From Collinsella sp. zg1085 (lineage in GTDB: Bacteria; Actinomycetota; Coriobacteriia; Coriobacteriales; Coriobacteriaceae): DNA of 64,000 nt. The stretch covers positions 806,001-870,000 of the forward strand of contig NZ_CP076545.1 of assembly GCF_018889955.1 (NCBI RefSeq), given 5' to 3'. Below are positions 1 through 64,000 of the stretch, piece by piece. The position numbers and the translations under genes were made by a program. Numbering within the stretch: the stretch's first letter is position 1; every line of letters begins with the position of its first letter. The notes beneath the pieces are model-generated. The model worked only from the letters and a program-made list of their open reading frames with translations. It made no database searches and had not been told where the DNA came from.

Positions 1-2
1 GG

Positions 3-257
3 GCTTTTGTACTTATCATGTTTGGACATATAACGTGTCTATGTATATTAAGTAGCTTACCAGTTCATGGATTTGAAATAGTCTGGCTTGTACTTCCATC
101 TGCTCAGGCTGTCGCGTATGGTGCCTTATTATCAGGTTTACCTGCATTGGAATGGATGAGCATAATAAATTGGTGGCCAGTCATATATTTGACCATATTG
201 ACATGTTTTACTGTGTTGATTTTTATAAAGCAAATTCAATCATTTGATTTGGTATAA
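3..257 (+). CDS. C-terminal end of a membrane protein, probably ABC permease (partial)
   Basis: The reading frame is open from the first bases of the window, so this is the tail of a gene that begins upstream. About 85 residues are visible, almost entirely hydrophobic, with two or three membrane segments and a short basic/polar end. It stops 9 bases before an ABC ATPase gene on the same strand, so by context it is probably the permease partner of that ATPase (inference). The family cannot be named from this fragment. Codon use is AT-rich compared with the genes after 1.9 kb. Confidence 0.6.
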   Translation, partial: AFVLIMFGHITCLCILSSLPVHGFEIVWLVLPSAQAVAYGALLSGLPALEWMSIINWWPVIYLTILTCFTVLIFIKQIQSFDLV

Positions 258-266
258 GGGGTTACT

Positions 267-905
267 ATGAATGCAGTACGTCTTCACCATGTGACAAAAG
301 TACTTAAAGGTCGGACGATTTTTAATGATATAAGTTTTGAGCTTGCGCCTCGTGGAATATATGGGTTCTTTGGTATTAACGGCTCAGGAAAATCAATGCT
401 CTTCCGTGCTATATCAGGGCTTATTACTATTGACTCAGGTGAGATATATGTCTTTGATAAAAAAATTGGAGAGCATGCTACGCCAATGCCTCATATTGGT
501 CTTGCGATGAATTCGGGATTTTGGGATGAATATACAGGATTAGACAATCTAGTCATGCTTGCTTCAATCAAACATCAAATTGAGATACATGATATTCAGC
601 ACACGCTCGAACGCCTTGGACTTGACCCTCATGATACGCGCCCATATTCTGCATATAGCCTTGGTATGCGCCAGCGCTTAGAGCTTGCACAGGCAATTAT
701 GGAAAAGCCTGACTTGCTTATTTTAGATGAGCCAGCAAATGCATTGGATAAAGCAGGAATTCAGCTCATTTGCTCTATTATTCAAGAGGAGCGTGAGCGT
801 GGAGCAACCGTGCTTTTAACCTCGCATAATACGCCTGAGATTGAGGCGCTATGTGAACAAAAATTTGAGATTTATGAGGGCAGCTTATCCAGCGTACAGG
901 GCTAG
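267..905 (+). CDS. ABC transporter ATP-binding protein
   Basis: A 212-residue ATPase that would power transport by an adjacent membrane subunit at the cytoplasmic face. Visible motifs are the Walker A loop GINGSGKS (about residues 36-43), the signature region YSLGMRQRLELAQ, the Walker B LLILDEP and the switch histidine in TSHNTPE. The size and the short, single-domain form are typical of exporters of the ABC-2/bacteriocin-immunity type. It starts 9 bases after the preceding membrane protein and ends 23 bases before a membrane-anchored protein, forming one operon. The substrate is not evident; peptide or antibiotic export is only a guess from the subfamily. Confidence 0.9.
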   Translation: MNAVRLHHVTKVLKGRTIFNDISFELAPRGIYGFFGINGSGKSMLFRAISGLITIDSGEIYVFDKKIGEHATPMPHIGLAMNSGFWDEYTGLDNLVMLASIKHQIEIHDIQHTLERLGLDPHDTRPYSAYSLGMRQRLELAQAIMEKPDLLILDEPANALDKAGIQLICSIIQEERERGATVLLTSHNTPEIEALCEQKFEIYEGSLSSVQG

Positions 906-928
906 CTTGAAAGAAATGAGGGGTAAGC

Positions 929-1744
929 ATGAAAAACCTACTACTGTGTAATAAGCTTAGGTGGATTCAAGGATGCCTTTGCTTTTCTCTGTTTTTCTGC
1001 ATTGCTCTGTTTATGTGGACACGTTCAACCTTTACTGATGTAAACGGTGTAGATGCTCATCGCATGGAAGACGCACCATATGTAGCATATGAGTTACAAG
1101 ATGAAACACTTAATTGGTATACATCTACGGAAGATAAAACCTTAGAGAATATGTTTACCACGTTAAAAAAGGCTCCTTTTGTAGTTAAGGCACAGATTTC
1201 AGGTAGTCGTGTTTGGGCTTATAACAGCCGCATTACAGAGATTGTGATACATGAAGTGCTTCGTGGAGATAATCTTGCAGAGGGTGATACGTTGAAGCTC
1301 ATTGAGCCGGTGAGTCCAATGCGTCGGGTATCGAGTGGGGAGCTTGATTGGCATAATACGCAGAGATTACATAGTAATGCCGAGTTTGCTATGCGGCCAA
1401 TTGATGAACCTTATCTAAACGGAATGTCTCCTCTTTCAAAGAAGCAAGAATACTTACTCTTTTTGCAGCCAGTGGAGTTACGTGAAAAGGACGGGAAGAA
1501 TAACAAAGATTGTTATGTAGCTTACATGCAAACCCTCTTTTCATGTATTAATTTGACGCAAAACCGAGTGCTTGTCTTAGCTCGTGATAAAGCAACAACA
1601 TCTGATTCTGGAGTTTGGCTTTCAAAAGAAGAGTGTGCTTTATATAGTTGTGTAGTTGATGATGAACAAACCCTTACACATTATCAAGAACTTCGCAAGC
1701 AGGTTTTAGCAGAGTATAAGGTTATAGATAGTGCTACCGAGTAA
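929..1744 (+). CDS. Membrane-anchored extracytoplasmic protein, function unknown
   Basis: This 271-residue protein is not recognised. It has a basic start and one hydrophobic segment near residues 13-31, which would act as a signal anchor, and the rest is soluble and presumably outside the cell. Residues about 84-125 alternate in a beta pattern (a run reading VVKAQISGSRVW followed by an I/V-rich stretch and VLRGDNLAEGD), reminiscent of OB-fold secreted proteins in Gram-positive ABC clusters, but this is only a resemblance. A good ribosome binding site (GAGGGG) precedes the ATG. It is the last gene of the ABC operon and shares its AT-rich codon use. Confidence 0.75.
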   Translation: MKNLLLCNKLRWIQGCLCFSLFFCIALFMWTRSTFTDVNGVDAHRMEDAPYVAYELQDETLNWYTSTEDKTLENMFTTLKKAPFVVKAQISGSRVWAYNSRITEIVIHEVLRGDNLAEGDTLKLIEPVSPMRRVSSGELDWHNTQRLHSNAEFAMRPIDEPYLNGMSPLSKKQEYLLFLQPVELREKDGKNNKDCYVAYMQTLFSCINLTQNRVLVLARDKATTSDSGVWLSKEECALYSCVVDDEQTLTHYQELRKQVLAEYKVIDSATE

Positions 1745-1789
1745 TACCCTACGTTATTATCTGCCTTCTTGAGCTAGTATCTCCTCTTG

Positions 1790-1818
1790 TGCACAGCGCG
1801 GGAATCAAACGTTACAAT
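1790..1818 (+). promoter_or_regulatory. Candidate promoter of nadE
   Basis: TGCACA and TACAAT are separated by 17 bases in the gap between the ABC operon and nadE. The match to the sigma-70 consensus is partial at -35 (4 of 6) and better at -10. No terminator with a clear T tract was seen for the upstream operon. Confidence 0.35.
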
Positions 1819-1896
1819 ATGCTTATGAGGAGCAACTCTCGCCTTGAATAGGTAGAGCTGCTGGTCACCTTTAATAATCAATGCAAGGAGACGAGC

Positions 1897-3891
1897 GTGA
1901 TTGAGCATATTGAGCCTCAAGATGGATTCTATCGCATTGCCGCAGCTACACCGCGTATTCGAGTTGCAGATGTCTTAACAAACGCTGAGGCAATTTATAC
2001 GCTTGTGCGCAAAGCTGCAGATGCTGATGTACAGGTGTTAGTATTGCCAGAGCTTTGCCTTGTGGGCTATACCTGCGGAGACCTCTTCTTTGACCAACGT
2101 TTGTTGAACTCAGCTGAACACGCCCTACAAGAACTCCTTGCAAAAACCGCTGATATTCCTGTGGTGTATAGCGTTGGTTTGCCGGTAGCAGTTGGTGCGC
2201 ATATCTATAACGTAGCGGCAATGTGTGGAGAGGGTCGTCTGTGGGGTTTGACCGCTAAGCTTCACCTGCCTAATTACCGAGAGTTCTATGAGCGCCGTTG
2301 GTTTAGTCCTGCACCTCAGCAAGCACTGTCTGTGCACGTTGCGGGGCAAGATACAATACTTGGTCACTCATTGGTATACAGCTGTATAGATGCGGGCGCC
2401 GAGGCTCTGCGTATTGGTATAGAGATTTGCGAAGACCTCTGGGTGCCGGTACCGCCATCAACTGCTATGGCAACCGCAGGGGATGCGCTTATCATACTTA
2501 ACGCATCAGCTTCGGATGAAGTTATTGGTAAATCAGCCTATCGCCAGCAGCTCGTTGCTATGCAAAGCGCCCGCTTATATGCTGCTTATGCATACGCTGA
2601 TGCAGGTTTTGGTGAGTCAACAACAGATTTGGTTTTTGCAGGCGAAAATCTCATTGCCGAAAATGGAGCGTTGCTAGCAAAGTCACCCTTATTGTCTGAG
2701 CAGATGGTGATAGTAGATATTGATACCGAGCGTTTATTAGCTGAGCGCCGACACACTACAACCTGGCCTCAAGCAAATCTGCAAGTAAGCGATGCAACGT
2801 CTCCAACGGTGGTTCCCTTTAGTTTTTCAAAAAGTGCTCCTCGCTCAGTCTCAAATCTTAATCGCGTTTTTCCCAGAAAACCCTTTGTTCCAGAGGCTGC
2901 CGAAGATTTACATGAGCGCTGCATGAGTATTTTGCAACTTCAGGCACGCGGTCTTGCAACACGTTTGGCACATACACAAACTCAATCCGTGGTGATAGGA
3001 CTTTCAGGCGGGCTTGATTCTAGCTGCGCGCTTCTGGTATGTGTGCGTGCTTTTGACAGTTTGGGGCTTAATCGCTCTGGTATTCATGCGGTATCAATGC
3101 CAGGTTTTGGCACAAGTAAGCGCACCCGTTCTAATGCACAGCTGCTCGCTGAGGCTTTGGGTGTTGATTTTAGAGAGATTAGTATTGCGCAAGCCGTTAT
3201 GGGGCATTTTGAAGACATAAAACACGATGTTGCTCTACATGATGTTACTTATGAAAATGCTCAAGCGCGTGAGCGTACTCAGGTGCTTATGGATTTGGCA
3301 AATGACTTGGGCGGTTTTGTGATTGGCACCGGTGACCTTTCAGAACTCGCGCTGGGCTGGGCTACGTATAATGCAGACCATATGAGCATGTATGGCGTGA
3401 ATGCCAGTGTTCCTAAAACGCTTATGCGCCATGTGGTGGCCGCAGAAGCAACTCAGGTAAACCCGCAGGTCGCCCACATTTTGCACGATATTTTAGAGAC
3501 ACCTGTCTCGCCTGAGCTATTACCACCCACCAATGAGGGTGATATTGCACAAAAGACTGAAGACCTTGTAGGTCCTTATGAGTTGCACGATTATTTCCTC
3601 TATTATGTGTTGCGTTTTGGTATGCGACCGAGCCGCATGTATAGACAGGCATGTGTATCGTTTGCAGATGCCTTTGACGTTGCAACAATTCTACATTGGC
3701 TCAAGGTTTTTTATCGGCGCTTCTTTGCACAGCAGTTTAAGCGCAGTTGCTTGCCTGATGGCCCAAAGGTAGGTTCGGTAACGCTGAGCCCGCGTGGTGA
3801 TTGGCGCATGCCGAGTGACGCAAGCTGGGCGCTCTGGCAGCATGAGCTTGATGAACTTGATACAAACTATGCTCAAGAGAAGAACTCATAG
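1897..3891 (+). CDS. nadE: Glutamine-dependent NAD+ synthetase
   Basis: Makes NAD+ from deamido-NAD+, ATP and glutamine as the last step of NAD synthesis. The 664-residue protein has the two expected parts: an N-terminal nitrilase-type amidase (about residues 10-290) with the Glu in LPELCLVGY, Lys in AKLHLPNY and Cys in GIEICEDLW, and a C-terminal synthetase with the ATP loop LSGGLDSS near residue 370. Length is normal for the two-domain form, so free ammonia from another enzyme is not needed. The start is GTG at 1897, set by AAGGAG 6 bases upstream. It stands alone between the ABC operon and ldh. Confidence 0.97.
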   Translation: MIEHIEPQDGFYRIAAATPRIRVADVLTNAEAIYTLVRKAADADVQVLVLPELCLVGYTCGDLFFDQRLLNSAEHALQELLAKTADIPVVYSVGLPVAVGAHIYNVAAMCGEGRLWGLTAKLHLPNYREFYERRWFSPAPQQALSVHVAGQDTILGHSLVYSCIDAGAEALRIGIEICEDLWVPVPPSTAMATAGDALIILNASASDEVIGKSAYRQQLVAMQSARLYAAYAYADAGFGESTTDLVFAGENLIAENGALLAKSPLLSEQMVIVDIDTERLLAERRHTTTWPQANLQVSDATSPTVVPFSFSKSAPRSVSNLNRVFPRKPFVPEAAEDLHERCMSILQLQARGLATRLAHTQTQSVVIGLSGGLDSSCALLVCVRAFDSLGLNRSGIHAVSMPGFGTSKRTRSNAQLLAEALGVDFREISIAQAVMGHFEDIKHDVALHDVTYENAQARERTQVLMDLANDLGGFVIGTGDLSELALGWATYNADHMSMYGVNASVPKTLMRHVVAAEATQVNPQVAHILHDILETPVSPELLPPTNEGDIAQKTEDLVGPYELHDYFLYYVLRFGMRPSRMYRQACVSFADAFDVATILHWLKVFYRRFFAQQFKRSCLPDGPKVGSVTLSPRGDWRMPSDASWALWQHELDELDTNYAQEKNS

Positions 3892-4044
3892 GAGCGCGAA
3901 GCTCGCGTACAGCGTTAACGAGTTAATTCTAACCTCTCTTGTTAATAGTAAACGTGCTGAACAACAGAGCTATAAACTGGGTATGAATACACCATGAACT
4001 GCTCGCGGGGTTTTATATGACCCATGGGAAAGGAAGTTGACACT

Positions 4045-4995
4045 ATGATCAATGACCGCAAAGTTGCTATTGTTGGATGCGGATTTGTGGGCTCGTCCTC
4101 GGCGTTTGCGTTAATGCAAAGCCGTCTGTTTAGCGAAATGGTGCTCATTGACGTTGATCGCAATCGTGCAGAGGGTGAGGCGCTCGATATTGCACATGGC
4201 GTTCCCTTTGCTAGCCCGATGAAAATATATGCAGGGGATTATTCTGATGTTGCAGACGCTGCTATGGTAGTAGTCACCGCAGGTGCAGCGCAGAAGCCAG
4301 GAGAGACACGTCTTGATTTGGTTAATAAAAATGTGAGTATCTTTAAGTCCATTATCCCCGAGATTCGCAAGAGCGGGTTTGAGGGTATTTTGCTCATTGT
4401 GTCTAATCCGGTTGATGTGCTCACCTATGCTGCTGTCAAAATGAGTGGCCTGCCTGAGGGGCGCGTTATTGGTTCTGGAACCGTGCTTGATACGGCTCGT
4501 TTGCGTCATCGTTTAGGCGAGCATGTAGATGTTGACCCACGTGATGTGCATGCTTATGTAATGGGTGAGCACGGTGATTCAGAGTTTGTTGCTTGGTCAA
4601 GTGCAACGGTTGCCGGTGTGCCTCTGGTTGACTTCTGCGAGCTGCATGGGCACCGCGACCATGATGCTGCAAATCGGCGCATTGCTGAAGAGGTTAAAAA
4701 TAGCGCCTATACCATTATTGATAAGAAGCATGCAACCTATTACGGTGTCGCGATGACTGTTCGCCGTATTTGTACGGCAATTATGCGCGATGAGAAATGC
4801 GTGCTGCCTGTATCAAGCCTGATGGTAGGGGAGTATGGACTTGACGACATTTGCATCTCACTCCCAACTGTTGTAGGCAAAAACGGTGTTGTAACGCGTA
4901 TTCCAGTTCCTATCAACACAGAAGAAAACGCCGAGCTTCACAGGAGTGCAGCAGCATTGCGTGCTATTATGGACAAAGTTGATTTTGACGCATAA
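4045..4995 (+). CDS. ldh: L-lactate dehydrogenase
   Basis: Reduces pyruvate to L-lactate with NADH, the redox-balancing step of lactic fermentation. The Rossmann loop VGCGFVGSSSA is at the start, followed by VSNPVDVLT, the substrate-binding arginine region and the catalytic histidine in GEHGDSEF (about residue 178). The chosen start at 4045 gives 316 residues, the usual length, and lies 8 bases after AAAGGAAG; an in-frame ATG at 4024 would put that binding site inside the gene. A strong intrinsic terminator follows at 5024-5053, so it is likely monocistronic. Confidence 0.96.
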   Translation: MINDRKVAIVGCGFVGSSSAFALMQSRLFSEMVLIDVDRNRAEGEALDIAHGVPFASPMKIYAGDYSDVADAAMVVVTAGAAQKPGETRLDLVNKNVSIFKSIIPEIRKSGFEGILLIVSNPVDVLTYAAVKMSGLPEGRVIGSGTVLDTARLRHRLGEHVDVDPRDVHAYVMGEHGDSEFVAWSSATVAGVPLVDFCELHGHRDHDAANRRIAEEVKNSAYTIIDKKHATYYGVAMTVRRICTAIMRDEKCVLPVSSLMVGEYGLDDICISLPTVVGKNGVVTRIPVPINTEENAELHRSAAALRAIMDKVDFDA

Positions 4996-5023
4996 GCGTT
5001 GAGGTAACACGGTAATCGTTTGG

Positions 5024-5053
5024 GACGCCCGTCATGCGATGGGCGTCTTTTTT
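5024..5053 (+). terminator. Intrinsic terminator of ldh
   Basis: GACGCCC and GGGCGTC form a perfect 7-bp stem with a 10-base loop, followed directly by six T. It lies 28 bases after the ldh stop and before the GTG start of the next gene. Confidence 0.92.
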
Positions 5054-5073
5054 CCGCAGCGCGGGGAGGCTTT

Positions 5074-6078
5074 GTGAATATCAATCATGCAATTTTGCAT
5101 ATCCTTGATTTTGATTCTTCAGTAGCGGTTATGAGTCAACGTGAGCTTGATTTTGAAACCCGCGCGATAAAATCCTATATAGGAACGCATCTTAGACGGG
5201 CGCGCACCGCAGTTGATAATCGCCGAGCAGCTTTTCTGCCGGACTCAGCTTTTGCTCAGGAGCTCAAACGTTACTTCTTTGGCGAGCGTCAATTTATTGA
5301 GTTTTCGCAGCAAGTGGCCGAGTTTCTACATTCTGAGTTGTCCCGCGCTGATAAGCTTGAATCGGCTGATGTTTTGGTTGCTGATTTTGTTGATGATGAC
5401 GATGCACGTTGGTTTGCTGTGTTAGTGCTACAGAGCAAGCAAGCCTTTATGCATGAGGTTGGGCGCGTTGATGGAGCGGTAAAAAATGACATTAAACGGC
5501 ATTTTGCAATTCTGCCGGCGCCATCTCAAAAAATTGCGAGCTTAGCTCTCGTGCGTGCAAATTCGTTTGAAGTGTATTACCAAGATAAGAACCGAAAAAT
5601 CGCCGGTGAAGACCGTCGTGTTATTCCTGATGGATTGCTAGCGTGTGAAGAGGGAACCTCTGGCAAAGAGACTATTGAGCAGCTTACGCGTGTAGTTACA
5701 GAAGTTGCAGAGGAACACGGTGCAAATACAGCACTTGCGCTTGCAAAAGCTAAAGCAGCGCTTACTGAGGCTGTTGAGGCTGACGAAGAGTTGCCTTTTT
5801 GGGATATTGTTGATGCAGCGTTTGAAACCGAGCCGACCATGCGCGAGGCAGCGCACAAAAGTCTTGATAAGGCTGAGCTTCCAGAGCGGGTACCGGTAGA
5901 GCGTCCACAGGTTGAGCGTGCGGCTATTAAAAACCATCGCATTGTCACTGACACCGGTATTAGCATTAGCTTTCCGGCGGAGCTCGTCAGCAACACCGAC
6001 TACATTGAGTTTATCAATGAACCCAATGGGCTTATCTCAATTGCTCTAAAAAATATTGGCGCTATCGAAAACAAGTAA
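5074..6078 (+). CDS. Nucleoid-associated protein, NdpA/YejK (37-kDa) family
   Basis: A 334-residue cytoplasmic protein matching the NA37 family. Typical is the opening VNINHAILHILD, the following block of short acidic/basic helices and the distal part ending in a hydrophobic beta region. Family members bind the bacterial nucleoid; in Gram-positive hosts several lie near phage or defence genes, but nothing of that kind is near here. The start is GTG at 5074 behind GGGGAGG; an upstream in-frame codon falls inside the ldh terminator and is rejected. It is convergent with the following minus-strand gene, 11 bases apart, with no clear terminator between them. Confidence 0.75.
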   Translation: MNINHAILHILDFDSSVAVMSQRELDFETRAIKSYIGTHLRRARTAVDNRRAAFLPDSAFAQELKRYFFGERQFIEFSQQVAEFLHSELSRADKLESADVLVADFVDDDDARWFAVLVLQSKQAFMHEVGRVDGAVKNDIKRHFAILPAPSQKIASLALVRANSFEVYYQDKNRKIAGEDRRVIPDGLLACEEGTSGKETIEQLTRVVTEVAEEHGANTALALAKAKAALTEAVEADEELPFWDIVDAAFETEPTMREAAHKSLDKAELPERVPVERPQVERAAIKNHRIVTDTGISISFPAELVSNTDYIEFINEPNGLISIALKNIGAIENK

Positions 6079-6089
6079 GCTGATAGGGC

Positions 6090-7130
6090 TTATATCTTGT
6101 TCATTTCAGCTACGGTGTTGTTGTACCATGCAAACCAATTGGGCGGGCAATACTTTTGTGCACCCTGAACGCTGATGGTATAACCATAGCCCTCGGCAAG
6201 ACCACGCACGTGAGTATCAATAGCTTCTTCCCATGAGGCAAAATCAATATGACCCCAGCCCCAAGCATTGTGCTCACGGAAGAGATGCTGACCCTTGGAA
6301 CTCTCGGTATTGGAGATAGCGGGAGACCAGCGAGGGTCAACACCATAGGTCCAAGCAGCACGCGCAAAGTTTTCGCCATAGCCAGCAAGCGGAGAGCCCT
6401 CAAGGTAGGCATTGATGCGCGGTGCCCAAAGCGCTACAAAGTCATCAACAGAAAGACTCCAGTCTACTGTTGTAGCATCAATTACAACCGGTGTCTGCCC
6501 TTGACCGCCAGCCTGTTGTGCAGCCGCCTCTTGTAGAGCCCTCAGTTCATTTTCTGCCTCTTTAGCAGCGCGCCTTTCAGCAGCCTGGCGCAACGCTTGC
6601 GCCTCTTTGAGAGCAGCGTCAGCCTTGGCCTGTTCAGCTTGTGCTTGGGATTTTGCCTGTTCAAGCTCAAGTCGTTGCTGTTCAAGCTCAGCCTCTGTCG
6701 CTGTAAGCTCGTCCAAGGCTCGTGTATTTGAGGCATTGATTTGATCGAGATAATTCATGCGGGTCAAGAAATCCTCAAATGACTCCGCATTTAACACAAG
6801 TGTCATAAATGAATTGCTGCTTTGCTCATGCTTGTACGAAGCACGCATCGCACGGCTTGCCCGTTGACGTTGAGCCGGAAGTTTGCTCTCAAGTTCAGAA
6901 ATGCGTGCAGCATTTTCGTTAATTTTGTCTTGGAGCTTATTTACCTGAGCGCACGCATCACTATAAGCGCTTGCACTTGCTTCTACCTGCTTTTGAGTTT
7001 CGGTAAGCTGTGCCTCGGTTTCTTGCGTCACAGCCGACGCAATAAGCGAGCCACCTGCCACACCGCTCAAGGTAAGAGCGAGTGCAGCGCCTACAAAAAT
7101 TGCACGATGCTGACAAAAGCGTTTATGCAT
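6090..7130 (-). CDS. Secreted coiled-coil cell-wall protein with C-terminal lysozyme-like domain
   Basis: A 346-residue exported protein. Residues about 9-34 form a signal peptide ending near an ASAV site. Residues about 40-215 are a long Gln/Glu/Ala-rich coiled coil of the PcsB/CwlO N-terminal type, with the LPAQRQRASRAMRASYKHEQ stretch and the following hydrophobic hinge. The last 110 residues look like a lysozyme-fold glucosaminidase domain (SNTESSKGQHL, NAWGWG, the final WYNN). In PcsB-like proteins the coiled coil docks on FtsX, so activation by FtsEX is a reasonable inference. The ATG at 7130 is preceded by GAGGAG. Another protein with the same N-terminal type is encoded at 46515-47681. 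Confidence 0.8.
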   Translation of the reverse strand: MHKRFCQHRAIFVGAALALTLSGVAGGSLIASAVTQETEAQLTETQKQVEASASAYSDACAQVNKLQDKINENAARISELESKLPAQRQRASRAMRASYKHEQSSNSFMTLVLNAESFEDFLTRMNYLDQINASNTRALDELTATEAELEQQRLELEQAKSQAQAEQAKADAALKEAQALRQAAERRAAKEAENELRALQEAAAQQAGGQGQTPVVIDATTVDWSLSVDDFVALWAPRINAYLEGSPLAGYGENFARAAWTYGVDPRWSPAISNTESSKGQHLFREHNAWGWGHIDFASWEEAIDTHVRGLAEGYGYTISVQGAQKYCPPNWFAWYNNTVAEMNKI

Positions 7131-7410
7131 GTACAATCTCCTCAAAGACTTTGAGTCCAACAATTCACAGCAAGCAGTTTACTACTGGCTTCGACCTCAA
7201 CTTGAACCTTAACAAAGATTAAGGGTCAAGTTTAAGGTTTAAGATGGGCGCTACGCTGCGATGTTATTTCATTGTGTAGGAACCATAGAGTTTATAGTTT
7301 TACTTGAAGGTTGAGACTTCTTGGATACACACAAGCCTTTGACCTGCACCTTCTTCAAATACGCACATGTCTTATTTCGTCACGAGTGACGGATTGGTCA
7401 TTAATGGTAG
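7131..7410. other. Gene-free region with two dyad elements
   Basis: This 280-base divergent region holds the start signals of the minus-strand wall protein and of the riboswitch transcript. An inverted repeat AACCTTAA / TTAAGGTT spans about 7205-7239, and CGTCAC-GA-GTGACG at 7378-7391 is a perfect 14-base palindrome about 20 bases before the riboswitch. Both could be regulator sites; no convincing promoter boxes were found. Confidence 0.4.
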
Positions 7411-7558
7411 GATGCCAACATTATATATATGGCCAAGATGGTGGTATGGAGACGTACGGACGCAGCAAGCGTCTAGGAGAATGAGGTGAGAGTCCTCAGC
7501 TGTACCAGTAACCGTATTTCGGTCAGTCGTGAACAAGGTGCCACAGATCGGATGGCAT
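7411..7558 (+). ncRNA. Cobalamin riboswitch
   Basis: The core resembles the B12 element: GGAGAATGAGGTGAGAGTCC at about 7475-7494, then CAGCTGTACCAGTAACCG, then the AGTCGTGAACAAGGTGCCA part that corresponds to the GAGTC...CCTGCC end of the Rfam cobalamin family. ATGCCA (7412-7417) pairs with TGGCAT (7553-7558) to close the aptamer as a P1 stem. It sits immediately upstream of two surface-protein genes with DUF4430-like domains, a domain related to the C-terminal part of transcobalamin, which supports the assignment. A covariance-model score was not available. Confidence 0.78.
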
Positions 7559-7587
7559 GCACGGCTGGTAAACGTTAAGTCGGATCG

Positions 7588-7650
7588 CCTCCCATCGAAC
7601 GCTGACAGCTGTCAGCGAGGCTCTGGAACGAAAGGGAAGTCCATGGTAGG
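7588..7650 (+). promoter_or_regulatory. Probable riboswitch expression platform
   Basis: CCTCCCAT (7588-7595) can pair with ATGGTAGG at the start codon (7643-7650) with a single mismatch, and a perfect 16-base palindrome GCTGACAGCTGTCAGC lies between them (7601-7616). There is no T tract before the gene, so control of translation by hiding the start is more likely than termination. The pairing is a by-eye prediction. Confidence 0.45.
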
Positions 7651-10600
7651 TCTCCTTCAAGCATGCCGTTGCATGCTGAGACGCTCATATGTATCGCGCG
7701 TCATAACTCATGCCTCAAAAGCTAAATATGCACCGTATAGCTCACATAGCGTGATAAATTGCTTTACCGCTTGTGTGTTGAGCGCTGCTTTAATCACGAG
7801 CTCTCTGCCCATTTTGCCCGTTGTGGCCTTTGCCGCCGAGGACAGCATACCTTCATCGTCCTTAGTAGCAGATGCGGCGGCTGAAGCATCTGATGCAGCT
7901 GACAATTCTTCTGTAGATGCTCGGTCAGAATCTGATACAGCGCTTACATCAGACACACCTGCATCACCAACGAATGTGTCAGCCTCAGTGCAGCCCTCTC
8001 AGCCTGAACCTGCTTCTTCAATGGCGCTTCGCTCAGCTGTAAGCGAAGACTGGGATGACCTTGGCTGGGATGACGATGATGAGGATGATTCAGATACCCC
8101 AGAGACGCCCGCACCTACACCCGCGCCAACAACTGCTGTTGCAGCTGCGGTTGCAGCACTTAAAAAAGATGGTTTTAGTGGATATGTTCCTCGTCCGGTT
8201 GAGGGTAAAGACACGAACCTTGCACGCATGCTTGAAGCACGCTTAGCTGAGTTGGGGCACCCTGGTATTCGTGTGCGGGTAAAAGCGACGGGACAAACAA
8301 CTCCTGATCCAGCGCAACAAGGTGGCATTGATGTTAGTGAGGGTGCTGAGAACGGTCGCATCCAGTATTTCTTTTTGTCGCCTGATGCTAAGACATCAAA
8401 AACTGATATTTCTGTGCTACGCAATATTCAGCCCGTATATGAACTGCAAAAAGACGGTGAGACGGCTGAGTATAAGCCTTCGCGCACAACTGCACTGCCC
8501 TGGGATAGCGCACGCGTACAAAGCTTTTTAGAAGACCTTGCAGCTCATGCTGAGCTTCCTGACATGCTAACCACAGGACATGCGCCTGATAGTCTTGAGA
8601 GCCTTGCGCTGCCTGCTGCCCTTGCAGGGTCAAAAGTTACAAAACTTGCAACTGTTTCATGGACAAGCTCTAACCCACAAGCATTAAAAATTACAACAGG
8701 CTTTGATAGTCAGTATCGCCCAGTAGTAACAGCAACACTTACTCATGGTGAACGTGCGACTTCAGTTGATGTGACGGCCACCTATAAGCTCTTTGTATCG
8801 GGTTATGGACAAGATGTTCCGGTAACTGTTACCAAAACCTATACCGTAGCGGTTGCAGCCAAATCATCTGATACAGCAGAGGCAAAAAAAGCTGAGCTCG
8901 CAGCTATTCTTGAGCGTATTCAGCTTAAAGATTTCTCAAGTGGTGAGCCGCTTGCAAGTAGGGAGCTTGCAGGCGATATACAATTCTCTCGCCCGCGTGA
9001 CCTCAACATTGATGGCAAATACTACAAACTCTCATATAGTAGTTCGGATACTGGTGCTATTGAAATCTCTGGTTATCGCGGCGTCAGCACTCCGTCTCTC
9101 GAGGGGGAAGCACCCCGTACAGCGGAGCTAACAGCCAGTCTTACGCATGATGGTGTGACCGTTTCACGTTCGCTGGGAGAGTTTCTTACGCGCAGCGTTA
9201 GCCGTGCTGAGATTGAGCGGGCAGTTGCAGCTATGGAGGCAGCTAAGGCGGCGTATCCATTAGCCCTTCTGGGTACCAACCCCGATAGTTCGCACGTTAC
9301 CGAAGCGCTGACAACGTTTCGCGCGGCAGTTCCAACCTATGGAAGCGATGCATCGGTAGCGCCTTCTATTACTTGGGCACGCACACAAGCTGAGGCTGGC
9401 TCTGGCAATATTGAGCCAGTTGATCTTCCGGGTTTTGATTCTATGTCAGGCTCTAAGTGGCGAGCCTTCCGTTCTTCAAATGAGCAGGTTATTGCAAGTG
9501 AATCCTTGCAAGTTACGCGCCCTGCCTTTGATACGGTGGTGCGTATTGAATCGCAGCTGAGCTATCGAGCATATGAGTCACTTGCGCGGGCATATCCTGA
9601 GAATGACCAGTTGCAAAAACTGGTTAATCAGCTGGTGAGTGCCACTGTTACGGTGTTGGGTACCCGTGGTTCAATAGACCCAGATGCCGAGGCAGTGCTC
9701 ACAGCAACGGTACGGGTACAAGGTATGACAGACCCAGCACAAGGAACGCCCCACGCTGAGACTTGGGTTGCTCCTGAAACCATTTCGTTTAAGAAGAGCG
9801 CTGCGCCAACGGTTTGGACACTTATTGCGCAAGCGCTTTCTAATCATGGCTATAGCTTTGACATGACCAGTGGTTCTCCAGGTTCAGTGACGAGTCCATC
9901 GGGTCTTACGTTAAGCATGTTTGAGCAGGCGGGTCAGTGGAGCTATTGGAGCACCCTTGTTAACGGTGAATATGCGCAAGGGTATCCGCAAAACATTGCT
10001 GTATCCGCAGGCGATCGCATCGAGCTTGTGTATGTGTCACCATTGTTGAATGCGCAGCCAACGCCTGACCCGCAACCGACACCTCAACCAAGCCCAGACC
10101 CAGACCCAACGCCTCATCTTGACCCCAGTCTTCATGCAGATTGGTCTGGTTTTGGCAACGGCGGCTCAACGGTAGTTGAGCGAGATGGGTCACCAGCTGA
10201 TGAAGCAGAAGCGCGTTGGGTCAGCTCGTTGAGCAACGGTGTTGATATGTATACGCTGGTTGGCGATCCAGTTATTGTAGGAGATGCTATCTACTGTGTG
10301 ACGCAAACTGAGCTTATTAAACTGAATCGCGTGAGCGGTCAGGTAATGGCGCGCACTACTACCGGCGCACATAACTCATATTTTGCTCGCCCATTCTTTG
10401 CGGCAGGTCTCATTATTATCCCCTCAGATGGTGGTGTGGTGAGTGCTTTTACGGCCGATACCCTGACACGTGTTTGGCAAAGCGTAGTAGCTCCTGCTCC
10501 ACTTGTAGAAGGACAAGAACTGAGCTACCAAGCCGCATCAGGCATTACGCTTGTCGGAAATACGCTGGTAGTACCCTTTATGGCAGGGCCGAGCTTTGAT

Positions 10601-11908
10601 GGTTCTCCTTCTGCGGCGGGTGCGTTGGTGGGGCTTGATTTGGCAGATGGTCATGTGCTTTGGACGCAGGCGAATGTGCGTGATGAGAGCGCTGATTCGG
10701 CTGGTGGCTACTATTGGGCTGGTGCTGCGCAAAGCAGCGAACAGCTGCTTATTGCAAATGACGCTGGTCGTGTTTCGCTCATCGAAAGTGCAACCGGTCA
10801 GGTTCTTGCAAGCCTTAAGCTTCCGTCATCGGTGCGCACGGCAGTTATTAAGGGCTCAGAGCCTGACACCTTCTATGTGGTAGGTCGTTCACCAGCGGTG
10901 TTGTATAAGATAGAGCGAGTAGCTAACACCTTGCAACTTGCAGGGTCAGTTCCTTTTGCTGATTTTTCAACGTCAACTCCTGCCGTTGTGGGCAATCGCA
11001 TCTTTGTGGGCGGCGGCATGACAGGCTCGCGAGGGGCATTGGGTGTTTTGGCAGAAATTGATGCAGAGCACATGAGTCTGATTCATCGCGCTGATTTGGG
11101 CGCTGGCGAGGTAAAGTCAACACCTCTGGTTGTAAAGCATGACGGTAAGCTTGCGGTGTATGTTGTTACAAATATGACTCCAGGTACGCTGTTTTGTTAT
11201 CAGCCTGAAACGCATACGGTGAAACCCTTGTATACGCCACAGGGCAATCATGCAAATTATTCAACCTCAAGTGTTATTGTCGATGCTGAGGGTAATCTGT
11301 ATTACAGCACTGATGCTGGTGTGTTAATTTCGCTAGGGCGCAAGTTGAACACTGATGAGGTTCATACTCATCAACCGGGCTCTGGCGAGGCTGAAACTCC
11401 TCAGCCAGGAGTAGGTATTTTGCCGCAACCGGGTGACAATACAGCGCAGCCGAGCACGCCAAATACAGGTGATACCTTAGGTCATACACCGGAGGTGGGA
11501 GATGGCTCTGTAGCTGGTAAGCAATTAGCTGATTCAGAGCGAGACCTTGCACATAACGATAAGGAGCAGCCTCAGCAAGAGATACCTTCTACAGGTCCTG
11601 CAACTCGTGTGACAGGTCGCGTTGCTCCTGGAAAGCGCCCGCTTGCAGCCGCAACAACCGCGTCTGATGCAAAGAGCACTCAGGCAGATACAGCGCAGGC
11701 AAACGCAAGCGTTGAGAAAGACACCGCATCTTTGACAGAACCATCAGTCAGCGCACCTACAACAAAAGCATCTGTTGCTCATACAGCAGACCAGCAGAAA
11801 GCAGGTATGCCCTTAGCACTCATACTTGCTCTTGCCGGAATACTAGGTTTGGCGTGTGCGGGCTTATGGTTCTTGCTGCTTAAGCGTCGTCAACAGCGCG
11901 AGGGCTAG
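7643..11908 (+). CDS. Large surface protein: Ig-like repeats, DUF4430-like domain, PQQ-type beta-propeller, C-terminal anchor
   Basis: About 1421 residues from the ATG at 7643 (AAAGGGA 5 bases upstream). A basic N-region and hydrophobic stretch to about residue 65 form a signal peptide ending AFAA. Then come an acidic/Pro-Thr linker, several atrophied bacterial Ig-like domains (conserved WTSSNP and SYSSSD strands, about residues 180-700), a DUF4430-like domain near 720-800 (WSYWSTLVNG...GDRIELVY), a PQQ-type propeller near 850-1235 (repeats such as LIKLNRVSGQVMAR and LVGLDLADGHVLW) and a linker. A membrane helix near 1390-1410 with a KRRQQR tail anchors it. The cobalamin riboswitch upstream suggests a role in capturing corrinoids at the surface; that role is inferred. 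An upstream in-frame GTG at 7529 lies inside the aptamer and is rejected. Confidence 0.85.
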   Translation: MVGLLQACRCMLRRSYVSRVITHASKAKYAPYSSHSVINCFTACVLSAALITSSLPILPVVAFAAEDSIPSSSLVADAAAEASDAADNSSVDARSESDTALTSDTPASPTNVSASVQPSQPEPASSMALRSAVSEDWDDLGWDDDDEDDSDTPETPAPTPAPTTAVAAAVAALKKDGFSGYVPRPVEGKDTNLARMLEARLAELGHPGIRVRVKATGQTTPDPAQQGGIDVSEGAENGRIQYFFLSPDAKTSKTDISVLRNIQPVYELQKDGETAEYKPSRTTALPWDSARVQSFLEDLAAHAELPDMLTTGHAPDSLESLALPAALAGSKVTKLATVSWTSSNPQALKITTGFDSQYRPVVTATLTHGERATSVDVTATYKLFVSGYGQDVPVTVTKTYTVAVAAKSSDTAEAKKAELAAILERIQLKDFSSGEPLASRELAGDIQFSRPRDLNIDGKYYKLSYSSSDTGAIEISGYRGVSTPSLEGEAPRTAELTASLTHDGVTVSRSLGEFLTRSVSRAEIERAVAAMEAAKAAYPLALLGTNPDSSHVTEALTTFRAAVPTYGSDASVAPSITWARTQAEAGSGNIEPVDLPGFDSMSGSKWRAFRSSNEQVIASESLQVTRPAFDTVVRIESQLSYRAYESLARAYPENDQLQKLVNQLVSATVTVLGTRGSIDPDAEAVLTATVRVQGMTDPAQGTPHAETWVAPETISFKKSAAPTVWTLIAQALSNHGYSFDMTSGSPGSVTSPSGLTLSMFEQAGQWSYWSTLVNGEYAQGYPQNIAVSAGDRIELVYVSPLLNAQPTPDPQPTPQPSPDPDPTPHLDPSLHADWSGFGNGGSTVVERDGSPADEAEARWVSSLSNGVDMYTLVGDPVIVGDAIYCVTQTELIKLNRVSGQVMARTTTGAHNSYFARPFFAAGLIIIPSDGGVVSAFTADTLTRVWQSVVAPAPLVEGQELSYQAASGITLVGNTLVVPFMAGPSFDGSPSAAGALVGLDLADGHVLWTQANVRDESADSAGGYYWAGAAQSSEQLLIANDAGRVSLIESATGQVLASLKLPSSVRTAVIKGSEPDTFYVVGRSPAVLYKIERVANTLQLAGSVPFADFSTSTPAVVGNRIFVGGGMTGSRGALGVLAEIDAEHMSLIHRADLGAGEVKSTPLVVKHDGKLAVYVVTNMTPGTLFCYQPETHTVKPLYTPQGNHANYSTSSVIVDAEGNLYYSTDAGVLISLGRKLNTDEVHTHQPGSGEAETPQPGVGILPQPGDNTAQPSTPNTGDTLGHTPEVGDGSVAGKQLADSERDLAHNDKEQPQQEIPSTGPATRVTGRVAPGKRPLAAATTASDAKSTQADTAQANASVEKDTASLTEPSVSAPTTKASVAHTADQQKAGMPLALILALAGILGLACAGLWFLLLKRRQQREG

Positions 11909-11913
11909 ATTCG

Positions 11914-12858
11914 GTGGATACTTCTATGATGAGTAATCAGAGGTCAGAATCTCGCACTTTGCAGAGGAGCAAATCTATTAGCGCTGAGCCAGAGCAACTA
12001 AAAGAGGATACCCGCATCTATCCAGGGCATGTACCTATCTCTTCAACAAAGCAGGTGCGTCAGCTGCGTGCTCCTGCTGTTTTAGCGCTGGTATCGCTCT
12101 GTTTGTTGCTAGCAGCGGGTGTTTTAGCGCTTACCGGCACGGAATCTTTGAGCACTAATGCTCTGTTTGCAGGCTCTCATCAGGGTTTGGCTGCTCGAGT
12201 GTACAAGGACGATAGTGCTTCTTTCGATACGCATGAGCAGTCTGTAAATCAGACACAACAAGAGCAGGCCTTAAGGGCCGATGGTGGTGAACAAGCTTCC
12301 CTTGATGAGGGACAGTCAGCGCCCTCGACACAGAAATCATCATCTGGAGCAACAGATGATGACAACAAGCTTGCCTCTGTCTCAACAGGTACAAGTGCAA
12401 ACAGCACCGACAATGTTGGCACAGGCGTGTCAGATTCAGGAACAAACAGCACAAGCGGTGCAGGCTCATCTTCAAGTACTAGCTCGGGTTCAAGTGCCAC
12501 CTCGGGTTCAGCCAACTTAGCAAACAACACGAGTACCACCACATCAAACACGATTACTGTCACTGTTCGGGTAAGCGCTGCTGCTGCGGGTGGCGGCACC
12601 CTTGCAAGTAAGAGTTTAACCTTTGAGCGTGGAGCAACTGCATACGATGCACTTGTTGGTACCGGACTTTCGGTTAATGCGTCATACACCGCGTTTGGCA
12701 TTTATGTAGCTGCAATTGGTGGCTATGCAGAGGGCGAACATGGGAGCGAAAGCGGTTGGAAATATGCGGTGAATGGGTCTGAGCCGAGCTATTCATCAGG
12801 TGCCTATGAGCTTAAAGATGGAGATACACTAAGTTGGTACTACGTCTTGAGCGCATAA
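11914..12858 (+). CDS. Membrane-anchored DUF4430 protein
   Basis: Begins 5 bases after the preceding gene, so it belongs to the same cobalamin-riboswitch transcript. The 314-residue product has one hydrophobic helix near residues 52-75 (signal anchor), a long low-complexity Ser/Thr/Gly/Asn spacer (about 100-220) and a C-terminal DUF4430 domain (about 228-314) with GATAYDAL, SGWKYAVNG and the final GDTLSWYYVL. DUF4430 is related to the C-terminal domain of intrinsic factor and transcobalamin. The architecture is a membrane stalk presenting a small ligand-binding domain outside the cell. The start may be GTG 11914 or ATG 11926; both have weak binding sites. Confidence 0.85.
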   Translation: MDTSMMSNQRSESRTLQRSKSISAEPEQLKEDTRIYPGHVPISSTKQVRQLRAPAVLALVSLCLLLAAGVLALTGTESLSTNALFAGSHQGLAARVYKDDSASFDTHEQSVNQTQQEQALRADGGEQASLDEGQSAPSTQKSSSGATDDDNKLASVSTGTSANSTDNVGTGVSDSGTNSTSGAGSSSSTSSGSSATSGSANLANNTSTTTSNTITVTVRVSAAAAGGGTLASKSLTFERGATAYDALVGTGLSVNASYTAFGIYVAAIGGYAEGEHGSESGWKYAVNGSEPSYSSGAYELKDGDTLSWYYVLSA

Positions 12859-12893
12859 CCTTATAGCACGCGCTTTGTTATTTGAGGGTAGTG

Positions 12894-12934
12894 GCGGTCT
12901 TTGTGAGCTATGAGATGCACAAAGACCGCTTTTT
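12894..12934 (+). terminator. Intrinsic terminator of the DUF4430 operon
   Basis: GCGGTCTTTGTG and CACAAAGACCGC make a perfect 12-bp stem with a 12-base loop followed by five T. It closes the two-gene riboswitch unit. Confidence 0.95.
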
Positions 12935-13000
12935 CAATTTAGTAGGTGCGTATTTATTTACGCTGCACTCCCGCCCCAGCCCCAGCCGGCAAATTTAAGC

Positions 13001-14899
13001 TCATGATTCGCTGATATGTCCTAAACGATAGGCTTGCAAGAGACGTTTAAGGTCAGCAATTTGGCTTCTAATGTGCACGCCGGTATCGGTGTCACTCACC
13101 ATAATACGCGCATGTACAGGAGCAAAAAAGTCAGTATCGCTTTGTATATCGGCGTTGGTATCAAGTGCCGCGCGAACACTCTTAAAGGCTTCATGCGCTT
13201 TGAGGCGCATGCCGCGAGAGCTATAGATAAGGGTATATCCAGCAATCCCTGTTTTTGGATGGTAGGAGCGACAAAAACCACCATCTATTACGAGGAGTTT
13301 TCCTTGTGCCCGGATAGGAGATTCTCCTGTGAGTGTTTTAACCGGCGTGTGACCATTGATAATGTGACCATTTTCAGCGTCAACACCAAATTCTTTCATA
13401 ATGGCGTCACATGCCCATGTATGTTGCGTGAGTTCAAAATAGGAATCCATGGGCTCTACCCACGTAGAGCTATCTTCAATAAAGCTCCGCTCAAAGGTTT
13501 TTACAAGGCGACCACTCGCAGGCGACTTATAGCCAATCCATAAATACCAAATCCAATCAAGCGCAACGCGGTCACGAACTCGGTATGCTCGTCGGATAAT
13601 GTCATCGCAAAAGTCCAGATAATCTCGACCGGAGCGCATAACATCTTCGCAAAGCATAGAGCTAAAGGTACCATCACTATTCATAGGGATACAGCCATGG
13701 AAGAGTAGATTATTGTTATGTACGAGGTATAGCGACCCATGGGTAAGAAGATGAGTGATATGCCGCTGTAAATGGTCTCCCGATTGAAATTCAGCTACCA
13801 ACTTATCAACAACACTTTGCTCGGATTTATTGAGCTCATAGGGATTTTCTAGGTCGATGGTGGGGAAGTCAGAGCTTATAAGCGGCCATGTGCTTTTGTC
13901 GCTCAGTGTTACCGTGGTACGGGTTTCATCAATCTTATCAAGAAGCATACGGTTGTGCATATTCCATTCGGGATGACGTTGAATAATCTGTCCTTCAAGT
14001 TTGAAGAGCATAACTGTAATTGCTTTCATAAGTGGTGTAATGCGTTCACCACTGCGATAGGTACAATCAGCAAAACTCATGAGATGACGGAGCGAGATAC
14101 CATAGTCATTTTCAAGAATTGAGTAATTATGATATTTGAGGTTATTGCGCAAAACACTCAAGATACAAGCAGCCTCACCTGCGGCAGCTCCTATCCACAA
14201 AATATCGTGGTTACCCCATTGAATATCAAGATTACCTGGCCGGGTGGCAAGCGCATCCATAATGCGCGCTGCGCCATTACCGCGGTCGTATATATCGCCA
14301 ACAAGGTGTAAGTGATCCACTGCTAATCGCTTAATGAGCTCGGCAAAAGAACAAATAAAATCGTCGGTAGCTCCGGTTTCAAGTATGCTCTCAATAATGC
14401 GGTCATGATATTGCACCCGATAATCATGTTCATCAGGATGGGTGTGCAATAACTCATCAATAATGTAGGTAAATTCATGAGGAATTGCTTTGCGCACTTT
14501 TGAGCGTGTGTAGCGGCTCGAAAGTGAGCGCGCAAGGGTGATAAGCGCGTCAAGGCTCTGGCGATACCAAGCAGGGGAGTCAAGTTGCTCATCGCGCACG
14601 CGGGCAAGTTTCTCAGTTGGGTAATAGATAAGCGTGCAGAGCTCAGCCTGTTCAACTGGGTTGAGAAGTTTGCCCAAAACAAGCTCAACATGCTCTTTAA
14701 TAACACCTGAGCAATTATTTTGTATATGCATGAAGGCTTCGTATTCGCCGTGCACATCACTCATAAAATGCTCGGTGCCCTTAGGTAAATTGAGGATAGC
14801 TTGCAGATTGATTATCTCAGTAAACACGGCTTGTTTGTTGGGAAATTGCTGTGCGAGAAGTTTTAGGTACTTTTGGTCTTGCTCAGGCATGAATGGCAA
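13001..14899 (-). CDS. fbp: Fructose-1,6-bisphosphatase class III
   Basis: Hydrolyses fructose 1,6-bisphosphate to fructose 6-phosphate in gluconeogenesis. The 632-residue protein belongs to the manganese-dependent class III (Firmicutes-type) family, seen in the metallophosphatase motifs SDVHGEYEAF, GDIYDRG, GNHDILW and the later NGHTPV. Length fits the family (about 640-670). A TTG start at 14899 is best placed behind AAAGGA (8 bases), while the in-frame ATG at 14890 would be 17 bases away. It stands alone on the minus strand, convergent with the DUF4430 operon. Confidence 0.95.
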   Translation of the reverse strand: MPFMPEQDQKYLKLLAQQFPNKQAVFTEIINLQAILNLPKGTEHFMSDVHGEYEAFMHIQNNCSGVIKEHVELVLGKLLNPVEQAELCTLIYYPTEKLARVRDEQLDSPAWYRQSLDALITLARSLSSRYTRSKVRKAIPHEFTYIIDELLHTHPDEHDYRVQYHDRIIESILETGATDDFICSFAELIKRLAVDHLHLVGDIYDRGNGAARIMDALATRPGNLDIQWGNHDILWIGAAAGEAACILSVLRNNLKYHNYSILENDYGISLRHLMSFADCTYRSGERITPLMKAITVMLFKLEGQIIQRHPEWNMHNRMLLDKIDETRTTVTLSDKSTWPLISSDFPTIDLENPYELNKSEQSVVDKLVAEFQSGDHLQRHITHLLTHGSLYLVHNNNLLFHGCIPMNSDGTFSSMLCEDVMRSGRDYLDFCDDIIRRAYRVRDRVALDWIWYLWIGYKSPASGRLVKTFERSFIEDSSTWVEPMDSYFELTQHTWACDAIMKEFGVDAENGHIINGHTPVKTLTGESPIRAQGKLLVIDGGFCRSYHPKTGIAGYTLIYSSRGMRLKAHEAFKSVRAALDTNADIQSDTDFFAPVHARIMVSDTDTGVHIRSQIADLKRLLQAYRLGHISES

Positions 14900-15097
14900 G
14901 GCGGCATCCTTTCAAAAAAGGCATACAGAAAAGAACCAAGACCAGTATGGGGCATATGCTTAAAGATAGTATGGAGACCGATAGGAGTTCTGCCAGTGGT
15001 TACATATCAGCGATAAACGGTTGAATCTCAATTATTGCTCGATAACGCGCAGTCAAAAGTTTGAAGTCATGCACAGCGCTTACACATTATAAAAGGG

Positions 15098-15174
15098 TGG
15101 TGCGCCATGGCGGACTCGAACCGTCGACCTTGGGATTAGAAGTCCCCTGCTCTATCCAACTGAGCTAATGGCGC
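15098..15174 (-). tRNA. tRNA-Arg (TCT)
   Basis: The minus strand folds as a cloverleaf with acceptor GCGCCAT/ATGGCGC, D stem GCTC/GAGC, anticodon loop CTTCTAA (anticodon TCT) and T loop TTCGAGT; CCA is encoded. Two mismatches are visible: G-A at the top of the anticodon stem and A-C in the T stem. A TATACT box lies 12 bases upstream on the minus strand (15186-15191). Confidence 0.95.
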
Positions 15175-15430
15175 ATAATGGTAAAAGTATAGCTCAAATA
15201 TGTTCAGGTGCACACAATAGTCTTGGTCTTTCTTTTTCATATAGAAAGACAGCTATGCAAGCAATATGACATGTACGTCTGTTACTTAGAAATTGCCCGC
15301 GCGATGTATCAAGAGTTTATTCAAGCATCTGTTATACCGAGCCCATCTCATACTGGATACTGTGTACTATGTAGATATAAATGTCCCAGCTTGAGGGGGT
15401 ATTTTCCTAGACTACCCGACTAAAAAACTC
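15175..15430. other. Gene-free region upstream of fruA
   Basis: No gene is visible. A hairpin GTCTTTCT / AGAAAGAC with a 9-base loop lies at 15226-15250 without a T tract, about 50 bases upstream of tRNA-Arg on its strand. The rest shows no clear signal until the direct repeats that begin at 15431. Confidence 0.4.
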
Positions 15431-15459
15431 TGCCCAAACTTGTCCAAACATGGTATTCT
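15431..15459 (+). promoter_or_regulatory. Candidate fruA promoter with tandem 10-bp repeats
   Basis: TGCCCAAACT and TGTCCAAACA follow each other directly with a 10-base period at 15431-15450 and run into TATTCT (15454-15459), a fair -10 box. The -35 position (TGCCCA) is poor and lies inside the first repeat, which is the arrangement expected of an activator binding one face of the helix. Inference only. Confidence 0.4.
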
Positions 15460-15521
15460 AACGTGCGCACTTGTCGAGAATGGCATGTGTAATGTATCGG
15501 GATATAACGATAGGAGGAAGC

Positions 15522-17597
15522 ATGGCAGATACCTATGACGTTATTGCGGCCACTGGCTGCCCAACGGGTATCGCACATACCTTTATGGCAAAGGAGGCGC
15601 TCGAAAAAGCTGCGGCTGAGCGTGGTCTTTCCATCAAGGTAGAAACGCACGGGCAAGTTGGCATCGAGAACGAGCTTTCCGGTGCTGAGATTGCTGGGGC
15701 AAAGGCGGTTGTCGTCGCAGCAGACAAAGATGTTCAGGCAGAGCGTTTTGCGGGTAAGCCCTTGGTTAATGTGGGCGTTTCAAAGGCGCTTTCAGTTGAG
15801 GCGGCAGGTGCGTTGATTGACCGCGCACTTGCAATGGAGGGCAACCCTGAGCTTGCCGCAGCCACGCAGGCTCAGATGGAGTCAAGCTCAGCTGACAAAG
15901 AATCGCTTGGTCATCAGCTGTATCGCCATCTTATGAATGGCGTTAGTCACATGCTGGTGTTTGTTGTTGCCGGTGGTGTCTTGACTGCGGTATCCTTCTT
16001 ATGGGGTATTACAAGCTTTGATTCCACTGCTGCTGACTACAATCCTTTTGCTGCAATGCTCAAGATTATTGGCGGCATTGCCATGGGTCTTATGGTGCCC
16101 GTGCTTGCAGCCTATATCGCTGAGTCGATTGGCAAGCGTCCTGCGCTTGTACCAGGTTTTGTTGCCGGTATGATTGCAATTCAGGGTCTGCCGGTAAATG
16201 TAGAAACTGGCATGATTGATGCAGGTGGCGCTGGCGTTGGCTTTGGTTTCTTGGGTGGTATCGTTGGCGGTTTCTTGGCAGGATATGTCATTCTCCTGCT
16301 TGAAAAGGCTTTTGCTGGTCTACCTGATAACCTCAAGGGCTTAAAAGCAATTTTCTTGTATCCGCTGTGCTCGACCTTTATTGTTGGCCTCATCATGCTC
16401 GGCATTTCCGGTCCTATGGCTGCTATTAACACCGCCATGGTTGATTTCTTGCGGAGTCTCTCTGAGTCTGGCGCTATTGTGTTAGGTTTGGCGATTGGTT
16501 GCATGTGTGCTTTTGACATGGGAGGTCCAGTAAACAAGGCTGCTTATGTTACCGGTACCGTTATGCTTGGCCAGGGTTTAGCTGCAGGTGTGGGTACCCC
16601 TGAGTATATGTTTGGAACCAACTTCATGGCTGCAGTCTCTGCTGCTTGCATTGTTCCTCCGCTGGTTACCACGTTCGCGGTTGTCGTTGGCAAAAAATAC
16701 TTTAGCCAAGAAGACCACGACGCCGGAATCGTAAACCTCATCTTGGGCTTTACGCACATTACTGAGGGTGCAATTCCGTTTATGACCAAGAATATTTGGC
16801 CGGTTATGCCTATCATGATGATTAGTTCATCAATTGCCTCTATTTTGACCATTATTCTGAACGTTCATGTTCCTGCTCCACACGGTGGTTTCTTGGTGCT
16901 TCCGGTAGTTGACGGTGGTCTTATGTGGGTGCTTGCTATTCTTGCTGGTACTGTTGTTGGCGGCGTGCTCTTTGTGCTCTTTAAGCGCCATGAAGCCGCT
17001 AAGACAACGCCTGAACTTACTGAGGCATCCAGCGCTCATGAGCCGGTCGGTTCAGCTACCACACCAACCGTAGAAGCTACTGGTGTTGAGGCAGCAAAAG
17101 TAGCAGCTGAGCCAGCAGTTTCTGAACCTGAAGAGACATTTGTCGCAAACTTTGTTAAACCAGAGCTTGTCTTTGTTGGCAAGGATTTTCAGAGCCGCGA
17201 TGAAGCCTTAAGCTTTATCTCTGAGCAGGCAGTGGCTGCGGGGTGTGCTGGAGATGTTGAGTCGCTCAAGGCGGCATTTTTGAAGCGTGAACAAGAGGGT
17301 ACAACCGGCATGATGGATGGTTTTGCTATTCCGCATGCAAAGGCCGTTACCGTGCACGAAGCTGCCGTAATTGTTGTTAAGGATAACGCGGGTATTGGTG
17401 AGTGGGATACCATGGACCAAAACCCCATTCAGGTTGCTATTGCCCTGTTGATTCCTGAGCTTCAAGCTGGTACCACCCATCTCAAGCTCCTCTCTAAGGT
17501 AGCTGAGGCTTTGATGGACGATGGCTTCCGCGAGGCAATTAAGAGTGCAGAAGATGCACAAGTCATTGCTGATACCATCAACGCCCGTCTGGTGTAG
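15522..17597 (+). CDS. fruA: PTS fructose transporter, IIB-IIC-IIA fusion
   Basis: Takes up fructose and phosphorylates it to fructose 1-phosphate. The 691-residue protein has IIB first (about residues 1-100, phospho-cysteine in ATGCPTGIAHT), a IIC membrane domain of about ten helices (about 125-510), a Pro/Ala/Glu linker and a IIA domain (about 545-691) with the phospho-histidine in FAIPHAKAV. The start at 15522 follows AGGAGG and is preferred over an in-frame codon 51 bases upstream. Genes for HPr, EI and two 1-phosphofructokinase-like proteins follow, so uptake, phosphate relay and the next glycolytic step lie together. Confidence 0.95.
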   Translation: MADTYDVIAATGCPTGIAHTFMAKEALEKAAAERGLSIKVETHGQVGIENELSGAEIAGAKAVVVAADKDVQAERFAGKPLVNVGVSKALSVEAAGALIDRALAMEGNPELAAATQAQMESSSADKESLGHQLYRHLMNGVSHMLVFVVAGGVLTAVSFLWGITSFDSTAADYNPFAAMLKIIGGIAMGLMVPVLAAYIAESIGKRPALVPGFVAGMIAIQGLPVNVETGMIDAGGAGVGFGFLGGIVGGFLAGYVILLLEKAFAGLPDNLKGLKAIFLYPLCSTFIVGLIMLGISGPMAAINTAMVDFLRSLSESGAIVLGLAIGCMCAFDMGGPVNKAAYVTGTVMLGQGLAAGVGTPEYMFGTNFMAAVSAACIVPPLVTTFAVVVGKKYFSQEDHDAGIVNLILGFTHITEGAIPFMTKNIWPVMPIMMISSSIASILTIILNVHVPAPHGGFLVLPVVDGGLMWVLAILAGTVVGGVLFVLFKRHEAAKTTPELTEASSAHEPVGSATTPTVEATGVEAAKVAAEPAVSEPEETFVANFVKPELVFVGKDFQSRDEALSFISEQAVAAGCAGDVESLKAAFLKREQEGTTGMMDGFAIPHAKAVTVHEAAVIVVKDNAGIGEWDTMDQNPIQVAIALLIPELQAGTTHLKLLSKVAEALMDDGFREAIKSAEDAQVIADTINARLV

Positions 17598-17622
17598 GCT
17601 GCTTGATGTAAAGTTGTTGTAA

Positions 17623-17725
17623 CAGGTGAGTTAAAATCACCTGTGTTTGAGCGTCTATGTGTAGGGTTTTCGTACCCGCCATGGTTTCAAACAGCGCGTC
17701 CCTAGCAAGGTGGCGCGCTGTTTTG
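17623..17725 (+). terminator. Hairpins after fruA, second one a likely terminator
   Basis: CAGGTGA/TCACCTG (17623-17643) forms a first stem. ACAGCGCG/CGCGCTGT (17691-17721) forms a second 8-bp stem followed by TTTTG-like sequence. Together they separate fruA from ptsH. A perfect TCAAGCTTGA palindrome (17766-17775) lies further on, before ptsH. Confidence 0.65.
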
Positions 17726-17866
17726 TATAAGCGCTATCTTGTGGTGCACCCCTTATAAAAACTTGTCAAGCTTGATAGTTTTATTTGCGTGTAGTTGAGG
17801 TAAAATACTAACGTTTCGTATATGCCCGCTGAGCACGTATGCGGGTATGTTGTAAAGGAGTCTGGA

Positions 17867-18130
17867 ATGGTTTCGGATAAGGCAACTCTTGTTAATCCTC
17901 AAGGTTTACACATGCGTCCTGCTGGACTTTTTGCTTCTACTATGGGCAAATATGCAAGTGATGTAACCATCGTTACACCTGAGAAAGAGGTCAACGGCAA
18001 GAGCCCTATGGGTCTTATGGCCGCTGGTATTCCTTGTGGCACCGAAATTGAAGTTCGCTGCGATGGCCCGGATGAGCAGGAAGCACTTGTTGCTGCTATC
18101 GAGCTCATCAAGAGCGGTCTTGGTGAGTAG
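17867..18130 (+). CDS. ptsH: Phosphocarrier protein HPr
   Basis: Small cytoplasmic phosphocarrier that passes phosphate from EI to the IIA domains of sugar permeases. The 87-residue protein has the phospho-histidine at residue 15 (GLHMRPAG) and a serine at 46 (NGKSPMGLM), the site phosphorylated by HPr kinase in Firmicutes. The ATG at 17867 follows AAAGGAG; an upstream extension of 15 codons has no family support. Whether Ser46 is used here is unknown because no HPr kinase gene is in the window. Confidence 0.96.
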   Translation: MVSDKATLVNPQGLHMRPAGLFASTMGKYASDVTIVTPEKEVNGKSPMGLMAAGIPCGTEIEVRCDGPDEQEALVAAIELIKSGLGE

Positions 18131-18166
18131 TGTTTGTTGCGCAGTAAGCTATACGTGAAGTGTTAT

Positions 18167-18200
18167 AGGCGTCTGCTCGCAGGGGTGGGCGCCTTCTTCT
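18167..18200 (+). terminator. Hairpin between ptsH and ptsI (possible attenuator)
   Basis: AGGCG and CGCCT enclose about 18 bases and are followed by the T-rich TCTTCT. The stem is short, so partial termination that lowers ptsI relative to ptsH is a possible role. Confidence 0.4.
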
Positions 18201-18232
18201 AATCTTGCTTGAAAAGCTGAGAGGATTTTGGC

Positions 18233-19936
18233 ATGTACGAGGGAGTTAATGCGTCAGAAGGAATTGGTATTGGCACCGTTATGGTTGCTCATGACCCTGA
18301 TCTTTCTTTTGAACCCCATTCCGTTTCAGATACCGTTGCAGAGAAAACGCGCTATCAAGAGGCACTGGCAGTTTTTTGTGAGAAAACCCAGGCTCAGGCT
18401 GATCACATGAAAACGGCTGTTGGTGAGGCTGAGGCCGAGATTATGGCCGGACATATCATGCTTGCGCAAGACCCCGGTATGACCGACCAAATCATGGGCA
18501 TGATTGATAATGGCACCTGTGCTGAGCAAGCATTGGTTGAAACAAGCACCATGTTTGAAAACATGTTCTTGTCTATGGACGATGAAATGTTCCGTTTGCG
18601 TGCGGCAGATATTTCAGACATTCGTACCGGTATTTTGGCTGAGCTTTTAGGCAAAGAAGTTACCGACCTTTCTGTTTTGCCTCCCAATACGGTTATTGCT
18701 GTGCACGATCTTACGCCATCCATGACAGCAACAATTGATAAAGAGCACGTTGCAGGTATTGTTACCGAGACTGGTGGTCGCACTTCACACTCAGCCATTA
18801 TTGCTCGTGCACTTGAGATTCCAGCAGTTTTGTCTATTTCTAATATTTGCAATTGCTTGCGCAATGGTGTGACTTGCATTGTTGATGGAACAAAGGGTTG
18901 TGTGGTGGCAGACCCTGATGAGGCAACGCTTGCTGAGTATTCTGAGCGTGCCCGTGCTATGGCAGAAGAAAAGGCTGCGCTTGAGGCATTTCGTGGCAAA
19001 GAGAGCTTAACCGCAGATGGTGTAAAAAAGATTATTGCGTGCAATATTGGAAGTCCTGACGATGTAGCAGGCGCGCTTGAGCATGATGCAGAGGCAATTG
19101 GACTGTTCCGTTCTGAGTTCTTGTTTATGGATGCAAAAGAATTGCCAAGTGAAGAGGAGCAGTTCCAGGCATATCGTAAGGTTGCAACTGCTATGAAGGG
19201 TGCACCGGTTATTATTCGTACCCTTGATGTGGGCGGCGATAAGGCTATTCCATATCTCAATTTGCAGACCGAAGAGAATCCCTTTATGGGCTATCGTGCG
19301 GTGCGTTACTGTCTTGATAACTCTGCTGAGTACAAGGTGCAACTACGGGCGTTGTTGCGTGCAAGTGCCTATGGTGACGTAAAGATTATGGTTCCGTTAG
19401 TAACTTGCGTTGAAGAGATTCGTGCTGCACGCGCTCTTGTAGAGGAGTGTAAGGCTGAGCTTTTGGCCGAAGGCATTAAGTTTAACCACGATATTGAGGT
19501 CGGCATCATGATGGAGACCCCAGCGGCGGCAAACATTGCCGATTTGCTGGCGCAAGAGTCTGATTTCTTCTCTATTGGCACCAATGACTTAACTGGCTAT
19601 ACCATGGCAGCAGATCGTGGTAATGACCGCGTAAGCTATTTGTATAGCTGGTATTATCCAGCGGTGCTGCGTTCTATTAAGAATATTATTGAGAGCGGTG
19701 TAGCAGCTCATATTATGGTTGGCATGTGCGGCGAAGCAGCAGCTGACCCCTTGCTTATTCCCTTGCTAGTAGCTTGGGGTATGGAGGAATTCTCTATGTC
19801 TGCACCGAGCATTTTGCGTGCTCGCAAGACCATTTCGCAGTGGACGCGCGCAGAAGCACAAGAGCTTGCTGAGCGTGCCCTCGCGCTCACTACTGCCGAG
19901 GAAGTAAAAGCACTCTTGATGGAAGCAGCTCGTTAG
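18233..19936 (+). CDS. ptsI: PTS enzyme I (phosphoenolpyruvate-protein phosphotransferase)
   Basis: Transfers phosphate from phosphoenolpyruvate to HPr, the entry step of all PTS uptake. The 567-residue protein has the phospho-histidine motif GGRTSHSAIIAR near residue 185 and the PEP-binding barrel with DVGGDK, FFSIGTNDL and GMCGEAA near the C-terminus. Length is normal. The ATG lies 9 bases after GAGAGG. It serves the fructose permease upstream and presumably the beta-glucoside permease at 52.6 kb. Confidence 0.97.
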   Translation: MYEGVNASEGIGIGTVMVAHDPDLSFEPHSVSDTVAEKTRYQEALAVFCEKTQAQADHMKTAVGEAEAEIMAGHIMLAQDPGMTDQIMGMIDNGTCAEQALVETSTMFENMFLSMDDEMFRLRAADISDIRTGILAELLGKEVTDLSVLPPNTVIAVHDLTPSMTATIDKEHVAGIVTETGGRTSHSAIIARALEIPAVLSISNICNCLRNGVTCIVDGTKGCVVADPDEATLAEYSERARAMAEEKAALEAFRGKESLTADGVKKIIACNIGSPDDVAGALEHDAEAIGLFRSEFLFMDAKELPSEEEQFQAYRKVATAMKGAPVIIRTLDVGGDKAIPYLNLQTEENPFMGYRAVRYCLDNSAEYKVQLRALLRASAYGDVKIMVPLVTCVEEIRAARALVEECKAELLAEGIKFNHDIEVGIMMETPAAANIADLLAQESDFFSIGTNDLTGYTMAADRGNDRVSYLYSWYYPAVLRSIKNIIESGVAAHIMVGMCGEAAADPLLIPLLVAWGMEEFSMSAPSILRARKTISQWTRAEAQELAERALALTTAEEVKALLMEAAR

Positions 19937-20008
19937 TTTTTGCCGGAACTAAGGATGCTTGTTGGTTATAAAAACCTGAGCACCCATAAGAAGATGTAGG
20001 AGGCATCT

Positions 20009-20941
20009 ATGTTTTATACACTGACCGCCAACCCTGCGGTTGATATGACTACTTCATGTGTGGCAATTGAGCCTGATGAAAATGTACGTACAACAGGCGC
20101 AAGCTACACTGCAAACGGCAAAGGTCTTGACGTAAGTTATGCCCTTAAAAAGTTTGGTATCGACTCAGTTGCACTGGGCTTTTTTGCAGGCTTTACCGGA
20201 AAGTTTATCGTTGATGAAACCATGAACATGGGCTGCTTGTGCCGTCCAGTGTGGATTGATGGTATTACTCGTATTAACTGCTACATCAATGATGGCGAGC
20301 ATGAGTATGGCTTCTTGAATCCAGGTCCGCAGTTAACGCCGCAAAGCGAGGAGGAGCTGTATCGCATTCTTGATACGGCTGGTGACCTTGATTGCTTGGT
20401 GGTGTCAGGTTCACTGCCTCCCAAGGCTTCAAAGGACTTTTTAGACAAGGTTATGGATCATGCTCAGGCACGTGGTTCTGAGGTTGTACTAGACCTGTCA
20501 AGCACAAAGCTCAAAGAGCTTGCCCATAAAAAGCCGCTCCTTATTAAGCCTAACCATCATGAGATGGCTGAGATTTACGGCATTAAGATTGACACCGATG
20601 ATGATGCTCGTCGCGCACTTAAGCTAGCACACGAATCTGGTGTGCAAAATATCCTCCTCACTATGGGTAGCCGTGGTTCGGCATATTTCTCCAATGGCGA
20701 GGACATTTGGTACGCCAAGCGCGAATTTAATATCAAGCTGGTTTCTTCGGTGTGCGCAGGTGACTGCACCTTGGCTGCCTTCCTGCATATGTGGTTTAAG
20801 AACCGCGATAATGTGGAAGAGGCACTTAAACTTGCAATGGCAACTGGTGCAAATGTTGCAGAAAGCCAGGGTTTGGGTGACTTTGGACATGTTGATGAAT
20901 ACAGCAAGCGCGTCACCGTTCGCAAACTTCCACGTGAGTAG
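20009..20941 (+). CDS. 1-phosphofructokinase-like PfkB kinase, copy 1
   Basis: Probably phosphorylates fructose 1-phosphate to the 1,6-bisphosphate after FruA uptake. The 310-residue protein is of the PfkB/FruK type: TLTANPAVD at the N-terminus, ANGKGLDVSYAL, SGSLPP near residue 132, LIKPNHHE and the C-terminal anion-hole/catalytic segment. That segment reads VCAGDC; the catalytic Asp is kept but the usual first Gly is Cys. RBS AGGAGG precedes the ATG. It is followed by a close paralogue, and the two probably differ in substrate (for example tagatose 6-phosphate) or expression. Confidence 0.85.
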   Translation: MFYTLTANPAVDMTTSCVAIEPDENVRTTGASYTANGKGLDVSYALKKFGIDSVALGFFAGFTGKFIVDETMNMGCLCRPVWIDGITRINCYINDGEHEYGFLNPGPQLTPQSEEELYRILDTAGDLDCLVVSGSLPPKASKDFLDKVMDHAQARGSEVVLDLSSTKLKELAHKKPLLIKPNHHEMAEIYGIKIDTDDDARRALKLAHESGVQNILLTMGSRGSAYFSNGEDIWYAKREFNIKLVSSVCAGDCTLAAFLHMWFKNRDNVEEALKLAMATGANVAESQGLGDFGHVDEYSKRVTVRKLPRE

Positions 20942-20964
20942 CGTATAGTTTCAGCAGAACCTCA

Positions 20965-20994
20965 GGGCCGTCTCCGTGAGGCGGTCCTTTTTCT
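20965..20994 (+). terminator. Intrinsic terminator between the two PfkB genes
   Basis: GGGCCG and CGGTCC pair (one G-T) around an 11-base loop and are followed by a T-rich run. The second kinase gene therefore may have its own promoter or depend on read-through. Confidence 0.7.
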
Positions 20995-21023
20995 TTTGTG
21001 AGTAAGAAAAGGGGAGACGTTTT

Positions 21024-21956
21024 ATGATATATACACTTACCGCTAATCCAGCTATTGACTATAATATTTCTTCCGATGGCTTGTATGCCAATACGGTAAA
21101 TCGCACCCACAATGCTGTGTATTCTCCCAATGGCAAAGGTCTTAACGTAAGCTTTACACTGCATCATTATCAGGTTCCTACTACCATTTTGGGCTTCTTT
21201 GCGGGTTTTACCGGACAGTTTATTGTTTCGGGTGCTGAGGCAGCCGGTGTGCCTGTTAAACCAGTCTGGACACAAGGCACAACACGCGTTAATGTCTTTC
21301 TTAATGCAGGTCCTCACACCGAGTACAACATGGTAAATGCTGGTGCAGCCATCACCCCAGATGATGAGCGGTCTATGCTTGAGCTTATCGATAGTTTAGA
21401 TGGCCTTGATTGCTTGGTTATTTCTGGCTCCTTGCCACCAAATACCTCAGAGGGCTTCTTGCTAAATGTCATTAGGTGTGTTCAGGCTAAGGGTGCCGAT
21501 TTTGTTCTCGATATTTCCGCTCAGCAGCTCGCTAGCTTAGTAACTGAGCGACCACTTTTGATTAAACCTAACGATGATGAGCTTCGTGATATTTTTGGTA
21601 TTGAGGTGTCGAGCAACGATGAGGCATCAGTTGTACAGGCAATGGCAGAGCTTCATGCGCGGGGCGTACAAAATGTGTTGCTTACCTTAGGTGGTGATGG
21701 CGCGTACTTCTCAAACCGCAATGAGATTTGGTTTGCCAACCGCACCTTCGATGTCAAACTGCTTTCAACGGTTTGTGCTGGCGATTCGTCCTTAGCTGCA
21801 TTTTTGAGCGTGTGGTATACCAATCAAACAGCAATTGAAGAAGCGCTGCGCCTATCAATGGCCACTGGTGCCAATGTGGTTGAGTGCCCAGGATTGGGGG
21901 ACTTTGCCCGCGTTGACGAGTATAAAAAAGGTATTGAAGTGCGTCGTGTTGGGTAG
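21024..21956 (+). CDS. 1-phosphofructokinase-like PfkB kinase, copy 2
   Basis: A 310-residue paralogue of the preceding gene with the same blocks: TLTANPAIDYN, PNGKGLNVSFTL, SGSLPPNTS, LIKPNDDE and VCAGDSSLAAF. It shares the Cys in place of Gly before AGD, so the change predates the duplication or is a lineage trait. RBS AAGGGGAGA precedes the ATG. Its position at the end of the PTS block points to a hexose-1-phosphate or tagatose-6-phosphate kinase role; the exact substrate cannot be read from the sequence. Confidence 0.83.
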   Translation: MIYTLTANPAIDYNISSDGLYANTVNRTHNAVYSPNGKGLNVSFTLHHYQVPTTILGFFAGFTGQFIVSGAEAAGVPVKPVWTQGTTRVNVFLNAGPHTEYNMVNAGAAITPDDERSMLELIDSLDGLDCLVISGSLPPNTSEGFLLNVIRCVQAKGADFVLDISAQQLASLVTERPLLIKPNDDELRDIFGIEVSSNDEASVVQAMAELHARGVQNVLLTLGGDGAYFSNRNEIWFANRTFDVKLLSTVCAGDSSLAAFLSVWYTNQTAIEEALRLSMATGANVVECPGLGDFARVDEYKKGIEVRRVG

Positions 21957-22021
21957 ACCCTACATCTTATAGACGTGCGTTCTTATCTCGTGTCTTGTCG
22001 TATGTTTGATACGGATAAAAC

Positions 22022-22069
22022 TTAAGGTGCCCTGTGCTGTTTATAGGCAGCAGATGGCACCTTAATTTT
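22022..22069. terminator. Bidirectional terminator
   Basis: TTAAGGTGCC and GGCACCTTAA form a perfect 10-bp stem with an inner stem (CTGTGCTG/GCAGCAG), followed by TTTT on the plus strand and, on the minus strand, by TTTTATCC. It can end the second PfkB gene and the convergent mscL. Confidence 0.9.
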
Positions 22070-22092
22070 GACTTGATATGGCGGTTGTATTT

Positions 22093-22578
22093 TTAGGCAC
22101 TGTGCTCAGCAGGATTGTTATAACCGGTAAGTTTTGAGGTGCAGTGCGGACAGCGCGTGGCATCTACTGCTATCTCTTGCTTGCAATATGGGCAATGAGG
22201 AGCAGCTGCAGCAGCCTCGCTGTCTGCGGCTTTTTTAGCAATCCCTGCAAGAGCAAGACCCTTTTCTTTCATCTTGTGAAAAGCATTGATGGTTTTCACA
22301 ATAAAAAAGACAGCAAGCGCGGTAAGCAAGAAATTAATGATGGCAGAAATAAATGCACTGAAATCAACAATATTGCCATTGAGATTAAGCGTGAGCCCGC
22401 CAACGCCACCAACACTTCCGGTTAAAAAGGCAATAAGGGGTTGAATGATATTGGTTACAAGCGCTGTTACCACTGCGGTAAAGGCGCCTCCAATAATTAC
22501 GCCGACTGCTAAATCAATGACATTTCCACGGCTTATAAACTCAACAAACTCTTGAATAACGGTTTTCTTCTCAGACAT
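22093..22578 (-). CDS. mscL: Large-conductance mechanosensitive channel with C-terminal zinc ribbon
   Basis: Pressure-relief channel of the cytoplasmic membrane. The 161-residue protein shows the MscL hallmark EFISRGNVIDLAVGVIIGGA and two membrane helices (about residues 15-45 and 70-95). Unlike most MscL it continues after the helical C-terminus with CPYC...CPHC (about 127-149), a small zinc ribbon facing the cytoplasm. The ATG at 22578 follows GAAAGG; longer upstream reading is rejected. It is divergent from the ClC gene. Confidence 0.93.
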   Translation of the reverse strand: MSEKKTVIQEFVEFISRGNVIDLAVGVIIGGAFTAVVTALVTNIIQPLIAFLTGSVGGVGGLTLNLNGNIVDFSAFISAIINFLLTALAVFFIVKTINAFHKMKEKGLALAGIAKKAADSEAAAAAPHCPYCKQEIAVDATRCPHCTSKLTGYNNPAEHSA

Positions 22579-22691
22579 GTGTTTACCTTTCAAAAGGGGA
22601 TAAAATGAGCCTGCACTAAGACAGGATAGGGTGTTGCTTTTTGGTATAATTAAGCAAAACCACAAATGACCTGCGAAAATGTGTAAGCAAG

Positions 22692-22700
22692 TGGTATAGT
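22692..22700 (+). promoter_or_regulatory. Candidate extended -10 promoter of the ClC gene
   Basis: TGG directly precedes TATAGT (22695-22700), an extended -10 arrangement that can work with a weak -35. A second one, TGG before TATAAT, lies at 22642-22650. Both read toward the ClC gene. Confidence 0.4.
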
Positions 22701-22763
22701 ACCCCAGCGAGCCCAACATAAACAGGTGTGGCAAAAAGATTGAGGATTCAAAAGGTTTTGAGT

Positions 22764-24254
22764 ATGCGTACATCACAGCATGAGAACACCAAGCGGACGA
22801 GCACCTCAGATACATCAAGGTCAGCAGATGAGTATGAAGAACATACACCCCGATACCTTCGCGAGATTCCTCAACGTTTTCCTGCGGCTATGCATACGGC
22901 ATCAGGAGCATTAAGAAGTTCTTTACTTGAATTTCGTGAGCATGAAGTTCGCTATGCAAGAAATATTTTGCCCTCAGCAAGGCTTTTTGTGCTTGTGTTG
23001 ATTGTTTCAGTAGCCATGGGTGTACTCGCTTGGGCATTTTTGACCTCGCTTGCATGGGTAAGCGCATTTAGAGTTGTATATCCGGTGTCATTTTTTTCCT
23101 TACCGCTCGTGGGTATTGGCACCGCATGGCTCTATCATAGCTACGGAAATGGCGCGCAAAAGGGTAACAACTTGGTTATTGAGAGTGCGCTGGCTGGTCG
23201 TATGTTGCAAATTCGTATGGCTGTGATGACCTTTATCTGCTCGGTGGCAACTCATTTTGCAGGTGGCTCTGCCGGACGAGAGGGCACCGCGGTGCAAATT
23301 GGCGGCACCATTGCGAGTCAAGTCTCTGAACGTGCAAAACTCACGCCCTATGATCATCATGACCTGTTACTAGCAGGGGTATCGTCAGCCTTTGGTGCGG
23401 TATTTGGCACGCCTTTGGCAGGTGCGTTTTTTGGTATGGAAATGTGCTTTGTTGGGAGGCTTGAATACAATGCTTGCCTTTATTGTTTGGTGGCGTCGTT
23501 TACTGGTAACGCTATAACTCATCTGTTGGGTATTCATCATAGCAAGCATGTAATAGACATTATTCCCGCGCTCGATGCTCGTATGCTTGCACTTACCGTT
23601 TTGGCAGCTTTGACATTTGGTTTAGTTGCCCGCCTGTTCTCCTCAGCAATTCATATGGTCAAGCACATGTATCAAAGTATCCCTGCAAGCTATCTAGTTC
23701 GCGCAGCAATCAGCTCAGGTCTTTTGCTGCTTGTATATCTTATTGCTCCTGTTAAGGAATATGCAGGCCTATCAGAATGGATGGTTGATGCGGGTTTTGC
23801 AGGCAACACAGGTTTTTGGGATATTGGTATCAAGCTTAGTTTAACTGCACTGACGCTGGGCGCTGGGTTTCAAGGTGGTGAGGTAACGCCACTGTTTTGT
23901 CTGGGTGCAGCAAGCGGTGGCTGGTTGGCAACTATGATGGGTTTGCCACCAGCACTTTTAGCCGCGCTTGGTATGATTGCGGTGTTTGGTTCTGCATTGA
24001 ATGTGCCGGTAACAACGGTTCTTTTAGGCATTGACTTATTTGGGGGCGCAGCGGCACCTTATTTTGTAATTGTAAGCTTTGTAGCATATCTCGTAGCCGG
24101 TCATCGTGGTGTGTATCCAGCGCAGATGATTGTGACGCCTAAGCGTCGTTCACTTGCTGATGATGCAAGCATGAGCGTTGCTGAGGCACAAGCACGCCGT
24201 CATAAACGCGATATTGAGCGGGTAAAGCAACCTCTAAACAAACGTGGTGTATAG
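22764..24254 (+). CDS. ClC-family chloride channel or H+/Cl- exchanger
   Basis: A polytopic membrane protein of 496 residues with the ClC signature GGSAGREGTAVQIGG near residue 175, including the gating glutamate, and GGEVTPLFCLGAASG in the second half. The glutamate is present, so an exchanger is possible. The soluble N-terminus of about 70 residues is Ser/Thr/charge rich and not part of the channel. The ATG at 22764 lies 8 bases after AAAGG; a GTG at 22728 in frame has no good site. No regulatory CBS domains follow the membrane part. Confidence 0.92.
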   Translation: MRTSQHENTKRTSTSDTSRSADEYEEHTPRYLREIPQRFPAAMHTASGALRSSLLEFREHEVRYARNILPSARLFVLVLIVSVAMGVLAWAFLTSLAWVSAFRVVYPVSFFSLPLVGIGTAWLYHSYGNGAQKGNNLVIESALAGRMLQIRMAVMTFICSVATHFAGGSAGREGTAVQIGGTIASQVSERAKLTPYDHHDLLLAGVSSAFGAVFGTPLAGAFFGMEMCFVGRLEYNACLYCLVASFTGNAITHLLGIHHSKHVIDIIPALDARMLALTVLAALTFGLVARLFSSAIHMVKHMYQSIPASYLVRAAISSGLLLLVYLIAPVKEYAGLSEWMVDAGFAGNTGFWDIGIKLSLTALTLGAGFQGGEVTPLFCLGAASGGWLATMMGLPPALLAALGMIAVFGSALNVPVTTVLLGIDLFGGAAAPYFVIVSFVAYLVAGHRGVYPAQMIVTPKRRSLADDASMSVAEAQARRHKRDIERVKQPLNKRGV

Positions 24255-24331
24255 GCAACTCTTGTGGCACGTGAGATGACATGTGAGCTCAGTGAATCGT
24301 ATGCACGCTTGTCTCGTCTTAAATTTAGCTC

Positions 24332-24360
24332 TTGCCCCATGCGCTTGCTTGCGGTAGAGT
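24332..24360 (+). promoter_or_regulatory. Promoter of tRNA-Gly
   Basis: TTGCCC and TAGAGT separated by exactly 17 bases end 29 bases before the tRNA. Confidence 0.55.
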
Positions 24361-24389
24361 AGCTACGCACCTTGTTTGGTGGCATAGAA

Positions 24390-24463
24390 GCGGGCGTAGT
24401 TCATTGGTAGAACCTCAGCCTTCCAAGCTGATGAGGCGGGTTCGATTCCCGTCGCCCGCTCCA
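24390..24463 (+). tRNA. tRNA-Gly (TCC)
   Basis: Complete cloverleaf: acceptor GCGGGCG/CGCCCGC, D stem GTTC/GAAC, anticodon stem TCAGC/GCTGA with loop CTTCCAA (anticodon TCC), T stem CGGG/CCCG. CCA is encoded and a T-rich run follows. Confidence 0.97.
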
Positions 24464-24525
24464 TTTTTACTCTTTTTTCTCTATATCGCGTGGCATTGCA
24501 GTGGTTTATTTCGTCCTTGCTGCAT

Positions 24526-25521
24526 TTACTCAAATACAGCAACCGTTTTACCTGGGCCGTGTTTAATCTTGCCGAGGTTTTGGAGCTCGTCAACTAAATT
24601 TGTTGCAGGAAAACTGTGGGCAACAATAGGGCGAATCGTTCCCGATTCAAGCGCAGGAGTAATTGTTGCAAGCTGTTCTCCGCTGGCATGCATAAAAAGA
24701 AAGCGATAGGTAATTCCATGCTTTTGAGCAGCTGCGCGCTCTTTTCGGCTCATCCACCACATAAGCGGTTTGAGATAGGGTTTGCCCAGTTGATTGGCAA
24801 ACTCAGCATCTGGATGAGAAATTACGCTAACGAGGCTACCACCGGGTTTGATAAGCTTCATAGCGCGAAATGTTTCTTGACCACCTAGAGTATCAAGTAC
24901 TACATCAACGTCTTTAATATAGTCCTCGTAGGCCTGTGTAGTATAGTCAACTACAATATCGGCTCCTAGCTTTTTTGCAAAGTCAATATCGCGTGTTGAG
25001 ACGGTTGTGGCAACCGTTGCACCAAGGTATTTGGCAACCTGAATTGCGATAGAACCCAAGCCACCAGCCCCTCCTTGGATAAATACTCGTGACCCCGGCT
25101 TAACGTGAGCTTTTTCAGTAAAGGCTTGGAGCGCTGTTAGAGTTACAAGGGGAAGAGCAGCAGCTTCAACCATAGATAGATTTTGAGGTTTTAAGGCAAC
25201 ATCGGCTGCATCCACGCATACAAACTCAGCAAAGGCACCAAGGCGCAAAATATCGGGACGGGCAAACACCTCATCGCCGGGCTTGAACTCTACAACGTCC
25301 TCACCAACTGCAACCACAACACCTGCAAATTCGTTTCCCATGGTTTGTGGCAGCTGGTATTGAAAGAGTTGCTTAAATTGGCCAGCCATAATCATGTTAT
25401 CGAGTGGGTTAAGACCAGCAGCATGAACTTGAACAAGCACCTCATGTGACCGAGCTTGCGGCTTGTCGCACTCCTTCCAAACAGCTTGCGTCTTGTATTG
25501 ACTCAGTTGTAGAGCTTTCAT
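24526..25521 (-). CDS. NADP-dependent quinone-oxidoreductase-like alcohol dehydrogenase
   Basis: A 331-residue medium-chain dehydrogenase/reductase. The N-terminal GroES-like part has HAAGLNPLDNMIMAG and GNEFAGVVVAVG, and the Rossmann part has GGAGGLGSIAIQVAKYLGA near residue 150. Zinc-ligand cysteines are absent, which places it with the zinc-free quinone oxidoreductase/enoyl reductase group. The true substrate is unknown. ATG 25521 follows GAAAGG. It stands alone on the minus strand. Confidence 0.9.
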   Translation of the reverse strand: MKALQLSQYKTQAVWKECDKPQARSHEVLVQVHAAGLNPLDNMIMAGQFKQLFQYQLPQTMGNEFAGVVVAVGEDVVEFKPGDEVFARPDILRLGAFAEFVCVDAADVALKPQNLSMVEAAALPLVTLTALQAFTEKAHVKPGSRVFIQGGAGGLGSIAIQVAKYLGATVATTVSTRDIDFAKKLGADIVVDYTTQAYEDYIKDVDVVLDTLGGQETFRAMKLIKPGGSLVSVISHPDAEFANQLGKPYLKPLMWWMSRKERAAAQKHGITYRFLFMHASGEQLATITPALESGTIRPIVAHSFPATNLVDELQNLGKIKHGPGKTVAVFE

Positions 25522-25664
25522 AGGTACCTTTCTTATACGTCCATAACAACATGCATCATCTGTATTGATGTGTGCAATGCTATGCTGGTACCCCAAACGT
25601 TTGTTTTTATACTAAAAGGTGAGTCGATTAATGATGGAATTATACGAGTGAGGCAGGGGAGAAT

Positions 25665-26051
25665 ATGATTGATGATGAACTGTTACAAGTAGCACTTGAA
25701 ACCGCTCGCGCACTCCCTGGCGTGGAAATCTACTCATTTGCTCCTGGTTTTGATGCAGCGCGTGTTGCGGGAAAATGGTTTCTTAATACAACCGTTCGCA
25801 CGCATCGCTTGGTGAATGTGAAGGCATACCCAGCAGATGTTCAATTATTGATTGAGCAGTTTGTTGGTATTACTCCTGCCTATCACATGAACAAACAGCA
25901 TTGGATATGCCTTAATCCGGCGCCTGATGTAGATGCTGGTCTTGTTGCTAAATTGGTTGAAGATGCTTACCGTATTGTGTTTGCATCATTGCCAAAATCA
26001 AAGCAAAAAGAGCTTATTGAACAGAAAGATTTCTTTGATAAAAATCTGTAA
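25665..26051 (+). CDS. MmcQ/YjbR family protein
   Basis: A 128-residue protein matching the YjbR fold: paired beta strands around KWFLNT and RLVNVKAYP, then the conserved YHMNKQHWICL. Family members resemble CyaY and are described as DNA-binding-like, but their role is not settled. The last 38 bases overlap the end of the convergent hydrolase gene, a compact tail-to-tail arrangement. Confidence 0.85.
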   Translation: MIDDELLQVALETARALPGVEIYSFAPGFDAARVAGKWFLNTTVRTHRLVNVKAYPADVQLLIEQFVGITPAYHMNKQHWICLNPAPDVDAGLVAKLVEDAYRIVFASLPKSKQKELIEQKDFFDKNL

Positions 26052-26994
26052 TAGCATCAAAGGGAATAACATCGGTTTGGTCGTATAAATCGGTATGGCT
26101 TGCATCTGGAATAATCATGAGCTCTTTATTATCACCCGTGAGCTTTTCAAAGGCGCTTTCGCTAAAGTAGCGCGAATGTGCTTTCTCGCCATGTATCACC
26201 AGAACCGGGGTTTTAATTTCATCGGTGAAGGCCAAAAACTTCGCATTTAAGAAACTAAGTGCTGAGGTGCTATTCCAACCTTCGTTTGAGTTAAGTGAGC
26301 GGGCATGATAGCCACGTTCTGTTTTGTAATAGGCATGATAATCACGCACAAACTGAGGAGCATCATCAGGAAGCGGGTCAACTACACCACCAGCACGTGC
26401 AATCTGCCCCGATTGAGCGTCTTGTGTCCGCTGCTCAGCCAGTTGTTGGCGCAATGCTTGACGCTCAGAAGAACCCATTGAGTCGTTATAGCCATACGCG
26501 GTAACGCGCGTCATGTCATACATGGTTGAGGCTACAGTTGCTCTAATACGAGGGTCAATAGCAGCAGCGTTAAGTGCAATGCCACCCCAGCCACAAATGC
26601 CTAAAATACCAATGCGACTAGCATCAACCTGACTATGCAGCGAAAGAAAGTCCACTGCTGCGGAGAAGTCCTCGGTATTAATATCGGGTGAGGCAACATT
26701 GCGCGGTGTTCCAGCGCTTTCGCCAGTGTATGAGGGGTCAAAGGCAAGCGTGACAAAGCCGCGCGCTGCAAGAATTTGGGCATAAAGACCACTTGACTGC
26801 TCTTTTACCGCACCAAAAGGTCCGCTGATAGCGATAGCAGGAAGGCTCGTTTTATTGATGAGTTCGTGAGCGATGTAGAGATCTGCCGCAAGCTCAATAC
26901 CAAAACGATTGGTGAAACTGATTTTGCTATGAGAAATAGAGGGGTCTTTGGGAAATATCTTATCCCAGTCATTTGTTAGTGTGAGTGTGCTCAT
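26014..26994 (-). CDS. Alpha/beta hydrolase of the dienelactone-hydrolase-like group
   Basis: A 326-residue cytoplasmic hydrolase. The nucleophile elbow reads GICGWGG, so the nucleophile would be cysteine, as in dienelactone hydrolase and related YcjY-type proteins, rather than the usual serine. The catalytic histidine is in PDASHTDLYD near the C-terminus. No signal peptide. It is divergent from a merR gene and its probable promoter has the 19-base spacer of MerR targets, so the regulator and its effector likely serve this enzyme. Substrate unknown. Confidence 0.85.
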   Translation of the reverse strand: MSTLTLTNDWDKIFPKDPSISHSKISFTNRFGIELAADLYIAHELINKTSLPAIAISGPFGAVKEQSSGLYAQILAARGFVTLAFDPSYTGESAGTPRNVASPDINTEDFSAAVDFLSLHSQVDASRIGILGICGWGGIALNAAAIDPRIRATVASTMYDMTRVTAYGYNDSMGSSERQALRQQLAEQRTQDAQSGQIARAGGVVDPLPDDAPQFVRDYHAYYKTERGYHARSLNSNEGWNSTSALSFLNAKFLAFTDEIKTPVLVIHGEKAHSRYFSESAFEKLTGDNKELMIIPDASHTDLYDQTDVIPFDAITDFYQRNLSVQ

Positions 26995-27128
26995 AGCCTA
27001 CCTCTTTCTTGGCCAGGAGGGTGTATTCGTGTGCGCCAAGCAAGTATTTCTCATTGATGGCGCACTGAATGTGTATAGGTATCAGGTGGGATACCTTTTT
27101 CACCCCATAGTGTTAAAACTATTTTGGT

Positions 27129-27159
27129 AGGATAAAATCTAAAGCTGACTTTAGGTCAA
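27129..27159 (-). promoter_or_regulatory. MerR-type promoter with 19-bp spacer, reading toward the hydrolase
   Basis: On the minus strand TTGACC and TATCCT are separated by exactly 19 bases, too long for normal sigma-70 use but the hallmark of MerR-activated promoters. The spacer holds the perfect dyad CTAAAG-CTGA-CTTTAG (27139-27154). The merR gene starts 21 bases away in the opposite direction. Confidence 0.8.
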
Positions 27160-27179
27160 GGACTATTTTGAGAGGGTAG

Positions 27180-27635
27180 ATGATGACTGAGTCCTATCTA
27201 AAAATCGGTGAGGTTGCAGATCGCTTTAATATTCCTGTTTCAACGCTTCGCTACTATGATAAACAGGGATTTTTCCCTGAGCTTAAACGAAGTGGTGGGC
27301 AGCGCTTGTTTAGCGAAACAGAACTACAAACCCTACATGTTATTGAGTGCTTAAAGTTATCAGGATTATCACTTGAGCAAATTGCTACTTTTATTGGCTG
27401 GTGCGCAGAAGGAGACACGAGCCTAGCCGCACGGTATGAGTTGTTTTGTGAACAAAAACGCAAGCTCAAAGAGCAATACCGTGAGCTTGAGCGGCTTGAT
27501 GCGCTGCTCACATATAAACAATGGTATTACAAAACCGCTCTTGAGGCGGGGAGTGAGGCTGCGGTACGTGAGCGCGGTGACGATGAGATTCCCGCTGACA
27601 TTCTTGTGGCACGTAGCGCTGCGTATAGGGAGTAG
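27180..27635 (+). CDS. MerR-family transcriptional regulator
   Basis: A 151-residue regulator with the MerR winged helix at the N-terminus (LKIGEVADRFNIPVSTLRYYD, then GQRLFSETEL), a coiled-coil dimerisation helix around residues 80-110 and a short C-terminal part. No cysteine cluster typical of metal-sensing MerR or SoxR is present, so an organic or stress signal is more likely. It probably activates the divergent hydrolase via the 19-bp-spacer promoter at 27129-27159 and may repress itself. The start may be ATG 27180 or 27183; GAGAGGG fits the second better. Confidence 0.9.
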   Translation: MMTESYLKIGEVADRFNIPVSTLRYYDKQGFFPELKRSGGQRLFSETELQTLHVIECLKLSGLSLEQIATFIGWCAEGDTSLAARYELFCEQKRKLKEQYRELERLDALLTYKQWYYKTALEAGSEAAVRERGDDEIPADILVARSAAYRE

Positions 27636-27728
27636 TTGCTTCTGTGCTCTGTGGTATAGGTTTACCGCGGTGCTCTTTGGATACTCGAAGTCCTAAATAT
27701 GCATACAGAAAAAAGCTCATCTTGATTA

Positions 27729-27757
27729 TTGATTCATATAGTTGAGTGTCGTATACT
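27729..27757 (+). promoter_or_regulatory. Promoter of tRNA-Pro
   Basis: TTGATT and TATACT separated by 17 bases, ending 12 bases before the tRNA. Confidence 0.7.
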
Positions 27758-27769
27758 CTTCTCTCGCGT

Positions 27770-27846
27770 CGGGACGTGGCGCAGTTTGGTAGCGCGCCTG
27801 CTTTGGGAGCAGGATGTCGAAGGTTCAAATCCTTTCGTCCCGACCA
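27770..27846 (+). tRNA. tRNA-Pro (TGG)
   Basis: Acceptor CGGGACG/CGTCCCG, D stem GCGC/GCGC, anticodon stem CCTGC/GCAGG with loop TTTGGGA (anticodon TGG), T stem GAAGG/CCTTT. CCA is encoded and TTTTT follows. Confidence 0.97.
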
Positions 27847-28026
27847 TTTTTATGCTCAAATTCCCTCTTTGTTAAAAAATTACCTTGTTGCTTAAACTTC
27901 ATTTGAATGCGGGCTCACGCGTTGTTGTTAGACGCAATGAGAGCTCTACATGCTTGATTGAGAGCACAAAACTACATGGCATCTGCTTAGTATTTTCGTT
28001 GCAGCTACGTTACAGCTTAATCCAAA

Positions 28027-28056
28027 TTGTCAGCAAGCTGGCTCACGTCGTAATAT
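28027..28056 (+). promoter_or_regulatory. Promoter of gdhA
   Basis: TTGTCA and TAATAT with an 18-base spacer, placed 53 bases before the start codon. The 180 bases upstream, between tRNA-Pro and this promoter, show nothing else. Confidence 0.6.
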
Positions 28057-28058
28057 AG

Positions 28059-29441
<1,383 letters not shown>

Positions 29442-29471
29442 GGGATAGCAAAATAGAATAGAGAGTTGTTT

Positions 29472-29502
29472 GTGCTCAGCATGTAGTTGCTGGGCACTTT
29501 TT
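29472..29502 (+). terminator. Intrinsic terminator of gdhA
   Basis: GTGCTCAGCA and TGCTGGGCAC form a 10-bp stem (one T-G pair) with a 6-base loop, followed by five T. Confidence 0.9.
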
Positions 29503-29648
29503 ATATATACGTAGGCTGGGTTTAGCAGGTTTTAGACAGCGCAGGTAGTGCGCATAAAGCATGGTCTTTACTATGCCTTTACTATCATAGAGGCGCTTGG
29601 TTTGACCGTGCGAAAACCATGGTCTTTCATTATTGCCTATAAATTCAC

Positions 29649-29676
29649 TTTGCACATCGGCGCTATCTGGTATTAT
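29649..29676 (+). promoter_or_regulatory. Promoter of tRNA-Leu
   Basis: TTTGCA and TATTAT with a 16-base spacer, ending 20 bases before the tRNA. Confidence 0.55.
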
Positions 29677-29696
29677 ATGCAGGCTGTGGCTCCTGT

Positions 29697-29780
29697 GCGG
29701 GCGTGGCGGAATTGGCAGACGCGCCAGATTTAGGTTCTGGTGGGCTTCCCGTGAAGGTTCGAGTCCTTTCGCCCGCACCA
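29697..29780 (+). tRNA. tRNA-Leu (TAG)
   Basis: An 84-base class II tRNA with acceptor GCGGGCG/CGCCCGC, anticodon stem CCAGA/TCTGG with loop TTTAGGT (anticodon TAG), a long variable arm TGGGCTTCCCGTG and encoded CCA. Confidence 0.96.
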
Positions 29781-29847
29781 TAAGCCCATATCTACGTCAA
29801 TTGGGGGTTTCGGCGCCCCATGCTCGCCGAACGTATGAGGAGGAACG

Positions 29848-31191
29848 TTGAACATCTCTGCTTCTGACGTCCAAGACGCCAAGCTCACTGCCACGGTTAC
29901 CATTCCTGCTGATGAAGTTGATGCTGCAATTAAAACAGCATTCCGTGCTGCTGCAAAGCAGTACCGCTTCCCAGGTTTTCGCGCGGGTAAGGCTCCACGC
30001 AAAGTTGTTGAGTCAATGGTTGGCAAAGACTTTGTACTTGGGCAGGCTACTAACGAGATTTTGGCTAAAAACGAGCCTAAGATTTTGAACGAGCTGGATA
30101 TTGTTCCTCTTAAGGACGCTAACTATCAAGACCTTGAATCAGTTCAAGACCATACGGATTATACCTACACCGTTGAGTTTAGCCTGCGTCCGGCTCCTGC
30201 ATTGAGTTCATATGACCCAGTCTCTATCGAGATGCCTCCTGCTGAGGTTACCGAAGCTGAGGTTGAGGCGCAAATTGAGCTGGTGCTCGACTATCAATCC
30301 AAGTTTGTTGATGTAGATCGCGCTGTTGAAGACCAAGATTTTGTTCGTGTTGATATTAAAAATCTTGAGAACGCTGAGAGCTTTGAGGGTGAAAACCAAC
30401 TGCTGCACCTTGGTTCAACTAGCCAACCCAAAGAGTTTGACCAAGCGCTTCTTGGTGCCAAGTTGGGCGATGTAAAAGAGGTAAGCTGGACACATGAGCA
30501 CCATCATGAGCATGACGATGAACACGCTCACGAGCACGCACATCACCATAAGGTTGAGCTGACGGTTAAAGCTATTCAGGTTCGCCAGGCACCAGAGTTG
30601 AGCGAAGAATCAGTCAAAGAGCTCTTTGGCTATGACAACATTGCTGCCATGCGTGAAGCTGTTAAAGAAGACCTTGCTAAAGATAAAGAGAGCCGCTTAC
30701 CTCAGCTTAAAGAGAACCGAGTGGTTTCAAAGCTTGCTGAGCGTCTTGAGCTTGAGGAGATGGACGCTGATTATGAGCAGTCTGTTTTCCAGGAGCTTGG
30801 TCAAAACTTCATGCAGAATCTTTCAGCTCAAGGCATCAATCTTGATATGTGGTTACAAATTAATGGCCTTAGCTCAGATCAGTTTATTGCAGACCTTCAT
30901 CGTCAAGCTCATGACGTTGCGCGCGAGTCTTTGGCACTTGATGCACTTGCGCGTGAGCGTGCCGTTGAGGTAAGCGAAGACGATTTAGTAGCTGCCTTTG
31001 AGTCTGCAGGCATTGAGGATATTGCTGCTAGTCGTGCTGAATTTGAGGCTCAGGGTCGCATGCCTGGTATTCGCGATTCTATCCGTCGTTCCAAGGCTGT
31101 TGATTGGCTGGTAGAGACGGCTGAGATTACTGAGGTTGATACCTTTGCAGAGTCTGAGGACAAAGATGAGGAGTCTGCTGATACTGAGTAG
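29848..31191 (+). CDS. tig: Trigger factor with histidine-rich insert
   Basis: Ribosome-bound chaperone for emerging proteins. The 447-residue protein has the ribosome-docking motif GFRAGKAP near residues 43-50, a PPIase domain (about 150-245) and the C-terminal chaperone arms. A run of about 20 residues near 215-235 carries eleven histidines among Glu and Asp, inserted in the PPIase region, and may bind nickel, zinc or other metals. The start is TTG at 29848 behind GAGGAGGA. It is the first gene of the tig-clpP-clpX order, common in bacteria, and a hairpin separates it from clpP. Confidence 0.96.
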   Translation: MNISASDVQDAKLTATVTIPADEVDAAIKTAFRAAAKQYRFPGFRAGKAPRKVVESMVGKDFVLGQATNEILAKNEPKILNELDIVPLKDANYQDLESVQDHTDYTYTVEFSLRPAPALSSYDPVSIEMPPAEVTEAEVEAQIELVLDYQSKFVDVDRAVEDQDFVRVDIKNLENAESFEGENQLLHLGSTSQPKEFDQALLGAKLGDVKEVSWTHEHHHEHDDEHAHEHAHHHKVELTVKAIQVRQAPELSEESVKELFGYDNIAAMREAVKEDLAKDKESRLPQLKENRVVSKLAERLELEEMDADYEQSVFQELGQNFMQNLSAQGINLDMWLQINGLSSDQFIADLHRQAHDVARESLALDALARERAVEVSEDDLVAAFESAGIEDIAASRAEFEAQGRMPGIRDSIRRSKAVDWLVETAEITEVDTFAESEDKDEESADTE

Positions 31192-31233
31192 GCTTGCCAA
31201 GTCTGGGTACAGTAGATTCTGAAATACGTTACG

Positions 31234-31286
31234 GATAAATGCGGTGCGCTAATCCTCTATCGAGTGATTATGGCACCGTATTTATC
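31234..31286 (+). terminator. Long hairpin between tig and clpP
   Basis: GATAAATGCGGTGC (31234-31247) and GCACCGTATTTATC (31273-31286) form a 14-bp stem with one mismatch and a 25-base loop. No T run follows, so it may be an attenuator, a processing site or a weak terminator. Confidence 0.55.
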
Positions 31287-31309
31287 ATATAAGCAGAGAA
31301 AGGATACCT

Positions 31310-31933
31310 ATGGGTCCACGTATAGAATCGTCGCTTGTTCCTATGGTAATTGAGCAAACACCTCGTGGTGAGCGCAGCTTCGACATCTACTCGCGCTTGC
31401 TCAACGACCGCATTATCTTTTTGGGCGAAGAGATTAACTCAGTTTCGGCAAATTTGGTGATTGCTCAGCTTTTGCATCTTGAGAGCCAAGCCGCCGATAA
31501 GGACATCTCACTCTACATCAATTCACCTGGTGGCGAGGTAACTGCTGGTCTTGCTATTCTTGATACCATGAACTATATCAAGCCTGCAGTTTCAACAATA
31601 TGCGTTGGCATGGCTGCGTCTATGGCAGCGGTGCTACTTGCTTGTGGTGAGCGCAACAAGCGTTTCTGCTTGCCCAACGCATCGGTCATGATTCACCAGC
31701 CAAGTGGTGGTGCCCGTGGTCAGCAAACTGAGATTGAGATTATGGCAAAAGAGATTCGTGAAACGCGTCGCCGCCTCAATCAGATATTGAGTGATGCAAC
31801 GGGTCAGCCGGTTGAAAAGATTCAAACAGATACTGAGCGTGATAACTTTATGTCAGCTGATGAAGCTTTGAGCTATGGTTTGGTTGATCGTATTGTTTCC
31901 TCACGTCTTGAGGCTGCAAAGGGTATTGAGTAA
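31310..31933 (+). CDS. clpP: ATP-dependent Clp protease proteolytic subunit
   Basis: Serine protease ring that degrades proteins fed by ClpX. The 207-residue protein has the catalytic serine in [11 protein letters not shown], the histidine in [12 protein letters not shown] and the aspartate in TERDNFMS. A short N-terminal propeptide is likely removed. AAAGGA precedes the ATG. clpX follows 31 bases downstream. Confidence 0.98.
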
Positions 31934-31964
31934 TGCTTCTCTTGCATACAAAGGAGGCTTCTCT

Positions 31965-33398
31965 ATGAACGAAGATGGAACAGGTCACTCGCAAGAGGAT
32001 ATGGTGTGCTCCTTTTGTGGCAAGCGCCGTGATCAAGTTGATAAGCTGGTCAAGGCACCTAATAACACGTATATCTGTGATGAGTGTGTTGCCGCATGTA
32101 CCGAGCTTTTAGAAGCTGCAGTAACGCAGGAGTTTTTAGAGCAGCATCAATTTCATCAAGGATATGATTCAGAAAAGCCCCCACTGAGTTTTAAGACCTA
32201 TGCCTCGCCCATGCAAAACTACTTTAACTCAATGCGCAATAACAAATTGCAAGGATATTTGGGTGATGAGTATGACGAAGAGCCTGAGCCAGATGACCAG
32301 GCTCTTGAGTCGCTCATCACGGATGTCCCAACACCGCATGAAATTTATAATGAGCTTTCTAAGTATGTCATGGGACAAGAAGATGCCAAGCGTGCTATGG
32401 CAGTGGCGGTGTATAACCACTATAATCGCGTGCTTGAGCAAGAACTTAACGATGCGCTTGATTCTGAGGATGAAGTTGAGCTTTCAAAGTCAAATATCTT
32501 GTTGCTTGGACCCACTGGTACCGGTAAAACGCTGTTAGCACAAACCCTTGCTCGTGTGCTTGAGGTTCCGTTTGCAATTGCAGATGCAACCGCGCTCACC
32601 GAAGCAGGCTATGTGGGCGAAGATGTTGAAAACATTTTGCTTAAACTCATCACCGCCGCCGATGGCGATATAGAACGCGCTCAAATTGGCATTATATATA
32701 TTGATGAGATTGACAAAATTGCCCGCAAAGCAGAAAACGTCTCAATCACGCGTGATGTTTCTGGTGAAGGTGTACAGCAGGCTCTGCTTAAAATTCTTGA
32801 GGGCACAGTTGCGAGCGTACCTCCTGCAGGTGGTCGAAAGCATCCGCACCAAGACCTCTTGCAAATCGATACCACCAATATTTTGTTTATCTGTGGCGGC
32901 GCATTTGTGGGGCTTGATAAAATTGTGGCAAGCCGTGTGGGAAATAAAGGCATTGGCTTTAATTCTGAGCTTGCTGGTCCAACCAGCGCTGATGAGAACC
33001 ACCTGTTGCGTCAGGTTTTGCCGAGTGACTTAAATGATTTTGGCATGATTCCTGAGTTTGTTGGTCGTACTCCGGTCATAACGCAGACTGCTGCTCTTGA
33101 CGAAGGCGACCTTGTTCGCATTTTAACTGAGCCAAAAAACGCTATTGTTAAGCAATATCAGCGTATGTTTGCTCTTGAACACTGTGCGCTTGAGTTTGAA
33201 CAAGATGCATTGCTCGAAATTGCTCGCAAAGCACTTGAACGAAAAACCGGTGCACGGGGTCTGCGTTCTATCTGCGAAGATGTGCTCCAAACAACCATGT
33301 TTGACCTTCCGTCTGAGGAAGGTGTTGAAAAGGTTATTGTGAGTGCGGCGGCAGTACGCGGTGAAGAGGAGCCTTTGCGCGTGAGGACACAACACTAA
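31965..33398 (+). CDS. clpX: ATP-dependent Clp protease ATP-binding subunit ClpX
   Basis: AAA+ unfoldase that delivers substrates to ClpP. The 477-residue protein starts with a C4 zinc domain (CSFC and CDEC, residues about 15-43), followed by the Walker A GPTGTGKT, Walker [11 protein letters not shown], the sensor region and pore loop. ATG 31965 follows AAGGAGG; an upstream in-frame extension runs through clpP and is rejected. A variable acidic linker of about 25 residues follows the zinc domain. Confidence 0.97.
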
Positions 33399-33506
33399 GC
33401 TCTCATATGTCTTGGTGTAAGGTGCGTTAGAATCGCTTGAGCATGCATGTGTACGTAGTGCAACTAAAGCACGTATATCGAGCATAGAATCTGAAAGGTT
33501 AGCTAT

Positions 33507-36212
33507 ATGGTTGACATGCCAAAGACATATGACCCAGCGCTCATCGAACCATCAATATTAGCCTCGTGGCTTGATAAGGGCTATTACCGGCGACGGGGAA
33601 ACATTGGCGATTGCACCATAACAATCCCTCCGCCCAATGTGACCGGCAAGCTACACATGGGTCATGCAACCGATGACACCATTCAGGACACCATCGTGCG
33701 TATGGCACGCATGCGCGGCATATCAACCCGCTGGATTTTAGGCACCGATCATGCTGGTATTGCTACGCAGACCAAGGTTGACAAAAAGCTTAAATCAGAA
33801 GGAAAAAGCCGCCTTGAAATGGGTCGAGAGGCTTTTTTGGATGCATGTTGGGATTGGACGCACGAATACGGCGGCATTATCGTTGAGCAGATTAAGCGCA
33901 TGGGTTGCTCCATCGACTTTGAGCATGAGCGTTTTACAATGGATGATGATTATGCCGCGGCGGTTCGTAAGGTCTTTGTGGATTGGTATCATGATGGCCT
34001 GATTTACCGGGGGCATCGCATTGTCAACTGGTGTCCACAGTGCACTACGGCTATTTCTGACGATGAGGCAGAGTATAAGACTGAAGCAGGTCATCTCTGG
34101 TACCTGCGCTATCCGTTAACTGAGCCGGTTAATGGTCAAAACTATATTGTTGTAGCAACTACACGCCCTGAAACAATGCTTGGAGATACTGGCATTGCGG
34201 TCTCTCCCAAAGACCCTGAAAAAGCTGCTTTTGTGGGCAAGACCGTTACCTTGCCCATTACTAATCGCGAAATACCTATCTTTGAAGATTGGCATGTCGA
34301 TGCTGGCTTTGGTACCGGTTTTGTAAAGGTTACTCCTGCTCACGACCTTAATGACTACGCCATGGGGCTCTCGCATGACCTCGAGCAAATTAACATATTT
34401 GACGAGCATGCGGTGGTGGTACCCGGATTTGGCGAGTTTTCAGGCATGACGCGTGAGCAGTGTCGTGAGGCAGTGCTTGCGTGGTTTAGCGAGCATGACT
34501 TATTAGACGATACCGTTGAACATGAGCATGCGGTTATGCATTGCTATCGCTGTGATACAACACTTGAGCCATGGCTATCTGAGCAGTGGTTTGTTGCAGT
34601 TGACAAATTAAAAACGCCAGCACTGCAAGCAGTTAAAGACGGACGTGTGCGTTTTCATCCTGAGCGCTGGACACAAACCTATACCACTTGGATGGAGAAC
34701 CTCAAGGACTGGTGCATCTCGCGCCAGCTCTGGTGGGGTCATCGTATCCCGGTGTTTTATTGCGCAGATTGTGGCTGGGAAGATGCGTGTATCCACGATG
34801 CTGCTAGCTGTCCAAACTGCGGAAGTACGCATATCACGCAGGACGAAAATGTCCTCGATACCTGGTTTTCTTCCCAGCTTTGGACCTTTGCAACGCAAGG
34901 CTGGCCTCAGTTACATGCAGAGCTTGAGGCACATCATCCCACTGCTGCACTCGTTACCGCGCGTGACATTATTGCGCTTTGGGTTGCACGCATGATAATG
35001 AGTTCGCTTTACTTCCTTGACGAGATTCCTTTTAAGGATGTAGTGATATACCCAACGATTTTGGCTAAAGATGGCAGTCGTATGTCAAAGTCAAAGGGCA
35101 ACGGCGTTGACCCTATGGAGCTAATTGAGCGCTACGGCGCCGATGCCATGCGTTTTAATCTGCTCACACTTTGTACCACCAATCAAGATGTCAAATTTGA
35201 TGCCGATATTGATGTAAAAACTCATGTGTTTAAGGGGTCACCTCGCACTGAGCAGGCACGGTCGTTTGTTACCAAAATTTGGAACGCAAGTCGCTTTTTG
35301 CTTATGAATATGGAGGGCTATACACCCGGTGCTCCACGTGCAGAAACAGCGGCTGATGCTTGGATGTTCTCACGCTTGGCACGTGCGTCTCAAATGGTGA
35401 CACAAGGTATTGAGTCATATAGCTTTGGAGAGATGGCGCGCAACCTACAGTCTTTCTTCTGGAATGAGGTTTGCGACTGGTATATCGAGGTTTCAAAGGC
35501 GCGTCTCATGGGCGCGGAGCATCGTTTGCAAGCGCAGCGCAATCTTATTTTTGTGCTGGACGCTTCCTTGCGTCTTATGCATCCACTTATGCCTTTTGTA
35601 ACCGAAGCAGTCTGGCAAGAAATGCCTGCAAGTTATCTTGATTTTGATACTCAAACCGGAGAGATTAGCCGTTCTGATGCTTTGATGATAGCTGCATGGC
35701 CTGAGCCTGCGCGCTTGAGTGAATATATTAATGACGAAGCCGAACGAAGCTTTGAGCTGCTACGCACTGTTGTGTCAGCAGCGCGTTCAACTCGAGCACG
35801 CTATCGCTTAAGCCCCAAAGAGAAGCTTAGTTGTGTGGTCAATTTGAGCCCCAATGACGTTTCGCGCTTTGAGTCTCTGGTTGATTTAGCGGCTTCACTT
35901 GCACATATTGAGCTGCACGTGGGAAGCAATCTTTCTAAACCAGAGGCAAGTGTTGCGCTTGTTGATACAGGGATTGAGGTTTTTGTCGTTCTAGCAGGAA
36001 AGGTTAATTTTGCAGCAGAGGTAGCACGTCTCACAAAAGAGATTGCACAAGCAACAAAAGAGCTTGAGGCAGCCACGCGCACCCTTTCAAATGAAGGCTT
36101 CCTAGCTAAGGCTGCACCCGAGGTTGTTGCTGGTAAGCGTGCTCGCGCTGCTGAGCTTACCGAAACAATCGAAAATCTCAAGGCACAGCTAACTGATTTT
36201 GACAATTCATAA
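33507..36212 (+). CDS. valS: Valine-tRNA ligase
   Basis: Charges tRNA-Val. The 901-residue class I synthetase has the HIGH-type motif in PPNVTGKLHMGHA, a large editing domain (about 190-400), the KMSKS loop in DGSRMSKSKGNG and a C-terminal coiled coil (about 835-900) of the usual kind. The ATG is preceded by GAAAGG. No T-box leader was recognised in the 108-base gap after clpX. Confidence 0.98.
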   Translation: MVDMPKTYDPALIEPSILASWLDKGYYRRRGNIGDCTITIPPPNVTGKLHMGHATDDTIQDTIVRMARMRGISTRWILGTDHAGIATQTKVDKKLKSEGKSRLEMGREAFLDACWDWTHEYGGIIVEQIKRMGCSIDFEHERFTMDDDYAAAVRKVFVDWYHDGLIYRGHRIVNWCPQCTTAISDDEAEYKTEAGHLWYLRYPLTEPVNGQNYIVVATTRPETMLGDTGIAVSPKDPEKAAFVGKTVTLPITNREIPIFEDWHVDAGFGTGFVKVTPAHDLNDYAMGLSHDLEQINIFDEHAVVVPGFGEFSGMTREQCREAVLAWFSEHDLLDDTVEHEHAVMHCYRCDTTLEPWLSEQWFVAVDKLKTPALQAVKDGRVRFHPERWTQTYTTWMENLKDWCISRQLWWGHRIPVFYCADCGWEDACIHDAASCPNCGSTHITQDENVLDTWFSSQLWTFATQGWPQLHAELEAHHPTAALVTARDIIALWVARMIMSSLYFLDEIPFKDVVIYPTILAKDGSRMSKSKGNGVDPMELIERYGADAMRFNLLTLCTTNQDVKFDADIDVKTHVFKGSPRTEQARSFVTKIWNASRFLLMNMEGYTPGAPRAETAADAWMFSRLARASQMVTQGIESYSFGEMARNLQSFFWNEVCDWYIEVSKARLMGAEHRLQAQRNLIFVLDASLRLMHPLMPFVTEAVWQEMPASYLDFDTQTGEISRSDALMIAAWPEPARLSEYINDEAERSFELLRTVVSAARSTRARYRLSPKEKLSCVVNLSPNDVSRFESLVDLAASLAHIELHVGSNLSKPEASVALVDTGIEVFVVLAGKVNFAAEVARLTKEIAQATKELEAATRTLSNEGFLAKAAPEVVAGKRARAAELTETIENLKAQLTDFDNS

Positions 36213-36287
36213 ACTGGTACATAGTGCAGGAAACTAGTTAGTGTACAAATGCCCATAAAGATACATAGGTAGTAAATCCCCTCCTTC

Positions 36288-36319
36288 TTGTGATTTTGCT
36301 GGGGGGGGGGAAGTACACT
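36288..36319 (+). promoter_or_regulatory. Promoter-like region with a G10 tract in the spacer
   Basis: TTGTGA (36288-36293) and TACACT (36314-36319) are separated by 20 bases, ten of which are an unbroken G run (36301-36310). Loss of three G would give a 17-base spacer. Homopolymer runs in this position are typical of slipped-strand phase variation. The boxes are weak matches, so the promoter itself is tentative. Confidence 0.45.
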
Positions 36320-36349
36320 ATCAAAGTCTTTTATTCGATAGGAGTAGAC

Positions 36350-37123
36350 ATGATTGAGATTTCGAACGTATCAAAAAGCTATGATGGTGGGTCAACGTTT
36401 GCTGTTGATGACATTTCACTTGAGATTCGCGCAGGCGAAATTTTTGGCTTACTTGGTCATAACGGTGCCGGTAAGTCAACCTTGCTCAATATGATTGTTG
36501 GCGTACTTGCACTAACAAAGGGTTCAATTTCGATTGATGGCAACAATCTGAGTGAGAATTTCCTTGAAACAAAACGCCGTATGAGTTTTGTTGGCGACTC
36601 ACCCGACCATCTGCTTCGCCTCAAAGGTCATGAGTTTTTGCGCTTTATTGGAGACCTGTATGAGGTGCCAACCGATATCCGCGCTGAGCGGATTGCAACG
36701 CTTGCTAAGACCTATGGCATGGAACAAGAACTAGATAATCAAATTCAGTCATATTCTCACGGTATGCGTCAAAAGATTATGGTTATGGGCGCCCTCTTGC
36801 CAAACCCCGATAACTGGATTTTAGACGAACCAATGACAGGTTTGGATCCGTCTGCTGCTTGGCAGCTTAAGCAAACCATGCGCGAGCATGCTGATGCAGG
36901 AAAAACCGTCTTGTTTTCAACGCATGTCTTAGATGTTGCTGAGCGCGTCGTTGATCGCGTGGGTATTATTTCACATGGTAAATTGTTATTTGTAGGCACC
37001 ATTGAGGAAATGCGCGAGCACTTCAAGCGCAATGAATCGCTTGAAGAGATGTTCTTGGAACTCACAAGCGAGACATCACCGCTTGATACTACACAATCAC
37101 AAGCCAGCGAGGAGGTGCGCTAA
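36350..37123 (+). CDS. ABC transporter ATP-binding protein
   Basis: A 257-residue ATPase with Walker A GHNGAGKST near residue 37, signature YSHGMRQKIMVMGALL, Walker B WILDEP and the switch histidine in FSTHVLD. The C-terminal 35 residues resemble the accessory tail of the CcmA/YhaQ export group. AGGAG lies 5 bases before ATG 36350; the frame continues upstream through the G10 tract but a longer start has no support. It ends 1 base before the GTG of its permease gene, so the two are translationally coupled. Substrate unknown. Confidence 0.92.
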   Translation: MIEISNVSKSYDGGSTFAVDDISLEIRAGEIFGLLGHNGAGKSTLLNMIVGVLALTKGSISIDGNNLSENFLETKRRMSFVGDSPDHLLRLKGHEFLRFIGDLYEVPTDIRAERIATLAKTYGMEQELDNQIQSYSHGMRQKIMVMGALLPNPDNWILDEPMTGLDPSAAWQLKQTMREHADAGKTVLFSTHVLDVAERVVDRVGIISHGKLLFVGTIEEMREHFKRNESLEEMFLELTSETSPLDTTQSQASEEVR

Positions 37124-37124
37124 G

Positions 37125-38909
37125 GTGAGCAACGAATCCGCTCTCTTACAGCCTAGTCGCTTTGATTTTAAGCAATTCTGGCTTTTGCTGTGGGTTATCC
37201 GAAAAGGCGAGTTAAACGACGATGCACTTGGTATGGGGCTTGCCTCGGGTGCACGTTCAAAGAAGCGCAAGTTCGCTATGCCCGCATTGGTGCGTACGCT
37301 TCTTATGAGCATCGCTTTTTTGACACTTGCCATTTTCTTTTTCTTTATGGGCACTTCACTTGCTAGCTTGTCTCCGTTCAAACTGTTGCAGCTTGCGATA
37401 ATGGCAGAGCTTATGATGACACTGTTGACAGGTGTGTATTCGGCGGTCAATCTTTTATTCTTTTCTAAGGACAATGGCTACTATCTCACCTTACCGGTAT
37501 CTCCAATAGCGCTCATGTGGGCAAAGATTGTTCGTTATCTTGCTCTTTCTATATTTGGAAGCCTGCTTTTGCTGCCACTTTCTTTTGGTGGACTCTATGG
37601 ACAAGGTGCAGCTATAGGTGATTGGGTACTTGTGAGCGTTGCCTATCTTGCTTCCTCTCTTGTCATAAGCATCATGATTACCTTGTTTACCATCGTAATT
37701 GTGCGCTTCTCATCCTTTGCTCACGATAAAGATAAGTTTGCTCAAGTATTTGGCATTATCATTATGGTGCTTGCTATTGGCGCGGGCGTGGGCATCCAGT
37801 TTCTTGCGCAAGACGAAACTGGTACAAATGTTATGGCAGTTGCTGATACCCTTCTATCTGGTCCAGTATTAACCTTTGCCACCATATTTTGCACGCCGCT
37901 TCTTGGTATGCCATATCTATTTGACGGCACGCTTACAGGTGTACTCATCGGCCTTGTTATAGCATACGGCTCTGCGGTGCTTTGGTGTCTGGCAATTTCT
38001 TGGGCAGGTAAAGCATGGTATCTTGATGGAATGATGAGCTTTCAGGGTTCGGGTGCACGACGTAGCAAAAAGCAGTTTGATACAGGTGAGCTGAGCGCGG
38101 TTGCTGGGTCGCGGAGTACCTTAAAGGCGTTTATTGCTCGCGACTGGAAGCACATGACTCGAACTCCCGCCTTTTTTAATCAGATGGTGCTTTCACCGCT
38201 TCTGTCGCCTATTTATATCATTGCAATATTTGGTGTAGTGTTTTTTGTACGCAGTGGTGAGCTGGATATGGATATAGCTACGCTTTACACAGCACTTACC
38301 CAGTTCACATCAACAGTCGATTTTGGACACCCAGCGCTTGTGCTTATCACACTTGGATTGCTTGCATTCAAGATTTTCATGGGGCTCTCCTCAATGGCCT
38401 ATACCCTTTCGGTGAGTCGTGATGGTGAGGATTTCTTCTTCCTTCGCACGCTTCCCGTTAATTGGCGAACTTATTTAATGTCCAAACTGGTAACCGGTAT
38501 GCATGGTGATGCCTTAGTACTCATCATCTTGATAACTATTATTGCTGTGGCGCAACTTCCGCTTGTAAGCTCTGCATATTTGATTGCCGTTCTTATCGTG
38601 GCAACACTTTCTTTGGCATTCTTGTCAACAGCACAAGGTGCTCTGTTTCCGGTGCTTCACTGGGAAAGTGAAGCTCAGGTCATGAAAGGTGGTGCAGCTG
38701 CCTTGAGGGTATATGCCAGCTTGATTGTTTCAGCCTTGGCTATGTCACTACCGGCGCTGTTACTTGGATTTACTGTGTTCGGAGACTTAGAACTTCCTCT
38801 TGATTTGGTTTTGTGGGGAGCACTTGGCTTACAAGTAATTATTTGTGTGGTATGTGCATGGCTGCTCTTTGGATTTGCAGCACGTTCCTTAGCAGCGCGC
38901 GAGTCATAG
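37125..38909 (+). CDS. ABC-2 type permease, large
   Basis: A 594-residue polytopic protein with about twelve membrane segments in two halves, separated by a soluble region around residues 310-345. It is the membrane partner of the ATPase encoded 1 base upstream. The start is GTG at 37125 with GGAGG inside the end of the ATPase gene. The size (about twice a usual ABC-2 subunit) suggests it forms the whole channel alone. A terminator follows. Confidence 0.88.
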   Translation: MSNESALLQPSRFDFKQFWLLLWVIRKGELNDDALGMGLASGARSKKRKFAMPALVRTLLMSIAFLTLAIFFFFMGTSLASLSPFKLLQLAIMAELMMTLLTGVYSAVNLLFFSKDNGYYLTLPVSPIALMWAKIVRYLALSIFGSLLLLPLSFGGLYGQGAAIGDWVLVSVAYLASSLVISIMITLFTIVIVRFSSFAHDKDKFAQVFGIIIMVLAIGAGVGIQFLAQDETGTNVMAVADTLLSGPVLTFATIFCTPLLGMPYLFDGTLTGVLIGLVIAYGSAVLWCLAISWAGKAWYLDGMMSFQGSGARRSKKQFDTGELSAVAGSRSTLKAFIARDWKHMTRTPAFFNQMVLSPLLSPIYIIAIFGVVFFVRSGELDMDIATLYTALTQFTSTVDFGHPALVLITLGLLAFKIFMGLSSMAYTLSVSRDGEDFFFLRTLPVNWRTYLMSKLVTGMHGDALVLIILITIIAVAQLPLVSSAYLIAVLIVATLSLAFLSTAQGALFPVLHWESEAQVMKGGAAALRVYASLIVSALAMSLPALLLGFTVFGDLELPLDLVLWGALGLQVIICVVCAWLLFGFAARSLAARES

Positions 38910-38966
38910 CCTGTGTCTTTTGAGACTACATGGGTATATGCGTATGCCCACATAAACATACCTATA

Positions 38967-38993
38967 AAACCCAGGCTTCGGTCTGGGTTTTTC
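38967..38993 (+). terminator. Intrinsic terminator of the ABC pair
   Basis: AAACCCAG and CTGGGTTT form a perfect 8-bp stem with an 8-base loop containing TTCG, followed by T. Confidence 0.92.
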
Positions 38994-39134
38994 TTACTAG
39001 AGCAGAGAGGTCTGGCTTCATACACCCACCGAATCCACCATTTTTGAGAGCTTTAATATGGTTCTTGTATAAGCTTGTATCTTGCGCGATAGTAAGAAGT
39101 TGCTATTGCTGACACATTGAAAGGTCGTGCTGGT

Positions 39135-40811
39135 ATGAGTGAGTTTTTGTCCGATATAGAGATTGCCCAAGCCGCTCAGGCACGCCCTATTACCGAGGTT
39201 GCTGCAGAGCTTGGACTAAATGAGGACCAGCTTGAGGTCTATGGCCGTCTAAAAGCAAAAGTTGATATTCATGCACTGGCAGATATGCCGCGAAAAGGAA
39301 AGTTGGTACTCGTTACTGCTATCTCACCTACACCAGCAGGGGAGGGCAAGACAACAACATCAGTTGGACTTGCCGATGCTTTGAGAAAGCTTGGTAAACG
39401 TGCTGTGTTGGCACTGCGTGAGCCTTCTTTAGGTCCGGTTTTTGGCATTAAAGGTGGAGCAGCGGGCGGTGGTTATGCGCAGGTTATTCCTATGGAAGAC
39501 ATAAACCTGCACTTCACGGGCGACTTTCATGCTATAGGCGCTGCCAATAATTTGCTCGCAGCACTTCTTGATAATCATATTCAACAAGGCAATGCGCTCG
39601 GTATTGACCCTAAGCGTATTACATGGAAACGCGTTGTTGATATGAATGATAGGCAGCTGCGCCATGTCATTGATGGATTGGGTGGAACATCACAGGGTGT
39701 ACCTCGTGAAGATGGTTTCGACATTACCGTGGCATCTGAGGTAATGGCTGTCTTTTGCCTCGCTACCGATTTGCTCGACCTTAAAGAGCGTCTGGGCAAT
39801 ATGGTTGTTGCGTACAGCTATACCGGTGAGCCAATTTATGCACGTGACTTACACGCTGAGGGTGCTATGACAGCGCTTCTAAAAGACGCGCTCAAGCCTA
39901 ATTTAGTGCAGACACTCGAGCATACTCCTGCCTTTGTTCACGGCGGGCCATTCGCCAATATTGCACATGGCTGCAACTCGGTAATAGCTACCGATACTGC
40001 CCTTAAACTTGGTGAATATGTTGTCACAGAGGCTGGGTTTGGTGCAGATTTAGGTGCAGAAAAATTCTGTGACATAAAAGCGCGGACGGCTCAGCTAAGC
40101 CCTGTTGCCTGCGTGGTTGTGGCAACACTTCGTGCGCTTAAGATGCATGGAGGATTGGGTAAAAACGAGCTCTCTCACGAAGACCTTGAGGCACTTAAAG
40201 CGGGACTGCCTAATCTTGAGCAGCATGTTCAGAATATGCAGGAAGTTTTTGGGCTGCCGGTTGTGGTAGCTATTAACGTATTCCCAACCGATACAGCATC
40301 AGAGCTTGATGCGGTTCGTGCGGCTTGTCAAAAAATGGGAGTGCGCGTGGCCGTGTCTGAGGTCTGGGCACGAGGGGGAGACGGCGGCTGTGAGCTTGCA
40401 GAAGAAGTGGTTCGTCTCTGCGAGGAAGGTCACGCAAAGCTACGCTTTAGTTATGATGTGCATAGCTCAATTGAGCAAAAGTTAAACGTAATCGCGCAGA
40501 AGGTCTACCACGCAGACGGAGTTGAGCTCACGCTCGCTGCTCGTCGGCAATGCGCAGAGCTTGAGGCGCAAGGCTTTGGCGAGCTCCCTATATGCATGGC
40601 AAAAACGCAGTATTCCTTCTCGGATAATCCGCAGCTACGAGGTGCACCGCGCGATTTTGTTGTTACTATTCGTAACTTGAAGGTTTCTGCTGGTGCAGGC
40701 TTTATTGTGGCACTCACTGGTGCCATTATGACCATGCCAGGACTTCCTAAGATGCCAGCTGCTGAGCACATTGATGTTTTAGAAGACGGAACGATTGTTG
40801 GTCTCTTCTAG
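39135..40811 (+). CDS. fhs: Formate-tetrahydrofolate ligase
   Basis: Joins formate to tetrahydrofolate with ATP, giving 10-formyl-THF. The 558-residue protein has the P-loop [14 protein letters not shown] near residue 66 and the family blocks [17 protein letters not shown] and [26 protein letters not shown]. Start 39135 follows AAAGG at 10 bases. It opens a folate operon with fchA, folD, a 5-formyl-THF cyclo-ligase and folC. Confidence 0.97.
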
Positions 40812-40858
40812 CAAGACGGTAGGCAAAAACGATACAAGCCATACGGTTAGGGAGCTCG

Positions 40859-41494
40859 ATGGAAGCACATAAGCAATTGAATATGTGGGGGCAGCAATCA
40901 ATTGATACATTCACCTCTGCTTTAGCTGCAAAGACTCCTGTTCCAGGAGGTGGAGGTGCTACAGCGGTACTCGGTGCGCTGTCTAGTGCACTTTGCTGCA
41001 TGGCGCTACATTTTACCCAAGGAAAGCTTACTGCTGCTCCTTTTGAAGATGAATTGGCCCAACTTGAGCGTCAGCTTCTTGTAGCACGCTCGTGCTTTAT
41101 ACAGCTCATTGATGATGATGCACGTGCGTTTGAGCCTTTGTCTCAAGCATGGGCGATACCTAAAGATAATCCCTGTCGCGCAAAGGCTATAGATAAGGCA
41201 ACTTGGGAAGCCGCGCAACCCCCGCGCCGCATGATGCGAGAGCTTATCAAGCTTATTCCGGTGTTTGAGCGTATGGCTATCATTGGCAGCCCTATCATGC
41301 GCTCTGATGTTGCCTGCGGGGCAGTCACGGCGCGGGCAGCGCTTATGTGTGCTGCTATAAATATAGAGGTTAATGCAGATGCGCTAACAAACACCGAGCA
41401 GGCTAATGAGCTCAAACACGAGATAGAACACATGCGCAACCATGAGCTTTCACGCCTTGACGCGCTTATAGATTCACTCGTTACTCCAACATAG
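40859..41494 (+). CDS. fchA: FchA-type methenyl-THF cyclohydrolase / formimino-THF cyclodeaminase family
   Basis: A 211-residue single-domain protein of the cyclodeaminase family, with the folate-binding PVPGGGGATAVLGALSSAL near residue 25 and an all-helical remainder. In purine-fermenting clostridia and acetogens such proteins interconvert methenyl-THF and 10-formyl-THF. Its place directly before a folD that lacks cyclohydrolase residues makes the cyclohydrolase role the best inference; formiminoglycine or formiminoglutamate use is an alternative. No formiminotransferase gene is adjacent. Confidence 0.85.
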   Translation: MEAHKQLNMWGQQSIDTFTSALAAKTPVPGGGGATAVLGALSSALCCMALHFTQGKLTAAPFEDELAQLERQLLVARSCFIQLIDDDARAFEPLSQAWAIPKDNPCRAKAIDKATWEAAQPPRRMMRELIKLIPVFERMAIIGSPIMRSDVACGAVTARAALMCAAINIEVNADALTNTEQANELKHEIEHMRNHELSRLDALIDSLVTPT

Positions 41495-41506
41495 AAACGG
41501 AACTAT

Positions 41507-42379
41507 ATGACAGAGATACTACGTGGCGCTCCGGTGGCCCATGCACTTGAAGAGCAGCTTGCGGCGCGTATTCAGCATCTGCAAACAGCAGGGATTCAAC
41601 CGTGCTTGGTGAGCCTTCGGGTAGGTGAGCGTGTAGATGATATTGCCTATGAGCGCTCAGCTGCGCGTCGTGCTGAGAAAAATGGGCTTATTACACGCCA
41701 GATTGTGCTGCCTGAACAGGTGTCTGAACATGTTCTCCTCGAAACGATTATGCAGATAAACGATGACCCGTTGATTCATGGTTGCTTGATTCTTCGCCCC
41801 CTGCCTTCTCATATTGATGAGACCCGCATCTGTGCTGCGCTTAAGCCAGAAAAAGATATTGATGGCATTACTCCAAGCTCGCTGTATGCGGTCTTCGCAC
41901 ACCAAAATAAAGGATTTGCACCCGCTACACCGGCTGCGGTTATGAAAGCGCTTGACCATTATCAGTGTGATGTAGCCGGAAAACATGTTGTGCTGATTGG
42001 GCGCTCATTGGTTGTTGGAAGACCTTTGTCAATGCTCCTTCAGGCAGCGCATGCAACAGTTACCATGTGTCATTCCAGAACTCAAAACCTGAAACAGCTC
42101 ACACAAGAGGCCGATATACTTATTGTTGCAGCAGGGCATGCACGCATGATTGATGCTTCCCATGTGAGAGCTGGTCAGACGCTCATTGACGTTGGTATTA
42201 ACTGGGATAAATCGTCTAATAAACTGGTAGGAGACCTTGATTTTGAGGCGGTTGAGGCTCTTGCTGGGGCTGTGACGCCCGTACCTGGAGGCATTGGAGC
42301 AATTACCACGGCTGTGCTTATTGAACATGTAGTTCAAGCGGCAGAGCGTATACATGCATCAACCCTTAATGCTGTGTAA
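41507..42379 (+). CDS. folD: Methylene-THF dehydrogenase FolD, cyclohydrolase site altered
   Basis: A 290-residue FolD homologue that should oxidise methylene-THF to methenyl-THF. The cofactor site GRSLVVGRPLSMLL and the C-terminal PVPGGIGAITTAV are present. After the conserved Tyr48 the catalytic lysine position is Ala52 (SAARRA in place of the SKRKA of E. coli), and the QLPLP glutamine is Leu96 (LRPLP), while the aspartate is kept (Asp119). In human and E. coli FolD the lysine and glutamine are needed for the cyclohydrolase step. It starts 12 bases after fchA and ends 3 bases before the next gene. Confidence 0.93.
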   Translation: MTEILRGAPVAHALEEQLAARIQHLQTAGIQPCLVSLRVGERVDDIAYERSAARRAEKNGLITRQIVLPEQVSEHVLLETIMQINDDPLIHGCLILRPLPSHIDETRICAALKPEKDIDGITPSSLYAVFAHQNKGFAPATPAAVMKALDHYQCDVAGKHVVLIGRSLVVGRPLSMLLQAAHATVTMCHSRTQNLKQLTQEADILIVAAGHARMIDASHVRAGQTLIDVGINWDKSSNKLVGDLDFEAVEALAGAVTPVPGGIGAITTAVLIEHVVQAAERIHASTLNAV

Positions 42380-42382
42380 ATC

Positions 42383-42979
42383 ATGACATCAAATACTACA
42401 GAGGCTAAAGCCGCGCTTCGAAGCAAGTTGCTTCAACAACGCTCAATGCTTGATGCGTCTATCCGCGCAGATTCTGATGCCAGAATTGCTCATCAGCTGC
42501 AGCAGTTATCCGTATTTTGGCGGGCAGATATGATACTGAGCTACATGGCACATGACAGTGAGGTTCAAACTCAGACAAGTATTCAAGCTGCTCTTGATGC
42601 AGATATACCTGTTGCGCTACCAGCTGTACGTCCCAAGCGACATCTTTCGTGGTTTTTGATTAAGAGTTTTGATGATGTATGTCCCGCATCATTTGGTTTG
42701 TTAGAACCTGATTCCACGCGCTGCAAACCAGCACCCGCCCCTAGCGCGTCTACCGTGGCAATAGTGCCTGCTCTTGCTTATGACAAAGCAGGCTATCGCT
42801 TGGGTTATGGTGGCGGCTATTATGACCAGTTTTTAAGAGACTTTCCCGGCATCTCAATAGGCTTGGTTCGCTCAAATACATTGCTTGAATCGCTCGCTGA
42901 ACGTGGTGCACGTGAGGCGCATGATATAGCCGTTGACATACTTATAAGTGAGACTGATGTATATGATGTTCGTCAATAG
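42383..42979 (+). CDS. 5-formyltetrahydrofolate cyclo-ligase
   Basis: Returns 5-formyl-THF to methenyl-THF with ATP. The 198-residue protein shows the family motif GYRLGYGGGYYDQFL near the C-terminus and a basic N-terminus (KAALRSKLLQQR). It starts 3 bases after the folD stop, so it is coupled; no independent ribosome binding site is clear. It completes the C1-folate set. Confidence 0.93.
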   Translation: MTSNTTEAKAALRSKLLQQRSMLDASIRADSDARIAHQLQQLSVFWRADMILSYMAHDSEVQTQTSIQAALDADIPVALPAVRPKRHLSWFLIKSFDDVCPASFGLLEPDSTRCKPAPAPSASTVAIVPALAYDKAGYRLGYGGGYYDQFLRDFPGISIGLVRSNTLLESLAERGAREAHDIAVDILISETDVYDVRQ

Positions 42980-43078
42980 CTGTATATATCTTACAGCTTG
43001 TATGAGCCTCTATATAAACGATTACTATATACGTTTGCTTCAAGGTATGACCATACATTTTGGAGAGGATTGAAATAT

Positions 43079-44473
43079 ATGTCGCAGCACACCGCCCAGC
43101 TCAATCAATATAGCGTTCCGTTTGTGGTACCTGAGCTCAGCTATCAAGATGCTTGTGCAATCTCGCAAGATACCGGTTCAATTCCGGGTATTACCGGTCC
43201 TTTACTTGAGACGGTTGTGGATATGCTCGATGAGCTTGCACGACCAGATGCACATATGGATGTCATTCAGATTGCAGGGACCAATGGTAAGTCATCAACC
43301 ACCCGTTTTTGTGCAGCAATGTTAATGGGAGAGGGATATAACACTGCACTGTATACCTCTCCTCACCTCGTGGAATACCCTGAGCGCATGGAGCTTAACG
43401 GACAGATTGTAAGCCAAGATATGTATGCACACGGTGTCTCTGCGGCTGCTGAGGCAGGTCGTCGAGTTAATGAGCGCCGTAACACCCAGGGTTTGGCTCC
43501 CTATATCATTACACCATTTGATTTACTAACAGTTGCTGCGCTGGTAATTTTTGCCGAAGCACAGATGGATGTTTGCGTGCTTGAGGTTGGTCTTGGTGGT
43601 CGTTGGGACGCAACCAGTGCAACAAATCCTTCTTTGGTAGCAATTACTGGCATCGGCTATGACCACATGCATATTCTGGGTAATACACTTGCCGAGATTA
43701 CTGCTGAGAAGGCTGCCATTATTAAGCCGGGGCGTACGGTAATTCTCGGAGCAGGAACTCAGCTTCCAGAGGTTCGCTCAGTTATTGAGGAGCAGTGTGA
43801 ACAAGCGGGTGTAACTCCGTTGTATCCACATCATGAGCTGCTGCACGCACCGGGCTATCTGGGTGATAGCCTAAAGCTTAACGTGCAAGGCATATATCAA
43901 AGCTACACCGTTGAGGCAACAAAGCCGGTGTATCAAGCACAAAATATTGCGCTTGCAGTGGCTCTAACAGAGGCATATGTGGGTCACGCGCTGCAGGAGG
44001 GGCATATTCGCGTAGCTCTGCAGCAATGTCCAACACCAGGGCGTTTTGATATAGTGCAGCACGAGCCTTTGATACTCATCGATGCTTGTCATAACCCCCA
44101 GAGCTGTGCTCATTTTGTTCAAGCGCTTGATGAGTTGTCGCCAGATGTGAATAAGCGTCCCACCTTGCTGATTGCTGCCCTATCAGATAAGGATGTAGAA
44201 GGAATCGTAGATGTGCTCTCTGCTGCCTTTCCGCGGTTTGCGGTTACGCAAACCACATCAGCGCGGTCGTTGCCTGCTCAAGACTTGGCAGAGCGGTTGC
44301 GTGCTCATCTGTGTCAACAGGGGAGAAACGAGGTAGAGATTGAGTGTTTTACACACGTTGGAGAAGCTCTGTCGAGCTATCGTGAACGCGGCTTAGCGCT
44401 TGTGGCAGCAGGCACCATTACGCTTGCAGGCGAAGTAAGTCGCGAGCTAAGGAGTCAAGCTTTCACGCGGTAA
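43079..44473 (+). CDS. folC: Folylpolyglutamate synthase / dihydrofolate synthase
   Basis: Adds glutamates to folates, holding them in the cell. The 464-residue Mur-ligase-type protein has the ATP loop AGTNGKSSTTRF near residue 65, LEVGLGGRWDATS and the DACHNPQS block in the C-terminal half. The start at 43079 follows AGAGGA at 9 bases; a 27-codon upstream extension overlaps a small hairpin region and is not supported. It lies 99 bases after the cyclo-ligase gene on the same strand. Confidence 0.95.
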   Translation: MSQHTAQLNQYSVPFVVPELSYQDACAISQDTGSIPGITGPLLETVVDMLDELARPDAHMDVIQIAGTNGKSSTTRFCAAMLMGEGYNTALYTSPHLVEYPERMELNGQIVSQDMYAHGVSAAAEAGRRVNERRNTQGLAPYIITPFDLLTVAALVIFAEAQMDVCVLEVGLGGRWDATSATNPSLVAITGIGYDHMHILGNTLAEITAEKAAIIKPGRTVILGAGTQLPEVRSVIEEQCEQAGVTPLYPHHELLHAPGYLGDSLKLNVQGIYQSYTVEATKPVYQAQNIALAVALTEAYVGHALQEGHIRVALQQCPTPGRFDIVQHEPLILIDACHNPQSCAHFVQALDELSPDVNKRPTLLIAALSDKDVEGIVDVLSAAFPRFAVTQTTSARSLPAQDLAERLRAHLCQQGRNEVEIECFTHVGEALSSYRERGLALVAAGTITLAGEVSRELRSQAFTR

Positions 44474-44490
44474 AACTACTTCTCTCACGT

Positions 44491-44652
44491 TTGACAAAAA
44501 TGGGCAATATGGCAGTAAGAAACCCCCGTGGGTCGATAAGTTCTTTATAAAACAGCAGGTAGATGAACTGATGTTTTTATACCGATAGGGGGTTTATTGC
44601 CACATTGCCCGTTTTTGTCAGAATATAGTGCCAAATTGCCCATTTCTGTCAA
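44491..44652. mobile_element. MITE-like palindromic element
   Basis: TTGACAAAAATGGGCAATATGGCA at 44491-44514 recurs inverted at 44629-44652 with two mismatches, and a third, inverted copy lies at 44598-44621. Between them AAACCCCC and GGGGGTTT (44520-44527, 44588-44595) extend the pairing, so bases 44491-44621 can fold into one long imperfect hairpin. No open reading frame and no clear target duplication were seen. A non-autonomous IS derivative is the most likely reading; a structured 3-prime end of folC is the alternative. Confidence 0.55.
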
Positions 44653-44747
44653 AACGGGTAATCCACGCGAGTAGTGCTGTGAGTCGTACGTTTACAAATA
44701 ATAAAACTGCTTTTTCTAACGTAGCTCACGTAGTGTTTCCAACTGGC

Positions 44748-44791
44748 GGCGTTTAACGCGGGGGAGAGGGCTTTCCCTTGCGCTAAACGCC
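44748..44791. repeat. Strong hairpin downstream of the DUF438 gene
   Basis: GGCGTTTAACGC and GCGCTAAACGCC pair almost fully and enclose a loop with a second stem AGGG/CCCT. No T run follows on either strand. It lies 9 bases past the end of the convergent DUF438 gene. Confidence 0.55.
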
Positions 44792-44799
44792 ATGGCAGT

Positions 44800-46398
44800 C
44801 TATTTATCTGAGCCGCGTCGATTCTCACCCTCAAGAGAGCGTATTTCAGCAATATCTTGAGTTGTTTCTAGGGCACCGAGGTAGTTACCCTCAGCATCGC
44901 GGACTGCAAAATAGCGAACATACAAGAACGCATCACCTCTATGAAACCAAAAGTCGAAAGAATCGCTTTCACCGCTCTTGAAGTTTTCAAAAATCATACG
45001 AACCATTTCTTGGCTCTTAGGCGGGTGACATGCATAAACATCACGCCCGAGACAGCTCATGGGACGAGGGAAAGCGCGGGTATCGCCATGTGAGAAATAC
45101 CGTGTCTTGTCCTCGCTATCAACAAAGGTCATATCAAGCGGAATAGTATTAAGCACTGCTTCAAGCTGTGCGACCGTAAAACTTCCCGTAGACAGCTTAA
45201 TGAGCTGCTCAGACTCGGGTGCACTATCCTCGGTTGTAGAACTAGCGTTAGTTGTATCCTCAACACGTTCGAGTTCATTATTAAGCTTTAACGCGCGAAT
45301 GCGATCGTTGGCAAGCTCAAGCGCATCTGCTCGCCAGATAACTGGCTTCTCAATAAAGGCATAGCCAATCTCAGGCCCATCAGCAGCAATTTGTGTCCAC
45401 TCAGTTGCACTTAAATTTTCAAGTGCAAGCGGAATAAGAACTTGCTCTTCTTTATCAATCATAGAGCGCGTGTCGATTGCAGCTTTCTTAAGAATTTCTG
45501 CTACCTCACGCAAAACAAGTGCATGCACCGCAGCGCCTGCCCAATCAAGTCGCTCACGGGCAAGCTTTACTTGGTCTCGGATTTCGTCGTCCTTGCCCCA
45601 CATAACGCTTGACGGACCCATAATGTTGTGCTGCTCAAGATGGGGGAATAACAGCTCTTCTTTGCGTTTGTAGTGAGTAAATACCTGAGCATATCGGTCT
45701 AGGTCCCCATAAAGAAGTGTGGCAACCGACTTTGCCTTCATATCTTCAGGAAGCTTTGCTGCGAGCTCAAGATGCTCTTCAAGTTCTTGTAAAAACTCAG
45801 CAATAGCTTTGTTTTCAAGCAGCATAAGCTGTACCGGATGTCCCGGAGTCTCACCGGCTTCACCTTGGGGTACGGCACATGCAATACCTCCCTCAAACAG
45901 AGTTGCATGTACATCACATAAGCGTTGCACCTCTTCAATTGCTACACCACTCGCCATGAGAGCTTGCTCAGCTGCGGCAATTTCTGAACCCGAAACTGAT
46001 TCAAAATTACGTCGGAAGTCTTCTTGCACGTCTTCAACACTCTCACCATTGCCAAGGCGCTCTAAGAAAGAACGAAGCAATTTCTGACGCTCTTCGGGTG
46101 TGCGGGCAATCTGATTTGAATCCTCGGTGCTCGCATCTGCCCTTTCTTTGAGCGCCTCAGGGAGATTGCTGCCCTCTACCTCAAACCCCGCTGCTCGAAA
46201 TGCCCGTACAACATCTGCAAGGTCAATCTTTTTGAACTCACAGCCCTGTGGAATCGTCATAAAACGCCCCATTGTTGCTAAGCGCCCAGGAAGCGTAATC
46301 TCTGTAAAGCCAAGCTTTGCCATAAGTTCAATAATTTCTGGATATGCTTTAGAAATGCTATAGACCGATTCATCTAAATTGATAGTTTTACCTGCCAT
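44800..46398 (-). CDS. DUF438 / hemerythrin / PAS domain protein
   Basis: A 532-residue cytoplasmic protein. Domains in order are a DUF1858-like N-terminus (about residues 5-60), the DUF438 region (about 90-170), a helical hemerythrin-type HHE domain (about 185-340; HTKRKEELL-like HYKRKEELLFPHLEQH and MIDKEEQVLIPLAL) and a C-terminal PAS domain (about 415-520; ending LGALETTQDIAEIRSLEGE). Such proteins are thought to sense oxygen, NO or redox state through a diiron site in anaerobes. ATG 46398 follows GAAAGGG. No partner kinase is adjacent. Confidence 0.88.
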   Translation of the reverse strand: MAGKTINLDESVYSISKAYPEIIELMAKLGFTEITLPGRLATMGRFMTIPQGCEFKKIDLADVVRAFRAAGFEVEGSNLPEALKERADASTEDSNQIARTPEERQKLLRSFLERLGNGESVEDVQEDFRRNFESVSGSEIAAAEQALMASGVAIEEVQRLCDVHATLFEGGIACAVPQGEAGETPGHPVQLMLLENKAIAEFLQELEEHLELAAKLPEDMKAKSVATLLYGDLDRYAQVFTHYKRKEELLFPHLEQHNIMGPSSVMWGKDDEIRDQVKLARERLDWAGAAVHALVLREVAEILKKAAIDTRSMIDKEEQVLIPLALENLSATEWTQIAADGPEIGYAFIEKPVIWRADALELANDRIRALKLNNELERVEDTTNASSTTEDSAPESEQLIKLSTGSFTVAQLEAVLNTIPLDMTFVDSEDKTRYFSHGDTRAFPRPMSCLGRDVYACHPPKSQEMVRMIFENFKSGESDSFDFWFHRGDAFLYVRYFAVRDAEGNYLGALETTQDIAEIRSLEGENRRGSDK

Positions 46399-46514
46399 AC
46401 TAAGCCCTTTCTTGATAGGAAATATTGTCTTAGCGCCGAACTATAGCGAAGTACAACATAACTAACTGTTGTAGTTACAACAAAACAGAAGCATCATATT
46501 TGGTGCACAATTCG

Positions 46515-47681
46515 TTATAAGAACCTATACGAAACTCTATCTACACCAACTGATAAAAACCCAAGCGCACGTGCAACCGCAGGCTGCATATCGATAACGC
46601 GACCATCTACATAAGGACCGCGATCGTTAACTACGGCAATAACAGAGACACCCCGATATGTAATTTCAACACGAGTGCCAAACGGTACCCCCAACATGGC
46701 GATACCCATGGACGACTCGGTAACAATTGAGCCGTTGGCGGTGGTTTCGCCTAAAAAGCCATCATCTATGCCATAGTAGGATGCAATACCTGTTTTCCAA
46801 CCCCGTGCGTCTTGAGAGCTAGATTCTGTCGCTGAGCTGCTAATTGATGTCTCTGTGCTAGAGCTTGGTGAATTTGAATCATGAGATGGCTGGTTGTTAG
46901 TGGCATGCTCGTTTGTGGTGGTATTGGGACTTGTTGTAGCGCTGGTGTTTTGAGAGTTAGTTTCAGGATTTTGGACATTGGTGCTTGCATTCGTAGCTGC
47001 GAGTTCTTGTTCAGCCGCACGTATATGCTCTGCTACCTGCTCACGCGCCTCACCTGCTGCTACTGCCTCAGGCTCATTAGAAGATTTTGCACGTCGAAGC
47101 AGCTCATCATGGGCGGTCTGAGCACGTTTAAGTGAGCGTGATGCTTCGTTTTGCTTAGATATAGCCTTGTCTTTTGCCGTACTCAGCTGTTGTAGTTTTT
47201 CTTCAAGCTCGGTCTTTGTTTGCTTGAGTATATCAAGCTCAGAAACATGCTTACTCTGAATAACCGCGAGATACTTAGCCAAGTTTGTTAGACTTGCAAA
47301 CGAATCTAGGCTCAGAAGGGCTACTAAAATATTGATTGAACTGTGTCTCATTTTATATTCATCACGGGTAGATTGTAGAGCTTGCTTACGCTGAGCAGGC
47401 AATGTTTGTTCTTCAAGTGTTAGTATCTCGGTAGCAAGTATATCAATATCTGTTTGTAGTTGATGAACCTCATCAAGTGCTGTTTGTACCTGTTTTGTTG
47501 CGCTCTGGATTTCATCGACAAGCGCATTAACATCTTGTCCAACAGATACGGGAGCTGCAAAAGCTGGCGCAATATGACCGAAGGGGCATAGACACCCAAG
47601 AAACATGCTTAGGCATAAAAGCGTGCTAAACGTTCGTATTGAATGTTCGCACGGCGTTTGAGTTGTACACAAGACACGCAT
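46515..47681 (-). CDS. RlpA-like secreted protein with PcsB-type coiled coil
   Basis: A 388-residue exported protein. After a signal peptide (to about residue 43) come a coiled coil of the PcsB/EnvC type (about 50-220, with TLPAQRKQALQSTRDEYKMR), a Ser/Thr/Asn-rich linker and a C-terminal RlpA double-psi barrel (about 290-388) with the hallmark NDRGPYVDGRVIDM. RlpA proteins act on peptidoglycan glycan strands in Gram-negatives; activity here is inferred. The ATG at 47681 is chosen because GAGGAG would lie inside the gene if the TTG at 47702 were used; spacing is long (13 bases). Confidence 0.85.
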   Translation of the reverse strand: MRVLCTTQTPCEHSIRTFSTLLCLSMFLGCLCPFGHIAPAFAAPVSVGQDVNALVDEIQSATKQVQTALDEVHQLQTDIDILATEILTLEEQTLPAQRKQALQSTRDEYKMRHSSINILVALLSLDSFASLTNLAKYLAVIQSKHVSELDILKQTKTELEEKLQQLSTAKDKAISKQNEASRSLKRAQTAHDELLRRAKSSNEPEAVAAGEAREQVAEHIRAAEQELAATNASTNVQNPETNSQNTSATTSPNTTTNEHATNNQPSHDSNSPSSSTETSISSSATESSSQDARGWKTGIASYYGIDDGFLGETTANGSIVTESSMGIAMLGVPFGTRVEITYRGVSVIAVVNDRGPYVDGRVIDMQPAVARALGFLSVGVDRVSYRFL

Positions 47682-47812
47682 AAAGCTTATATCGCTCCTC
47701 AAGCCAAGGTTGAGCGGCTCGGTATCGCAGAATTGTTCACTATACTACCTGAGAAATACTCAAGTTCATGTTGAGCTTAAAGCTTTCATGAATCAGTCAT
47801 TATGTTCATAGC

Positions 47813-47826
47813 GTGACTTATGTCAC
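47813..47826. promoter_or_regulatory. Dyad GTGAC-TTAT-GTCAC, possible operator
   Basis: A perfect 5-4-5 dyad 60 bases before the zinc-ribbon gene, just upstream of a TATACAAT-like -10 region. Spacing resembles Crp/Fnr-type sites but the half-sites are not a standard match. Confidence 0.35.
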
Positions 47827-47886
47827 AATTTCCACACTATCGGTATACAATTCTTCAAGACTATCACTGACCGAAGGGGTTTCTTT

Positions 47887-48318
47887 ATGTCGAAGTACCT
47901 ATCTGAGCTTATGTCACCGCAGCTCATGGCTGTTGTGTATTTGTTTATAGCCTTTTTGGTCGCCCTGTATGCGCTTTCAGTTGCCTACGTAGTAATTGAC
48001 GCGCGTCGTCGTGGCGCGCAGGCATGGGCACTATGGGCAATCGTAGCGCTTATACCTTGCGTTGGACTGGTGGCATATCTGGTTTTGCGTCCAAACTCAT
48101 ATGCGGCCGACCGCGCCGAGCAAGAGCTTGACGTGGCACTCCGTGAGCGTGAGTTGTTGCAGTATGGAAGCTGTCCAGCGTGTAATGGTCCCATTGAAAA
48201 GGACTTTATTGTGTGTCCTGTTTGCAATACGCAGGTTCGCAATGTCTGCCCGAGTTGTCAAAAACCGCTTGACGCTCATTGGAAGGTTTGTCCGTATTGC
48301 CGAACGCATATCCAATAA
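47887..48318 (+). CDS. Membrane protein with C-terminal double zinc ribbon
   Basis: A 143-residue protein with two membrane segments (about residues 12-33 and 45-66), a short cytoplasmic acidic/basic stretch and four CxxC pairs near the C-terminus (CPAC, CPVC, CPSC, CPYC), which make a double zinc ribbon. Function is unknown; proteins of this build are common in actinobacteria. The N-terminal pair of helices with a short loop resembles the phospholipase D nuclease N-terminal domain. AAGGGG precedes the ATG; a terminator follows. Confidence 0.85.
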   Translation: MSKYLSELMSPQLMAVVYLFIAFLVALYALSVAYVVIDARRRGAQAWALWAIVALIPCVGLVAYLVLRPNSYAADRAEQELDVALRERELLQYGSCPACNGPIEKDFIVCPVCNTQVRNVCPSCQKPLDAHWKVCPYCRTHIQ

Positions 48319-48354
48319 GCATGTCGGAGATTTTAAGCTTCTGTCATGCTCGTT

Positions 48355-48392
48355 AACCCGTCTTTTTGCCTCGGTGAAAAGACGGGTTTCTC
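48355..48392 (+). terminator. Intrinsic terminator before thrS
   Basis: AACCCGTCTTTT and AAAAGACGGGTT form a perfect 12-bp stem with a 10-base loop, then TCTCT. No T-box features were seen, so it most likely ends the zinc-ribbon gene. Confidence 0.88.
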
Positions 48393-48424
48393 TACCGTAT
48401 TGCATACTTTTTTAGAAAGGTCAT

Positions 48425-50191
48425 ATGACGATGAAAGCACTTTTTAATGATGGCAACGTTGCTGAGGTAGGCGCAGAAGAATCGCTGCATGTTTTGAGAC
48501 ATTCAGCGGCGCATATTTTAGCTCAGGCTATTAAGCGTTTGTATCCCGATGCCACCTTTGCATATGGACCTGCCAATGAACAGGGTTTTTATTACGATGT
48601 AGACCCAGGCGCTGCAAAAATAACTGACGAAGATTTGCCAGTTATAGAGGCAGAGATGAAAAAAATCGTTAAAGAAAACTTGAAGTTTCAAACCTTTGAG
48701 CTTCCTCGTGAAGAGGCAATTGCCCTTATGCAGGAGCGCGGTGAGAAATATAAGGTTGAGCATATTGATGATTTAGACCTGGACGCTCGTATTACCTTTT
48801 TTCAGCAGGGTGACTACATAGACATGTGTACCGGTCCTCATCTTCTGTATACCAAGGCGTTGAAAGCCTTTAAGCTGACGGGCATATCGGGTGCATATTG
48901 GAAAGCAGACGCCAACAATAAAATGCTGACACGTGTAAGTGGAACAGCATTTGCCACCAAAGACGAACTTGCTGAGCATGAGCGCATGCTTGCCGAGGCG
49001 GAAAAACGCGACCATCGAAAGATTGGTCGCGAAATGGAACTGTTTATGATGAGTGACGCAGGTCCGGGTTTTCCATTTTGGCTGCCCAATGGCATGCGGG
49101 TACGCAATGCACTGATGCAGTATTGGCAGGAAATGCAAGAAAAATACGGCTACGAGCAGGTGCAAACTCCCGTTATTTTGTCGCGCTCACTTTGGGAAAC
49201 CTCAGGGCACTGGGACCACTATAAAGACAATATGTATACCACCCTCATTGATGAGGAAGATTTTGCTGTAAAGCCCATGAACTGCCCGGGTGCTTGTCTT
49301 ATTTATAAGAATCGTCCACGCAGCTACCGAGATTTGCCCTTAAAGTTGGCTGAGGCTGGTCTTGACCATCGCCATGAGCTCAAAGGTGCTCTTCATGGCT
49401 TGTTCCGTGTACGTGAGTTCACACAAGATGATGCACATCTTTTTATTCGACCCGATCAAATTATCGAGCAGGTAACAGATACCGCGCAGTTAATCACAGC
49501 CTACTATGCACAATTTGGGTTCCCCTATCGTGTTGAGCTTTCAACGCGCCCTGAGGATTCTATGGGCTCTGATGAAGACTGGGCACGTGCCGAGGAAGGT
49601 CTTAAGAGCGCACTTGACTCAATGGGTCTTGATTATCGTGTAAACCCCGGTGATGGCGCTTTTTATGGTCCAAAGATTGACTTCCATCTGCAAGATTGCT
49701 TGGGTCGTACCTGGCAGTGCGGCACCATTCAGCTTGACTTCCAGCTGCCGCACAACTTTGAGCTTGAATACGTTGACTCTGATGGTCAAAAGAAGCAGCC
49801 TATTTTGATTCACCGTGCAGGTTTCGGCTCATTCGAGCGCTTTATTGGTATGCTCACTGAGCAATATGCAGGTAAATTCCCCACATGGCTCTCACCTTGT
49901 CAGGTAAAAGTGCTACCGGTTTCTGAAAAGACACGCAGCTATGCTCGTGAGGTTAGCTCAGCTCTGCGTGAGGCGGGTATTCGCGTAAAGCTTGATGAGC
50001 GCGATGAAAAAATTGGCTATAAGATTCGTGAGGCACGCAGTATTGATCGCGTTCCATATATGCTGATTTTGGGCGAGCAAGAAATTGAAGCTCAAAACAT
50101 TTCGGTTCGCGACCGTACCAACGAAACGCACCAGTCAGATTTAGCCGCCTTTATCGCTGACATTACTCAGGAGATTGCTGAGCGCCGCTAA
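48425..50191 (+). CDS. thrS: Threonine-tRNA ligase lacking the N-terminal TGS domain
   Basis: Charges tRNA-Thr. The 588-residue protein begins only about 20 residues before the editing domain (HSAAHIL, then YIDMCTGPH, the conserved editing His and Cys), whereas E. coli ThrRS has about 60 more residues of TGS domain. Aminoacylation residues are present: PMNCPG, QDDAHLF and IHRAGFGSFERF. The C-terminal anticodon domain is complete. AAAGG precedes ATG 48425 closely; ATG 48431 is the alternative. Nothing upstream could encode a missing domain. Confidence 0.95.
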   Translation: MTMKALFNDGNVAEVGAEESLHVLRHSAAHILAQAIKRLYPDATFAYGPANEQGFYYDVDPGAAKITDEDLPVIEAEMKKIVKENLKFQTFELPREEAIALMQERGEKYKVEHIDDLDLDARITFFQQGDYIDMCTGPHLLYTKALKAFKLTGISGAYWKADANNKMLTRVSGTAFATKDELAEHERMLAEAEKRDHRKIGREMELFMMSDAGPGFPFWLPNGMRVRNALMQYWQEMQEKYGYEQVQTPVILSRSLWETSGHWDHYKDNMYTTLIDEEDFAVKPMNCPGACLIYKNRPRSYRDLPLKLAEAGLDHRHELKGALHGLFRVREFTQDDAHLFIRPDQIIEQVTDTAQLITAYYAQFGFPYRVELSTRPEDSMGSDEDWARAEEGLKSALDSMGLDYRVNPGDGAFYGPKIDFHLQDCLGRTWQCGTIQLDFQLPHNFELEYVDSDGQKKQPILIHRAGFGSFERFIGMLTEQYAGKFPTWLSPCQVKVLPVSEKTRSYAREVSSALREAGIRVKLDERDEKIGYKIREARSIDRVPYMLILGEQEIEAQNISVRDRTNETHQSDLAAFIADITQEIAERR

Positions 50192-50255
50192 ACTCGTGCG
50201 GGACAGGGTTTGAGGTACTTGTTGCATTATTGGGTGTTTGCAAGGAGATATGTTA

Positions 50256-51323
50256 ATGAATTGCTTTGAGGCACTCATTGCTCATCATATACAGGAGAGC
50301 CAGACACGTGCAAGCTGGTTTGTATCTGCTGGTAGTACGGCAGATGCTCTTGCCAAGCTGGGCTTGCTTAGCTCAGCTGATAAGCTGGTGGTATATGGTA
50401 AGGACGCCCTATCACGCTATCAACAAGTACTCGGTGAGTCTTGCGTATGCGCTGCGCACGAGGTGAGCGCAGAAGCATTTTGTTTGGCTTCTGTTTCTAC
50501 TAGACGTACTCTGACTGAGGGAAGTCCTGCGTCATATGCCCATACACCAGGACAGGGTCCAGAGCACGTTTTCTGGATGCTTGATGCGTTGAGCATACCT
50601 GACCTTCGGGTACCCGATATTACAAGCTTTGCCACTGCCGCGCGAGAGTGTGGCGCACTATTGCTGGTTGATATTAGTCGTATAGGCTCTTATGGCGCAC
50701 CGGCATTACGGCTCGGTGCCCATATGGTGTTTGAGCAGTTAGGTATATGTGAGGCGCAGCAAGCACTTCATCTTGTTATGGTATCTGTTCCTCATACCAA
50801 GCGTGGGCGCGGTAAAAAACAACACGAAGACCTTTTAGCTGAGACAGCGTATCGACTCTTAAACATGCGTTTAGGCGATGCTGTAGAAGCGTCGCATGAA
50901 GAACGTGCGTTTGATGCTCACGTGAAAAAAACTGCCACTGCACATACACGCGAACACGCGCAACAACGCTTTGACCTTGCACGCACGCTTGCTGCCTACC
51001 TCGATTGTCACCCACAAATAAACAAAACCATATTCCCCGGACTTGAGCACCACCCAGATAGGGGACACGTGGGCAGAGTGCTCGAACACGGAGCAGGTCC
51101 ACTCATTGCACTGCAATTAGGAGATGGTCTTGAACCGGGCTGTTTGGCAGAGAATTTGTGTTTGGGTATCAGCCAACTTGACGCATCTGCAGAACACACT
51201 CGACTCGAACTAGTTCAAGGCACTGCCGATAGTAGCCAGCCTCACTTACTCCTTTCTTGTGGTACCGAAGACGCACTTGACATGATTGAACTGTTTGAAA
51301 AATCACTTCGTGTGGTTGATTAA
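50256..51323 (+). CDS. Degenerate Cys/Met-metabolism PLP-enzyme homologue
   Basis: A 355-residue protein whose plan follows the cystathionine gamma-synthase family: LGAHMVFEQLG in place of the LGADIVVHSATK PLP-lysine segment, FPGLEHHPDRGHV like the family FPGL-HP motif, and LLLSCGTEDALDMIELFEKSL like the C-terminal SVG-ED block. The PLP lysine and most active-site residues are missing, so it is probably not a lyase. It may be a structural or regulatory remnant. ATG 50256 has AAGGAG 8 bases upstream. It follows thrS by 64 bases. Confidence 0.6.
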   Translation: MNCFEALIAHHIQESQTRASWFVSAGSTADALAKLGLLSSADKLVVYGKDALSRYQQVLGESCVCAAHEVSAEAFCLASVSTRRTLTEGSPASYAHTPGQGPEHVFWMLDALSIPDLRVPDITSFATAARECGALLLVDISRIGSYGAPALRLGAHMVFEQLGICEAQQALHLVMVSVPHTKRGRGKKQHEDLLAETAYRLLNMRLGDAVEASHEERAFDAHVKKTATAHTREHAQQRFDLARTLAAYLDCHPQINKTIFPGLEHHPDRGHVGRVLEHGAGPLIALQLGDGLEPGCLAENLCLGISQLDASAEHTRLELVQGTADSSQPHLLLSCGTEDALDMIELFEKSLRVVD

Positions 51324-51375
51324 ATAACAAGTTCAACCCTACGTTGTAAGAGAGTTTTCTTTTCCTTGATTCGCT

Positions 51376-51400
51376 CCCTTGTCGTATGTCAAGGGTTTTA
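51376..51400 (+). terminator. Intrinsic terminator
   Basis: CCCTTG and CAAGGG form a 6-bp stem with an 8-base loop followed by TTTTAT, ending the thrS operon. Confidence 0.75.
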
Positions 51401-51508
51401 TACGTCGCTCTGTATCCAGCACGACTCACAGATGTTTATAAAAAACTTAACCCTTTTTGTGTATAAGGGTGGCGAAGTGTTGAAAATTGTATATACTAGT
51501 TCTAGTTC

Positions 51509-51537
51509 GGAATGTAACCTTTTTGTTGGGCATGACC
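51509..51537 (+). promoter_or_regulatory. RNA antiterminator (RAT) site 1 for LicT
   Basis: GGAATGTAACC and TGGGCATGACC match the ends of the BglG/LicT RAT hairpin (family form GGATTGTTACTG...GCAGGCAAAACC). It lies 12 bases after a TATACT box (51492-51497) that may be the -10 of the operon. The rest of the gap from 51324 shows only the thrS-operon terminator. Confidence 0.65.
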
Positions 51538-51567
51538 GGCGACTGGTTCACAAGTACATATTTCCCT

Positions 51568-51645
51568 GGAATGTTACTCCTTGAGGCATGACCAAACTCA
51601 GTATTGCACAGGCGGTGCTGATAGGTTGCTTTAAGGAGTTTTTTT
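51568..51645 (+). terminator. RAT site 2 overlapping a terminator, LicT attenuator
   Basis: GGAATGTTACTCC...GAGGCATGACC (51568-51593) is a second RAT. ACTCCTT inside it (51576-51582) can pair with AAGGAGT (51633-51639), which runs into a T7 tract, so folding as RAT prevents the terminator. This is the classic LicT/SacT switch. Confidence 0.8.
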
Positions 51646-51711
51646 CTTAAGCGATCGTAGAGAAACGTTTGGGGAAAGTACAGAGGACTACAGATAAGGA
51701 GGAACGCTTAG

Positions 51712-52557
51712 ATGAGGGCTATTCGGCGCATCAACAACAATGTTTGTGTCTGTATCGATGGCGACGGTAAAGAACTGCTTGCTATGGGACGAGGCATTGG
51801 CTTTGGCGAGATGCCGAAAGATCTTGCACTGCATGAGATTGAGCGAACGTTTTATAACGTGGATTCGCGCTATCTCTCAGCCATCAATGACTTGCCTCAA
51901 GAGGTGTTAGGCTTTGTTGCTGAGCGCGCAGATCATATCCGTGGCCTTGTGCCATATCAGCTCAGTCCTAATCTTGTATTTCTCCTTGCAGATCACATTG
52001 CTTTTGCTCTAAAACGGGTGAATCAAGGCATTCATGTACGTATGCCGCTGGCTTTGGATGTTGAGCATACCTATCCTGTTGAATTTCGTATTGGTACGCA
52101 CCTCGTGCGACAGATTAGACGCGAATTTCATGTAGCACTCCCACAAGATGAGGCAGCAGCAATCGCCATGAATGTGGTAAATGCCCGTATCAGTGAGCCA
52201 GAAGATACCGCATCTGCTCGTGCGCAAGAAGACGAAGAGATGTTTGAGGACATCATTGAGATTATCGAGGATGAATTTGGTATTCGCCTTGATCGCTCAA
52301 GCTTTGCCTTTGCTCGATATGCCACGCATGTTCGGTATCTATTTGAGCGACTGCACAATAAACAGTTGCTCGATGATTCACTGATGCAAGGCTATGCAAA
52401 TCTGGAGAACGAATACCCTGAAGGTTTTGCCTGCGTGCGCAAGATTGCTGAGCATATTGCTCAAACTTGGGCAGATGCTGAGCTTTCAGAGGATGAGAAG
52501 TTCTATCTCGTAGTACATGTGATCAGAGTGTGTAGTAAAGGGGCGCATAAAAGCTAA
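51712..52557 (+). CDS. licT: BglG/LicT-family transcription antiterminator
   Basis: Binds RAT RNA and lets transcription pass the terminator when beta-glucosides are present. The 281-residue protein has an N-terminal RNA-binding CAT domain (about 1-55) and two PRD domains (about 65-170 and 172-281) with histidines (ADHIAFAL, VEHTYP, THVRYLFERL, VVHVIRV) that receive phosphate from HPr or EIIB. Two RAT sites lie directly upstream, so it controls itself and the following permease and glucosidase. AAGGAGG precedes the ATG. Confidence 0.96.
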   Translation: MRAIRRINNNVCVCIDGDGKELLAMGRGIGFGEMPKDLALHEIERTFYNVDSRYLSAINDLPQEVLGFVAERADHIRGLVPYQLSPNLVFLLADHIAFALKRVNQGIHVRMPLALDVEHTYPVEFRIGTHLVRQIRREFHVALPQDEAAAIAMNVVNARISEPEDTASARAQEDEEMFEDIIEIIEDEFGIRLDRSSFAFARYATHVRYLFERLHNKQLLDDSLMQGYANLENEYPEGFACVRKIAEHIAQTWADAELSEDEKFYLVVHVIRVCSKGAHKS

Positions 52558-52592
52558 GACATGCTTTTGTGCACATGCCGAAAGGACTGTTC

Positions 52593-53984
52593 ATGGCAAA
52601 GACAGAACGCTACCATGAGCTCGCTGAGCACATCGTTGATGCAGTTGGTGGCAAAGAAAACATTAGTTATTTTTCGCGTTGCGTAACACGACTTCGCTTT
52701 GTGGTGAAAGATAAAAGCTTGGTGGAGCCTGAAAAGGTAGATGCACTTCCCGGTGTACTAGCAAGCCAATGGAGTGGAGAACAATTTCAGGTCATTATTG
52801 GTCAGGCTGTTGAAGACGCCTATAACCTCATTGTTAAGATGCATGACCTCGAAAGACAAGAAGCGGTGGCTGAGCCAGAGCAGGCTACTAAAAAGCGCTT
52901 CTCCCTATCAACGGTTTTTGATGCAATTGCGGGTAGCATTACTCCGCTGATTCCGGTTTTAATTGGCGCTGGATTTGTAAAGATTGTCTTATTGCTGTTG
53001 ACTCAATTTAACGTGCTCGCAGCAGATTCTCCTACAGGAACCGTACTTACCTTTGTGGGTGACGCAGGCTTTTATTTCTTGCCAATCTACATAGGTGGTG
53101 TTGCAGCAAAGAAGTTTGGTGCAAATTTTGCACTTGGCATGCTCATGGGTGGTATTTTGGTGCATCCCTCATTTAGCGCTGCGGTTTCTGAAGGCACAGC
53201 ACTCAACATCTTTGGTCTGCCAATCTTTGGAGCAACATATAGCAGCAGCGTTATTCCCATTATTCTGATATGTGCTGTTATGGCTCCGGTTGAGCGTTTC
53301 TTTGCGCGTATCTCACCAGATTCCGTTCGTTCTATCGTTGAACCATTTGCTACCTTGGTCGTTATGGTTCCACTGGCACTCTGTGTTTTAGCTCCGCTTG
53401 GTAGCTATCTTGGAACCTATCTCTCCCAAGCAATTATTTTCCTTTACTCTACTACTGGAGCTTTTGGTGTTGCTATCTTTGGCGCTCTGTGGCCTTGGCT
53501 TGTTATGACGGGCATGCATCACGCGCTAACTCCCTATGCACTTGATGCCTTGGCACAAGGTGCAGAATACGTTGTGTTTACCGGCAGCATCATTTCAAAT
53601 ATCAATCAAGGTGTTGCTGCAGTGGTTGTTGGTCTTAAGAACAAAGATGCAAACCTTCGTTCAACCGCGTTTTCTTGCGCAGTAACAGCAATTATAGGCG
53701 GCGTTACTGAGCCAGGTATGTTTGGCATCAATCTCCGCTTTAAGACGCCTATGTATGGCGCTATGATTGGTACCTTTGCTGGTGCGCTTGTCGCTGGTTT
53801 TGGCCGCGCTGCTGCACACGCTATGACAGGCAGCACAGGATTGCTCGGTGGTCTTCCGGTTTATCTTGGCGGAGATATTTCAAATCTTTTGTGGATGGTT
53901 GCCGGCATTGTTGTTGGTGCAATCGTAGCGGCAATTGCAACCTTTGTGCTCTATAAGCCCGAAGCTACTGAGCAGGCTGCTTAA
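52593..53984 (+). CDS. PTS beta-glucoside IIBC component, no IIA domain
   Basis: Takes up and phosphorylates beta-glucosides. The 463-residue protein has IIB (phospho-cysteine in YFSRCVTRLRF, about residue 35) and a IIC membrane domain of about ten helices (about 105-455) with the family blocks GITPLIPVLIGAG and TEPGMFGINL. It ends where the IIA domain of BglF/BglP would begin; no IIA gene is in the operon, so a IIA-Glc-type protein from elsewhere must serve. ATG 52593 follows AAAGGA. Confidence 0.94.
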   Translation: MAKTERYHELAEHIVDAVGGKENISYFSRCVTRLRFVVKDKSLVEPEKVDALPGVLASQWSGEQFQVIIGQAVEDAYNLIVKMHDLERQEAVAEPEQATKKRFSLSTVFDAIAGSITPLIPVLIGAGFVKIVLLLLTQFNVLAADSPTGTVLTFVGDAGFYFLPIYIGGVAAKKFGANFALGMLMGGILVHPSFSAAVSEGTALNIFGLPIFGATYSSSVIPIILICAVMAPVERFFARISPDSVRSIVEPFATLVVMVPLALCVLAPLGSYLGTYLSQAIIFLYSTTGAFGVAIFGALWPWLVMTGMHHALTPYALDALAQGAEYVVFTGSIISNINQGVAAVVVGLKNKDANLRSTAFSCAVTAIIGGVTEPGMFGINLRFKTPMYGAMIGTFAGALVAGFGRAAAHAMTGSTGLLGGLPVYLGGDISNLLWMVAGIVVGAIVAAIATFVLYKPEATEQAA

Positions 53985-55412
<1,428 letters not shown>

Positions 55413-55460
55413 TCTTCTGTGTGTTCTGTGCATACTCATATGCAAACACGTTAATCGCAT

Positions 55461-55496
55461 GACGGCCGCATCTAAAGGTATCAGGGTGCGGCTGTC
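55461..55496 (+). terminator. Hairpin after the beta-glucoside operon
   Basis: GACGGCCGCATC and GGTGCGGCTGTC form a 12-base imperfect stem with a 12-base loop. A T tract is missing, so it is only a likely terminator. Confidence 0.5.
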
Positions 55497-55558
55497 TACG
55501 TTACAATGACCTGAGCTACAATGCTTATTATTTGTACCCTCAAGTCAAAAGGAGTCTC

Positions 55559-57070
55559 ATGGCCACATTCTTTCCTGGTGAATCCCACACCTTTTCAGAG
55601 TATTTGTTGGTGCCCGGCTATTCGTCTTCAGAATGTGTGCCTCACAATGTTTCGCTAAAAACACCACTCACACGCTTTAAGCGCGGTGAAGAGCCTGCTA
55701 TCTCGCTCAATATCCCTATGGTTTCAGCCATTATGCAGTCAGTTTCTGGTGTTGATATGGGTGTTGCGCTTGCTACCGAGGGCGGCCTAGCGTTTATCTA
55801 TGGCTCTCAAACGCCTGAGGCTGAGGCAGCTATGGTCAAGGCAGTCAAAGACCATAAGGCAGGTTTTGTTGAGTCAGACTCAACCTTGACACCCGATATG
55901 ACCATGGAGCAGGTTATTGAGCTCAAGAAGCAAACAGGTCACTCAACGATGCCTGTTACCGAAGACGGTACGGCGCATGGTCGCCTGTTAGGTATTGTGA
56001 CCAGCCGCGATTATCGCCCCAGCCGCGATGACCCCAAGATGTTGGTTGCTACCTTTATGACACCACGCGCTGATCTTATTGTTGGCGACAAGGATATTTC
56101 GCTCAAAATCGCAAACGACATCATTTGGGATAAAAAACTAAACGCGCTGCCGGTAGTTGATGATAAAGACCATCTTATTGGCATGGTATTTAGAAAAGAC
56201 TACGATAGCCACAAAACAAATCCGCTCGAGCTTTTAGACGAAAACAAGCGCTATATGGTAGGCGCTGGCATCAACACGCGCGATTATGAGACCCGTGTGC
56301 CTCTACTCATTGATGCAGGCGCTGATGTGCTCTGTATTGACTCTTCTGAAGGTTTTTCTGAGTGGCAAAAACTCACTATTGAGTGGATTCGCTCGAACTA
56401 TGGCGATACCGTTAAGGTAGGAGCCGGTAATGTTGTTGACGCTGAGGGTTTTCGCTTTTTAGCAGATTGCGGTGCTGACTTTGTCAAGGTAGGCATTGGT
56501 GGCGGCTCTATTTGTATTACGCGTGAAACAAAAGGAATAGGCCGCGGGCAAGCAACGGCGCTTATTGATGTATGCCGTGCGCGCGATGAATACTTTGAAG
56601 AAACAGGTATCTATGTGCCTGTATGCTCTGATGGTGGCATTGTGTATGACTACCACATGACGCTTGCACTGGCTATGGGCGCTGACTTTATGATGCTTGG
56701 TCGTTACTTTGCACGCTTTGATGAAAGCCCTACAAGCAGGGTTAATATTAACGGTCAGTATATGAAAGAATACTGGGGTGAAGGCTCAGCACGTGCTAGA
56801 AATTGGCAGCGCTATGATATTGGTGGCGCCGCTAAGTTATCTTTTGTTGAGGGTGTTGATTCTTACGTTCCTTACGCAGGTTCTTTGAAAGATGGGGTAG
56901 GTAACACGCTCTATAAGGTGACATCAACTATGTGCAATTGTGGCGCCCTATCCATTAAAGAGCTTCAAGATAAGGCACGACTTACCTTGGTATCTGCGAC
57001 CTCTATTGTCGAGGGTGGTGCCCACGATGTTGTGGTAAAAGACACCAATCAAACGGTTGTATTCCAGTAA
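55559..57070 (+). CDS. guaB: IMP dehydrogenase
   Basis: Converts IMP to XMP, the committed step to GMP. The 503-residue barrel protein has two CBS domains (about residues 95-220), the catalytic cysteine loop [18 protein letters not shown] (about residues 315-332) and the flap around ARNWQRYD. The loop differs from the usual bacterial GPGSICTTR...GVGVPQ and, from memory, is closer to that of kinetoplastid enzymes; this needs alignment. ATG 55559 follows AAAAGGAG. Confidence 0.92.
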
Positions 57071-57091
57071 GAGTTGCTTGAGGAGCCTACT

Positions 57092-59674
57092 ATGTGTCAA
57101 AACCATACTCAGCATGCGTTGAGTTCATCATCGCTGCCTGAAATTCCTGAATATCAGCCTCAGCTTATAGAACCGGCTTGGGTGCATGCGTGGGAGCAAG
57201 AGCATCTCTTTGAGGCAACTAATCACCGTGATCGCCCTAAGAAATATATTCTTGAGATGTTTCCCTATCCCTCGGGCGATTTACATATGGGTCATGCGCG
57301 CAACTACACCATCGGAGACGCCATGGCGCGCCAAGCGCATATGCGTGGCTTTGACGTATTGCATCCCATTGGTTTTGATGCCTTTGGTTTGCCTGCAGAA
57401 AATGCGGCTATCAAACATAAAACTCAAGCAGCTGCATGGACCTACAAAAATATGGACCAAGCCCTTGCCACCATGCGGCGCATGGGCTTTTCCTACGATA
57501 TGAATCGCTTAGTTAAAACCTGTAGCCCCGATTATTATCGATGGGGTCAGTGGATTTTTGAGAAACTCTATGAGCGGGGTCTTGCATATCGCAAAATGAA
57601 TCCCGTGAACTGGTGTCCCACTTGTGAGACTGTACTCGCTAACGAACAGGTGAGCGAGGGTCGGTGCTGGCGCTGTGACTCACTGGTCGAAAAGCGCGAT
57701 CTTGAGCAGTGGTATATTAAAATTACCGCCTATTCCGAAGAACTTCTCGCTGATTTAGAGAAGCTGCCGGGCTGGCCTGAGCGTGTAAAGCATATGCAAG
57801 CAAATTGGATTGGTCGCTCAGAAGGTGCAGAGCTTGACTTTAGGCTTTGCAACGCTGATGGCAACCCAATACTTGGTGATGAGGGTATTATTACCGTTTT
57901 TACCACGCGCGCTGACACCTTGTTTGGCTGCTGCTTCTTCTTGTTAGCTCCAGAATATGAGGGTTTAGCTGAACTTGTTGCAGGGAGCCCCTATGAGGCA
58001 GACGTTTTACGGGTCATCGAAGAGGCAAAGCACGTTTCAGCTCTTGAGCGCGCACAGGGTGAGCTGGAGAAGCGCGGTGCTTTTACCGGTCGCTATGTCA
58101 TTAACCCTATTAACGGTGCAAAAATTCCGGTTTGGGTTGCAAACTATGTTATCTCTGACTATGGCACCGGCGCTGTTATGGCTGTTCCTTCAGGCGATGA
58201 GCGCGACTTTGAATTTGCGCGCACCTATGATTTGCCAATTGTGCCTGTGGTACTTGCAGAGGATGACCCGCTGTATGAGGAGCTAGCTAATGAGGCGGAT
58301 ATACGGGTTTCTCAGGTAACGTGGGAGAGCGCCTATACCGCTGATGGTCGCTTGGTGCAATCTGGTCCATATACGGGACTTTTGGCTGGTAAACATTCTG
58401 AGGCAGAGCAGCGTATCGTCGCCGATCTTGAAGAGGCTGGACTTGGTCGGCGCTCGGTGCAATATCGCCTGCGCGACTGGCTCATCTCACGGCAGCGGTA
58501 TTGGGGCAATCCAATTCCTATGATTCACTGCGAGCACTGCGGTATTGTAAGTGTTCCAGAAGACCAACTACCTGTTGTTTTACCAGAGGATATCGATGTT
58601 GCAGCAGGGGAGAGCCTTGCAAGTCGTCCAGATTTCTATGAGGTGGTCTGCCCGCGCTGTGGAAAAGCTGCGCGCCGCGAAACTGATACCATGGACACCT
58701 TTACCTGTTCTAGCTGGTATTATTTGCGCTATTGTGATCCACATAATAGTGAGCTTCCGTTTTCACGTGAGCTTGCTGATTATTGGATGGGAGTCGATAA
58801 CTATATTGGTGGCATTGAGCATGCAATTTTGCATCTCTTATATTCGCGCTTTATCACTAAGGCACTTCGTGATTTAGGGCTCGTAGGCATTGATGAGCCG
58901 TTCAAAAATTTGTTATGCCAAGGCATGGTAAAAGACCATGAGGGTCAAACTATGTCAAAATCCAAAGGGAATGTGGTGCCGCCAAGCTCTGTTATTGAGC
59001 CTCTAGGTGCTGATACTATGCGTCTAGCCATTCTGTTTATAGCGCCTCCTGAAAAAGATTTTAACTGGGATGAAAAGGCAGTTGCAGGAGCACATCGTTT
59101 TATTAAACGTGTTTGGCAGCTCATTTGGCGCGCATCTTATCTTTCTCAAGGCAACACAGACTTTGACAAAGCTGCGCTTGATGAAATGGCGCTCACCCTG
59201 TATCGAGAGCGGCATCGAACCCTAGCAAAGTGCACAAACGACTTTGATCGTCAGCAGTTTAATACTGCTATTTCTGCCATCATGGAGCTGGTCAACGCAT
59301 TTGATAGCTATCTTAAAAAGACAACAGACCCTGTTGCTGGCCTTATTGGTCAAGTAGCCACCGATATTGTTGCTATGTTGTCGCCGATTTGTCCTTTTGT
59401 AAGCGAAGAGCTTTGGCATCAAGCGCTCGGACATACTGAGAGTGTGTATCAGGCGAGCTGGCCTAGCTTTGATGTATCAGAGGCACAGGCTGATGGTGTT
59501 GAGATTGCCGTGCAAGTGTTAGGAAAAGTTCGCGCGCATGTGGTGGTTGCTGTGGATGCTACGCAAGATGAAATGAGCGAGGCAGCTATTCAGGCGGCGC
59601 AAAAATGGATTCAAGATAAGCCTATTAAGAAAGCCATCTGTGTTCCTGGGCGCTTAGTCAATCTTATCGTGTAG
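57092..59674 (+). CDS. leuS: Leucine-tRNA ligase
   Basis: Charges tRNA-Leu. The 860-residue class I enzyme has the HIGH-type PYPSGDLHMGHARN near residue 58, a CP1 editing domain (about 230-410), the KMSKS loop TMSKSKGNVVPP and a complete anticodon domain. The ATG at 57092 follows GAGGAG; an 18-base longer reading is less likely. It starts 21 bases after guaB and may be co-transcribed with it. Confidence 0.98.
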   Translation: MCQNHTQHALSSSSLPEIPEYQPQLIEPAWVHAWEQEHLFEATNHRDRPKKYILEMFPYPSGDLHMGHARNYTIGDAMARQAHMRGFDVLHPIGFDAFGLPAENAAIKHKTQAAAWTYKNMDQALATMRRMGFSYDMNRLVKTCSPDYYRWGQWIFEKLYERGLAYRKMNPVNWCPTCETVLANEQVSEGRCWRCDSLVEKRDLEQWYIKITAYSEELLADLEKLPGWPERVKHMQANWIGRSEGAELDFRLCNADGNPILGDEGIITVFTTRADTLFGCCFFLLAPEYEGLAELVAGSPYEADVLRVIEEAKHVSALERAQGELEKRGAFTGRYVINPINGAKIPVWVANYVISDYGTGAVMAVPSGDERDFEFARTYDLPIVPVVLAEDDPLYEELANEADIRVSQVTWESAYTADGRLVQSGPYTGLLAGKHSEAEQRIVADLEEAGLGRRSVQYRLRDWLISRQRYWGNPIPMIHCEHCGIVSVPEDQLPVVLPEDIDVAAGESLASRPDFYEVVCPRCGKAARRETDTMDTFTCSSWYYLRYCDPHNSELPFSRELADYWMGVDNYIGGIEHAILHLLYSRFITKALRDLGLVGIDEPFKNLLCQGMVKDHEGQTMSKSKGNVVPPSSVIEPLGADTMRLAILFIAPPEKDFNWDEKAVAGAHRFIKRVWQLIWRASYLSQGNTDFDKAALDEMALTLYRERHRTLAKCTNDFDRQQFNTAISAIMELVNAFDSYLKKTTDPVAGLIGQVATDIVAMLSPICPFVSEELWHQALGHTESVYQASWPSFDVSEAQADGVEIAVQVLGKVRAHVVVAVDATQDEMSEAAIQAAQKWIQDKPIKKAICVPGRLVNLIV

Positions 59675-59741
59675 ATTTCATGATAGCTTCAAGCTGCATG
59701 CTGTGCATCATGTAGTCATGCCTGCAGGTTATGCCCTGCTA

Positions 59742-59808
59742 TGGTATGCTAGACGCCGTATTTTATGCAATTCGTGGAAGGAGTGGGGTTTCGGCCCTGC
59801 TCCTTTTT
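59742..59808 (+). promoter_or_regulatory. Extended -10 promoter and leader terminator of the rimP-nusA-infB operon
   Basis: TGG before TATGCT (59742-59750) is an extended -10 box. The following leader carries AAGGAG...GGG / CCC...CTCCTT (59778-59806) followed by T5, an intrinsic terminator-like hairpin 20 bases before rimP. NusA feedback on its own operon through such a leader is a reasonable inference. Confidence 0.6.
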
Positions 59809-59828
59809 CGTGAAAGGTAAGTCTCACC

Positions 59829-60323
59829 ATGATAAAAAGTGCACTCGAGACGCGCATTATTGATGCCTTGGAGGTGGAAGCGGTTCATCAACACATTGAC
59901 ATTGTAGATGTTGAGATTGTTGGTGCAACCAAGGCGCCTTGTGTTCGCGTGCGTATCGACACCTGTGAGGGTAGTGCCATTACCCTTGATGAGGTGACCG
60001 CACAAAATGCTTGGATAGCTGCAGTTGTTGAAGAGCTTGACCCCTTTAGCGCGTCGTATACGCTTGAGGTGTCAAGTCCTGGCATGGCTCGTCCGTTGCG
60101 TCGTGTGCAAGATATCATGAATCATATTGGGGCAGCAGTTGAGCTTAGCACCACAGCAACAGAAGGTCGCCGCCGTTATTCAGGCACAATTACCGCGGCT
60201 GATGAGCAAGAAGTTGTGCTCAGCACTGATAGTGGTGAGCAATATCGCATTGCTCATGCTGAGATTAAAAAATGTAACGTGAAGCCGGTATATGACTTTA
60301 CACCTCTAACGGAAGGAAACTAA
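59829..60323 (+). CDS. rimP: Ribosome maturation factor RimP
   Basis: Assists late assembly of the 30S subunit. The 164-residue protein has the RimP fold, with the family block LEVSSPGMARPLRRVQD near residues 78-95. It opens the standard rimP-nusA-infB operon and ends 2 bases before nusA. A leader hairpin precedes it. Confidence 0.95.
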   Translation: MIKSALETRIIDALEVEAVHQHIDIVDVEIVGATKAPCVRVRIDTCEGSAITLDEVTAQNAWIAAVVEELDPFSASYTLEVSSPGMARPLRRVQDIMNHIGAAVELSTTATEGRRRYSGTITAADEQEVVLSTDSGEQYRIAHAEIKKCNVKPVYDFTPLTEGN

Positions 60324-60325
60324 TT

Positions 60326-61591
60326 ATGGCATCCGAAATGATGGAAGCATTGCTCGAACTGTGTCAAGAGCGCCACATCGATCAACTTTATTTGATTGAC
60401 CGCCTCGAGCAGTCACTTGCTAAGAGCTACGCCGAGATTTTGCATCTTGACTGGGGTGCTAAAGTCACCATCGATCGCGCTACCGGTCATATTTATGTAT
60501 ACAAGCTCATTCCTATCGATGACTCGATGGACGAAGAGGGCAATTTCACTGAGTTTGAAGAGATTGATGTAACGCCGCGTGATACATCGCGTATCGCAGC
60601 TCAACATGCAAAAGCTGAGATTAATGCCATTGTACGCAATTCTGCTCGCGAGCAAATCTATGAGGAGTTCTCGGGGCGCGTAGGCGACTTAATTAACGGC
60701 ACCGTGCTGCAAACTACAACAGACTTCACTATTGTAAAGATTCGTGAAGGTGTTGAGGCAGAGCTTCCACACTTTGATCAGCGCCGTTACGAGTCTGAAC
60801 GCAATGAGCGTCCTCAAGGCGAGCGCTACATGCACAACCAGCGCATCAAAGCCGTTATCATTGATGTTCGTGACCCCAATTCGAGTTTGCCTCCCGTGCG
60901 TGGTGAGCATAGTCGTCCGCCAATTGTTATCTCACGTACGCACCCAGCACTCATTAAGCGTCTCTTTGAGCAGGAAGTTCCAGAGATTTATGAGGGTACG
61001 GTTGAGGTTAAATCTATTGCTCGTGAGCCAGGACAGCGCTCTAAGGTAGCTGTTCACTCTCTTGACGAGCGCCTTGACCCGGTGGGCGCGTGCGTTGGCC
61101 CTAAGGGCAGTCGTGTACGTGCGGTTGTCGGTGAGCTTCGTGGCGAGCGCGTAGACGTTATTTTGTGGAATGAAGACCCTGCGGTTTATGTTGCAAATGC
61201 TCTTTCGCCTGCAAAGGTTTCACGCGTACTTATTGATGAAGAAAAGAACTATGCCGGTGTAATTGTTCCAGATGACCAGCTGTCTTTAGCCATTGGCAAG
61301 GAAGGTCAAAACGCTCGTCTTGCTGCGCGTTTAACCGGCTGGCATATCGATATTAAGAATGAAACGCTTGCAGCAGATATTCTTAAGAATGTTCCTGCGC
61401 CACTTGAGACAACGCAGGATTTGCTTGATTCGAGCGAGGGCGACCTTGAGCCTGAGCGCTGCGCCTACATTGCTGAGTCAGGTGTGCGTTGCCGCAATCA
61501 AGCACGTCCGGGCTCACGTTTCTGCGGCGTGCATGAAGCTTTGAGCGAGAGCGGCGAAGACAATGTTTTGGGTGTTGAGGACCTGATTTAG
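60326..61591 (+). CDS. nusA: Transcription factor NusA with C-terminal Cys/His motif
   Basis: Binds RNA polymerase and nascent RNA to modulate pausing, termination and antitermination. The 421-residue protein has the N-terminal polymerase-binding domain, S1 domain (about 130-200) and two KH domains (GACVGPKGSRV and AIGKEGQNARLA). The tail after residue 370 carries C-x9-C-x10-C-x2-H (CAYIAESGVRC ... FCGVH), likely a zinc site not found in usual NusA. It starts 2 bases after rimP. The ylxR gene usually found between nusA and infB is absent. Confidence 0.95.
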   Translation: MASEMMEALLELCQERHIDQLYLIDRLEQSLAKSYAEILHLDWGAKVTIDRATGHIYVYKLIPIDDSMDEEGNFTEFEEIDVTPRDTSRIAAQHAKAEINAIVRNSAREQIYEEFSGRVGDLINGTVLQTTTDFTIVKIREGVEAELPHFDQRRYESERNERPQGERYMHNQRIKAVIIDVRDPNSSLPPVRGEHSRPPIVISRTHPALIKRLFEQEVPEIYEGTVEVKSIAREPGQRSKVAVHSLDERLDPVGACVGPKGSRVRAVVGELRGERVDVILWNEDPAVYVANALSPAKVSRVLIDEEKNYAGVIVPDDQLSLAIGKEGQNARLAARLTGWHIDIKNETLAADILKNVPAPLETTQDLLDSSEGDLEPERCAYIAESGVRCRNQARPGSRFCGVHEALSESGEDNVLGVEDLI

Positions 61592-61659
61592 CGCAATCGC
61601 GCCTAAGTTTGACGATGAAGATTGAGCACGTAGTGTGCTTGAGAGGTAGGTGATTGCAC

Positions 61660-64000
61660 ATGGCAAAGGTTCGCGTTTCGAGTCTCGCAAAAGACTTTGG
61701 CATGACGTCAAAAGAATTGATGGGCTATCTCGCTGAGATGAAAATCCCCGTAAAGTCAGCATCTTCCACCTTGGAAGATGCCTATGTGTCGATGGTGAAG
61801 AAAAAGCTTGCTCCCGTGCTTGAGGCACGTGCGGCAGAGGTTGAGGCACAAAAGGCAGCTGAGGCGGCGGCTGAGCGTGCAGAAGAAGAGCAAAAGGCTG
61901 CCGAGGCAGAATCTGAGCGCCGTGCTGCTGAAGCGCGCCGTGAAGAAGAGCGTCGTTTGTCGCAGGCTGCTCGCACAGCAGAAGAAACAAGCCGTGCTAT
62001 TGCCGCAGCTGCTGAGGCCGAGGCGCGTCGCCAGGCAGAAGAAGCACGCCGTCAAGCCGAGCTTGAAGCAAAACGCCGCGCCGTTCCAGCAAGCGATTCG
62101 GGTTCGCGTTTCCGCTCGCTTCTCGATCAAATTGCGGCACAAGAAGCCGCACTTAAAGAAAAAGAAGAGACGGTAGCACCTGCTCCGTCCGCTGAGCCAC
62201 GCAAGAGCGGGCGTTCACGCAAGGGTGAGCGAAACGAGCGTAAAAACGAAAGCCCTCGTGAGGCAGCCCCGCGTCGTCGTAGCAGTGCACAACCTGCAAT
62301 TCCTGCAGGTCTTGATGTTCCCTCACCAGAAAAAGCCTCCAAGAAAAAGCGTCGTGGACCTGCTCATACCGAGGAAGACCATTATGCTCGTATGGCACGC
62401 GAGGCAGAAGAATACAGCCGCGAGCGGGTTCTTGAAGAAGCACGCGCAGCAGTTGAGGAAGCAAGTCGCGAGAGTACGGGCCGTCGTAAAAAGCGCAAAG
62501 AGAAGCGTGAGCGTGAAGCTGCAGCCGCTCAGCAAGAGCGCAAGATTGAAGAGGCAAAAGCACAAGGTCTCTCACCAGATGAGCTGGATGCAATTCGTGT
62601 AACTGAAGGCATTACGGTTGCTGAGCTTGCAGAAGCTATGGATGTCAATCCAAACGACATTATCAAGCGCCTCTTCTTGCTGGGAACACCGCTCACTATG
62701 ACGCAAACGATGTCAAATGAGCTTGTTGAGCTTGTGGCTGATGATATGGGGCGCCAAATCAAGATTGTGAGCCCCGAAGAAGAGAATAGCTTTAGCTTCT
62801 ACGATGACCCCAATGACTTGGTGCCTCGCCCGCCTGTTGTTACGGTTATGGGCCACGTTGACCACGGCAAAACATCGCTTTTGGACGCAATTCGCCATAC
62901 GGGCGTTACAGCAACTGAGGCAGGCGGCATAACGCAGCATATCGGTGCTTCGCAGGTTTCAATCAACGATCGCATTATTACGTTTGTTGATACACCTGGT
63001 CATGAGGCATTTACGGCTATGCGTGCCCGTGGTGCTAAGGTAACAGACGTTGTTGTGTTGGTTGTTGCTGCTGATGACGGCGTTATGCCGCAAACTGTTG
63101 AGGCTATCAACCACTCTAAAGCAGCTGGGGTACCTATTGTAGTTGCGGTAAACAAATGCGATAAGCCAGATGCTAACCCTGATCGCGTTCGTCAAGAACT
63201 AACCGAATACGGCGTCATTCCTGAGGAATGGGGCGGTCAGAACATGTTTGTTAACGTAAGTGCTAAGCAGGGTGAAGGCATTGATGATTTGCTTGAAACC
63301 ATTTTGCTGCAATCAGATGTACTCGAGCTTAAAGCTAACCCGGATACCTTTGCCTCTGGTTATATCTTAGAAGGAAAACTTGATCGCGGTCGTGGCTCGG
63401 TGGCAACCCTTTTGGTTGCACGCGGTACACTGCATGTTGGCGATGCCTTGGTGGCAGGTCAGTGCTGGGGTCGTGTGCGTGCTATGCTCAACCCGCGTGG
63501 TGAGCAGGTAAGCGTTGCTACACCATCAGACCCTGTTGAGATTTTGGGTCTCTCGGCGGTGCCGGGCGCAGGCGATGAGTTCCGTGTCTTTGAAGATGAC
63601 CGTGATGCCCGTGATTTGGCTGAGCAACGTGCTCTCAAAGCGCGTATCGAGGAGCAAAATAAGGTCAAGCACGTAACCTTAGAAACGCTCTTTACTGAGA
63701 TGAACAACAACGAACTAAGCGAGCTTAACCTAGTGGTTAAGGCTGATGTTCAGGGCTCCATTGAGGCACTTGCCGATGCACTAGCCAAGATGGACCAGTC
63801 TGAGGTTCGCATTAACATCATTCACTCAGCAGTAGGCGCCATCTCAGAAACCGATGTTACGCTCGCTGCTGCTTCAAACGCCATTATTGTTGGCTTTGGT
63901 GTACGCCCGCAGGGTAAGGCACGTGACCTAGCTGAGCGGGAGCAGGTGCAAATTAAGACCTACTCCATCATCTACAAGGCAATTGAGGATATTGATGCCG
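61660..64000 (+). CDS. infB: Translation initiation factor IF-2 (partial, runs off the window)
   Basis: GTPase that places initiator tRNA on the ribosome. About 780 residues are visible and the frame is still open at the end of the window. The N-terminal IF2N domain ([19 protein letters not shown]) is followed by a long Ala/Glu/Arg-rich charged helical region (about 60-320), a second IF2N-like segment, then the G domain: G1 GHVDHGKT near residue 399, G3 DTPGHEAF, G4 NKCD, and the following beta-barrel domains. ATG 61660 has GGTAGGTGA upstream. Long apparent frames on the minus strand of the charged region are composition artefacts. Confidence 0.97.

Follow-up and report, generated by a model that had tools for sequence, protein, structure and literature searches.

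The gene pair and its products

The 64,000-nt stretch of Collinsella sp. zg1085 DNA analysed here (the window) carries on its forward strand, at about 7430-12934, a structured leader, two genes and a terminator. The large gene (7643-11908, start ATG) encodes a surface protein of 1421 aa and the small gene (11914-12858) one of 314 aa. The initial annotation had read these as a two-gene unit closed by a perfect terminator. In line with this, comparison across family genomes finds the two genes kept together as a pair, and the intrinsic terminator (12894-12934) has a 12-bp stem without mismatch (12894-12905/12918-12929), a 12-nt loop and UUUUU, with a fold z of -3.8. Cluster c5, which adjoins the small gene at C. 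aerofaciens-like loci, was rejected as a conserved partner, being an antisense shadow of GtrA genes.

Both products are predicted, as previously proposed, to be exported and anchored by hydrophobic segments. In the large protein a signal segment (residues 45-63) is followed by a poorly typed N-terminal region, a divergent DUF4430 domain (9692-10042, residues 684-800), a beta-propeller (10142-11323, residues 834-1227) and a C-terminal transmembrane anchor (11822-11878, residues 1394-1412). The small protein has an N-terminal transmembrane anchor (12076-12132, residues 55-73), a low-complexity linker and a C-terminal DUF4430 domain (PF14478, 12541-12855). In the propeller region a Pfam PQQ_2 match of 46.6 bits and an AlphaFold2 model, which finds YxaL, BamB and other 8-blade folds at Z 33-39, agree with the PQQ-type propeller first suggested and point to an eight-bladed, BamB/YxaL-type domain. 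The several Ig-like domains described along with it were given up: relatives have aBig_2, and neither Pfam nor an aBig profile built from those relatives matches the window protein, so an Ig array is not claimed.

DUF4430 had been assigned to both proteins. The assignment is clear for the small one, which scores 50.3 bits against a Pfam cut-off of 23.8; conserved motifs of the domain are YGxYV-xxIxGL and sGWxYxVNG. The copy in the large protein is strongly diverged, and was recognised by a family profile (E 8e-6) at Pfam scores of 14-19 bits (19.2 for the domain as delimited), below the cut-off. A relationship of DUF4430 to the C-terminal part of transcobalamin and intrinsic factor had also been put forward; by sequence, the DUF4430 profile reached transcobalamin-1 at E 0.21 only, and the claim is therefore carried by fold comparison. 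The domain model matches the beta domains of transcobalamin, haptocorrin and intrinsic factor at Z 14-16, with an rmsd of 1.7-2.2 Å over 96-102 residues; matches at this level comprise cobalamin carriers and 3u7z only, and the next unrelated fold stands at Z 8.6. The small-protein domain is thus predicted to have the beta-domain fold of these carriers, a likeness that by itself is no proof of a kept corrinoid pocket. Profiles and folds proved informative where PDB searches with single sequences, namely the window small protein and an L. curvatus LPXTG protein, had no useful outcome.

The leader and its probable expression platform

Directly upstream of the large gene lies a cobalamin-type riboswitch aptamer (7430-7597) which, on comparative sequence evidence, belongs to a divergent subtype that is AdoCbl-II/class-II-like and has a large extension of P6. 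The leader finds no match at Rfam gathering thresholds: RF01689 (AdoCbl-II) scores 25.2 bits (E 0.002) against a cut-off of 36.5, and RF00174 scores 20.1 bits against 31.5, although this is the top RF00174 score of the whole genome. Most members of the subtype, the window copy included, fall below both cut-offs; one close member exceeds that of RF01689, with 38.7 bits. Of the B12-type aptamer proposed earlier, the Rfam recognition failed for the window copy, and what upholds it is covariation and placement; its P1/P2 stem, GAUGG:CCAUC, was confirmed. It is this comparative evidence that settles the identity of the aptamer, the Rfam scores being sub-threshold.

In the leader alignment, a 43-pair structure has 93.2% of its cells paired, and sliding the structure out of register reduced this from 93% to at most 47%. 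Double changes occur in 158 cells, compared with a shuffled mean of 50, and involve 30 pairs against 17 after shuffling. As to placement, about 50 Coriobacteriaceae genomes have the riboswitch directly 5' of the same gene pair, and a strict core motif occurs 55 times, each time at a DUF4430 locus. Some 20 of the 67 family genomes have weak RF00174 matches, mostly directly 5' of DUF4430 genes. A covariance model (R1), which had the window sequence in its training set, scores 162 bits at the window leader; its other matches precede MutL of glutamate mutase and RACo, and a further one precedes the gene of a CbiK-like protein (identified by sequence).

The subtype has in common with RF00174 and RF01689 the P3-P6 core, J6/3, L5 and the layout for translational control, and differs from them by extra 5' hairpins and by its large, covarying P6 extension. 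P5 (7501-7503/7508-7510) bears in its loop, L5, the ACCA of 7504-7507. The following stretch (7598-7645) is probably a translational expression platform, judging from its sequence and from leader conservation, with a mechanism taken from the literature on corrinoid riboswitches (PMC10653944). It comprises a hairpin (7601-7618), a conserved CUGG (7623-7626) complementary to the CCAG at 7505-7508 of L5, and a Shine-Dalgarno stretch (7630-7639) ahead of the ATG at 7643-7645. Both CUGG and the Shine-Dalgarno stretch are kept across Coriobacteriaceae and Eggerthellaceae leaders; since the putative kissing pair between CUGG and L5 is invariant, covariation is no test of it. Elsewhere in the window, a second weak RF00174 match of this genome (11.7 bits) lies on the minus strand at 45732-45910.

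ECF transporters and cobalamin use

In Eggerthellaceae and other relatives, a single operon holds, in this order, the riboswitch, the large propeller protein, the small DUF4430 protein and the ECF components T, A-A' and S. The family profile of the S subunit matches CbrT (PDB 6FNP) at E 5e-19, and CbrT is reported as the S-component of a demonstrated cobalamin transporter (PMC5997447). A scan of GTDB with the S alignment collected the 80 nearest CbrT-like loci, 61 of which have a DUF4430 gene within 9 kb. Among Bacillota, six of eight tested DUF4430-ECF loci are headed by RF00174 cobalamin riboswitches scoring 102-114 bits; at the L. curvatus locus no cobalamin riboswitch was found. The look near ECF corrinoid transporters of relatives suggested by the initial annotation was thus strongly positive, both in the Eggerthellaceae operons and at most of the 80 loci.

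That annotation had also remarked that no corrinoid permease adjoins the pair, which is true locally, the ECF operon of this genome (S, A-A' and T, 1592812-1596126) being unlinked and 0.78 Mb away. Its products are about 32-60% identical to the T, A-A' and S proteins of Eggerthellaceae, its S is 37% identical to that of L. curvatus, and no riboswitch was found at this operon by RF00174 or R1. A BtuC-type permease was not detected in the genome, where FecCD matches are weak and partial: one of 26.4 bits (27.4 with neighbours; cut-off 26.5) lies beside what is by sequence a metal-type ABC cluster, and the other reaches 16 bits.

The genome has one protein with a B12-binding domain, the cobalamin-dependent MetH, and CbiC was not detected in it. 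Collinsella aerofaciens is listed as B12-requiring (PMC6593275). Five family genomes have DUF4430 and S, and searches in them turned up neither a PF02310 protein nor QueG nor a clear NrdJ, which counts against the corrinoid-uptake reading proposed below. QueG and NrdJ had been considered as B12 users in the MetH-less relatives and were rejected, QueG being absent and NrdJ either absent or represented by weak partial matches.

Proposed corrinoid capture at the cell surface

We propose that the pair is the surface half of a B12 uptake system, a riboswitch-repressed trap that supplies corrinoid to an ECF importer of CbrT type. We regard surface capture of B12 as very probable, because the same genes adjoin the B12 importer in related bacteria; the extracellular corrinoid-capturing complex suggested at first reading gains support from this operon linkage, from the CbrT match and from the predicted beta-domain fold. 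According to this model, scarcity of intracellular cobalamin would let the class-II-like riboswitch keep the large gene's ribosome site accessible, and the large and small proteins would be exported and anchored in the membrane. The DUF4430 domains and the propeller would then bind corrinoid outside the membrane and hand it to the unlinked CbrT-type transporter (S, A-A' and T), to be imported chiefly for MetH. With plentiful cobalamin the aptamer would fold, L5 (CCAG) would kiss the CUGG beside the Shine-Dalgarno stretch, and translation would stop.

The kind of system is known, and the variant appears to be new and undescribed in the searchable literature. In transcobalamin, haptocorrin and intrinsic factor, whose C-terminal beta domain has the fold predicted for the small-protein DUF4430 (rmsd about 1.8 Å over 97 residues), alpha and beta domains form one soluble chain. 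In the window pair, by contrast, it is a membrane-anchored protein that bears the beta domain; the large protein, also anchored, has a second but divergent domain of beta type; and there is no alpha domain, its operon position being taken by a beta-propeller. BtuG, too, has a beta-propeller fold; it serves the TonB-dependent BtuB of Gram-negatives, whereas the window propeller goes with DUF4430 and an ECF importer and is predicted to be eight-bladed and BamB/YxaL-like, BtuG not being among the matches listed, which does not exclude a likeness to it. Both BtuG and BtuH are Bacteroides lipoproteins described as capturing B12 at the surface of gut bacteria before it reaches a transporter (PMC6143338, PMC10404256), as is proposed here. 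Profile comparison matches CbrT of Lactobacillus delbrueckii ECF-CbrT with the S component of this genome and with that of the linked operons in relatives, and the CbrT-type locus stands in for BtuCDF. The CbrT paper (PMC5997447) describes a group II system whose gene cluster is nrdJ-cbrS-cbrT-pduO, and searching it by term found no riboswitch, DUF4430 or propeller partner; DUF4430-linked operons differ in that T and A-A' are encoded within them, as are surface proteins, and the two halves are unlinked in this genome.

Extracellular B12 capture in Gram-positives is poorly known, the studied binders BtuG and BtuH being from Bacteroides and CbrT having been studied alone. DUF4430, still of "unknown function" in Pfam, would gain a concrete, testable role. 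The riboswitch kind, the transporter family and the transcobalamin-like fold coincide in many Actinomycetota and Bacillota, among them species of the gut, and surface capture of this type is predicted to be a point of competition for B12 in the gut.

At the 80 nearest CbrT-like loci the neighbour of DUF4430 is an alpha/alpha-barrel in 25 cases and a propeller in 23, and never both. The barrel, found in many Bacillota relatives, resembles the transcobalamin alpha domain. Pfam finds no alpha domain in the window pair, and an alpha profile built from relatives matched none of the tested Coriobacteriaceae and Eggerthellaceae large proteins of the window type, a set outside which the window protein itself stands. 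It is quite possible, though less likely than not, that the propeller replaces the alpha domain without being homologous to it, that DUF4430 with either barrel or propeller forms a two-part, high-affinity corrinoid clamp, and that animal carriers descend from the barrel version or share ancestry with it. Such a split alpha/beta arrangement bears on the origin of animal intrinsic factor and transcobalamin, and the strict exchange of barrel and propeller is a clean natural experiment on the requirements for a corrinoid cage.

It is also quite possible, if short of probable, that the pair is corrinoid-regulated and serves uptake while only DUF4430 binds corrinoid, the propeller and N-terminal region being a scaffold or adhesin that spaces the trap or docks it to wall or transporter. 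The nearest propeller folds, YxaL and BamB, are indeed scaffold or secreted proteins without corrinoid, the large protein varies among relatives from about 770 to 2450 aa, and there is a crystal structure of the isolated transcobalamin beta domain with cyanocobalamin (PDB 5np4). Yet the strict alternation of propeller and transcobalamin-alpha-like barrel at one operon position suggests an equivalent role for the propeller rather than that of a generic scaffold, and aromatic and polar residues in it are invariant over 26 proteins.

We consider it unlikely that the surface proteins strip cobalamin from carriers of host or microbial origin, such as haptocorrin and intrinsic factor, or that they capture some other tetrapyrrole or a metal complex while the riboswitch does no more than report cofactor status. 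Large, variable surface proteins would suit protein-protein contact, and the DUF4430-like 3u7z is titled a putative metal-binding protein; however, it is CbrT-type S components to which the pair is linked, every beta-domain relative with a known function is a cobalamin carrier, and none of the analyses points to contact with host carriers. That the leader is some other structured regulator, and the pair an unrelated surface adhesin rather than a corrinoid trap, would fit the want of a gathering-level Rfam match in the window, but is made highly improbable by the leader covariation, the close member above the AdoCbl-II cut-off, the R1 matches at other corrinoid genes and the full-strength RF00174 matches at the analogous Bacillota operons.

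A surface pair under probable riboswitch control and a CbrT-type importer

The gene pair very probably encodes a surface corrinoid trap that is repressed through a riboswitch and feeds an unlinked ECF importer of the CbrT type: with corrinoid bound, the riboswitch would repress the trap, which would itself pass corrinoid to the importer. In the openly accessible literature searched, we found no paper tying DUF4430 to bacterial B12 uptake. The host genome is a single contig of 1.72 Mb, in a GTDB genus that also holds Collinsella aerofaciens. As the initial annotation described, one leader serves two genes closed by a perfect terminator (window 7411-12934): the large gene (ATG 7643-11908, 1421 residues), the small gene (11914-12858, 314 residues) and a 12-bp stem followed by U5, with the large-small order kept across the family. 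The membrane helices it placed in both products also stand, the large protein having a signal-like N-terminal segment and a C-terminal helix, and the small one a single N-terminal helix. A PcsB-coiled-coil peptidoglycan-hydrolase-like protein is encoded divergently (6090-7163, minus strand).

The predicted structure of the small DUF4430 domain (AF2, pLDDT 94.7) resembles haptocorrin, intrinsic factor, transcobalamin and 3u7z (Z 14-16; next fold 8.6), consistent with the proposed relation to the C-terminal part of intrinsic factor and transcobalamin. The DUF4430 domain of the large protein is divergent (E 8e-6 with the family profile). The large protein's propeller model (pLDDT mostly 85-97) is similar to YxaL, to BamB and to designed propellers with eight blades (Z 33-39), in favour of the annotated beta-propeller. 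The several Ig-like domains also annotated were not confirmed, none being detected in the window large protein, although relatives' proteins carry aBig_2. Among the closest folds to the propeller (10142-11323) is mycobacterial Rv3035, solved with FecB (9p3f), possibly an earlier case in which a BamB-like propeller works next to a protein that captures a nutrient.

The initial annotation suggested looking in relatives for the pair near ECF corrinoid transporters, and in Eggerthellaceae (apparently including Gordonibacter) an R1-type leader, that is, one matching the covariance model of this riboswitch family, does head a large-small-T-AA-S operon. Its T, AA and S are ∼32-60% identical to those of the window genome's own ECF operon (1592812-1596126), which is unlinked to the pair. 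With its profile, S hits CbrT (PDB 6FNP, E 5e-19), a transporter demonstrated to take up cobalamin (PMC5997447). S is present in 63 and DUF4430 in 60 of the 67 family genomes, and the two co-occur (Fisher p 0.003, uncorrected for kinship); in several members, such as G020, G026, G045 and G052, an S match lies a few kb from a DUF4430 gene on the same contig. Besides the CbrT-type operon, the window genome has a different, likewise dedicated ECF operon (T, A-A', S; locus L106 5514-8693, ∼191.5-194.7 kb).

The leader

The B12-type aptamer of the initial annotation stays below Rfam gathering scores, at which no riboswitch was found in the window, and gains support from covariation, placement and one family member scoring above the AdoCbl-II cut-off. 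At permissive scores AdoCbl-II was the sole relevant window match (7460-7598, 25.2 bits), and RF00174 gave the leader 20.1 bits, its top place genome-wide. Weak RF00174 matches in the 67 family genomes fall mostly directly 5' of DUF4430 genes, and the 55 copies of the core motif in fetched loci sit at these leaders. An alignment of 29 leader copies supports 43 base pairs, with 93.2% of cells paired (at most 47% in slid controls) and 158 double-change cells vs 50 in shuffles; P5 covaries (A-U, G-U and G-C), as does P2 in each of its six pairs. By its RF01689 alignment and J6/3 sequence, the leader looks to be a cobalamin riboswitch of a class-II-like type that carries an extra P6 extension. R1, trained with the window copy included, matches 124 of 331 Coriobacteriia genomes.

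In leaders of both Coriobacteriaceae and Eggerthellaceae, a CUGG adjoining the Shine-Dalgarno stretch is kept; its complement CCAG stands in L5, and the two are an invariant candidate kissing pair. Because ligand-induced L5-L13 kissing shuts the ribosome site in known translational corrinoid riboswitches (PMC10653944), we infer by analogy that the leader would act as an OFF switch on ligand binding.

Exchange of the partner domain and the need for B12

GTDB genomes were scanned with the S alignment and the best 80 loci kept; DUF4430 lay within the fetched flanks at 61. The protein beside it carried an alpha/alpha toroid at 25, a window-type propeller at 23 and both at 0, counts limited by incomplete loci and profile thresholds. 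Toroid and propeller are each found in both Actinomycetota and Bacillota, and therefore kinship alone does not explain the swap. We call the toroid putatively transcobalamin-alpha-like, because its profile matches terpene-cyclase-type toroids and PF01122, the family of animal cobalamin carriers, picks up one member (E 3.5e-4, below cut-off). Of 8 Bacillota DUF4430-ECF loci tested, 6 have an Rfam cobalamin riboswitch at their head, each scoring more than 100 bits.

MetH is the only protein of the window genome with a B12-binding domain; searches there found no CbiC or QueG, only weak class-I-like RNR matches for NrdJ, and, in place of a BtuC-type permease, only a weak partial FecCD match. C. 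aerofaciens is listed as B12-requiring despite biosynthesis genes (PMC6593275). Two family genomes (G044, G065) have CbiC and are without pair, S or R1 match, and G058 lacks the pair, an R1 match and PF02310. Five near-complete genomes (G021, G022, G023, G032, G033) keep DUF4430 and a CbrT-type S and showed no known corrinoid enzyme: neither a PF02310 protein nor QueG nor a clear NrdJ was found.

Further leaders and related loci

R1 matches without a large homologue lie 5' of MutL of glutamate mutase (L142) and of RACo (L158), and also precede genes that, judged by sequence, encode a CbiK-like cobaltochelatase (L150) and a lone DUF4430 lipoprotein; the CbiK-like, MutL and RACo leaders add further members to the Coriobacteriia corrinoid regulon. 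The lipoprotein locus, in an Eggerthellaceae genome (L155, riboswitch 755-920, gene 947-1453), is possibly a minimal one-protein form of the trap. Atopobiaceae-type loci (L167, L170, L175, L176; Olsenella, Thermophilibacter) carry a DUF4430-ECF operon, with a propeller protein in view in three of the four; none gave an R1 match, and regulation there may therefore differ. In other Collinsella-group genomes (L157, L099, L100, L101) a canonical cobalamin riboswitch precedes a FIVAR surface protein of 1522-1578 residues. In G034 (L157, riboswitch 1226-1345, gene 1495-6063) this protein bears a transcobalamin-alpha-like barrel, and beside the small DUF4430 gene of that genome (L053) neither a window-type large protein nor an R1-type leader was found. 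In Gordonibacter-group genomes two R1-type riboswitches stand in tandem 5' of the large gene (L146 10545-10979, L148 760-1194).
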